From contig JAOUBJ010000024.1 in NCBI GenBank assembly GCA_029860345.1, forward strand, positions 1-37,115: a DNA stretch of 37,115 nt, read 5' to 3'. A program made the position numbers and the translations under genes. This document shows positions 1 to 37,115 of this stretch, piece by piece. How positions within the stretch are numbered: the first letter of the stretch is position 1; every line of letters begins with the position of its first letter. The stretch comes from Candidatus Zixiibacteriota bacterium (GTDB lineage: Bacteria; Zixibacteria; MSB-5A5; GN15; FEB-12). The notes under the pieces were generated by a model that was not told where the DNA came from, did not search any database, and worked only from the letters and a program-made list of their open reading frames with translations.

Positions 1-40
1 TGAACCTCCCCCGATTTAGTGGACACATCGAGAAGATAGG
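1..40 (+). repeat. IS left terminal inverted repeat
   Basis: This end matches the reverse complement of 1214-1253 over about 40 bp with scattered mismatches. It should be the transposase binding and cleavage site. The IS promoter may overlap it. Confidence 0.85.
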
Positions 41-66
41 ATTAAGTTCTATTTGGAGGTGTGTTT

Positions 67-360
67 ATGTCGAGGAAACGTCGTCAGTTTGACAGAGCTT
101 TCAAAGTTGAAGCGGTGAGATTGGTTACAGAGGAAGGTCGTCCACTCGCCGCAGTTGCCCGTGATTTGGATATTGGCGAGAATGTGTTGCGTCGCTGGAA
201 ACAGCAATTGGCTAAAGATCAGGATCTGGCCTTTGTGGGTACCGGCAATTTGTCCCCAGAACAAGCTGAGTTGCGACGTTTACAGCGTGAGAACGCCGAT
301 CTTCGTGAGGAGCGCGACATCTTAAAAAAAGCGATCTCGGTCTTCTCCGACCGAAAGTAG
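67..360 (+). CDS. IS3 transposase OrfA (HTH protein)
   Basis: A 97-residue OrfA of normal length for the IS3 family. The N-terminal half is a helix-turn-helix (FDRAFKVEAVRLV, then LDIGENVLRRWK) that binds the IS ends. The C-terminal half (about residues 60-90, LSPEQAELRRLQRENADL) is a leucine-zipper-like coiled coil for multimerisation. The ATG at 67 is preferred over the GTG at 61 because GGAGG at 55-59 is ideally spaced for it. The frame ends at TAG 358-360, overlapping the orfB start. A programmed -1 slip at 324-330 would give the OrfAB fusion transposase. OrfA alone usually represses transposition in this family (known, not shown here). Confidence 0.93.
   Translation: MSRKRRQFDRAFKVEAVRLVTEEGRPLAAVARDLDIGENVLRRWKQQLAKDQDLAFVGTGNLSPEQAELRRLQRENADLREERDILKKAISVFSDRK
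324..331 (+). promoter_or_regulatory. Programmed -1 frameshift site (A AAA AAA G)
   Basis: Seven A residues at 324-330 followed by G sit in the orfA frame as TTA AAA AAA GCG, the classic IS3-family slippery heptamer. Slipping back one base enters the orfB frame, which is open from here through the GTG at 360. The product is a fused OrfAB transposase. Confidence 0.85.
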
Positions 361-1226
361 TGAGATATGCGTTCATTCGTGATCATCGGAAAGAGTATCG
401 GGTGAGTAAGATGTGTGAAGTATTGGAGGTGTCTCGTAGCGGGTTTTACACCTGGCTGAGGAACCCTGAGAGTGCGCGTAGCCGTGCCAATCAGGCGTTG
501 CTTCGAGAGATACGTATTGCTTTTAATCGCAGTCGTCAGACTTACGGTTCGCGACGTTTGACGGTTGAACTAAACGAATCGGGTGTGTCATGCGGTGAGA
601 ACCGCGTGGCCAGGTTGATGCGCCTTAATGGGATACGGGCCGTTGGCAAGCGCAAGTATCGTGTGACAACCAACTCGAAACACAATCATCCGGTTTCGGA
701 GAATCTGCTGAATCGTAACTTTAGCGCTGACTATCCGAATGAGGTTTGGTTGTCCGATATCACATATGTTTGGACCTCTGAGGGCTGGTTGTACTTAGCT
801 GGTGTGATCGATTTGCACTCACGGATGCTTATCGGCTGGTCGATGGGTCCACGACTGACGGCCGCACTGACCCTTGAGGCCTTGCGTCAGGCTATCAATC
901 GTCGAGAGGTGAAACCTCAGTTGATGCATCATTCGGATCGTGGTGGTCAGTATGCCGCAACAGAGTATCAAAAACTGCTCACAAAAACTCAGATGATTTG
1001 CAGTATGAGTCGCAAGGGAGATTGCTGGGACAATGCACCGATGGAGTCATTCTTTGCGACATTGAAAACAGAATTGGTGAATCGAGAACGATTCAAGACA
1101 AGACAGGAGGCCAAAGCGAAGATATTTGAATACATTGAAGTGTTTTACAACCGTCAACGCCGTCATTCGTCACTGGAAATGAAAAGCCCGGTTGACTTCG
1201 AGCGATGGCAAACCCTATCTTCTTAA
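360..1226 (+). CDS. IS3 transposase OrfB (DDE integrase core)
   Basis: A 288-residue catalytic part of the IS3 transposase. Residues 1-45 are an HTH_21-like segment (VLEVSRSGFYTWL). An rve integrase core follows with the catalytic triad visible: D133 in LSDITYVW, D193 in HHSDRGGQYA and E229 in DNAPMESFFATLK. The D-59-D-35-E spacing is the IS3/retroviral integrase arrangement. The coordinate start is a GTG overlapping the orfA stop, but in vivo it is normally made as a -1 frameshift fusion with OrfA. No stops or missing catalytic residues, so it should be functional. Its base composition looks more AT-rich than the neighbouring genes, fitting an acquired element. Confidence 0.95.
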   Translation: MRYAFIRDHRKEYRVSKMCEVLEVSRSGFYTWLRNPESARSRANQALLREIRIAFNRSRQTYGSRRLTVELNESGVSCGENRVARLMRLNGIRAVGKRKYRVTTNSKHNHPVSENLLNRNFSADYPNEVWLSDITYVWTSEGWLYLAGVIDLHSRMLIGWSMGPRLTAALTLEALRQAINRREVKPQLMHHSDRGGQYAATEYQKLLTKTQMICSMSRKGDCWDNAPMESFFATLKTELVNRERFKTRQEAKAKIFEYIEVFYNRQRRHSSLEMKSPVDFERWQTLSS

Positions 1227-1253
1227 CCTGTCCGTTTTAGCGGGGGAAGATCA
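1214..1253 (-). repeat. IS right terminal inverted repeat
   Basis: Partner of the left end. It begins inside the end of orfB and finishes with TCA at 1251-1253, immediately before the first 68-bp tandem unit. Confidence 0.85.
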
Positions 1254-1410
1254 CAACGCCAGTAGACTGTAGGTGAACCGTAGGTCGGAACCCTCTTAGC
1301 GGTTCCGACTTCAAGCGACGGCAACGCCAGTAGACTGTAGGTGAACCGTAGGTCGGAACCCTCCTAGCGGTTCCGACTTCAATCGACGGCAACGCCAGTA
1401 GCGGTTCTGC
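1254..1410 (+). repeat. 68-bp tandem direct repeat, two units plus a shortened third
   Basis: Units start at 1254, 1322 and 1390 with CAACGCCAGTAG. The first two are full length and nearly identical. The third skips from CAGTAG directly to CGGTTC, as if the middle were deleted between two TAG copies. Each full unit contains an inverted pair (GGTCGGAACC and GGTTCCGAC). No coding frame is convincing here. Confidence 0.85.
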
Positions 1411-1426
1411 TCGACGTTTCGTAGTT

Positions 1427-1480
1427 GCGGCAGGTCTTGTCCGCCGCGGCGGACGTGAGCGGATTTGTGTGACCTGCCGC
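1427..1480. repeat. Nested palindrome
   Basis: An outer inverted pair GCGGCAGGTC (1427-1436) and GACCTGCCGC (1471-1480) encloses a perfect 16-bp palindrome centred on CCGCGG (1439-1454). It would form a long hairpin in RNA or single-stranded DNA. Confidence 0.7.
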
Positions 1481-1514
1481 CCTTTGCTACCATCCTGGTA
1501 GGTGTCGTCACAAC

Positions 1515-1583
1515 GTGGCGTTGGGCGACCCCGCCCGACGCCCGCCCACGAAGCCATTAGCTGTCAGGCGAGTCGCCTGACAG
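1515..1583. repeat. Composite dispersed repeat (GGGCGACCCCGCCCGAC block plus palindrome)
   Basis: The block at 1515-1542 recurs at 6224-6251 (inverted), 10133-10158 and 28455-28482 (inverted). It is followed by a perfect 11-bp-arm palindrome at 1561-1583 (CTGTCAGGCGA, G, TCGCCTGACAG). The same block-palindrome pairing recurs inverted at 6183-6251. Confidence 0.75.
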
Positions 1584-1594
1584 CACCAATACCT

Positions 1595-1700
1595 CACCCC
1601 GTGCGGAGTCGAAGGGTGCACGGTCAAGCCGTAGGCAAGACCGTAGGGTGGGTCCGTCTTCGGACCCGCCTTTGTCGGCAGGTTTGAAGACAAACCTGCC
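1595..1700. repeat. Cluster of three dispersed palindromes
   Basis: 1595-1619 carries the CGGAGTCGAAGGGTG motif, also at 6030, 17978, 20161 and 28101. 1643-1670 is the GGGTCCG/CGGACCC hairpin family, also near 24576, 28772 and 32645. 1677-1700 is GGCAGGTTTG AAGA CAAACCTGCC, which recurs with another loop at 32613. The gap 1254-1714 is repeat DNA with no supported gene. Confidence 0.7.
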
Positions 1701-1714
1701 TACATTAGAAGGTG

Positions 1715-3271
1715 TCAGACAAGCCGCAGCCTGGACCCCGCCAACAGGTAAAGCTGGTGAGCTACGTTCTGGACAAAGCTGCGGTCGTGGCTGATCAGCA
1801 GGAAACCACCCGTGAAACTGTCAAGCATGCGTTCAAGCACTTCGATGGACTCAATGTCGAGATGGCTGGTCGGTTCATCCAAAAGTAGAAACTCAGACCG
1901 CAACAGCAGACATCGCACGATAGCCGCGCGCATCAACTCACCCTGCGAAAAACGGTTGATCGGTTCGGTCACCTTGTCCTTACGGATCATGGCCGCACCC
2001 AGGTACTGGCGCACGGTGGTCTCATCGCTCTCGCACCTGCGGAAGTTGTCCAGCAACAAAGGTTCGGAAAAGCAACCTTCCAATCCCTGCGGCAAGTAGT
2101 GCAAGTTGACGCCCGTGTTCAGGTAGCTGCGTCCGCTGAGAGGTGCTATCTGTTTCATAATCAAGCGCAGCAGGGTCGATTTTCCGGCACCGTTGGAGCC
2201 CATCAGACATATCTTGTCGGTGGTCGAGGCCGAGAAACTGACATCCTGCAACAGAGAGGTGCGTCGGTCGGATGGGTCCTCCGCATCGTAGTCAAAAGAC
2301 AAGTCGTCCAGTGCGAACACTTGGCGATGTTTGATTTCATGCCAGGGGAATGCGAGGTCGAGTTTTTTGGGCACCAGCGGTTTACTGTTCTTGAGGTTCT
2401 CGATCTCTTTCTGTGCTTTTTGAGAAGCATGTTGTGCTCGCTGGGCCATCCGCTTGGCTTTTTTGGCGATGGTCGGTTTGCCGGACCCGGCGCCGATTTT
2501 ACTCTTCTCAAGGTTGTCGGCCCACTGCGATTTGCGGTGTACGTCCTGTTGCAGGCGGGCAATCCTGCGCTTGATCTGCGTCGACCGTTTCGTTCGAGAT
2601 TCAAAGTCGGAACTCTTGAGTGCCCAGGCCTGATGGAAGCCGCCCTGAGTGTGATAGATACCGTTCGGCGTGATGTACACGGTGCGATCGGCCAGGTTAT
2701 CGGTCATTGTCCGATCGTGCGTCACCATCAGGAAGCCTCGTCCCCGCCCTTTCATGGTCCTGACACAGGACTCAAAAGCGGTCAGACCGTCGATGTCCAG
2801 GTAGTTACTCGGCTCATCCAGAAGCGTCAGGTCAGCCTCGACCGACAGTGTCCGGATCAGCGCCAGTTTCTGAAGTTGGCCGTCGGAGAGCCGGCTCAGA
2901 TCGTCGTGCTCGGCGTCGAAACTGAATTCAGTTCGCAAGCGATGCTCCAGCCGGATAGCAGCGGAGTCGATCGAGCTGTCTCGCAGGATTTCAGGTTCTC
3001 TTCTCAGGTTTTGCGGCAATCGGGTCAGACTTAGATCGTTGGGGAAATCTATATGACCAGACAAAACGAAATCGTTGTTGGTAAAGTACGCTTCATCTCC
3101 CGCCTGCCTGGCTTGCAGAGTGGCCAGCAGCGTACTCTTGCCGCAACCGTTGGCACCGATCAGACCAACCAACTCGCCTGATGAGACCGACAGGGTCAGC
3201 TTATCGACTATCGGACGGCCGAGATGAGAGATCGTTAGGTTTTTTGCACTTATCAGCATTTTGCGCGACAC
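1715..3271 (-). CDS. ABC-F family ATP-binding protein
   Basis: A 518-residue soluble protein with two ABC ATPase domains and no membrane segment, the ABC-F layout. ABC-F proteins bind the ribosomal E site, where they tune translation or protect against antibiotics. Domain 1 has Walker A GANGCGKST (residues 39-47), a variant signature RLSDGQLQK and Walker B LTLLDEPSNYLD. A basic interdomain linker rich in K/R/Q follows. Domain 2 has Walker A GSNGAGKST, signature FSQGELMRA and Walker B LLLDEPTSHLD. The start is a GTG at 3269-3271 with AGGA seven bases upstream; the frame stays open further upstream only through repeat DNA. The subfamily (Uup, EttA, resistance type) cannot be fixed by eye, and the atypical LSDGQ and FSQGE signatures are notable. 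Confidence 0.9.
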   Translation of the reverse strand: MSRKMLISAKNLTISHLGRPIVDKLTLSVSSGELVGLIGANGCGKSTLLATLQARQAGDEAYFTNNDFVLSGHIDFPNDLSLTRLPQNLRREPEILRDSSIDSAAIRLEHRLRTEFSFDAEHDDLSRLSDGQLQKLALIRTLSVEADLTLLDEPSNYLDIDGLTAFESCVRTMKGRGRGFLMVTHDRTMTDNLADRTVYITPNGIYHTQGGFHQAWALKSSDFESRTKRSTQIKRRIARLQQDVHRKSQWADNLEKSKIGAGSGKPTIAKKAKRMAQRAQHASQKAQKEIENLKNSKPLVPKKLDLAFPWHEIKHRQVFALDDLSFDYDAEDPSDRRTSLLQDVSFSASTTDKICLMGSNGAGKSTLLRLIMKQIAPLSGRSYLNTGVNLHYLPQGLEGCFSEPLLLDNFRRCESDETTVRQYLGAAMIRKDKVTEPINRFSQGELMRAAIVRCLLLRSEFLLLDEPTSHLDIESIEVLERMLDSFTGGFLLISHDRSFVQNVAHQLYLLAGSRLRLV

Positions 3272-3315
3272 TATTATTCCTCGTTCTTGTGAGTGATGGT
3301 GGAACTCTGTGCTTT

Positions 3316-3410
3316 TCCGTCTGTCACCCCCAGCCAAGGCGGGGGGCCATCTTTGGTCTTGATCAAACGACGTCACGGATGGATTCCCGCCTGGGCGGGA
3401 GCGACAAGAG
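3316..3410. repeat. REP-like inverted repeats upstream of the ABC-F gene
   Basis: Two GTCA...GGATTCC-type units are present, one around CACCCCCAGCC/GGCGGGGGG and one ending GATTCCCGCC TGG GCGGGAG. Related hairpins occur at 5684, 10193, 26768 and 26869. They lie in the ABC-F 5' region, so they would be transcribed if the distal promoter candidate is real. Confidence 0.6.
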
Positions 3411-3468
3411 GCCGTTGGGTTGAAGATGTTGGTTAGCTGATAGTCATAGTACAAATACCTTCCACCCC

Positions 3469-3498
3469 ATAATAACGGATGAATAGTGCGGTTGTAAA
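3469..3498 (-). promoter_or_regulatory. Candidate sigma70-type promoter for the ABC-F gene
   Basis: Reading the minus strand, TTTACA (3493-3498), an 18-bp spacer and TATTAT (3469-3474) lie about 200 bp before the GTG start. The long leader would contain the REP-like hairpins. Supported by motif match only. Confidence 0.4.
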
Positions 3499-3504
3499 CC
3501 AGAA

Positions 3505-3756
3505 ACTGCGTGCGCGGCAGGTGGAAACGACTTGTGGCCGACCTCGTTGTACAGTCCCGTGCGCGGCAGGTGGAAACCACTTGTGGCCGACCTCGTCTGC
3601 CCGTTCAGGCGGCTTTTTCTGTCGCGTAGCGGCGGGCCTTGTGTCCGCCGAGAGCCGTCAATGCGAGCGCAGTCGAGGCAGACTCCCCTGGGGCGAAGCA
3701 AGGCCGCCGCCTGCGCGGATAACGTGGCGCACCAGCACGTACACCAGGCGCGAAAC
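3505..3756 (+). repeat. Long dispersed repeat, copy 1 (about 186 bp plus a duplicated head)
   Basis: 3571-3756 matches 11458-11641 with roughly 20 mismatches by eye. An inverted fragment lies at 20201-20241. The first 40 bp (GGCAGGTGGAAAC...TGTGGCCGACCTCGT) is present twice here, from about 3518 and 3566. The unit contains a GC stem followed by CTTTTTCT (3597-3620), a terminator-like signal. With the REP units it fills 3272-3771; no gene is supported there. Confidence 0.8.
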
Positions 3757-3771
3757 TTGAGCAGTCGCCAC

Positions 3772-3800
3772 TTGCCAGAAGCATCGGTTTGAATTATACT
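3772..3800 (+). promoter_or_regulatory. Sigma70-type promoter for the oligoendopeptidase
   Basis: TTGCCA (3772-3777), a 17-bp spacer and TATACT (3795-3800) match 5 of 6 bases at each box. The expected start near 3807 leaves a leader of about 38 nt carrying the AGGAG ribosome-binding site. Confidence 0.7.
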
Positions 3801-3844
3801 TGGAGCCGCGAATTTTGAGAAAACATATCTTAGGAGATACTACC

Positions 3845-5662
3845 ATGACCACCACTCTGACCACTATTCCCCCCGCTCCTACCTGGGACCTGGAGTCGAT
3901 CTTCCCCGGCGGCAGTAGCTCGCCACAGTTCAAGAAGCACCGTGAACAATCGGCGGCCGACTTGGTGACAATGGCCGACAACCTGGCCGAGCTTCCCGAG
4001 AGTATCACCGCCGACACGGTGGCCGAGTGGACCGGATTCATCGACAAGCTGCAAGCCTTGTCCGAGAATATCGACCTCACGTATTCTATGGCCGGATGCT
4101 TGAGTTCGCAAAATGTCGACGACACCGCGGCCAACGCCATTGAAGCGGAAGCCGACGTTCAGGTATCGCAGTGGAAAAAGTTGCAGACCGGTCTTGAGGC
4201 GCGTTGTCTGAAAGTGTCGGACCAGGAGTTTGAACTCTTGCTGTCGCAGCCGACCATGAAGGACGTCTCTTTCTACCTTGACGAACGACGGACCATCGCC
4301 AAAAGCAAGATGCCCCTGGAACGAGAGACGCTGGCTTTGGACCTGGGTGTCAACGGGCTGCACGCCTGGAGCCGGATGTATGACAAGATCGCCGGCGGCA
4401 TCAGGGTGGACTTCACCGAAAAAGGCGAGACCCAAAAACTCTCGATGGGTCAAATCGCCACCAAGCTGTCCGACCCGGATCGGTCAATCCGGCAGCAAGC
4501 GTTCAACGGCATGGTTGATGGTTGGGGTCAGCAGGCTGATCAGACGGCGATGGTGCTCAACAATCTGGGTGGTTTCAAACTCTCCTTGTACAAACACCGC
4601 AACTGGGAGTCGCCGCTGTATGAGCCGCTGATAATGTCACGATTGCAGCAGACGTCGCTCGACACCATGTGGGAAGTTATCCGTCGCGAAACACCCAAAC
4701 TTAAACCTTACATCGACGCCAAAAAGAAACTGTTGGGAATCGACAAGTTTTCGTGGTTCGATCAGTTTGCACCGTGCGGTAAGACCGACAAGCTCTACAG
4801 TTTCGATGACGCCGGTAAGTTTATCGTTGAACAGGCGGCCGGGTTCTCGGACGACATGGCCGAGTTCATGCAGATGGCCCTTGAGAATCGTTGGATCGAG
4901 GGTGAAGACCGACCGGGTAAACGCGCCGGTGGATACTGCACGTCGCTGGGACCGATCAAAGAGTCGCGCATTTTCATGACCTATGCCGGGACTTTTGAAA
5001 ACCTGTTGACCCTGGCCCATGAACTGGGCCACGCCTACCACCAATGGGTGCTCAAAGAGCGGCCGCCGTTTGCCACCGAGTACCCCATGAATCTGGCCGA
5101 GACGGCATCGATCTTCACCGAAACGCTGGTCGTCGACGCCGCCCTGGAAGCCGAACACGATCCGCAGACTAAACTGATGCTGCTTGAACAGAAACTTCAG
5201 GGTGCATACACCATGTTCTGCGATATTCATTGCCGGTACCTGTTTGAGAAGAACTTTTACAGTGAGCGCAAATCCGGCGTGGTGTCTCGCGAACGTCTGA
5301 GCGAACTGATGGTCGACGCACAACGTCGCGCCTTCGCAGGGTTGCTTGACGAGTCCGGGTATCATCCGTTGTTTTGGTGTTCCAAGCTGCACTTCTACTA
5401 TACCGAGGCGCCATTCTATAACTACCCGTACACCTTCGGGTATCTCTTCGCAGGTGGTGTCTATGACCGCGCTCAGCGTGAAGGGTCGGCATTTGCCGAC
5501 AAGTACTCGGCGCTGTTGTCCGATACCGGCAGTATGACCAGCGAAGATGTGGCGAGTAAACACCTCGGGGTCGACCTTACTACCGAGCAGTTTTGGAACG
5601 ACGCTGTGAATCGTTCACTTTCGGATGTGGACGAGTTCGTCAAGCTGGCTCAGTCGTTGTAG
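3845..5662 (+). CDS. M3-family oligoendopeptidase F-like metallopeptidase
   Basis: A 605-residue cytoplasmic zinc peptidase of the M3B (PepF) type, which cleaves medium-length peptides. The zinc site is visible: H392-E393-x-x-H396 in LAHELGHAYH, with E419 in MNLAETASIF as third ligand. The N-terminal part (residues 1-110) is the helical oligoendopeptidase lobe that restricts access to the cleft. The ATG at 3845 is chosen because AGGAG lies nine bases upstream; the frame is open 15 codons further but without a ribosome-binding site. No signal peptide. It stands alone behind its own promoter and is followed by a REP-like hairpin at 5684. Length and motifs are normal for the family. Confidence 0.95.
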   Translation: MTTTLTTIPPAPTWDLESIFPGGSSSPQFKKHREQSAADLVTMADNLAELPESITADTVAEWTGFIDKLQALSENIDLTYSMAGCLSSQNVDDTAANAIEAEADVQVSQWKKLQTGLEARCLKVSDQEFELLLSQPTMKDVSFYLDERRTIAKSKMPLERETLALDLGVNGLHAWSRMYDKIAGGIRVDFTEKGETQKLSMGQIATKLSDPDRSIRQQAFNGMVDGWGQQADQTAMVLNNLGGFKLSLYKHRNWESPLYEPLIMSRLQQTSLDTMWEVIRRETPKLKPYIDAKKKLLGIDKFSWFDQFAPCGKTDKLYSFDDAGKFIVEQAAGFSDDMAEFMQMALENRWIEGEDRPGKRAGGYCTSLGPIKESRIFMTYAGTFENLLTLAHELGHAYHQWVLKERPPFATEYPMNLAETASIFTETLVVDAALEAEHDPQTKLMLLEQKLQGAYTMFCDIHCRYLFEKNFYSERKSGVVSRERLSELMVDAQRRAFAGLLDESGYHPLFWCSKLHFYYTEAPFYNYPYTFGYLFAGGVYDRAQREGSAFADKYSALLSDTGSMTSEDVASKHLGVDLTTEQFWNDAVNRSLSDVDEFVKLAQSL

Positions 5663-5683
5663 CCGGTGATGCAGTGAATGTCA

Positions 5684-5760
5684 CCCCGGCGAAGGCCGGG
5701 GTCCATCCTCTCTTGTAGGGCGGGTCCGTCTTCGCCTGCGCGCCGTGGCGTGAACCCGCC
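5684..5760. repeat. REP-like hairpin plus GC palindrome downstream of the peptidase
   Basis: CCCCGGC GAAG GCCGGGG (5684-5701) is a perfect 7-bp stem with a tetraloop, 21 bp after the stop codon. 5715-5760 is a member of the GGCGGGTCCGTCTTCG family in its long form. The position suggests 3'-end formation, though no U-run follows. Confidence 0.65.
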
Positions 5761-6029
5761 AACGTTGGTCGACAGGGTGGCCGTCTGCAGTTTCTTCCGG
5801 TTACTGCGTTTGCCGCAGGCGAGTGTGTGAACCGGAGGTTTCAAAGGCTGCCCATACACAACGCCTTAGTAAGAGTCGCAGGGTCACAACCACGCCTAAG
5901 GCCTGGTCAGGACCCTGCGAAACCACATTATGACACAGCCTGCTTGTTCGGGACGGCAGGCGAGCCTGTTTATCCCGCTACGCCTGTCTCTGAAAAGTGG
6001 CGGAGTCACCAAGACACGGCTTGACCGTG

Positions 6030-6251
6030 CACCCTTCGACTCCGCTCAGGCTGAGGTTATAAACGCACGGAGCGCGAAAAAGTGATTTATCACGCCCAAG
6101 CCGAGTTTGAGAGTGCCGCGCAACGAAGGGCTTGTTGATACACTCACCATGCCACAAAGTGAAGTTCTTCGCGATGAAGGTGCTGACAGGTGACTCGCCT
6201 GACAGCCGGCTAGTTGGAAGAAAGGCGTCGGGCGGGGTCGCCCAACACCAC
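6030..6251. repeat. Dispersed repeat cluster
   Basis: 6030-6058 is the CTTCGACTCCGCTCAGG family. 6058-6096 (CGCGAAAAAGTGATTTATCACGCCC) is nearly the reverse complement of 32496-32538. 6183-6251 is the palindrome-block composite seen at 1515-1583 in opposite orientation. The gap 5761-6310 holds only such repeats and no supported gene. Confidence 0.7.
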
Positions 6252-6310
6252 CCAGCATAGGAGACTTTTTCAACACTCCCTGAACAACCGGGCCACACAA
6301 AACGGGGCGG

Positions 6311-6339
6311 TTGACTTCTAAACAGCATTCGACTATTAT
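6311..6339 (+). promoter_or_regulatory. Sigma70-type promoter for the selD operon
   Basis: TTGACT (6311-6316), 17-bp spacer, TATTAT (6334-6339). The predicted start near 6346 gives a short leader with AGGAG at 6360-6364 ahead of the ATG at 6372. Confidence 0.75.
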
Positions 6340-6371
6340 CGATGTGGTTGAACAACCCACAGGAGTGAAGA

Positions 6372-6896
6372 ATGCCGAGATCATTTGTGACAACTCTCTT
6401 CGTAATGTTGATACTTGGCACAATCATGACCAGCTCCGGTTCGGCTGAGGACATACTACTCAAGAAAGAGATCCTCCAGGGTTGGAAGTACTCGACCGAC
6501 AGTGGCGACACCTACCAGGAGGTCGGCACCTCCGGTTCAACGTTAAGGCTGCTGATGTCGGGCAGCAGTCGGGCCGACTACGAGATGGAACAATATGCGA
6601 AAAAGAAATCTATAGCCCGGGCTACCGGTTACGTTGGGGCCGGGCTTCTCGGTGTGATGCTGGTTGCTTCCGCGATAGAAGACTGGCACGATGATTACCA
6701 TTGGTTTATTGTTGGCGCCGTGGGCGTGGGTTTCGTGTCGACCATTTATGCAGTATCGGCCAAGAATCATCTCATGGAAGCAGTCCGTGTTTATAATCGA
6801 GATCAGAAGAAAGGTATCACCATCGAGGTCTGTCTGAACCCGGCGGTTGCTCGGCAGTCGTTCGGCGCCGGGACATTCGTGAGGATGAGATTCTGA
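6372..6896 (+). CDS. Small predicted membrane or exported protein, unknown function
   Basis: A 174-residue protein not recognised as any named family. Residues 1-25 look like a signal peptide (hydrophobic TTLFVMLILGTIM ending SGSAED). Two further hydrophobic stretches at about residues 85-102 (TGYVGAGLLGVMLVASAI) and 112-129 (FIVGAVGVGFVSTIYAVSA) look like a helical hairpin in the inner membrane. The start has a good AGGAGTG ribosome-binding site. The gene ends 13 bp before selD, with the promoter at 6311 upstream, so it is probably the first gene of a selD transcript. Nothing in the protein itself points to selenium. Confidence 0.75.
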   Translation: MPRSFVTTLFVMLILGTIMTSSGSAEDILLKKEILQGWKYSTDSGDTYQEVGTSGSTLRLLMSGSSRADYEMEQYAKKKSIARATGYVGAGLLGVMLVASAIEDWHDDYHWFIVGAVGVGFVSTIYAVSAKNHLMEAVRVYNRDQKKGITIEVCLNPAVARQSFGAGTFVRMRF

Positions 6897-6909
6897 AGGT
6901 TGCTGAAGT

Positions 6910-7965
6910 ATGGAAGATAAACGCAAAGAAAAAACAATCAAGCTGACCGCCCAGGTCAGTTGCGCCGGTTGAGCTTCAAAGATCCCGCCAAAGTTTTTGG
7001 CTCAGACACTTGAAGGACTCCCGGAACAGTCGCACCCTGATATGATAGTGGGATTCAACCAGGCCGATGATGCCGGTGTTTTTCGACTTAACGAACAGCA
7101 GGCGCTGGTGCAGACTGTCGATTTCTTTCCGCCGATAGTCGATGATCCGTATCAGTTCGGACAGATAGCGGCCGCTAATGCGTTGTCGGATGTCTATGCC
7201 ATGGGGGGGCGGCCATTGACCGGATTGAACATTGTCGCTTTTCCTATGGGCACCCTGCCGGACGACTATCTGAGGGAAATACTTCGGGGCGGTGGTGACA
7301 AAGTTGCCGAAGCCGGCGCCGTGATTGTCGGCGGTCACTCGATCAAGGACAAGGAACTTAAGTACGGCGTCGCCGTGACCGGTGTCATTGATCCACAGCG
7401 AGTCGTTACCAACGGCGGCGCTCAACCCGGTGATCGGCTGTTTCTCACCAAGCCGCTCGGCACCGGACTGATCACTACCGCGATCAAGCGCGGCGCAGCG
7501 CCTGAGGCGCTGGAAAAGATTGTCGCAACCCAAATGGCCCAGTTAAACAAAGGACCGGCCGAACTGATGGTGAAACACAACTGTCATGCTGCAACCGACA
7601 TCACCGGCTACGGTTTGTTGGGTCACGCTCTTGAGATGGCGATAGCATCGGACGTGACCGTGCACCTGGATTCAGCCCTGATACCATTGATGCCGCAAGC
7701 TCTGGAATTGGCCGAGGCCGGGATGATCCCCGGCGGCGCCGGGGCAAATCGGGAGTTTGTCATCGACCAGGTTTCAATCGCCGCCTCCGTTGCGTTTAAT
7801 CTAAAAGCAGTGCTGTACGACCCACAGACTTCCGGTGGCCTGTTGATAGCGCTGCCTCCGAAGGACGCCGATGCTTTCGCCATAGAGCTTGAACGCACCG
7901 GCCAGTTCGGATGGATGATCGGTACTATCGATCCGTACAGGACCCACAGGATCGTGGTCGACTAA
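6910..7965 (+). CDS. selD: Selenide, water dikinase SelD, itself a selenoprotein (Sec21 encoded by UGA)
   Basis: Makes selenophosphate from selenide and ATP, the selenium donor for Sec-tRNA and other selenium modifications. The frame runs from ATG 6910 through an in-frame TGA at 6970-6972 and on to TAA, giving 351 residues including Sec21, normal SelD length. The context SCAG-U-ASKIPPK aligns with the E. coli SelD active site (Cys17 and Lys20), placing Sec at Cys17 and Lys24 at the essential lysine. Further SelD features include FNQADDAGVF, TVDFFPPIVDDPYQFGQIAAAN (in two parts), GGHSIKD, TDITGYGLLGHA and PQTSGGLL. Read without recoding, a gene caller would start at a TTG (6997) and lose the catalytic loop. 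A bacterial SECIS-like hairpin follows the UGA. The ribosome-binding site is weak (GAAGG). Confidence 0.94.
6974..7015 (+). promoter_or_regulatory. SECIS element of selD
   Basis: An upper stem GCCAAA (6987-6992) with TTTGGC (6996-7001) closes a GTT loop (6993-6995). A lower stem CTTCAA (6974-6979) with TTGAAG (7010-7015) is separated by an internal loop of 7-8 nt. The loop GU starts 20 nt after the UGA, within the range known for bacterial SECIS elements recognised by SelB. Confidence 0.8.
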
Positions 7966-8007
7966 TCGGTGGACAATGTTGTGCTGGTGACCGGCGGCTA
8001 ACTCAGA

Positions 8008-10119
8008 ATGAAACCCTCACCTACCAAGACCGATTGGGTTTTCTACACTCTCACCCTGCTAATTGTAATCGGTGGGTTTCTCTTCTGGTCGTCGGATTTG
8101 ACCTCCGATCCACCTATGTACTACAGTGGTCTGGGACAATCGCTGGCCACCGATCCCGCCCAGTACGTCCATCATGCGCGCAACCAGGTTCTTTACGACG
8201 ACTGGGACCCATTCGACTACCCGCGCTGGACGGTCTATCAACACTCGCTAACCTCGGCGGTCGGCTGGCTGGTGTTCTCCGTCTGGGGCGTGTCGGGCGA
8301 AAACGCCGGCGTGGTCGGGATGGTTTTGTCGTTGGGTGGATTACTTTTCTTTCTCCTGGGCATCTTTCGTCATTGTCGTAGTTGGGTGACGGCGGCTGTG
8401 GCCCTCTGCTTTGTCATCAATGTCACTCTGTTGACTTATGGACGGCTGTCGTACCTTGAGAACGGTTTGATCCTTATCGCCGCCATATTCTTTTTCGTTT
8501 ACTGTTGGTTCGGGCACAAACTGTGGGGCTTGGTGTTATCCGCCCTGTTGGTGGCGGCCGCAACCTTTACCGGTAAACTCTTCGGCGCCCTATTACTGCC
8601 CGCGCTGTTGCTGGCGGTTTTCTGGTCGGGGCGACCTGGCCGCTATCGACAGATGGCCCTGACCTTCTGCGCGTACGCCGTTGGTTCGGTACTGATCGTG
8701 TTGCTTCTCTATGGCGGCAACTTCTCGGCAGCCTTCAGTTATGTCGGCGAGCAGTCGTATGGGCTGCGTGGCTTTCCAGCGGGGCTGAGTTCACCCTGGG
8801 GTTTCTTCGAGCACTTGATCGGCTATGGATTTCAGAACCGGATGTTTTATCTCGATCCCGATCTGTTCATGTTTGTACTGGTGGCCGGATTGGTCATGAT
8901 TCTTTTCAAGCGTGGCGATAACGAGAAACCGTTATCTCCGTTGATCAGGCTGTCGGCATCGTGGCTGGGGATAGTACTGCTTGGATTGATGCCATTGAAC
9001 TATTCCCCCTTGCGCTACGCCCTCTTCTTGATCCCGGCCATTATCGTCCTGGTCTTTGCATTGATTGACGGACTGGTGTCGAAGCGACAATTGACCCCGA
9101 CAATACCGGGAAAACCGGATTTTGTGCTGCTGGCTTTGCTGTTTTGGTTTGCGCTATATCATATCGTCGGCAATGTGTTTTATTTCAACAACACACCCTA
9201 TCGCATGCTGACCTGGGGATGTCTACCGGCTGCGGTGTTGTTGGTTTGGGCGATGCGTCGGGCGCTCGTGAAATACGATTTCAAGATCTCTCGAAAAGTA
9301 GTAGTAGTGTCGATCCTGCTGATGATCGGGCTGTCCGGCCTGGCTAACGGATTCAGAATACGTCGTGTGCATTACCTGGACCACAACTTCAACCTAATGG
9401 AAGCCAACGCAGGCATCTCAGAAATCGTGGGACGGAATGCGGTGATCTCCGGGCCATACGGTCCGGCCTTGACTCTTAACACAAAACTCAAGTCGTTCAT
9501 ACATCTTTTCGGAGTGGCCGATGTCGACAGCACTTTGTTCGATCGGCAGCCGATCACGCATCTGGCCGTGGATGTCTCCAACCTCACCGTGGCTGCTCGT
9601 GATTATCCGCAACTGGAGGGTCTCCAGCCGGTGGCGACCTACTGGATTCGTGATACCGAGGTCAAACTTTTCAATATCAGCAAGAATTTCAACAACCCGC
9701 AAGCCGCTCAGTATGAACCATCGCTCTACGAACAGGCGCAGGTCTACCTGCAACATAACCATCTTGACAGCGCACAACTGGAGTTAACCCGACATCATGC
9801 CGAACATCCGCTGACAAAATCTTCCGGACAGTTGCAGATTGATATCTACATGCGCACCGGTCAGTATCAGCCGGCCCTGAACTTACTGGGATCGATGGCC
9901 AATCAATACCCGACCGATTTTGCGATCCAAATGATGACCGGAAGGGTCTACCTGATTGTTGCATCCATGACAAGAAACCAGTCGCTGATGCCGGTCGCGT
10001 ATCAGTACTTCGACCGAGGCGTCAAGGTCAACCGGTTCAGAGCCGGTTATGCCACTCGACTGGTGCAGGAGACCATGCGTCAAGTGCAGCAGTCTCAGCA
10101 GCCCGGACAGACGCCATAG
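8008..10119 (+). CDS. Multi-pass membrane protein, GT-C glycosyltransferase-like, with C-terminal TPR-like region
   Basis: A 703-residue protein. Residues about 10-30 and 85-430 hold roughly eleven to twelve hydrophobic helices. Between helix 1 and 2 is an acidic loop (DLTSDPPMYYSGLG, then DDWDPFDYPRW), the position of the catalytic Asp in GT-C enzymes such as PMT/ArnT-type transferases. The last 140 residues (YEQAQVYLQHNHLDSAQLEL, then MRTGQYQPALNLLGSMANQY) look like TPR helices. It probably transfers a lipid-linked sugar at the membrane; substrate unknown. It starts 42 bp after selD in the same direction, so it may be co-transcribed without functional linkage. GT-C assignment rests on topology and the acidic loop only. 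Confidence 0.7.
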   Translation: MKPSPTKTDWVFYTLTLLIVIGGFLFWSSDLTSDPPMYYSGLGQSLATDPAQYVHHARNQVLYDDWDPFDYPRWTVYQHSLTSAVGWLVFSVWGVSGENAGVVGMVLSLGGLLFFLLGIFRHCRSWVTAAVALCFVINVTLLTYGRLSYLENGLILIAAIFFFVYCWFGHKLWGLVLSALLVAAATFTGKLFGALLLPALLLAVFWSGRPGRYRQMALTFCAYAVGSVLIVLLLYGGNFSAAFSYVGEQSYGLRGFPAGLSSPWGFFEHLIGYGFQNRMFYLDPDLFMFVLVAGLVMILFKRGDNEKPLSPLIRLSASWLGIVLLGLMPLNYSPLRYALFLIPAIIVLVFALIDGLVSKRQLTPTIPGKPDFVLLALLFWFALYHIVGNVFYFNNTPYRMLTWGCLPAAVLLVWAMRRALVKYDFKISRKVVVVSILLMIGLSGLANGFRIRRVHYLDHNFNLMEANAGISEIVGRNAVISGPYGPALTLNTKLKSFIHLFGVADVDSTLFDRQPITHLAVDVSNLTVAARDYPQLEGLQPVATYWIRDTEVKLFNISKNFNNPQAAQYEPSLYEQAQVYLQHNHLDSAQLELTRHHAEHPLTKSSGQLQIDIYMRTGQYQPALNLLGSMANQYPTDFAIQMMTGRVYLIVASMTRNQSLMPVAYQYFDRGVKVNRFRAGYATRLVQETMRQVQQSQQPGQTP

Positions 10120-10132
10120 GGCTTGTTCTCGG

Positions 10133-10212
10133 GTGGTGTTGGGCGACCCCGCCCGACACAGGCAAGGCGACAAGTCGCTTCATTGAAGATGGATTCCTGC
10201 TTTCGCAGGAAT
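10133..10212. repeat. Dispersed block repeat plus REP-like hairpin
   Basis: 10133-10158 is the GGGCGACCCCGCCCGAC family. 10193-10212 is ATTCCTGC TTTC GCAGGAAT, a perfect 8-bp stem of the REP-like family, 70 bp after the preceding stop codon. Confidence 0.7.
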
Positions 10213-10309
10213 GACAAACAACGAGCAGGAATGACAGAGAAAACTGCGCTGTGTGTAACAACGAATTCTCGTTTCTTCCGTAGAACATGGTAGGTGAGGG
10301 AAAATCTTG

Positions 10310-10339
10310 TTGACTGACCGGACAGAGCAGAGATACATT
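10310..10339 (+). promoter_or_regulatory. Sigma70-type promoter
   Basis: TTGACT (10310-10315), 18-bp spacer, TACATT (10334-10339). It lies just ahead of GGAG (10352-10355) and the ATG at 10363. Confidence 0.6.
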
Positions 10340-10362
10340 AATAGTGAAACATGGAGTTTCCT

Positions 10363-10629
10363 ATGGAAATTGGATTGATCTACTCAAGCAAGGACCCCAG
10401 GCAGACCAAGACTCGCGAGTTTCTCAGACGTTTCGTGAGCGAGCGAGGTATCCTGGCCCGGTTTGTCGAAACCGAACGACCGGTCAAAACACCGACGGTC
10501 AGTATTAATGGTCGCATTGTGACCTGTTCGAGTGTTGAATCAGACAGTAACGATGAGAGCATTGCAGCACACATCCCAACGACTAAAGACCTGACCCGCG
10601 CTCTCGAAAAGTCGATCTGGTGTTTGTGA
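10363..10629 (+). CDS. Small thioredoxin-fold-like protein lacking the active-site cysteines
   Basis: 88 residues from the ATG at 10363, which has GGAG six bases upstream (an in-frame ATG at 10351 would put that site inside the gene). The start MEIGLIYSSKDPRQTKTREF and the later KTPTVSINGRIV resemble the beta1-alpha1 and cis-Pro/beta3 segments of glutaredoxin-like proteins. The CxxC position is occupied by SSKD, so classical thiol-disulfide chemistry is unlikely. The only cysteines are in VTCSS and the C-terminal WCL. Family assignment is tentative; it may be a structural or binding relative. Its own promoter precedes it. Confidence 0.55.
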   Translation: MEIGLIYSSKDPRQTKTREFLRRFVSERGILARFVETERPVKTPTVSINGRIVTCSSVESDSNDESIAAHIPTTKDLTRALEKSIWCL

Positions 10630-10702
10630 GTCTGACAGCACCTCGGCGAGTAGCCTTGAGACCGTCTCTGCACTCTAATCACGAGTAGTAACCAAAGAAC
10701 CC

Positions 10703-11449
10703 ATGACCGCCCGATCCCGTATCGAGTACACTCATACCACCTGGAACCCGGTGACCGGCTGTACGAAAATCAGCGCCGGGTGCACCAACTGTTACGCCGA
10801 GCGGATGGCCCGCAGGCTGCATGCGATGGGGTCGCCCAACTACGTCAATGGTTTTGAGCTGACCCTGCACCCGCAGATGCTCGACCAGGTGCGCACCTGG
10901 CGTAAACCGCGCATGGTCTTTGTCAATTCCATGTCCGATCTGTTTCATAAAGACGTGCCGTTCGAGTTTATTCGGAAGCTGTTCGAGGTGATGACCGACG
11001 CACCTCAGCATATCTTTCAAATCCTGACCAAACGATCCGGACGATTGTTGAAACTCTCCCCACGGTTGAATTGGCCGGAGAACGTCTGGATGGGCGTGAC
11101 ATGTGAGAGTAAGCGATTCTACAATCGCATCGACGACCTTCGGTTGACCTCTGCATACGGCAAGTTTCTTTCGCTGGAACCGCTGTTGTCGTCGCTGCCC
11201 GGTTTGGACCTGCAAGGCATTGACTGGGCCATTGTCGGCGGAGAATCAGGACCCGGCGCCCGCCCGATGGAGAAAGAGTGGGTGCTGGATATCCAAGGTC
11301 AGTGCCGGGAACAAGCCGTCGCGTTTTTCTTCAAACAATGGGGTGGTGTGAACAAAAAGAAAACCGGAAATCGTCTCAACGGACGTCTCTGCCAGCAATA
11401 TCCCGACAAGCTTTTGTCGCATGCCGCCCAGGCTGAGCTGGCCCTTTAG
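10703..11449 (+). CDS. DUF5131 (phage Gp37/Gp68-like) family protein
   Basis: A 248-residue protein matching the DUF5131 family: TTWNPVTGCTKISAGCTNCY near the N terminus with cysteines C20, C27 and C30, then WRKPRMVFVNSMSDLFH, QILTKRSGRL, VWMGVTCES, FLSLEPLLSSL and WAIVGGESGPGARPM. The family occurs in phages and bacteria; the C-x6-C-x2-C cluster suggests metal or Fe-S binding, related to radical-SAM-like proteins (family knowledge; function unproven). No phage genes surround it. A terminator-like element of the long dispersed repeat begins 35 bp after its stop. Confidence 0.85.
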   Translation: MTARSRIEYTHTTWNPVTGCTKISAGCTNCYAERMARRLHAMGSPNYVNGFELTLHPQMLDQVRTWRKPRMVFVNSMSDLFHKDVPFEFIRKLFEVMTDAPQHIFQILTKRSGRLLKLSPRLNWPENVWMGVTCESKRFYNRIDDLRLTSAYGKFLSLEPLLSSLPGLDLQGIDWAIVGGESGPGARPMEKEWVLDIQGQCREQAVAFFFKQWGGVNKKKTGNRLNGRLCQQYPDKLLSHAAQAELAL

Positions 11450-11457
11450 TCGGGACA

Positions 11458-11641
11458 TGGAAGCCACTTGTGGCCGCCCTCGTCTGCCCGTTCAGGCGGC
11501 TTTTTCTGTCGCGTACCGGCGGGCCTTGTGTCCGCCGACACCTGTCACCGCGAACGCAGTTGAGCGACACTCCCCTGGGGCGACACAAGGCCGCCCCCTG
11601 CGCGGATATCGTGGCGAACCAGGACGTACACCACGCGCAAA
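11458..11641 (+). repeat. Long dispersed repeat, copy 2
   Basis: Matches 3571-3756 in the same orientation with about 20 differences. Blocks kept exactly include CTCGTCTGCCCGTTCAGG and ACTCCCCTGGGGCGA. It starts only 9 bp after the DUF5131 stop. The rest of the gap to 11853 has further inverted repeats (GGGTCCTGGC..., CTCCCGCCTGTGGCGGGAG) and no gene. Confidence 0.8.
11484..11507 (+). terminator. Rho-independent-like terminator inside the dispersed repeat
   Basis: CTGCC (11484-11488) pairs with GGCGG (11495-11499) around a 6-nt loop, followed by CTTTTTCT. It lies 35 bp downstream of the DUF5131 stop and in the right orientation. The stem is short. Confidence 0.5.
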
Positions 11642-11853
11642 CACGCTGGTTTTGTTCAGTAGGGTCCTGGCTTCACCGAAGGTGAAGGTGTGACCCTGCT
11701 GTCAATCAGGGAACGCAGGGTCTCATCTCCCGCCTGTGGCGGGAGAAAGGACCCAGCGCAACATGAGCATCCGAACTTGCACTACGACTAATCCGTCCTT
11801 GACCCACCTCGTAATTCCCTTACCTTAAAGCCAAAGAAACAGCCCTCTGCCTG

Positions 11854-11859
11854 TATAAT
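11854..11859 (+). promoter_or_regulatory. Consensus -10 box five bases before the pdxT start
   Basis: A perfect TATAAT ends 5 bp before the ATG at 11865, with TG directly upstream. Transcription starting 6-7 bp downstream would begin at or next to the ATG, giving a leaderless mRNA. No ribosome-binding site and no clear -35 box are visible. Confidence 0.55.
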
Positions 11860-11864
11860 ATACG

Positions 11865-12458
11865 ATGTCGAAAAAGCAACCACAGATCGGCGTGCTCGCC
11901 CTGCAAGGGGATTTTGAGCGCCATGAACACCAGCTCACACTGGCCGGTGCCGAGGCGGTACAGGTGCGTCTTCCCTCGGAGTTGGAACCGCTCGACGGTC
12001 TGATTATTCCCGGTGGCGAGTCGACCACTATGAGTTACTTGATCGACCGCTTCGCAATGCGGGCACCGCTTGTGGAATTCGGGCGAAAAAGGCCTGTCTG
12101 GGGCACCTGCGCCGGTATGATTATGTTGGCCGCAAAAATCGAGGACAACCAGGCCGGTCTGAAACCGTTTGGTCTGCTTGACATCGATGTCGTGCGCAAC
12201 GGATACGGCCGGCAGGTTTTTTCATTCACCGATCATATCGAGGCTAGCCTCAACGGTGGCTGCATGCGGCTTGAAGCCACTTTTATCCGAGCACCGCGGA
12301 TTACGCGCCTCGGCGCTCAAATCAAGACCCTGGCCGTATATCAGGACACACCGGTACTGGTGGCTCAGGGCCGGATTCTGGCCAGCAGTTTTCACACTGA
12401 ACTTGACAATGATCTCAGATTGCTTGAATATTTCCTGACACATTTTGTCGGCGCATAG
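11865..12458 (+). CDS. pdxT: Pyridoxal 5'-phosphate synthase glutaminase subunit PdxT
   Basis: A 197-residue class I glutaminase that supplies ammonia to PdxS for vitamin B6 synthesis. Diagnostic segments are GVLALQGDFERHEHQL, LIIPGGESTTMSYL and WGTCAGMIMLA. The triad is C82, H177 and E179 (SSFHTEL, where most PdxT have FHPEL). PdxS is the obligate partner but is not in this window, so the pair is not adjacent here. There is no Shine-Dalgarno sequence and the TATAAT sits five bases before the ATG, suggesting leaderless expression. Confidence 0.94.
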   Translation: MSKKQPQIGVLALQGDFERHEHQLTLAGAEAVQVRLPSELEPLDGLIIPGGESTTMSYLIDRFAMRAPLVEFGRKRPVWGTCAGMIMLAAKIEDNQAGLKPFGLLDIDVVRNGYGRQVFSFTDHIEASLNGGCMRLEATFIRAPRITRLGAQIKTLAVYQDTPVLVAQGRILASSFHTELDNDLRLLEYFLTHFVGA

Positions 12459-12589
12459 AGGAGTTCGCGCGTATGGTTTGTGGACACGGAAAGTCTTTGT
12501 TACGCCGCCGGACTAACTACAGAGATTTTTTCCCGTCAAGGGGGGGAGTCTCTGTATCTGCCCGGACTACGGAACTCCTCCTCCGGCGG
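12458..12589 (+). other. Strongly structured intergenic RNA candidate between pdxT and ispH
   Basis: A hairpin at 12518-12556 has ACAGAGA paired with TCTCTGT, continued by T-run/G-run and CCC/GGG pairs around GTCAA. Around it lie two crossing complementary pairs: GAGGAGTTC (12458-12466) with GAACTCCTC (12572-12580), and CCGCCGG (12505-12511) with CCGGCGG (12583-12589). They cannot nest, so they imply a pseudoknot or two alternative folds. The short frame at 12473-12661 does not look coding. Confidence 0.45.
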
Positions 12590-12673
12590 GAATTTGTTGT
12601 TCGGAAACTGTCGAGTCTGGAAGGCGTATGTAGTAACCGGTCAAGGTTGATAGAAAGTTAGCGGTGTAGATAT

Positions 12674-13606
12674 ATGATAGAAAAGATCGTTCTGGCCAGG
12701 CACCAGGGATTCTGCATGGGGGTGGAACGAGCCATCAAAATAGCCGACGAAACAGCAGAGACACGAAGCAACGACGGCGCGGTGACGATCCTGAATGAAA
12801 TCGTGCACAATGAAGCAGTGGTGGAAGGTTTCCGCGAACGCGGGGTTGGCCAGGCAACGGCGGTGAGCGAGGTCGATTCCGGCCTTTTAATTATCTCGGC
12901 CCATGGAATCTCTCCCGGCGTCGTCGAAGCGGCCGAATCCAAAGGCCTGGAAGTGATCGACGCCACCTGTCCGCTGGTGACGCGGATCTACCGTATTATC
13001 AAGCGTGCAATCGGTAAAGGACTGCATGTAATCCACTATGGCGATCCACACCACGATGAAACAGCCGGCATAGTCGGACACGCACCGGACAAAATCACGG
13101 TGGCGGCGAATAACGAAGAACTCCTCGCCCTGCCCGACTGGCCGGACCGCAAACTCGGCTTGACTGTTCAAACGACGGCGCACGCCCAGCAATTTGAAGA
13201 GGTCGAACAACTGGCCCAGAGCAAATGGCCGCATATCGAGGTCTTTAACACCATCTGCAACGCCACCACCCAGCGCCAGGATGCGATCATGGAGATGGCC
13301 CCGATAGTAGACATGATTCTGGTGGTCGGCTCGCAGACTTCGGCCAACTCAAAACGGCTGGCCAGTATCTCAGATGATCTTTGCGGAACGGGTGTTTTAA
13401 TTGAATCGGCAGCCGACATCAAGCCGGAATGGTTTGGCGCCAATACCGGTGTGGCCAATGTCGGCGTCTCAGCCGGCGCCTCGACCCCGCAGTTTCTTGT
13501 CGACGATGTGGTCTCGCGGCTGGTAGAACTGGCCGACAAGCCAATCGACATCGTTCGCCTTAAAGATACCGAGCGCCCAAAAAGAGTGAAGGCAAAGGCC
13601 AACTGA
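12674..13606 (+). CDS. ispH: 4-hydroxy-3-methylbut-2-enyl diphosphate reductase IspH
   Basis: The last enzyme of the MEP isoprenoid pathway, a [4Fe-4S] reductase giving IPP and DMAPP. The three cluster cysteines are C14 (QGFCMGV), C99 (DATCPLV) and C195 (NTICNAT). Substrate-binding H45, H77 (SAHG) and H127, the acid E129, and SQTSANSKRL are in place. 310 residues is normal length. The start has only a weak ribosome-binding site and follows a structured 215-nt gap after pdxT. An oxygen-sensitive Fe-S enzyme fits the anaerobic flavour of the region but is not proof. Confidence 0.95.
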   Translation: MIEKIVLARHQGFCMGVERAIKIADETAETRSNDGAVTILNEIVHNEAVVEGFRERGVGQATAVSEVDSGLLIISAHGISPGVVEAAESKGLEVIDATCPLVTRIYRIIKRAIGKGLHVIHYGDPHHDETAGIVGHAPDKITVAANNEELLALPDWPDRKLGLTVQTTAHAQQFEEVEQLAQSKWPHIEVFNTICNATTQRQDAIMEMAPIVDMILVVGSQTSANSKRLASISDDLCGTGVLIESAADIKPEWFGANTGVANVGVSAGASTPQFLVDDVVSRLVELADKPIDIVRLKDTERPKRVKAKAN

Positions 13607-13641
13607 TCGCTTTGGACCCCATCGCCACTGGGGCCCATAGC

Positions 13642-13670
13642 TTGACAATTGGCGGGCCCCGCTCTATCAT
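13642..13670 (+). promoter_or_regulatory. Near-perfect sigma70 promoter of the hydroxylase operon, leaderless geometry
   Basis: TTGACA (13642-13647) is a perfect -35 box, the spacer is 17 bp, and TATCAT (13665-13670) is the -10. The ATG at 13679 is 8 bp after the -10, so the first transcribed base should be at or within two bases of the ATG. No ribosome-binding site is present, consistent with a leaderless message. Confidence 0.75.
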
Positions 13671-13678
13671 TGTCTGCC

Positions 13679-16471
13679 ATGACCGAAACGACCCAAATAC
13701 AGCTATCCGTCAACGACGTTCCACATTCACTTGAGGTGTCTTCGGACGAATCGCTGCTGGATATCCTGCGCGACCGCTTACAGTTGAAAGGAACCAAGTG
13801 CGGCTGCGATGTCGGTACTTGCGGTTGTTGCACGGTGATCCTGAACGGCAAGGCGGTTCGCTCCTGCTCGGTCGCACCGAAAGATGTGCAGGGAGCTAAA
13901 GTCGAGACTATCGAAAGCCTGTCATCCACCGGTAAGCTGCATCCTTTGCAGCAGGCTTTTATCGACCGGCAGGGCTGCCAGTGTGGGTTCTGCACACCGG
14001 GCGTAATCATGGCGGCCAAAGCCCTTTTGGATGACGACCCGAAACCGGGCGACCGCGCCATCAAACATGCTCTGCGGACCAACCTCTGTCGCTGCACCGG
14101 CTACCAACCGATACTTGACGCCGTTAAGCAAGCCTCCGGACAGTTACCACTCGATCAACCTGCCGACGGATTGGAGTTGGTCGGCCCAGAAAAAGATACC
14201 TCATGGGTGGGGCGGTCGGTGCCGCGTCGCGACGCCGAGAGTCTTGTCACCGGTCGCGCCGAGTTCACCGACGATATTGCCGATCCGCCGGGCTGTCTCT
14301 ATTTGGTCACAAAACGATCGCAGCGGGCCCACGCTATCATCAAGTCGATCGACAGCTCGGACGCTGAACAGATACCCGGCGTCGTGCGAGTGATCACGGC
14401 CAAAGACATTCCCGGTGACAATCGTTACGGCAAGATCATCCGTGACATTCCGGTGTTGGCCGAGGATCGGGTGCGGTCTTATGCCGATGCTGTCGCGCTG
14501 GTTGTCGCCGACAGTTACAAAACAGCCCGGCAGGGGTGCGATGCAATCGTAGTGCAGTATGATGACCTCGATCCACTCTTCGATCCGGAACGCGCTCTGG
14601 ACGAAGACGCTCCGCAGGTCCATCCCAGGGGAAACCTGCTTTATGAGTTCAATATCATCAAGGGTGATGCCGATGAGGGCTTCGAGAGAGCCGATGTCGT
14701 CGTGGAGGATGAGTACTCCACCGGCCGTGTCGACCATGCCCAGCTTGAACCCGAGGCTGCTCTGGCCTATTTCGATGATAGCGGCAAGCTTTGCCTCAAA
14801 GCGCCGACTCAGCATGTTTTCTTTGACCGGTTGAATATTATCCGCGCTCTCGGGCTGCCAAAAGATGATGTCCGTGTAATCCAACCGCCGGTCGGTGGCG
14901 CTTTCGGCAAGCGTGAGGATGTATACGGACAAATCCACTGCGCCCTGGCGGCTTTCTTAACCCGTCGTCCGGTCCGGACGCGGTACAGCCGCGAGGAGAC
15001 CTTTCAATCAACCCAAAAACGACACCCGGCCAGAATTAGAATCCGGCTGGGAGCAACCAACGATGGAAAACTGACCGCCTTCAAAGCCGACGTCCTGGCC
15101 GACACCGGGGCCTATGCTTCGTGGGGACCGAATATCCTGCGGAAGATCTGTGTGCATGTCAGCGGACCTTATGAGATTCCCAACGTGCGGGTGCACGGCC
15201 TTTCGGTGTACACCAACAACGTCTTCTGCGGCGCCATGCGGGGCTTCGGCACACCACAAGCGGTGTTTGCATCGGAATCTTTGCTGGATGCGCTGGCTGA
15301 GAAACTGAACATGGACCCGGTCGAATTGCGTCGGCTGAATTCGTTCAAGCCGGGTTCCAAAACCGCCACCGGGCAGATCGTGCAAACCACACCGGGACGC
15401 AAAACAATCGACCTCGCCGCCGACAGGATCGGATGGGACGAACAACTTGATCGCACGGTTATCGAATCTCCTCACTTACGACGGGGACGGGGGGCAGCGT
15501 CGTTGTGGTACGGGATCGGCTTTGGCGCCGGAATTCCTGATCGGGGTAACGCAGTCGTGGAACTGACCAAGGCGGGCGGGGCGCGCGTGTTTGTCTCCAC
15601 GGTCGACTACGGCCAGGGTTCCAACACGATTTTCCCACAGATCGCGGCTGAGACGCTGGGTCTGAAACCCAACCATGTTGAAATGGTTACCGGCGACTCG
15701 GATACCACACCCAACTGCGGTTCAAGTGTGGCCACTCGTCAGACATTCGTCACCGGGAACGCCATCAAGATGGCCTGCGAACGACTGCACCTTGATATTC
15801 TCGCGGTCGCGGCTCAATTGCTTGAATGCAGCGCCGATCAAGTCATGCTGACGGACGGCTTTGCGACCTGTGAAAAGAGTCCTTCGCGAACGATATCCGC
15901 GGCGGAATTGTACGGATCGTTTGAACGACTCGGCAAGCCGATGCGACGCGAGTCAATCTTCAAGGGCGACAAGTACACCGAACCACTCGACCCCAATACC
16001 GGGCAGGGCAATGCCTATCACCCGATAGCCTATGGTACACAGATAGCCGAAGTAACCGTCGACACTAACACGGGCAAAGTGAAAGTCGACCGGATCGTCG
16101 CCTGCCACTACATCGGGCGGGCCATCAATCCGGAGTCGGTACGCGGGCAGGTTTTGGGAGGTATCTCGATGGGCTACGGATATGCCCTTTCCGAAGATTG
16201 CAAGAGCGTCGAAGGTGTGATCAAGGCGGACAATTTCGGCCGCTACAAGATGCACCGAATCTCCGATACTCCGCGTTACGACGTTATCCTGCTTGAGGAC
16301 CCGGAACCGACCGGGCCCTTTGGCGCCATCGGAATCGGGGAACCGCCCACTGTTGCCACAGCTCCGGCTATTGCCAATGCTATCTACGACGCCGTCGGCG
16401 TGCGAATAACTTCGCTGCCGATAACAGCGCGCAAGATAAAAGCAGCCCTTGAAAAAGTAACGGTCAGCTAA
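13679..16471 (+). CDS. Molybdenum hydroxylase: fused [2Fe-2S] and molybdopterin subunits (xanthine dehydrogenase/aldehyde oxidoreductase type)
   Basis: A 930-residue xanthine-oxidase-family enzyme without an FAD domain. Residues 1-90 are a plant-type [2Fe-2S] domain (C43, C48, C51, C63). Residues 90-150 are the second [2Fe-2S] domain (C102, C105 in QCGFCTPG; C137, C139 in LCRCTGY). From about 175 come the two molybdopterin domains with PPVGGAFGKRED, AMRGFGTPQ, VDYGQGSN and the catalytic-Glu motif IGIGEPPTVA near the C terminus. The architecture matches Desulfovibrio aldehyde oxidoreductase and the fused selenium-dependent xanthine dehydrogenases. Neighbours mocA, xdhC and yqeB favour the selenium-dependent class. 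The substrate (purine, nicotinate, aldehyde) is not decided. A 1-bp stop/start overlap couples it to mocA. Confidence 0.92.
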   Translation: MTETTQIQLSVNDVPHSLEVSSDESLLDILRDRLQLKGTKCGCDVGTCGCCTVILNGKAVRSCSVAPKDVQGAKVETIESLSSTGKLHPLQQAFIDRQGCQCGFCTPGVIMAAKALLDDDPKPGDRAIKHALRTNLCRCTGYQPILDAVKQASGQLPLDQPADGLELVGPEKDTSWVGRSVPRRDAESLVTGRAEFTDDIADPPGCLYLVTKRSQRAHAIIKSIDSSDAEQIPGVVRVITAKDIPGDNRYGKIIRDIPVLAEDRVRSYADAVALVVADSYKTARQGCDAIVVQYDDLDPLFDPERALDEDAPQVHPRGNLLYEFNIIKGDADEGFERADVVVEDEYSTGRVDHAQLEPEAALAYFDDSGKLCLKAPTQHVFFDRLNIIRALGLPKDDVRVIQPPVGGAFGKREDVYGQIHCALAAFLTRRPVRTRYSREETFQSTQKRHPARIRIRLGATNDGKLTAFKADVLADTGAYASWGPNILRKICVHVSGPYEIPNVRVHGLSVYTNNVFCGAMRGFGTPQAVFASESLLDALAEKLNMDPVELRRLNSFKPGSKTATGQIVQTTPGRKTIDLAADRIGWDEQLDRTVIESPHLRRGRGAASLWYGIGFGAGIPDRGNAVVELTKAGGARVFVSTVDYGQGSNTIFPQIAAETLGLKPNHVEMVTGDSDTTPNCGSSVATRQTFVTGNAIKMACERLHLDILAVAAQLLECSADQVMLTDGFATCEKSPSRTISAAELYGSFERLGKPMRRESIFKGDKYTEPLDPNTGQGNAYHPIAYGTQIAEVTVDTNTGKVKVDRIVACHYIGRAINPESVRGQVLGGISMGYGYALSEDCKSVEGVIKADNFGRYKMHRISDTPRYDVILLEDPEPTGPFGAIGIGEPPTVATAPAIANAIYDAVGVRITSLPITARKIKAALEKVTVS

Positions 16472-17079
16472 TGAACATCTGCGGCGTGATACCGGCGGCC
16501 GGTCGTTCCGCCCGTATGAACAGAGGCAACAAGCTACTGCTTGACTTTGGCGGGCGTACCATAATAGAGCAGACGTTGCTGAACCTGGCCGAGTCTGACA
16601 TTGCATCAATACTGATAATAACCGGCTTTGAACATGACCGGCTACTGTCCGCGCTCAACTCACAGACCAGTGACCGCGTGAGTGTTGTGCACAACGAACA
16701 CTGGCCGGAAGGACGCGCCTCTTCCATAAGATGCGCCGTCCGGAATTCACCGCCTGACTCGGACGCTCTGCTTTTCTTGCCCGGTGATAAACCGACTATT
16801 GGATGTTCCTTGATTAACCGATCCATGGAGCTGTTCATTAAGAAACGTCCGGCCATACTTTATGTGCAGACGCCGGCCGGTCGTGGTCATCCCATTGTTT
16901 TTGATCGAACTCTCCACAGAGAATTGGCCTTACTTGAGGGCGATCTGGTTGGCAACGAGTTGATAGAAAAACATCGCAGTCGAACGGTCGAACTTGAGGA
17001 TGGTTCCGATCAATCCGACATCAACACCGACGCCGACTACCAACGGGCGCTAAAGCAAGTGACTGGGACCACGAGCTAA
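16471..17079 (+). CDS. mocA: MocA/YgfJ-family molybdenum cofactor cytidylyltransferase
   Basis: A 202-residue nucleotidyltransferase that attaches CMP to molybdopterin to make the MCD form used by xanthine-dehydrogenase-family enzymes. The GT-A-like fold signature is visible: IPAAGRSARMNRGNKLL at the N terminus, HNEHWPEGRASSIRCAV, and LLFLPGDKPTI in place of the usual GDQP metal-binding motif. RGHPIVFDR follows near residue 138. It overlaps the hydroxylase stop and the xdhC start (TAATG at both ends), showing tight translational coupling. In this context the TIGR03310-type accessory protein of selenium-dependent hydroxylases is the best match, judged from family knowledge. Confidence 0.88.
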   Translation: MNICGVIPAAGRSARMNRGNKLLLDFGGRTIIEQTLLNLAESDIASILIITGFEHDRLLSALNSQTSDRVSVVHNEHWPEGRASSIRCAVRNSPPDSDALLFLPGDKPTIGCSLINRSMELFIKKRPAILYVQTPAGRGHPIVFDRTLHRELALLEGDLVGNELIEKHRSRTVELEDGSDQSDINTDADYQRALKQVTGTTS

Positions 17080-17855
17080 TGGACGTCTTCGAAGCGATAG
17101 TCAGTCACCGTCGCAGCGGACGCCCCTTCGTTCTGGCCACGATCATCAAAACGCACGGTTCGTCGCCGCGTGCGGTTGGTGCCCGGATGCTGGTATTTGC
17201 CGATGGAACCATCACCGGAACTATCGGCGGAGGTCGGTTCGAGAAACTGGTTATCGACGATTGTCTGGCGATGCACGCCGGCGGGTCTGGAAATCTATTC
17301 AAGCGATATCGTTTCACACAGAACGGCGCCGATGCTATCGGCATGCAATGCGGCGGAGAGGCGGAATTGTTCATGGAGCTTTTCGATAGTCCCAATCGAC
17401 TGGTAGTTTTCGGCGCGGGTCATGTTGGACGCCAGATCGTGCAACTGGTGCAAGGTCTGGATTTCAGTGTAATGGTTGTCGATGATCGCATGAACCTGCT
17501 GGCTGATTTGGGGCCGGAGGTATCCACTGTTTTGACCGATGCCGGATATGAGAAAGACCTGCCGCCGGTTGATGAAAAGAGTTACGTTGTGGTGGTCAGC
17601 CGTTCACACCAGTGCGACCGGGCGATCCTGCTGCACGCGATTGACAAGAACTGCGCTTACATAGGCGTGATTGGTTCCAAAGCCAAAATAGCAAAACATC
17701 TCGATTATCTGAAGTCTCAGGGCGTTGGAGAGGATGCGCTAAAGCGCCTGTCTGCACCGATCGGGCTTGACATCAAGGCTGAAGGTCCGCGTGAGATAGC
17801 CATAGCTATCGTCGCCCAACTGGTCGCCGTCAAGAACAGAACGCAGATCGATTAG
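17079..17855 (+). CDS. xdhC: XdhC/CoxI-family molybdenum hydroxylase maturation factor
   Basis: A 258-residue protein. XdhC binds sulfurated molybdopterin and delivers it to the apo-hydroxylase. The N-terminal XdhC domain has THGSSPRAVGARM and GTIGGGRFEK, then MQCGGEAELF with the conserved cysteine. The C-terminal half is a Rossmann domain (VVFGAGHVGRQIV, then YIGVIGSKAK). Length and order are typical. It is translationally coupled to mocA. Here it may hand over a selenium-modified cofactor, an inference from the following yqeB. Confidence 0.92.
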   Translation: MDVFEAIVSHRRSGRPFVLATIIKTHGSSPRAVGARMLVFADGTITGTIGGGRFEKLVIDDCLAMHAGGSGNLFKRYRFTQNGADAIGMQCGGEAELFMELFDSPNRLVVFGAGHVGRQIVQLVQGLDFSVMVVDDRMNLLADLGPEVSTVLTDAGYEKDLPPVDEKSYVVVVSRSHQCDRAILLHAIDKNCAYIGVIGSKAKIAKHLDYLKSQGVGEDALKRLSAPIGLDIKAEGPREIAIAIVAQLVAVKNRTQID

Positions 17856-17914
17856 TTATCGCAATGAGCGTGTCGAGCAAGTTGTGTACGCGACCCGACG
17901 TTATTGAGTGGCAC

Positions 17915-18030
17915 CCTCAAAGCCGCTTTGGGGGTGACAGGCAAGCCTGTTTCTCGCGCTTCGCGCGCTGGCAACCTCACCCTGAGCGGAGTCTAAGGGT
18001 GTATTACTGCGCCGATCGCCGCCCCAAACG
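17915..18030. repeat. Dispersed repeats between xdhC and yqeB
   Basis: CTCGCGCTTCGCGCGCTGG (about 17953-17971) and the GAGCGGAGTC...AAGGGTG motif (17978-18002) belong to families seen elsewhere. GCCCCAAACGAGGTTTGAGGC near 18021 resembles the CCAAACAAGGTTTG unit of 28491-28786. They interrupt an otherwise tightly packed operon. Confidence 0.6.
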
Positions 18031-18068
18031 AGGTTTGAGGCAAGACCAAAAACACTCGGCTGTAAGAA

Positions 18069-18890
18069 ATGTCAATACAATCGCATAAGGTCAGCAAGCT
18101 GATTGTCGTCCGGGGCGCGGGTGAGATGGCCTCCGGCGTGATTCATCGGCTGCACACAGATGGCTGTAAGGTCTTAGCACTTGAACAGACCCGACCAACA
18201 TGCGTGCGGCGGGCCGTCTGCTTTGCCGAGGCTGTATTCGAGCGCGAGGTTGCCGTTGAGGCTGTGACAGCGCGGCTGGTAGAACCATCGGACCTCGACA
18301 TCGATTCGACGCAGGCGTTCGTTCCGCTGCTGATAGACCCCGCTGCCTCGGCGGTGCAGCGGCTGAATCCGGCTGTGTTGATTGATGCCCGCATGACCAA
18401 GCTTGAATCAGACTGCTCAACAGATATGGCTCCTTTGGTAATCGGGCTGGGTCCCGGATTCTATGCCGGGCGAAACTGTCATGCGGCTGTCGAAACCAAC
18501 CGTGGACCCGAGCTCGGACAGGTCATACTCAAAGGCGAAGCCCAACCATACACCGGACAGCCAGCTGAAGTTCAAGGGATTTCCCTCAAGCGTGTACTGC
18601 GTGCGCCGTGCGATGGAAAGCTGACGACTGTCGTCAACATCGGCGACTTGGTCAGCCCTGGTCGCAAGATTGGCCGCGTGGCGGACACGCCGATACAGGC
18701 CGAAATCGGCGGAGTTGTGCGCGGTTTATTGCGTGGCGGCACCACCATCTCTCAGGACCAGAAAGTGGGCGATATCGACCCGCGAGGAGACTCTAAACTC
18801 TGCTTTCGCATTTCAGATAAAGCCAGGGCAATAGCCGGGGGCGTCGTTGAGGCCCTGACCAGGCTCGATTCTCTGCGACCAAAAGCGTAG
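18069..18890 (+). CDS. yqeB: YqeB/EF2563-family selenium-dependent molybdenum hydroxylase maturation protein
   Basis: A 273-residue protein of the family that co-occurs with SelD and molybdenum hydroxylases in genomes using a labile selenium cofactor (genomic association from the literature; exact reaction unresolved). Visible features are a Rossmann-like start VVRGAGEMASGVIHRL, then RPTCVRRAVCFAEAVFE, VLIDARMTK, IGLGPGFYAGRNCHAAVET and a C-terminal biotinyl/barrel-like region APCDGKLTTVVNIGDLVSPG. It follows xdhC in the same direction after 213 bp of repeats, so it may share the operon or have its own promoter. Its presence is the main reason for calling the hydroxylase selenium dependent. 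Confidence 0.9.
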   Translation: MSIQSHKVSKLIVVRGAGEMASGVIHRLHTDGCKVLALEQTRPTCVRRAVCFAEAVFEREVAVEAVTARLVEPSDLDIDSTQAFVPLLIDPAASAVQRLNPAVLIDARMTKLESDCSTDMAPLVIGLGPGFYAGRNCHAAVETNRGPELGQVILKGEAQPYTGQPAEVQGISLKRVLRAPCDGKLTTVVNIGDLVSPGRKIGRVADTPIQAEIGGVVRGLLRGGTTISQDQKVGDIDPRGDSKLCFRISDKARAIAGGVVEALTRLDSLRPKA

Positions 18891-19122
18891 CGATCCTGCC
18901 CTGTTTTGTCGTCCGACCGCCTGTTTATCAGGCCGATATGCCCCATAAACAAAATCCGCTTGATATCCTCGGGCCGCCTGCCTAACTTAAGCGCCTGTCG
19001 GCGAGACTACGGTTGGTATCTACACTCGGCTTTGAAAGCAGGATACGACCGACCTCTCCGGACTGCGAAGACACAATTCGAGCAAACAGGAATGTGAAAC
19101 ATAAAACACGGAAGAGGCAGAT

Positions 19123-20082
19123 ATGCAGTTCTTTCAACCCAAGGACCCGGCTGAGTACGATTTCAAGGAAGTGCTTTACGAGAAGAAGGACTGGGTCGCC
19201 ACGATCACGATCAATCGCCCCAAGTATTACAACGCTTACAGCACACCTTGTCTGATGGAGCTAACCCAGGCCTTTACCGATGCAGCCTGGGATGACAAAG
19301 TGGGCGTGATCATCTACACCGGCGCCGGCGACAAATCGTTTTGCACCGGTGGTGATGTCAAAGAGTATGCATCGTACTATACGCAGCGGCCGCGCGACTA
19401 TTTCAAGTACATGGGTATTTTCGCCGGGTACATAGAGGCCATCCTGAAATGTGGCAAGCCGGTCATTTGTCGACTCAACGGCATGGCCGTCGGCGGCGGT
19501 AACGAATCGCACATGGCTTGCGACCTGTCGATCATGGCCGACGATACGTTTATCGGACAGATCGGCACCAATGTCGGTTCGGTCGCCTGCGGTGGCGCTA
19601 CTCAGTGGCTGCCGATTTTTGTCGGCGACCGCCGCGCCCGTGAGATTCTCTATCTCAATGAACGTATCAAGGCAGACAAGGCTCTTGACTGGGGCCTGGT
19701 GAACAAAGTCGTACCGCGCGAGAAACTCGATGAAGCCTGCCGAGAGATGGCTGAAAAGATGCTCAACAAATTCCCGGAGTGTATGCGCTACACCAAGAGT
19801 TCGGTCAACTATTGGAAGGAGCAGGTCTGGTTCCAAACTATCGGCCATGCTCGCGACTGGCTGACTTTGCACTTTTCATCGTGGGAACCGAACGAGGGGA
19901 TGGCCGCTTTTGTCGAAAAGCGCGCCTCCGACTACATGGGGCTGCGCCAGCGGGCCGCCGACGGTGGTTCCTCAGAGTTCAAGTATGGGCCTTACAAGCA
20001 CACCTGCCCCAAGTGCGGCGCAACGCAGCTTCCCGGGCTGCACAAGTTCTGCGGGATGTGCGGCGCGACCTTGGAGGGGTGA
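19123..20082 (+). CDS. Crotonase-superfamily hydratase/hydrolase with C-terminal zinc ribbon
   Basis: A 319-residue protein. The crotonase core has oxyanion-hole segments SFCTGGDVKEY (73-83) and MAVGGGNESHMACD (121-134). The segment GQIGTNVGSVACGGATQWLP resembles the MenB/BadI and Oah (6-oxocyclohexenecarboxyl-CoA hydrolase) branches, but the MenB-type Asp after GS is Ala155. Residues 295-313 form a zinc ribbon with two CxxC pairs (C295, C298, C310, C313), unusual for crotonases. It heads a cluster with an SDR, thiolase and Dch-like hydratase, pointing to CoA-ester degradation. GAAGAGG precedes the ATG. The exact substrate is not assignable; the preceding 232 bp hold no clear gene or promoter. 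Confidence 0.82.
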   Translation: MQFFQPKDPAEYDFKEVLYEKKDWVATITINRPKYYNAYSTPCLMELTQAFTDAAWDDKVGVIIYTGAGDKSFCTGGDVKEYASYYTQRPRDYFKYMGIFAGYIEAILKCGKPVICRLNGMAVGGGNESHMACDLSIMADDTFIGQIGTNVGSVACGGATQWLPIFVGDRRAREILYLNERIKADKALDWGLVNKVVPREKLDEACREMAEKMLNKFPECMRYTKSSVNYWKEQVWFQTIGHARDWLTLHFSSWEPNEGMAAFVEKRASDYMGLRQRAADGGSSEFKYGPYKHTCPKCGATQLPGLHKFCGMCGATLEG

Positions 20083-20088
20083 GGGATA

Positions 20089-20241
20089 AATCCCTTTTTC
20101 GGCCTACGGCCGGTCGGTGAAACAGGCACGCGAAGCGCGAACAACCCGGCTTGGCCGGGTCACCCTGAGCGGAGTCGAAGGGTGAGCGCAGTCGAAGCAT
20201 GGGCAGACGAGGACGGCCACAAGTGGCATCCACTTGCCGCC
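20089..20241. repeat. Dispersed repeat cluster including an inverted piece of the long repeat
   Basis: 20089-20115 is the AAATC-C-TTTTTCG palindrome family. 20161-20184 is CACCCTGAGCGGAGTC with GAAGGGTG. 20201-20241 matches the reverse complement of the head of the long repeat at 3571. They separate the first crotonase from the SDR. Confidence 0.7.
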
Positions 20242-20274
20242 CACAAGACATAAAATGAATTAGGAGAATACTAA

Positions 20275-21021
20275 ATGTTTGATCTTACTGGAAAAGCCGC
20301 CATCGTCACCGGCTCGTCGATGGGTATCGGTTCAGCGGCCGCCCTCTACCTTGCCCAGTGCGGCGCCGATGTAGCCGTGAACTACCGCAAACACGACGCC
20401 GAGGCCAATGCACTGGCCGATGAAATCAAAAATCTCGGTCGCAAGTCGCTGGCCATCAAGTGTGATGTGACCAACCACGACGACGTGGCCAAAATGGTAG
20501 AAACAGTGGTCGCTGAATTCGGCAAGCTCGACATTCTGGTTAACAATGCAGGGGTCAACTGGGACGGCGTCATCTGGAAAATGACCGAGGAAATGTGGGA
20601 CACAGTACTCGACACCGATCTAAAAGGCTACTTCAGTTTTATTCGGGCGGTGGCGCCGCATTTCCGCAGCCAGAAGTCGGGTAAGATCGTAAACGTTACT
20701 TCGATCAATGGTCTGCGCGGCAAGTTCGGACAGGCCAACTACTCGGCGGCCAAGGCGGGCATTATCGGCCTGACCAAGGCGGTAGCCAAAGAATTGGGCA
20801 GAGCCTCGATCAATGTCAACGCCGTCGCCCCCGGCATGATCCTGACCGATATGATGGCCCAGCTAACAGACGAAGTGAAGCAGACGGCTATCGATGAAAC
20901 GGTACTGGCCCGCCTCGGCACACCCGAAGAGTGCGCCTCGGTGATTGCGTTCTTGTGCTCCGAGGAGTCGCGCCACATCACCGGCGAAGTTATCAAGATC
21001 GACGGCGGCCAGTATATTTGA
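20275..21021 (+). CDS. SDR-family 3-oxoacyl reductase (FabG/PhaB-like)
   Basis: A 248-residue NAD(P)H-dependent short-chain dehydrogenase. Cofactor motif TGSSMGIGSA near residue 12, NNAG (NAGVNWDG), catalytic Ser in VTSINGLRG, and YSAAKAG carrying the Tyr-x-x-x-Lys pair. Length and the C-terminal GEVIKIDGGQYI are typical of FabG. AGGAG lies eight bases before the ATG. Between a crotonase and a thiolase it probably interconverts 3-hydroxyacyl-CoA and 3-ketoacyl-CoA rather than serving fatty-acid synthesis; that role is inferred from context. Confidence 0.9.
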   Translation: MFDLTGKAAIVTGSSMGIGSAAALYLAQCGADVAVNYRKHDAEANALADEIKNLGRKSLAIKCDVTNHDDVAKMVETVVAEFGKLDILVNNAGVNWDGVIWKMTEEMWDTVLDTDLKGYFSFIRAVAPHFRSQKSGKIVNVTSINGLRGKFGQANYSAAKAGIIGLTKAVAKELGRASINVNAVAPGMILTDMMAQLTDEVKQTAIDETVLARLGTPEECASVIAFLCSEESRHITGEVIKIDGGQYI

Positions 21022-21050
21022 CCAAGCAATTTGAACGGAAGGAATCATAG

Positions 21051-22238
21051 ATGGATCTCAAAGATGTAGTGTGTATATCAGCCTGTCGGACACCGATGGG
21101 ACGTTTCGGTGGAACTCTGAAGAGCATGGCCTCGTTCGACATCGGCGCCGTAGCTATCGCCCAGGCGGTCAAGCGAGCCGGTCTGCAACCTGATGACATC
21201 AACGAAGTCATCCTGGGCAGTTGTCGTCAGGCCGGTAACGGCCCCAACCCGTCGCGCACGGCGGCTGTGCGGGGAGGTATCCCTGAATCAGTGTCGACAC
21301 AGACGATCAACATGGCCTGTCCGTCGGGCATGAAAGCCATCCAACTGGCCAGCCAGTCGATCCGGTTGGGTGATTCGGAGACGGTGCTGATCGGTGGATT
21401 CGACTCGATGTCGACTATCCCCTACCTGCTCAAAGGCACCCGATGGACCGGTTTCAAAATGGGTGACAAGAAACTCGAAGACGGCTGGTCTGACTCGGTC
21501 GATCCGCTGATCGGTCAAGGGATGGGTGCTACCGCTGAGAACTTAGTCGACAAGTATGAGATACCTCGCGCCGACCAGGATCAGTTTGCCTTCGAATCGC
21601 ACCAAAAGGCTGTGAAGGCTATCGACGACGGACGCTTCGACGAGGAAACCATCCCGGTCGAAGTCAAGTCGCGCAAGGAGACGATCACGTTCGACAAAGA
21701 TGAAACGCCACGCCGCGATACGACCGTGGAGAAGCTGGCCAAACTGCCGGCTGTCTTCCGCAAAGAAGGCGGATCGGTCACCGCCGGTAACGCCTGCGGC
21801 ATGTCGGACGGCGCTTGCGCGCTGGTCTTTACATCGCGCGAGAAAGCCAACGCCCTCGGTGCAAAAGTTCTGTTTTCGATCACCGCCTACTCGGCCGTTG
21901 CGACCGCGCCATCGACGATGGGTGAAGGTCCGGGGATAGCTATCCCCGCCGTGCTCGAACGAGCCGGGATGTCACTAGCCGATGCCGACCTGATCGAAGT
22001 CAACGAAGCTTTCGCCGTTCAGATATTGTCGAATGAAAAAGTGCTCAAGTGGGACCGCAGCAAACTTAACGTACACGGCGGCGCTATCGCGCTCGGTCAT
22101 CCGACCGGGATTTCCGGTGCGCGCATTATCGTGACGCTTTACCACGCGCTCAAGCAGCACGACGGCACAGTCGGTCTGGCATCGATCTGCGGCGGCGGCG
22201 GCGTGTCGATGGCCATGTTGATAAACCGGGAGGCGTAG
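21051..22238 (+). CDS. Acetyl-CoA C-acyltransferase (thiolase)
   Basis: A 395-residue thiolase that cleaves 3-ketoacyl-CoA (or condenses acyl-CoAs). The nucleophile Cys is in INMACPSGMKA, and the remaining active-site motifs are VNEAFAV, GGAIALGHPTG and ASICGGGGVSMA. The start has RACRTPMGRF-type sequence (ISACRTPMGRF) and GGAAGGA upstream. It follows the SDR by 29 bp and its stop abuts the ATG of the next crotonase, indicating one operon. Full length with all four catalytic elements. Confidence 0.94.
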   Translation: MDLKDVVCISACRTPMGRFGGTLKSMASFDIGAVAIAQAVKRAGLQPDDINEVILGSCRQAGNGPNPSRTAAVRGGIPESVSTQTINMACPSGMKAIQLASQSIRLGDSETVLIGGFDSMSTIPYLLKGTRWTGFKMGDKKLEDGWSDSVDPLIGQGMGATAENLVDKYEIPRADQDQFAFESHQKAVKAIDDGRFDEETIPVEVKSRKETITFDKDETPRRDTTVEKLAKLPAVFRKEGGSVTAGNACGMSDGACALVFTSREKANALGAKVLFSITAYSAVATAPSTMGEGPGIAIPAVLERAGMSLADADLIEVNEAFAVQILSNEKVLKWDRSKLNVHGGAIALGHPTGISGARIIVTLYHALKQHDGTVGLASICGGGGVSMAMLINREA

Positions 22239-23009
22239 ATGCCCGCGTTCGCAAACATAACTTTCGAGACGACCAATAGAGTCGCTTACATCACACTGCG
22301 GCGTGAAGAGTTGAACGTCCTCAACATCGCCATGATGGAGGAGATCAACTCGGCTCTTGAGTCACTCACCGGCGGCAACGATCTCAAAGCGCTGGTGTTC
22401 AAAGCGGACGGCAAGGCGTTCTCCGCCGGTGTCGACGTATCCGAACACACCGCGGAGTTGGTCGACAAAATGATCAACACTTTCCACATGATGTTCAGGC
22501 TCTTGGACGGCATGCAGTGTCCGACTATCGCCTTCGTGCAGGGCGCGGCGCTGGGCGGCGGCTGTGAGTTGGCCTGTTTCTGCGACATGGTGATTGCGGC
22601 GGCGGGCGTCAAGTTCGGCCAGCCGGAAATCAAAGTCGGTGTCTTCCCACCGGTGGCGGCGGCCTCGTTCCCACGGAGCGCGCATCTCAAACAGGTGTAC
22701 GAACTCTTGTTAACCGGTGATGTTATCAAAGCCGAACAGGCGCAGGAGATCGGCTTGGTTAATCGCGTTCTGCCGCGTGAAAACTTCGCATCCGACTGCG
22801 AAGCCTGGCTGGCACGATTGACTGTCAACTCGGCGGCTATCCTACGATTGACTAAGAAGGCCGTGCGTAGTGGTCTCGGCAAATCATTCAAGGATGCCTT
22901 GTCCTCGGCTGAACAGATTTACCTGCGGGAGATGATGTCCACCAAGGACGCGCACGAGGGCCTGACTGCTTTCATGGAGAAGCGCTCACCCAAGTGGGAT
23001 GATGGGTAA
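22239..23009 (+). CDS. Enoyl-CoA hydratase, similar to dienoyl-CoA hydratase (Dch type)
   Basis: A 256-residue crotonase. Oxyanion segments are AFSAGVDVSEH and AALGGGCELACFCD; GQPEIKVGVFPPVAA follows. The LNVLNIAMM opening and the FSAGVDVxxH and VGVFPPVAA blocks are reminiscent of cyclohexa-1,5-diene-1-carbonyl-CoA hydratase of anaerobic benzoyl-CoA degradation (comparison from memory, not a search). Its ATG directly follows the thiolase stop and AGGCG precedes it. No benzoyl-CoA reductase genes are in the window, so aromatic degradation is only a hypothesis; ordinary beta-oxidation is the alternative. Confidence 0.85.
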   Translation: MPAFANITFETTNRVAYITLRREELNVLNIAMMEEINSALESLTGGNDLKALVFKADGKAFSAGVDVSEHTAELVDKMINTFHMMFRLLDGMQCPTIAFVQGAALGGGCELACFCDMVIAAAGVKFGQPEIKVGVFPPVAAASFPRSAHLKQVYELLLTGDVIKAEQAQEIGLVNRVLPRENFASDCEAWLARLTVNSAAILRLTKKAVRSGLGKSFKDALSSAEQIYLREMMSTKDAHEGLTAFMEKRSPKWDDG

Positions 23010-23044
23010 GGGGGTAATACACCAAACCTATAGGCGTCACAGCA

Positions 23045-23536
23045 ATGACCGAGTCTGGCAAACTATGGAAGACGATAGAGCGCGAACTCCTTAGTGCTCA
23101 GGATATTGAAACGATTGTGCTCAAAAGCCATCTGCTGGTTGAGTCTCAGATCAATGCTGCGCTGGAATTTCTCATAGGCCTGGGAATTGAGAAGGCTCGA
23201 CTTTCATTCGTCCAGAAACTAGAGATTCTGATATGTATCTGGCCTGACTTGAAGCGGACCCGGTCGTCTACGGAAGCGCGTAGCCTCTACAGTGAATGGA
23301 AAGAGCTTAACGGAATCAGGAACAAGATAGCACACCAGTTGTCCACCGGAGGATTGCGAAAACTTCTCATAGATTGGGTGACGGGATCACTTGGTTACAG
23401 ACTTAAGACCATTAACCGCACTGCTGTGCTCAAGCGAAACTTCGTCAAAGCCGTAGTATTCCAACTCGGCTCCTTTTCTGGTTACAGTTATGTCCGCAAA
23501 GACCTCGCCAAATCCCTTACACCACCTAAAGCATAG
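23045..23536 (+). CDS. Lone HEPN-like protein with RNxxxH-type motif
   Basis: A 163-residue all-helical protein with no recognised named family. The segment ELNGIRNKIAHQLS (R92 to H97) is the R-x4-H signature of HEPN domains, many of which are ribonucleases of toxin-antitoxin or defence systems. The N-terminal helices (HLLVESQINAALEFLIGLGI) fit the HEPN/apea-type bundle. No MNT-type nucleotidyltransferase antitoxin is adjacent, so a standard HEPN-MNT pair is not present. The base composition looks more AT-rich than the upstream operon, suggesting acquisition. The ribosome-binding site is poor. Confidence 0.6.
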   Translation: MTESGKLWKTIERELLSAQDIETIVLKSHLLVESQINAALEFLIGLGIEKARLSFVQKLEILICIWPDLKRTRSSTEARSLYSEWKELNGIRNKIAHQLSTGGLRKLLIDWVTGSLGYRLKTINRTAVLKRNFVKAVVFQLGSFSGYSYVRKDLAKSLTPPKA

Positions 23537-23558
23537 CGACAGGTGGGTTCCTCAATAA

Positions 23559-23606
23559 CGAGATTGCCGCGTCGTTCCGCACTGCGCGGAACTCCTCGCA
23601 ATGACG
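23559..23606. repeat. GAGATTGCCGCGTCG...CTCGCAATGAC dispersed repeat
   Basis: An interrupted inverted repeat of the type seen at 28026-28074 and, inverted, near 26823-26858. The loop is itself palindromic (TTCCGC...GCGGAA). Apart from this and the operator-like repeat, 23537-23764 is empty. Confidence 0.7.
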
Positions 23607-23714
23607 TGGTCATGGTCACCCCCTAACACTTTCCCAATCCACAACTTAGAGGAATAGCTACTCGTTGGCAACTAACCCAAAACAAAATCCTGCGGTCGCC
23701 TGGGAACTTATCGT

Positions 23715-23743
23715 ATATTATGGGTGTTGTCGATCCATAATAT
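23715..23743. promoter_or_regulatory. Perfect 9-bp inverted repeat upstream of the methyltransferase (operator or leader hairpin)
   Basis: ATATTATGG (23715-23723) and CCATAATAT (23735-23743) are exact reverse complements with an 11-bp spacer. It lies 21 bp before the start codon and just upstream of TGGAGG. Unlike the GC-rich dispersed repeats it is AT-rich and seen once, so a regulator-binding site is plausible. Confidence 0.5.
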
Positions 23744-23764
23744 CCATGACTGGAGGATTTGATT

Positions 23765-24553
23765 ATGTCAAGAGTGCTCGCATTTCTCTACAGCATGATT
23801 TGTTATATGCTGTTCCTGGGGACATTCCTGTATGCCGTCGGGTTTGTCGGCAACCTGTTTGTGCCCAAATCGATCGATAGCGGACCGTCGACCGGACTGG
23901 GCTTGGCCCTGTTGATCAACGCTCTTTTGTTGGCAGCGTTTGCTATCCAACACACTATAATGGCGCGGCCCGGGTTCAAGAAACTGTGGACCAAGATCGT
24001 CCCCAAGTCAGTCGAGCGAAGCACCTTCGTTCTGTTCACCAACTGCATCCTGATACTGATGTATTGGCAGTGGCGTCCGATGTCTGCCGATATCTGGGTG
24101 GTTGAAAGCTTGGTGGGCAAAGTGGCCTTGACGGCTTTGTTTGGAGTGGGTTGGCTCATTGTTCTTTTGTCGACTTTCATGATCAACCATTTCGATCTTT
24201 TCGGACTACGTCAGACCTGGCTGCCTCTGATTGGTAAGCCCCTTACGCCGCCGCATTTTCAAACCACCGGTTTCTACAAAATCGTCCGTCATCCTATCAT
24301 GTTTGGCTTTGTGGTTGCTTTTTGGGCCACGCCTCACATGACGCTGGGACATCTGTTTTTCTCTATCATGACCACCGGTTACATTCTGGTAGGTATATGG
24401 TTTGAGGAAAGGGATCTGATTGCCGATCTCGGCGAGAACTATCTGAAGTATCGCAGAGAGGTTTCAAAGCTGATCCCCTGGTTTCCGAAGAAGTCGGCTG
24501 AGGCGAAAGTCACGGTGGGGGATTCGGTTCGCGAACAGCCGGACGCGACCTAA
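23765..24553 (+). CDS. mddA: MddA-like methanethiol S-methyltransferase (NnrU/isoprenylcysteine methyltransferase superfamily)
   Basis: A 262-residue inner-membrane protein with about five hydrophobic helices (LYSMICYMLFLGTFLYAV, LGLALLINALLLAAFAI, and others). The C-terminal half carries the membrane methyltransferase pattern GFYKIVRHPIMFGF, then FEERDLIADLGENYLKYR, which binds S-adenosylmethionine. The FLYAVGFVGNLFVPKSID start is like MddA proteins that convert methanethiol to dimethyl sulfide (recognised from memory). The ATG at 23765 has TGGAGG nine bases upstream. Another member of this superfamily remains possible. It faces a convergent histidine kinase with a shared terminator-like hairpin between. 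Confidence 0.7.
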   Translation: MSRVLAFLYSMICYMLFLGTFLYAVGFVGNLFVPKSIDSGPSTGLGLALLINALLLAAFAIQHTIMARPGFKKLWTKIVPKSVERSTFVLFTNCILILMYWQWRPMSADIWVVESLVGKVALTALFGVGWLIVLLSTFMINHFDLFGLRQTWLPLIGKPLTPPHFQTTGFYKIVRHPIMFGFVVAFWATPHMTLGHLFFSIMTTGYILVGIWFEERDLIADLGENYLKYRREVSKLIPWFPKKSAEAKVTVGDSVREQPDAT

Positions 24554-24575
24554 TAGCCGGAAGAATAACAACGAT

Positions 24576-24599
24576 AGTGGGTCCGAAGACGGACCCACT
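24576..24599. terminator. Bidirectional hairpin between convergent genes
   Basis: AGTGGGTCCG (24576-24585) and CGGACCCACT (24590-24599) form a perfect 10-bp stem with an AAGA loop, followed by CTACTTTTG on the plus strand. It is a member of the GGGTCCG repeat family placed exactly between two converging genes. Confidence 0.6.
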
Positions 24600-24630
24600 C
24601 TACTTTTGCCTGGATTACACCCTAAAAAAA

Positions 24631-26565
24631 CTAAGTTAGCGGCAGCGTGATGTGTACTCGGGTGCCATGCCCCTGTCTGCTTTCGATATCAAGTTTGCCG
24701 CCGACCTCTTCCACCGTTCGACGGCTGGTGGCCAATCCTAAAGACAAACGAACACGCCCATCTTTCTCGGAAAAACTGAAATCAAAGGCCCGGTTGATCT
24801 GCTCGGCCGTCATGCCGGGACCATCGTCGTCGATAATGACCTCGATTAGGTTATCGCGCGGCTCCATGGTTACACGAAGGTTCCCATGGTCCTTGAGAAC
24901 TTCAATGGCGTTCTGGATAACATTCAGAAAAGCCTGGTTCAGTCGAGCCGGGTCACAAAGCACTTCCACAGGTTGTTCGGGAAAACTGCGCCGAACACTT
25001 ATGCCGTTCTGAAGCTGAGGTTCGAGCAAGGTGAGTACAGTCTGAAGCCCTTCACGTATGTCGTGTTTCTTGCGCTCGGCGCCATCGATACTGACCAGGT
25101 GTTTTAGGTTTTCAAATATCTTCTGGATGCGTCTGGCACTCGTTTTCATGGTGCCGGCCAACTGATCGCCAATATCCAGGCCATCCAGCGTTTGGCGGGC
25201 CGCAGGGTCTTCACTTCCATTGCCACTGGCAATATAATCACGACAACCGTTCAGAACAGTACCGATTGAACTGGCCGATGACTGCAATGCCCCCAAAGGC
25301 GAGTTGACTTCATGCAGCAAACCGGCCAATAACCGTCCCAGTGCGGCCTGCTTCTCGGTATCAATCAACTGGCTTTGGGCCAGTTTGAGTTCCTCGTGTT
25401 GACGAGCCAACTCTTCGGCATAGTTCTTGAGGCTCGTCTCGGCTTCTTTGCGTTCCGAGATGTCGCGGATTATGCCGGTGAAATAGCGATCCTCATGCAC
25501 TGTCCAGGTAGCCAGCGATAACTCGATGGGAATCTCATTGCCGGCTTTTGTGCGTGCATGCAACTCGACGGTGCTGCCGATCACCCGGCTTTCGCCGCCA
25601 TCGGTAATCCGTTTCATTCCGGTCCGATGCGCTTCGTGGTGGCGTTCGGGTATAATAATCTCGAGCGGCTGGCCGATAGCCTCTTCCGAACTGTAGCCCA
25701 AAATAGCGGTAGCCGCGCTGTTCCAACTGACGACCACGCCCCACTGGTCAGCCGATATGATAGCATCGATCGCCGACTCTGTCACCGAACGAAACTTCTG
25801 CTCGGCTTGTTTACGCTCGGAGATATCCCTTATTATCCCGGTGTAGTACCGATCCTCATCCAGAAACCAGGTGGCCAGCGACAACTCGATAGGGAACTCA
25901 ATGCCCCCTTTTCGAATTGCCGATAGTTCAACGGTTTTGCCGATAGCATGAGTGGCCCCCCCCGAGCCGACTCTCTTGATACCTTCTTGGTGCGCTTGGT
26001 GGTATTGCCTGGGAATGATCAGCTCAAGCGGCCGACCTATCGCCTCGCCGGCACTGTACCCAAAAAGGGCGGCGGCCGCCCGGTTCCACGAACGAATGAC
26101 CCCGGAGATATCGGCTGAAATGATAGCATCGATGGCTGATTCCATGACCGATTGGAATTTCGCTTCCGATTCACGCAAGGCCATCCGAACCTGCGAAACG
26201 GTTACCTGACGCTCAACGCGAGTAAGCACTTCGCGCGGCACGAACGGTTTGGTGAAATGATCGTCGCCCAATTCGACACCTTTGAGCCTCATCTCGGCAT
26301 CGTCGTCGGCGCTCATGAAAATCACCGGTACGTCGCGCAGCAGTTCGTTTTTCTGTAGCTTGGCTCGAAGCGCGAAGGCATCGATGTCGGGCAATCGGGC
26401 ATCGAGCAGAATCAGGTCCGGCTGACAGCTTGATATCAGGGCCAGGGCCTGATCTCCGTTAGCTGCTTTGTCTACGGTGTAGCCTTCGGCCTGCAGAAGT
26501 TCTTCAAGCATTTCGGCTGAATACTTATTGTCATCGACTATAATAACTCGCCCGGATGTCGACAT
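24631..26565 (-). CDS. Soluble REC-PAS-PAS-histidine kinase
   Basis: A 644-residue signalling kinase without membrane helices. Residues 5-120 are a receiver domain with phospho-acceptor D55 (LILLDARLPD) and the DD pair at 11-12. Two PAS domains (137-249 and 258-372) are so alike (SAIDAIISAD, ELSLATW and YTGIIRDISERK recur) that they look like a recent duplication. The H box follows with H418 in LLAGLLHEVNSP, then the ATPase domain with N box NAIEVLKDHG and G1 DDDGPGM. The ATG at 26565 is chosen because GGAGAGGAA precedes it; the open frame extends 13 codons more. An N-terminal receiver suggests it is activated by another kinase. No partner regulator is adjacent. Confidence 0.92.
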   Translation of the reverse strand: MSTSGRVIIVDDNKYSAEMLEELLQAEGYTVDKAANGDQALALISSCQPDLILLDARLPDIDAFALRAKLQKNELLRDVPVIFMSADDDAEMRLKGVELGDDHFTKPFVPREVLTRVERQVTVSQVRMALRESEAKFQSVMESAIDAIISADISGVIRSWNRAAAALFGYSAGEAIGRPLELIIPRQYHQAHQEGIKRVGSGGATHAIGKTVELSAIRKGGIEFPIELSLATWFLDEDRYYTGIIRDISERKQAEQKFRSVTESAIDAIISADQWGVVVSWNSAATAILGYSSEEAIGQPLEIIIPERHHEAHRTGMKRITDGGESRVIGSTVELHARTKAGNEIPIELSLATWTVHEDRYFTGIIRDISERKEAETSLKNYAEELARQHEELKLAQSQLIDTEKQAALGRLLAGLLHEVNSPLGALQSSASSIGTVLNGCRDYIASGNGSEDPAARQTLDGLDIGDQLAGTMKTSARRIQKIFENLKHLVSIDGAERKKHDIREGLQTVLTLLEPQLQNGISVRRSFPEQPVEVLCDPARLNQAFLNVIQNAIEVLKDHGNLRVTMEPRDNLIEVIIDDDGPGMTAEQINRAFDFSFSEKDGRVRLSLGLATSRRTVEEVGGKLDIESRQGHGTRVHITLPLT

Positions 26566-26607
26566 TTTCGAGATTCCTCTCCTTACAAAACTGGCATACG
26601 ACAATCT

Positions 26608-26652
26608 GGCGGGTTCGCGCCGCGGCGCGCAGGCGAAGACGGACCCGCCCTA
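26608..26652. repeat. GGCGGGTTCGCGCC...GACGGACCCGCC repeat, long form
   Basis: Closely matches 35103-35148 and 28394-28437 and, inverted, 5715-5760. The inner GCGCCGCGGCGCGC is palindromic. It lies 43 bp before the kinase start on the upstream side. Confidence 0.8.
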
Positions 26653-26767
26653 CCTTTCTCAAACACGCCAAGCGCGGTTGAAGCACTATGTAAATACGCA
26701 CAAACCGGCGATTGGCGCAAGCATTAAATAGACAACATCGACCTATTTTCATGTGGGTGGGCAGACA

Positions 26768-26902
26768 ATGTCACCCCGGCCGCAGTCGAGGGGGCCATAA
26801 ATGGCTCTTGGCGCTTCGCGCGTCATTGCGAGGGAGCGTAGCGACCGCGGCAATCTCAGCCTTCTGTCATTCCGGGCTTTGACCCGGAATCCATCTTCTT
26901 CG
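26768..26902. repeat. REP-like and GCAATCTC repeats upstream of the kinase
   Basis: TGTCACCCCGGCCGCAG (26769), CATTGCGAGG...CGGCAATCTC (26824-26857) and ATTCCGGG CTTTGA CCCGGAAT (26869-26890, an 8-bp stem) all belong to families found elsewhere in the window. The gap 26566-27072 has no supported gene. Confidence 0.7.
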
Positions 26903-27072
26903 GTAGCCCACCTATAGCCTTGCGACAGGTGGGTTCCCGTCGGTCGACCGACCGCGAATCTCCTTTACATCGTGGATGGGCAGGGGTAGATTGGGTGTGG
27001 AAGAAGCAGGCAATTTCGAACTCTGGGACCCCAGGGGGAGCAAGTCTAACTGGCCTTTAGGACATACCTTCA

Positions 27073-27996
27073 ATGAAGGATTTTCGTAGTGAGAAACGCG
27101 ATGTAGGAGTGAACTTCTCGATTGCCCCGGACTCTCCGTGCCCGTGTGGATGCGGGAAGGCGGCCTCAGAATGCTGCCTGACAAACTACGAACTTTACAA
27201 GGCTCCAGCCTGCACTACACCTCTCCCGCCAAAATCCGGAGATCACATACGGAAGTGTTATGCTAGTCGATTGGCCGACTGTAGTACGACATTGTCGCGT
27301 GAGCACTATATTTCGGCGTCCCTTCTTCACTATATAGACCAATTCAAGAATCTGACGGTCAGCGGGTTGCCCTGGCTGAACGGCAAGGAGAAAGTTCTCC
27401 CACCTAATGCTTTAGCTTCGAAGATTCTCTGTGAACGCCACAACTCTGCCCTTTCACCTCTGGATGGGATGGCTGTGCACCTGTTCCGAGCCTTTGACGA
27501 GGAGGGAATAGCTGGCAGTGGGCAACAACTGCTATATCTGTTTTCTGGCCATGATTTGGAGCGATGGCTCTTGAAGATGCTCTGTGGGATTGCGTCCTCT
27601 GGAAGCCTACCAACCGATAATGATTGTGACTTCTCAATCCCAAGGATGTGGCTCAATGTCTTATTTGGCCATGCTGAATTCACGCGTGGAAGAGGGCTCT
27701 ACGTTTGCGTTGACAAAGATCATCAATTCGCTGGTCCTCACGGATTGGAGTTGCGAGCGATTACTGGTGAAGGAAAGCTCACTGGCATCGGATTGTTCGT
27801 GTGTGGATATGAACTGATCTTATCCATGACTGGTTTTCCAGCGAGGCGTTTCAATAAACGCAAGGTCGCCTATCGGCCTATGGAGTTTCACGCAACGGGG
27901 AAGAACTGCGAGAAGAGTGTGGTGTTCAGTTGGGATGGGGAGGCGGATCGTGGGACCATACACACAGGAATGGGCAGACCCTGGACTCCACCATAA
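27073..27996 (+). CDS. SEC-C motif protein with HNH-like cysteine/histidine pattern
   Basis: A 307-residue protein, not a family I can name. Residues 21-35 (SPCPCGCGKAASECC) are a SEC-C zinc motif. Residues 60-125 hold C62, C70, the SREHYISASLL segment and ILCERHNSALSPLD with C120 and H123, the spacing of a treble-clef HNH-like domain. If so it may be a nuclease or nucleic-acid-binding protein; catalysis is unproven. The rest (LYLFSGHDLERWLLKMLCGI and beyond) has no recognised motif. No start-proximal Shine-Dalgarno is strong. By eye its composition is more AT-rich than the neighbours, and it is flanked by repeat-dense gaps, suggesting acquired accessory DNA. Confidence 0.6.
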   Translation: MKDFRSEKRDVGVNFSIAPDSPCPCGCGKAASECCLTNYELYKAPACTTPLPPKSGDHIRKCYASRLADCSTTLSREHYISASLLHYIDQFKNLTVSGLPWLNGKEKVLPPNALASKILCERHNSALSPLDGMAVHLFRAFDEEGIAGSGQQLLYLFSGHDLERWLLKMLCGIASSGSLPTDNDCDFSIPRMWLNVLFGHAEFTRGRGLYVCVDKDHQFAGPHGLELRAITGEGKLTGIGLFVCGYELILSMTGFPARRFNKRKVAYRPMEFHATGKNCEKSVVFSWDGEADRGTIHTGMGRPWTPP

Positions 27997-28025
27997 CCAT
28001 AGCTACGGGCACGACCAGCATGGAC

Positions 28026-28310
28026 CGAGATTGCCGCGTCGTCTCCGCCAAAGGCGGAGTCTCCTCGCAATGACATGGTCGAGGTCATGCATCAGCTCCC
28101 CTCATCCTTCGACTCCGCTCAGGATGAGGTTGTCGAAACCTCGCTTCGCGATCCCTTCGGGCCAGGGGTTTCGACCTACCGGAGGCCGTTCATGCCTCGA
28201 CTGCGCTCGGCATGACACCGATAAATCGGTTTTTCGCCCTTCGGGCCTTGTCGAAACCCGCCTTCGGCGGTCCTTCGGACCAGGGGTGTTGTGGTGGTCG
28301 AGTCTTCAGA
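28026..28310. repeat. Dispersed repeats: GAGATTGCCGCG unit, CTTCGACTCCGCTC unit and Zixi-style palindromes
   Basis: 28026-28074 repeats the 23559 unit with a different palindromic loop (CTCCGCC AAA GGCGGAG). 28101-28130 is the CTTCGACTCCGCTCAGGATG family. 28222-28270 includes GATAAATCGGTTTTTCGCCC, akin to 32500. No gene is supported. Confidence 0.65.
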
Positions 28311-28393
28311 CTCGGCCACAAGACCCACGCGATCTGAAGATCACGCGGGCATAAGAAGGCGGCAGATGTGGACATCTGCCAAGCACGAGATTT

Positions 28394-28482
28394 GGCGAGT
28401 TCGAGCCGCGGCGCGCAGGCGTTGACGGATCCGCCCTTCGAAGACTAGCCCACGGTGTCGGGCGGGGTCGCCGCGACACCAC
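28394..28482. repeat. Two dispersed repeat families side by side
   Basis: 28394-28437 is the long GC-rich GGCGAGTTCGAGCCGCGG form. 28455-28482 is the GTCGGGCGGGGTCGCC block in inverted orientation. Confidence 0.75.
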
Positions 28483-28490
28483 GTAAGGTC

Positions 28491-28786
28491 CGTCCCAAAC
28501 AAGGTTTGAGACGGCCACCCGGTCAAAGAATGAAACCCGGACTGAAGTCCGGGCCACCCGGTCGAAGATTGGATTCTGGCCTGCGCCGGAATGACTGAGT
28601 ACCAAATCTCCCGACACCGGCGGGTCCGAAGACTAGTGATTTCCGCCCCAAACAAGGTTTGAGACGGCCACCCGGTCAAAGAATGAAACCCGGACTGAAG
28701 TCCGGGCCACCCGGTCGAAGATTGGATTCTGGCCTACGCCGGAATGACTGAGTACCAAATCTCCCGACACCGGCGGGTCCGAAGAC
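28491..28786 (+). repeat. Tandem duplication of a roughly 140-bp unit, period 153 bp
   Basis: 28494-28633 and 28647-28786 are almost identical; the only internal difference I see is GGCCTGCGCC versus GGCCTACGCC. Each unit contains CCAAACAAGGTTTGAGACGG, CCCGGACTGAAGTCCGGG (a palindrome) and a GGATTCTGGCC...GGAATGAC arm. The near-identity implies recent duplication. Confidence 0.9.
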
Positions 28787-28883
28787 GGATCCGCCCTACG
28801 AAGACTGGAATCTGGTCTTCGCTAGAATGACAGAATATCAGCATTCTCCGACATTTGGCGGGTCCGAGGACGGACCCACCCTA
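28772..28883. repeat. Two further GGCGGGTCCGA..CGGA(T/C)CC hairpins
   Basis: Members at 28772-28799 and 28857-28883, separated by a degenerate GGAATCTGG...AGAATGAC unit. The whole 27997-28992 gap is repeats. Confidence 0.75.
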
Positions 28884-28992
28884 CGAAGAGAGGCCCGGTC
28901 AGCGCACGAGGACGTACGCCGACCACTCATACTAGCCCCACCACCGGGAACCAGCCCCCCAAATAGGCTGTTCTACAAAGGCAAACAAATGC

Positions 28993-29021
28993 TTGGCAAA
29001 CAATTGCTTAAAAGCTATATT
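28993..29021 (+). promoter_or_regulatory. Sigma70-type promoter of the yajC-def-fmt-rng operon
   Basis: TTGGCA (28993-28998), exact 17-bp spacer, TATATT (29016-29021), in a locally AT-rich stretch after the repeats. Predicted start near 29028 leaves a leader of about 57 nt with AAGGAG before yajC. Confidence 0.75.
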
Positions 29022-29084
29022 CGGCCCAGGAAAGTACGGCTGTTCAAGTTTTGAGCAGCAAAGCCGATATTACAAGGAGTAAGC

Positions 29085-29399
29085 TTGTTTAGCAACTGGC
29101 CTATCTTGATGACCGGAGCCGAAGGTGCCGGTGGTGGTGGAGCGTTCACCATCGTTTGGTTTGGACTTATTTTCGTCCTGATGTACCTGCTTCTGATCCG
29201 GCCTCAAAGAAAGAAACAAAAAGAACACAATAAGCTCTTAGAAGAGCTTAAAAAAGGTGATAAAGTCGTAACCTCCGGCGGAATGTTCGGCGTCATATTT
29301 GCCATCGATGAAAAGCACGGTCGTATCGTGCTGAAAATAGGCAATGATGTCAAATTGGAGTTTCTCAGAAGCTCAATAGCCGCCAAGGTCGACGAATAA
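29085..29399 (+). CDS. yajC: Preprotein translocase subunit YajC
   Basis: A 104-residue Sec-translocon accessory protein that associates with SecDF. One membrane helix at about residues 23-40 (TIVWFGLIFVLMYLLLI) is followed by the YajC hallmark RPQRKKQKEHNKLLEELKKG, then DKVVTSGGMFGVI and IGNDVKLEFLRSSIA. The TTG start is chosen because AAGGAG lies five bases upstream and the next Met is at residue 9. secD and secF are not adjacent, unlike in many genomes. First gene of the operon with def, fmt and rng. Confidence 0.95.
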   Translation: MFSNWPILMTGAEGAGGGGAFTIVWFGLIFVLMYLLLIRPQRKKQKEHNKLLEELKKGDKVVTSGGMFGVIFAIDEKHGRIVLKIGNDVKLEFLRSSIAAKVDE

Positions 29400-29412
29400 T
29401 CGAAGGAGTACC

Positions 29413-29928
29413 GTGGCTGAGCGACGGATCGTCACATACGGCGACCCGGTTCTGCGGGAAGTTTCAGAAGCGGTTGAAATTATCAACCAGCAAGTGAAAG
29501 ATTTGGTGTCCGATTTGGTGGACACCCTCAAAAAAGCCAAGGGTCTGGGGCTCTCAGCGGTCCAGATCGGCGTGTTACAGCGTGTTTTTATTGTCGACCT
29601 CTCGGCGGTCGACATAACCGAAACCCTCAGAGTGTTTATCAATCCGGAAATCGTCCAGTCCGAAGGGGAAATCGAGATGGAGGAGGGGTGTCTCTCGTTT
29701 CCGGGAATCTACCAGAAGATCGTCCGGCCGGCCAAAGTAAAGGTGAAGGCATTGGACCTGGAGGGGCGCGAATATGTGCTCGAAGCGTCCGGACTGGCCG
29801 CCCGCGCTCTCCTTCACGAATACGATCATCTCGAGGGAATTTTGTACATCGAACGCATGACGCCGCTGACCCGCACACTATTGAGAGGCCGGCTCAGAAA
29901 ACTGGCCAAATCTTCCTGCGCGGCTTAG
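29413..29928 (+). CDS. def: Peptide deformylase
   Basis: A 171-residue iron/zinc enzyme removing the N-terminal formyl group from nascent proteins. All three motifs are visible: GLGLSAVQIG (usually GLAAxQIG), EGCLSFP with the metal-ligand Cys, and LLHEYDHLEG with the HExxH pair. The start is a GTG with AAGGAG upstream, 13 bp after yajC. It pairs with fmt downstream, which adds the formyl group to the initiator tRNA, as in many bacteria. Confidence 0.96.
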   Translation: MAERRIVTYGDPVLREVSEAVEIINQQVKDLVSDLVDTLKKAKGLGLSAVQIGVLQRVFIVDLSAVDITETLRVFINPEIVQSEGEIEMEEGCLSFPGIYQKIVRPAKVKVKALDLEGREYVLEASGLAARALLHEYDHLEGILYIERMTPLTRTLLRGRLRKLAKSSCAA

Positions 29929-30003
29929 AAGTCGCTCCACAACGGACGGGTTAACATCCCTCCGGTCACTGCCGATCCACTCGGCTCACGGTAGACAACA
30001 ACG

Positions 30004-30963
30004 ATGCGAGTTGTGTACATGGGTACGCCGGCCTTCGCCTGCAAACCACTGACGGCTCTACATGGCAGCCGTCATGAGGTGGTAGCAGTCGTCACCGGGC
30101 GTGACAAACGACGCGGTAGAGGTCGGGCGACCGATCCGACCGAAGTGTGCGAGGTTGCCCACGAATTGGAGTTGCCGGTGCTCAAACCGAAAACGCTCAA
30201 GAGCGCCGAGCTTTATGATCAGTTGGCGGCCATGAAGCCGGACCTGTTCGTGGTGGTGGCCTTTCGGATTCTACCTGAGCGGCTGTTCACATTGCCGAAG
30301 CATGGCTCTATCAACCTGCATGCCTCGCTGCTGCCCAAATACCGGGGGGCGGCACCGATCAATTGGGCGCTGATCAACGGCGAGACCGAGACCGGCTTGA
30401 CCAGCTTCTTTTTGAAAAAGTCAGTCGACACCGGCAATATGATCCTCCAGGAGAAGATCGGTATCGACCAATGCGACAACTGCGATTCGCTGGCCGTAAA
30501 GATGGCCGAGAGGGCGGGACCGTTTCTATTGCAGACGCTTGACCTGATCGAGCAGCCGGGTTTCAAACCGCAGGTCCAGAAAGACCAACTGGCCACACCG
30601 GCGCCGAAACTGACGCCTGAAGGGGCTATGATCGATTTCGGATTCCCGGCGGCCAGGGTCAATGATTTTGTGCGCGGGCTGTCATCACGGCCGGGCGCAT
30701 GTACCACTTTTCGAAACATGAAAGTCAAAGTTCTTGCCGGCCGAGTGGTCGGCACAACCGTAACCGAAAACGTTCGCCCCGGCAGTGTCCTGCCGGACAA
30801 GAAGCGGCTGTTGATTCAGTGCGCTTCTTCGGTGATCGAAATCACATCGCTCGTTCCAGAGGGTAAAAGGGAAATGGACGGTCGGTCGTTTATCAACGGC
30901 TTCAAGCCTGAACAGGGCGAACTGTTTGGTGTGGTTACACAGGGGGCCAGGGAAGAAATATGA
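30004..30963 (+). CDS. fmt: Methionyl-tRNA formyltransferase
   Basis: A 319-residue enzyme formylating initiator Met-tRNA with 10-formyl-tetrahydrofolate. Catalytic N104, H106 and D142 lie in SINLHASLLPKYRGAAPINW and KSVDTGNMI. The C-terminal OB-like tRNA-binding region starts near residue 205 (DQLATPAPKLTPEG). It follows def after 75 bp and its stop overlaps the rng start (ATGA). Length normal. Confidence 0.96.
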   Translation: MRVVYMGTPAFACKPLTALHGSRHEVVAVVTGRDKRRGRGRATDPTEVCEVAHELELPVLKPKTLKSAELYDQLAAMKPDLFVVVAFRILPERLFTLPKHGSINLHASLLPKYRGAAPINWALINGETETGLTSFFLKKSVDTGNMILQEKIGIDQCDNCDSLAVKMAERAGPFLLQTLDLIEQPGFKPQVQKDQLATPAPKLTPEGAMIDFGFPAARVNDFVRGLSSRPGACTTFRNMKVKVLAGRVVGTTVTENVRPGSVLPDKKRLLIQCASSVIEITSLVPEGKREMDGRSFINGFKPEQGELFGVVTQGAREEI

Positions 30964-32498
30964 AAAAGGAACTATTAGTAAACTCAACTGAGTACGAGAC
31001 CAGAGTCGCTATTATGGAAGACGACCGGCTGGTGGAACTGCAGGTCGAACGGGCCGAGGTTGACCGCATGGCCGGTGACATCTACAAAGGAGTCATCAAA
31101 ACGGTACTGCCGGGAATGCAGGCCGCCTTTGTCGATATCGGATTTGAGAAAGCGGCCTATTTGCATTCGTCCGATGTCGGAAAGGTGTACGGCGACGCCG
31201 GCGAAGCCGACTCCGATGATGAAGAAGCACCGGCCGAGATCGTGCGCAAAACCAGGCGTGCAGGAATCGAGACTGTTCTCAAACGAGGACAAGAAGTGCT
31301 GGTGCAGGTGATCAAAGAACCTATCTCCACAAAAGGTCCACGGGTCGCCACCGAAGTATCCATACCCGGACGGTTCCTGGTGCTGGTACCGGATGATGAC
31401 CACATTCGGGTCTCCAAGCGAATCTCCAACTGGGCCGAGAAAAAGCGACTGCGCAAAGCGGTGGCGCCGTATCGACCGGAAGGATTCGGTCTGATTCTTA
31501 GAACCGAAGCCGAAGGCAAACATGAGAAAGAGTTTGAGGCCGACATCAAACGGGTCATGAAGCTATGGGGGCGGCTCAAGAAAAAGGCCGACTCATCCAA
31601 AGCGCCTGCTTTGATCCACAAGGAAGCCGATGTGACCGTCTCGCGTATCCGTGATATTTTCACCGCCGACGTGAGAAAACTTCTGGTCGACAACCGCGAC
31701 GACTACAAGAAGATTATCAGCTATGCCCGCCAGGTGGCGCCGCATCTGAAAAACCGGGTGGAATTGTACAAAGGTGAATTGCCGCTTTTTGATCTTTATA
31801 ATCTCGAACCGGAAATCGAGAAGATGCTCGAACGCAAGGTTTGGATCAAGAAAGGCGCTTATCTGATAATCGACCAAACCGAAGCTATGGTGACAATCGA
31901 TGTTAACACCGGTCGGTTTGTCGGACGCAAAGATCAGGAACAGACGATTTTCGAAACCAACATACAGTCGGCCCGAGAGGCGGCCAGGCAGATCCGTCTG
32001 CGCGATATCGGCGGCCTGATCATCTGCGATTTCATCGACATGTACAACCGCGATAACCGTCGTCGGCTGTACGAAGAGTTCAAACGCTGTTTCGAACTTG
32101 ACCGCGCCAAGCGTGCTATCAGCCCGGTTACCGATTTTGGCATAATCGAAATGACCCGCGAACGGATACGGCAGTCGCACATGGCCGCTCTTTCCGATCA
32201 ATGCCCCATCTGCAACGGGTTGGGTCGAGTGGTTTCCAAGGATACTATGTCCACCAAAGTCGAACGATGGTTCATGCGGGCCAAAGCCGACCGCGAATTC
32301 ACCGAATACCATCTGGTAATCAATCCGGAGTTGGCCGAAGCTATGGTGGACAACGGCACCGACCGCATCTCACGCCTGATGAAGAGACATCGTTTCAAAA
32401 TCAATGTGGTGCGCGACACCACCCTGCCGATCCAGGAGTACAAAGTTTACGATGCCGCGACCAATCAGGACGTGACCGAGCGGTACGTAGTCCGGTGA
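30960..32498 (+). CDS. rng: Ribonuclease G/E family endoribonuclease
   Basis: A 512-residue RNase G-type enzyme that cleaves single-stranded 5'-monophosphate RNA, including rRNA precursors. Residues about 40-130 are the S1 domain, with an acidic insert (DAGEADSDDEEAP). The catalytic Mg ligands are D314 (TIDVNTG) and D357 (IICDFIDM), 43 residues apart as in RNase E. The Zn-link is C415-P-x-C418 (CPICNGLG). There is no long RNase E-type scaffold tail, so RNase G is the better name. It overlaps fmt by 4 bp, and a strong terminator follows at 32567. Confidence 0.95.
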   Translation: MKKELLVNSTEYETRVAIMEDDRLVELQVERAEVDRMAGDIYKGVIKTVLPGMQAAFVDIGFEKAAYLHSSDVGKVYGDAGEADSDDEEAPAEIVRKTRRAGIETVLKRGQEVLVQVIKEPISTKGPRVATEVSIPGRFLVLVPDDDHIRVSKRISNWAEKKRLRKAVAPYRPEGFGLILRTEAEGKHEKEFEADIKRVMKLWGRLKKKADSSKAPALIHKEADVTVSRIRDIFTADVRKLLVDNRDDYKKIISYARQVAPHLKNRVELYKGELPLFDLYNLEPEIEKMLERKVWIKKGAYLIIDQTEAMVTIDVNTGRFVGRKDQEQTIFETNIQSAREAARQIRLRDIGGLIICDFIDMYNRDNRRRLYEEFKRCFELDRAKRAISPVTDFGIIEMTRERIRQSHMAALSDQCPICNGLGRVVSKDTMSTKVERWFMRAKADREFTEYHLVINPELAEAMVDNGTDRISRLMKRHRFKINVVRDTTLPIQEYKVYDAATNQDVTERYVVR

Positions 32499-32540
32499 TA
32501 AATCACTTTTTCGCGCTTCGCGCGTTTACAACCACGCCCT
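32496..32540. repeat. AAATCACTTTTTCGCGC palindromic repeat
   Basis: Nearly the reverse complement of 6058-6096; CGCGCTTCGCGCG is a self-complementary core. It overlaps the rng stop codon region. Confidence 0.65.
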
Positions 32541-32566
32541 AATCTGAGCCGCCAGTCTTGTTTGTG

Positions 32567-32599
32567 CCCGCTGAGTCTTTAGACTCGGCGGGTTTCTTT
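32567..32599 (+). terminator. Rho-independent terminator of the yajC-def-fmt-rng operon
   Basis: A 12-bp stem from CCCGCTGAGTCT (32567-32578) and AGACTCGGCGGG (32581-32592), one G-U pair, followed by TTTCTTT. It lies 68 bp after the rng stop. Confidence 0.85.
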
Positions 32600-32612
32600 A
32601 CGGCAATCCCGT

Positions 32613-32672
32613 AAGGCAGGTTTCACTTCAAACCTGCCAACAAAGGCGGGTCCGAAGACGGACCCACCCTAC
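32613..32672. repeat. Two dispersed hairpins (GGCAGGTTT and GGCGGGTCCG families)
   Basis: GGCAGGTTT CACTT CAAACCTGCC matches the hairpin at 1677-1700. 32645-32672 is a GGCGGGTCCGAAGACGGACC member. The two are adjacent here, and occur side by side at 1643-1700 in the opposite order. Confidence 0.7.
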
Positions 32673-32703
32673 TCCAGTCTGACCGTTAACCGGACGTTTT
32701 GAG

Positions 32704-32731
32704 TTGCCTTCTGTGGTCTTTTTTGTATATT
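32704..32731 (+). promoter_or_regulatory. Promoter of the Trp-repeat surface protein gene
   Basis: TTGCCT (32704-32709), 16-bp spacer, TATATT (32726-32731) with TG just upstream. A leader of about 50 nt carries GGAGAG before the ATG at 32789. Confidence 0.6.
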
Positions 32732-32788
32732 CTGGCCAACGAAAGACAAAACGTACCAACCGCATCAGCTACTTGACGGAGAGACACC

Positions 32789-35095
32789 ATGCACCGCATC
32801 CTTGCCGCCAGTCTTATGCTCATGTCGGCCCTTTTGCTGACAACAATCAACATCTCAGCCGCAGCCATCAACTACCAGGGACAACTCAACGACTCAAGCG
32901 GCGATCCAGTACCCGACGGTTCGCATGCAATGACCTTCAGCCTTTGGACCGATTCCACAGGCGGCGAGAATCTATGGGAAGAGCCGCGCACAGTTTCCAC
33001 CGAAGGCGGCCACTTTTCCGTATATCTTGGTCAGGTCAATCCGATTTCTGCAAATGTAATTGGCTCGGCCAACTATCTTCAGATTCAGGTCGGGGCGGAG
33101 ACTTTACTGCCACGCACACTTCTCGGCACAACACCCTCTACGTTCATATCAGAGCGTGTCGTCGGCGATGTTGTCACGGACGGGAGTTCGCTACATCTCC
33201 CCGGCGTTGCTAAAGCCGACCTGCCCAAAGCACTGGAATTAAACCAGAATGCGACCGGTGGCATTGTGAGTATTTGGGGAACCAACGGTACAGCATTTGA
33301 GCAGGTTCAACTGAAAGGCACCGCTGAGGGAGGACAGCTTGGCATTTGGGGAACGAGCGGGACTGCTACGCCGGGAGCCGAACTTGTGCTCGACAACGGC
33401 AGCGGCATGTTAAATCTTTTTCCCGGTAGCGAATGGATCAACGGTCCGGATACGGCCATCAGTATGTCGGTCGATTCGGCAGGTGGTCTGGTGAGCCTTT
33501 GGGGACAAGGCGGTTCCGGTAATCCGTTGGGCGTGTTTGGCGCTGATGCCGACGGTGGCAGGGTCAGTATCTGGGGTACAGATGGTACGTCTGTGCCTCA
33601 AGTTGAAATGAAAGGTACAGATTCGGGTGGACAATTCGGCCTCTGGGGGACAAACACTGGGGCAAGCATCTGGAGTGGTGTTAGTACGGAAATGAATCTG
33701 TGGGGAAGCGGCACGGGAGCTGCGATTTGGAGTGGTAGCGATGCCGGAGCGAACATCTGGGGTGCTGCCGGTGGCTGCGGAATCTGGGGCGGTGACAGTG
33801 GCACCGTCAATGTCTGGGGCTCGGCTGGAGGGTCCGGTATTTGGAGTGGCTCCGGTCTCGGTATGGGAATCTGGGGGGCTGGCGGTCTCGGCGGCGGCAT
33901 CTGGTCACCAGCGCAAGGTGGGGTGGGCATGGGCATCTGGTCCAGCGGCTCGGACACCCTGTTCAGAGTATCTGAGGATGGTCGGGGCGATGTGAACTTA
34001 GGAATCTGGGGCACCAACGGCACGAGTATTCCACAGGTTGAGATGAAGGCCACGGCAACAGGCGGACGCTTCGCTCTCGGAGCGGCTGGTGGGCAGCTCA
34101 TGCCGCAGTTGGAAGCAACCAGTGGTGACAATTCCGGTTCTCTTGGTATCTGGGGCACTAACGGCACAGCCATGCCGGTAATAAACATGGAAGCAACCGA
34201 CACCGCCGGCGCTATCGGCCTCTACTTTGGAGTACGCGCCGGTGACTATCCACAGGTGGATATTCAGGGTTCGCCGTCTCGAGGAAGTCTGAAGATGTGG
34301 GGTGATCTCCACACGCGCTCCAATCAACCAGGCGTTGAGTTTACTTCTGATTCCGCGGGAGGTCTGTTGTTCGTGCGCGGGTCTGATGACAATGCTCGTA
34401 TGATGGTCTACGGTGAGGGCTACGGCGACAATGCGGTTTTCATGTCGGACAACGCCGTCAGCTCTCGAGAGATACTAGATGAGCCGGGAATCGCACAGAG
34501 CAAAGGTGTCAGTTGTAACGATGTAACTTCCACCAGCACGATGGAGGACATTCAGACTATCAGTATAACAATCCCCTCCGACGGATACATATTTCTGTTG
34601 GGACATGCAGAGGCAGAGTTCAACGGTACGACTTCGGGCAACCGCGTCGATGTTCAGCTTGATGAAACCAGTGGCGGCAGCCCAGTGAACGGCAACTTTG
34701 TTCGTATCGGACTTACCGCCTACAGTGGGACCTCGTACATGGATTTCGACGTTAGTTTGCAGCGTACTTACTTCAAGTCAGCAGGGACCTATACATTCCG
34801 CATGGAAGCCAGACACCTCGGCTCGGGGGATGCGTCCCTCTGCTTCCCGATTATCACAGCCATGTATTTTCCGAGTTCGTACGGGACGGTCACAACAGTC
34901 GCCGGTAATCCAGAGGACAACCCTGATTATCGCACCGTTTCTTCCAGTGGCCTGGGCGGCGACGGTACCAGCGAAACCGTTTACGAAGTTGATCTGCGCC
35001 ATTTGGAGTTGCGTGCACGTGAAGCTCGCGAGCGCGCCTTGGAAGCTGAGTTAGATTTGCAGCGCGCACGGTCGGCGCAAGATGGCATGAACTAA
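32789..35095 (+). CDS. Secreted repetitive protein with (G)xxIWG-type repeats, adhesin/tail-fibre-like
   Basis: A 768-residue exported protein. Residues 1-27 are a signal peptide (SLMLMSALLLTTINISAAA). An N-terminal domain (INYQGQLNDSSGDPVPDGS, then GGHFSVYLGQ) is common in large bacterial surface and tail-fibre-like proteins. Residues about 155-285 and 400-480 carry loose 20-30-residue repeats built on SIWGTNGTxxPQVEMKGT. Residues 285-390 are a dense array of 9-12-residue units with one IW per unit. A beta-sandwich-like domain follows (about 575-700), ending in a charged helix (LRHLELRAREARERALEAEL) that could trimerise. No membrane anchor or sorting motif is visible. Likely a beta-solenoid surface or secreted protein; ligand unknown. 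Confidence 0.78.
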   Translation: MHRILAASLMLMSALLLTTINISAAAINYQGQLNDSSGDPVPDGSHAMTFSLWTDSTGGENLWEEPRTVSTEGGHFSVYLGQVNPISANVIGSANYLQIQVGAETLLPRTLLGTTPSTFISERVVGDVVTDGSSLHLPGVAKADLPKALELNQNATGGIVSIWGTNGTAFEQVQLKGTAEGGQLGIWGTSGTATPGAELVLDNGSGMLNLFPGSEWINGPDTAISMSVDSAGGLVSLWGQGGSGNPLGVFGADADGGRVSIWGTDGTSVPQVEMKGTDSGGQFGLWGTNTGASIWSGVSTEMNLWGSGTGAAIWSGSDAGANIWGAAGGCGIWGGDSGTVNVWGSAGGSGIWSGSGLGMGIWGAGGLGGGIWSPAQGGVGMGIWSSGSDTLFRVSEDGRGDVNLGIWGTNGTSIPQVEMKATATGGRFALGAAGGQLMPQLEATSGDNSGSLGIWGTNGTAMPVINMEATDTAGAIGLYFGVRAGDYPQVDIQGSPSRGSLKMWGDLHTRSNQPGVEFTSDSAGGLLFVRGSDDNARMMVYGEGYGDNAVFMSDNAVSSREILDEPGIAQSKGVSCNDVTSTSTMEDIQTISITIPSDGYIFLLGHAEAEFNGTTSGNRVDVQLDETSGGSPVNGNFVRIGLTAYSGTSYMDFDVSLQRTYFKSAGTYTFRMEARHLGSGDASLCFPIITAMYFPSSYGTVTTVAGNPEDNPDYRTVSSSGLGGDGTSETVYEVDLRHLELRAREARERALEAELDLQRARSAQDGMN

Positions 35096-35102
35096 TCGAT
35101 TT

Positions 35103-35210
35103 GGCGGGTTCACGCCGCGGCGCGCAGGCGAAGACGGACCCGCCCTACATGGCTGTGGACTTGGCGGCAGATAGTACGTTGGGTGGCCGTCTCAAACCTT
35201 GTTTGGGACG
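35103..35210. repeat. Long GC-rich repeat and inverted CCAAACAAGG unit
   Basis: 35103-35148 nearly equals 26608-26652. GGCCGTCTCAAACCTTGTTTGGGACGG (about 35184-35210; 27 bp in total, written here as GGCCGTCTC plus AAACCTTGTTTGGGACGG) is the reverse complement of the head of the 28491 tandem unit. The gap 35096-35265 holds no gene. Confidence 0.75.
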
Positions 35211-35265
35211 GAGATAACACACACCACCCCCAAACCGCGTTCGAGGGTGCCACCCGGCGAAGAAC

Positions 35266-35820
35266 CTACGCCCCCTCCAGCTCAATACCGAGTGCATCAG
35301 CCAGGCGGTTGACATAGTTGAAATATGCGGCTACCTGTACTACATCGTGAATCATCTGTTCGGTCAGACCGCCAAGCTTGAGACTCTCGATATATTCCTG
35401 CGTGGTGGTGTGTGCCCCCAAGGTGACCTTGTCAACGAACTTCAAGATGAGTTGGTTCAGTTCGCCTACCTTTGCCGACACCGCGTCACTTGCCAGTTTA
35501 GCTTTGAGATCATCATCGACGATAAGATCACCGTCGCTGCCGAGGGACCGCAACGCGGCCCAATGATGTTCTACTCAGTAGTGGCACTTATTGATCGCCG
35601 ATACCCGCACCGCAATCATCTCGCGCTGCTGCCGGGTCAAGGAGGTTTTCCCCATAGTTACGGCACGAAAAAGTTCGACATGGTATTTCATCGCAGTCGG
35701 ATTGTGGGCTGCAATCCGAATGATATTGGCCGGCGTGCGGCTCGGTCCGCCGTATTCGCGGTAGAGCGCCTGCAATTCTTCAGATGCATCGTCGTATGGG
35801 ATGTAGTCAATAAACGCCAC
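35266..35820 (-). CDS. AhpD-like (carboxymuconolactone decarboxylase family) selenoprotein with CxxU motif
   Basis: A 184-residue peroxidase-related protein interrupted by an in-frame TGA at 35575-35577 (codon 82). The first part ends AVRVSAINKCHY and the second continues VEHHWAALRSLG in the same frame, restoring the AhpD signature CxxCxxHH as C79-H-Y-U82-V-E-H-H. Sec replaces the second cysteine, the proposed peroxidatic one in mycobacterial AhpD. Total length fits the peroxidase-related CMD family; each half alone does not. The start is a GTG with AAAGGAG six bases upstream. A SECIS-like hairpin follows the UGA. It probably reduces peroxides or thiols in the cytoplasm. It lies 108 bp downstream of an alpha/beta hydrolase-like gene on the same strand. 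Confidence 0.93.
35545..35561 (-). promoter_or_regulatory. SECIS element of the AhpD-like gene
   Basis: In the mRNA GGGCCGC pairs with GCGGUCC (7 bp, one G-U) around a GUU loop (35552-35554). The loop starts exactly 20 nt after the UGA, the same distance and loop sequence as in selD. Confidence 0.8.
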
Positions 35821-35928
35821 CTGGTACTCCTTTACCGGCTGGTTACGGTCGGATCACACGTGCTGGTATCTCAGTCGCAATTGTTCGGAACTCCGGAAGC
35901 CGGTAGACCCACGATCTTTCTGTCGAGG

Positions 35929-36843
35929 CTATTCCCGGGTCACAAAAGTCCAGACCCGATCAGCCACAGAGCTTTCCTGGCCGGACAGGGTCGCCGACTC
36001 CACCTTCAACAGTTCATCCGAGGATAACTCCTGCAGTATGACAACCTCGGGATCATCACCGCTCTCGCTTCCGGTCAAAAGCAGAGTTTGACAGGCCACT
36101 GCTTCTACCGCCTCGATCTCACGATAGGGCGCCGCATAGCCCGAACGAATGCCGTACCACCACCACATCATGGTGTAGTAGAACGGGAACCAGTAAGTAT
36201 CGTGCCGATCCTTGAGCATACGCAGCATCCGTTCGGAGGTCAGATATGGATTCACGGCCATCACCTTGTCTATCCGCGCATCCTCTCGCGCGACAAGTAT
36301 GGCGGCGTCGCCGCCGAGACCAAAACCGACAATGGCGAGCGGGTGGTGGATTTTCTTTCGCAGATCGAGCCAACGAATAACCTCTTCGAGATCGGTCGCC
36401 TCATACTGTCCCTCGCCGTGGTACTGGCCGGTGGATCGCCCGGCAGCACGCTGGTCATAGGCTACTACCGAGTACCCGGCAGTGGACATTTGGCGAGCCA
36501 ACGACAGCATGCTGTCGCGATCGGCATTATCGTGGTGCAGAAAGAAAACCGTTCCCAGGATTGAGTCGTGAACGGCCGAGTCCGGCAACACATACAGGCA
36601 GGCCAGAGTGGTCAGACCGTCGGCCTCCACAGTAAAACTGTCGGCAATCAGCCCGGAATCGATCCAGGCCGCAGGGTCGTTTATTTCCAGCGAGTCCTCG
36701 TAATAATCGTCGACATTGTCCCGCCCCATGACAGCTTTGGTGCGATTGAGGGGATAAATAACATAGGTCACAAACAAGAGCGCCGCTACCAGGACGAAAA
36801 TGACCATGTTAATGATTTCTCTGGTCTGCTTCGATAGTTTCAT
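35929..36843 (-). CDS. Membrane-anchored alpha/beta hydrolase-fold protein lacking the catalytic Ser
   Basis: A 304-residue protein. Residues 10-30 (INMVIFVLVAALLFVTYVIY) form an N-terminal membrane anchor, with the fold outside or facing the periplasm. The hydrolase fold is clear: FFLHHDNADRDSM, YSVVAYDQRAAGRSTG and the elbow AIVGFGLGGDAA. The elbow normally reads GxSxG; here the Ser is Gly (codon GGT). No His is seen at the usual C-terminal position (LSGQESSVADRVW). It is therefore probably a pseudo-hydrolase. The ATG at 36843 is preferred because GGAGAGG precedes it, over a TTG four codons earlier. It lies upstream of the AhpD-like selenoprotein on the same strand. Confidence 0.82.
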   Translation of the reverse strand: MKLSKQTREIINMVIFVLVAALLFVTYVIYPLNRTKAVMGRDNVDDYYEDSLEINDPAAWIDSGLIADSFTVEADGLTTLACLYVLPDSAVHDSILGTVFFLHHDNADRDSMLSLARQMSTAGYSVVAYDQRAAGRSTGQYHGEGQYEATDLEEVIRWLDLRKKIHHPLAIVGFGLGGDAAILVAREDARIDKVMAVNPYLTSERMLRMLKDRHDTYWFPFYYTMMWWWYGIRSGYAAPYREIEAVEAVACQTLLLTGSESGDDPEVVILQELSSDELLKVESATLSGQESSVADRVWTFVTRE

Positions 36844-36944
36844 CGACCTCTCCAACTTTACGCCAAGGTTAGCCGACGCACGACGGGCTCATGTGGCTAA
36901 TCAATCAACCACCTTGAGCCGTGCGTATCCGTTCACAAGTCGGT

Positions 36945-36972
36945 AAGATAGAATCCTGTATCAAACCGTCAA
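36945..36972 (-). promoter_or_regulatory. Candidate promoter for the hydrolase-like gene
   Basis: On the minus strand TTGACG (36967-36972), a 16-bp spacer and TATCTT (36945-36950) precede a leader of about 95 nt. The region 36844-37115 has no other recognisable feature. Confidence 0.5.
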
Positions 36973-37115
36973 CTACAAATCGAACCGATGTCAAGGCAAA
37001 ATAGAAATGTCCGGTTTTCAGCAAGATAGAAAGGTCCTATTTGGTTAATTGGTTTGTATTCTTTCGTTCATCTGATTTCAAGGTTCCCATCTTCCTCCAA
37101 GGATGATCCCGAGGT

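Follow-up and report, generated by a model that had tools for sequence, protein, structure and literature searches.

Two short reading frames on the minus strand of the window, which is the whole 37,115-nucleotide stretch of Candidatus Zixiibacteriota DNA analysed here, are separated by a single TGA. Do they represent two gene pieces, or one gene in which the TGA encodes selenocysteine (Sec), and if the latter, what reaction might its product carry out?

One reading frame across an in-frame TGA

The frame is open on the minus strand from a GTG start (35820–35818) to a TAG stop (35268–35266), defining a gene of 184 residues at 35266–35820. A Shine-Dalgarno-like AAAGGAG, a strong match, lies 5′ of the start at 35827–35833, and a terminator-like hairpin of 11 pairs lies 3′ of the gene at 35225–35249, a type of site that is no more numerous in this region than in shuffled sequences. 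Standard ORF calling returns two pieces, one of 81 codons with the GTG start (35575–35820) and one of 95 codons whose first start is TTG (35266–35553). The initial annotation, which described two minus-strand frames in one phase parted by a single TGA and split by conventional calling, is correct on both counts. Reading through the TGA at 35577–35575 produces the motif NKCHY-U-VEHHW, placing Sec82 at the second position of a CxxC active site, with Cys79 (TGC, 35584–35586) as the presumed resolving cysteine of CxxU. A cysteine occupies the residue 82 column in all three of the printed alignments with solved AhpD-like relatives, as had been predicted from the joining of NKCHY and VEHHW around a Sec at the second active-site Cys. 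The CxxCxxHH pattern proposed for the site is likewise present, with the refinement that the catalytic histidine is the one at +4 from Sec (His86; compare Cys133 and His137 of AhpD).

The joined product scores 108.1 bits against the NCBIfam model TIGR01926 (cut-off 81.8) over residues 7–179, across the TGA, and 51.4 bits against Pfam CMD (cut-off 23). Because the joined product passes TIGR01926 across the TGA, and because the TGA column is common to relatives, the split frame does not arise by chance. The suggestion that the fused length fits the peroxidase-related CMD family holds as well. An AlphaFold2 model (pLDDT 92, pTM 0.87) is all-helical and AhpD-like, and its best PDB matches, at a TM of about 0.8, are 3c1l, 2pfx, 6k40, 2prr and 2oyo, which are also close solved relatives. 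These proteins share the fold, length, CxxC site and His at +4, but are 23–28% identical and carry Cys where the window protein has Sec. The model matches PA0269-type AhpD and the debrominase Bmp8 at a query-normalised TM of 0.65–0.70, and a profile built from 25 relatives also matches PA0269 (2o4d) and Mycobacterium tuberculosis AhpD (1gu9). By TIGR01926 score, its core of Glu, CxxU and His at +4, and predicted fold, the protein is a TIGR01926 member, which may also have the thiol-dependent peroxidase activity of that family. Two other AhpD-related models with Sec members score the joined product far below their cut-offs (NF041238 AhpD_rel_CFYUT, 76.5 bits against 175; NF053654 GroundWater_YciW, 26.2 bits against 310), and the gene therefore lies outside both.

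Taken together, the locus almost certainly encodes a selenoprotein that belongs to the peroxidase-related AhpD-like family. The first AhpD-like selenoproteins with CxxU were described in 2005 from the Sargasso Sea, with 27 sequences assigned to COG2128 (PMC1088965); 299 AhpD-like 1 selenoproteins were counted in the GOS data (PMC2398784), and a 2026 review lists an AhpD-like CxxU selenoprotein under TIGR01926 (PMC13188914). The gene consequently belongs to a known selenoprotein family and does not extend the list of such families. It resembles the Sargasso Sea and GOS proteins, as they are described, in family, in a CxxU motif with Sec second and in a downstream bacterial SECIS; those sequences come from marine reads, whereas the present gene comes from a candidate phylum. 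Among named sequences, its nearest relative, at 69% identity, comes from a Candidatus Zixiibacteriota MAG (JAJRTA010000240.1). What is new here is the candidate-phylum host, the covariation of the SECIS and the gene neighbourhoods of the relatives. Since standard-code gene calling splits or truncates the gene, annotations of this phylum can easily overlook a conserved redox enzyme.

The catalytic site and its likely reaction

Glu67, Cys79, Tyr81, the Sec/Cys82 column and His86 are invariant in 25 aligned sequences. The catalytic set of AhpD comprises Glu118, Cys130, His132, Cys133 and His137, and that of Pseudomonas aeruginosa PA0269 comprises Glu36, Cys48, Tyr50, Cys51 and His55; PA0269, with Tyr at the position of AhpD His132, catalyses a weak thiol-dependent reduction of H2O2 (PMC3141380). 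The residues of the window protein match the PA0269 (2O4D) set in both spacing and Tyr (Glu, Cys at +12, Tyr at +14, Cys or Sec at +15, His at +19), while PA0269 is shorter, about 20% identical, and has its second Cys where the window protein has Sec. The spacing of Glu118, Cys130, Cys133 and His137 in M. tuberculosis AhpD (1gu9/1knc) is also retained; in that protein, however, the motif belongs to the C-terminal half of a chain that is arranged differently, and its His132 and Cys133 correspond to Tyr and Sec in the window protein.

The most plausible working of the gene and its product is as follows. SelB and Sec-tRNA-Sec would decode the UGA as Sec by means of a hairpin 13 nt downstream; without Sec decoding, translation would end at residue 81. 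The product would be an all-helical CMD-fold protein in which Sec82 replaces the second catalytic cysteine (Cys133 in M. tuberculosis AhpD, Cys51 in PA0269). Most likely, Sec82 would attack a hydroperoxide or other electrophilic substrate, Cys79 would resolve it to form a selenenyl-sulfide, and a cellular thiol donor would re-reduce this bond, with Glu67, Tyr81 and His86 serving as the putative proton relay. General selenoenzyme chemistry suggests that the Sec form may be more reactive than the Cys form. The analysis shows the gene structure, the family, the predicted fold, the Sec machinery, the conserved TGA and the covariation of the SECIS; we infer Sec insertion in the cell, the peroxidase activity, the substrate and the electron donor, and on balance we lean towards peroxidase activity as the main reaction.

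The weak H2O2 reduction by PA0269, which has the same Tyr, counts against this reading. Peroxide may also not be the substrate, because the fold and family include the debrominase Bmp8. A real Sec protein could instead use its CxxU in another redox step, such as reductive dehalogenation, as Bmp8 does, or thiol-disulfide exchange as a peroxiredoxin adaptor. Bmp8 (6ohi/6ohj) matches in both profile and fold, AhpD acts as an adaptor for AhpC in the described systems (PMC3141380), and most solved TIGR01926-type proteins carry the name "uncharacterized". The Bmp8 match is nevertheless the weaker one, with a TM of 0.66–0.70 and 16–17% identity, compared with a TM of about 0.8 for the peroxidase-related proteins, and flavodiiron-type or NADPH-FMN reductase genes adjoin several relatives in a setting that resembles oxidative-stress defence. 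We regard this non-peroxidase alternative as possible, though rather unlikely.

The neighbourhoods vary in composition. The gene that precedes the Sec gene in the window, on the same strand, encodes an alpha/beta hydrolase (35929–36855, minus strand); such a gene is also upstream in six relatives and is a possible operon partner of the Sec gene. In seven other relatives (L027, L028, L029, L030, L034, L036 and L044), the upstream same-strand genes form one other cluster, termed flavodiiron-type from the ODP beta-lactamase and flavodoxin domains found in the two members tested (L027 and L028), the other five being grouped by BLAST. Related ECF sigma factor genes lie beside the Sec gene in L031, L038 and L045; in L045 a zf-HC2 (anti-sigma-like) gene comes next, and L038 has a short gene related to it. 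The downstream gene in L041 and L042 belongs to an NADPH-FMN reductase group (domain tested in L041). Such neighbourhoods fit oxidative-stress defence, with partners that vary by lineage.

Conservation of the TGA and of the hairpin that follows it

When 132 genomes of the phylum are searched in six frames, 34 contain a relative at E < 1e-10; one internal TGA is present in 29 copies from 28 genomes, among them the genome of the window. In a codon alignment, the TGA falls in the same column in 27 of 27 TGA copies, always with Cys at −3; two copies outside this alignment (L053 and L054) read HYU by eye. The initial annotation had pointed to homologues with a true stop at this position as evidence against Sec, and among close homologues none but TGA is seen there. 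Three more distant relatives that were examined carry the Cys codons TGT, TGT and TGC in the TGA column. Together, the 29 Sec copies and the Cys relatives within one phylum provide a clean case for testing the advantage of Sec in an AhpD-like enzyme. One match, in genome G072, runs over a TAA; the protein there is another AhpD-core one, its CQYC motif is intact, and the TAA falls beyond the limits of its gene. Comparison of the window copy with its closest relative gives pN/pS values of 0.20/0.69 before the TGA and 0.21/0.65 after it; as judged from these sequences, purifying selection acts with equal strength on either side of the TGA.

The candidate bSECIS hairpin at 35561–35545 on the minus strand starts 13 nt after the UGA and consists of a 7-bp stem, GGGCCGC/GCGGUCC, with a GUU apical loop. 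It lies within the 35500–35580 interval where an SECIS-like hairpin had been anticipated. The published bSECIS model calls for an apical loop of 3–9 nt with a G as its first or second nucleotide, commonly with G or U next, at a distance of 16–37 nt from the UGA (PMC13188914); the predicted hairpin, with a UGA-to-loop distance of 20 nt, agrees with this model. Because the folding energy of the lone hairpin is unremarkable (z = −0.49 for the single window sequence), we use covariation among relatives as the SECIS evidence. Across 21 copies, 99.3% of stem cells are paired, compared with 87.0% in shuffles, and 15 cells show double changes, compared with 3.8 in shuffles; the shuffles ignore kinship, and the count is one of cells rather than of independent changes. 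Sliding the partner strand by 1–3 columns lowers pairing to 42–56%, and the GUU loop is present in all 21 copies. In four more distant Sec copies (L043 and L045–L047), the hairpin has moved by a few bases and keeps a G in the loop, and L041 and L042 have a 7-bp stem with a loop that lacks the G of the model. No comparable hairpin is found in the Cys copies.

The stem overlies the codons for W-A-A-L-R-S, and residue pairs covary there: Ala, Thr or Ser with Arg, and Asn or Asp with His. In L036, Asn occurs together with Arg, but Arg is encoded by CGT, so that pairing with AAC is kept; this suggests a coupling in the RNA rather than in the protein. Within the family, the covarying stem provides good evidence for an SECIS located inside a coding region. 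A broader and distinctly tentative reading, which we consider doubtful, is that the Sec AhpD-like protein removes peroxide beside a flavodiiron-type protein that is encoded next to it in several members and reduces O2, and that the SECIS stem shapes the protein near the active site; residue pairs there would covary because the stem RNA must pair.

Selenocysteine machinery and other candidate Sec genes of the genome

The initial annotation had named a lack of selA, selB or selC in the genome as evidence against Sec. All are present above curated cut-offs: selA (505.9 bits) adjoins selB (307.1 bits), and tRNA-Sec scores 69.4 bits. The single selD of the genome (378 bits), encoding selenophosphate synthetase, lies within the window itself at 6940–7965 on the plus strand and has an in-frame TGA at its catalytic Sec/Cys position, within the motif SCAGUASK. 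This selD is likely a Sec gene in its own right, and its standard ORF call begins past the TGA (6997). Across the phylum, selA is found in 25 of 28 genomes with the TGA gene and in 92 of 104 without it (117 of 132 overall; Fisher p = 1.0), and its presence is uninformative at this scale because nearly all genomes have it. One relative has, unlike all others listed, a selA frame with a single internal TGA (G058:C64:9741-11075), for which a sequencing error is a possible cause.

An ordinary Cys gene could also have become a pseudogene through a nonsense mutation, or been misread in sequencing; either requires only one base change from TGT or TGC to TGA, but the same TGA recurs in 28 genomes, is followed by an intact and constrained frame with a retained SECIS, and is accompanied by the full Sec machinery, making this explanation highly improbable. 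Genome-wide use of UGA as a sense codon under another genetic code would likewise open the frame, yet it is scarcely credible when no stop interrupts the genome's own selA, selB and other elongation-factor matches, the TGA of both the AhpD-like gene and selD falls exactly at the redox-active position, tRNA-Sec, SelA and SelB are present, and some relatives of the AhpD-like gene (L038, L041, L045 and L048) end with TGA as their stop codon.

Two further AhpD-like genes with an in-frame TGA occur in the same genome, both on the minus strand. One (L003/L057, G000:C4:11759-12433) is a second TIGR01926 member (99.8 bits); its TGA occupies the second redox position and may be followed by a hairpin, its first Cys is absent (GGAPU), and it has no close relative among the 132 phylum genomes. 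It could be a form with Sec alone, a decayed gene or one that was acquired. The other (L002, G000:C12:39596-39877) is a third, shorter AhpD-core frame that scores slightly below the TIGR01926 cut-off at 75.3 bits; with a CHYU motif and a hairpin, TTCCGC-GGT-GCGGAA, after its TGA, it is likely a further Sec protein.
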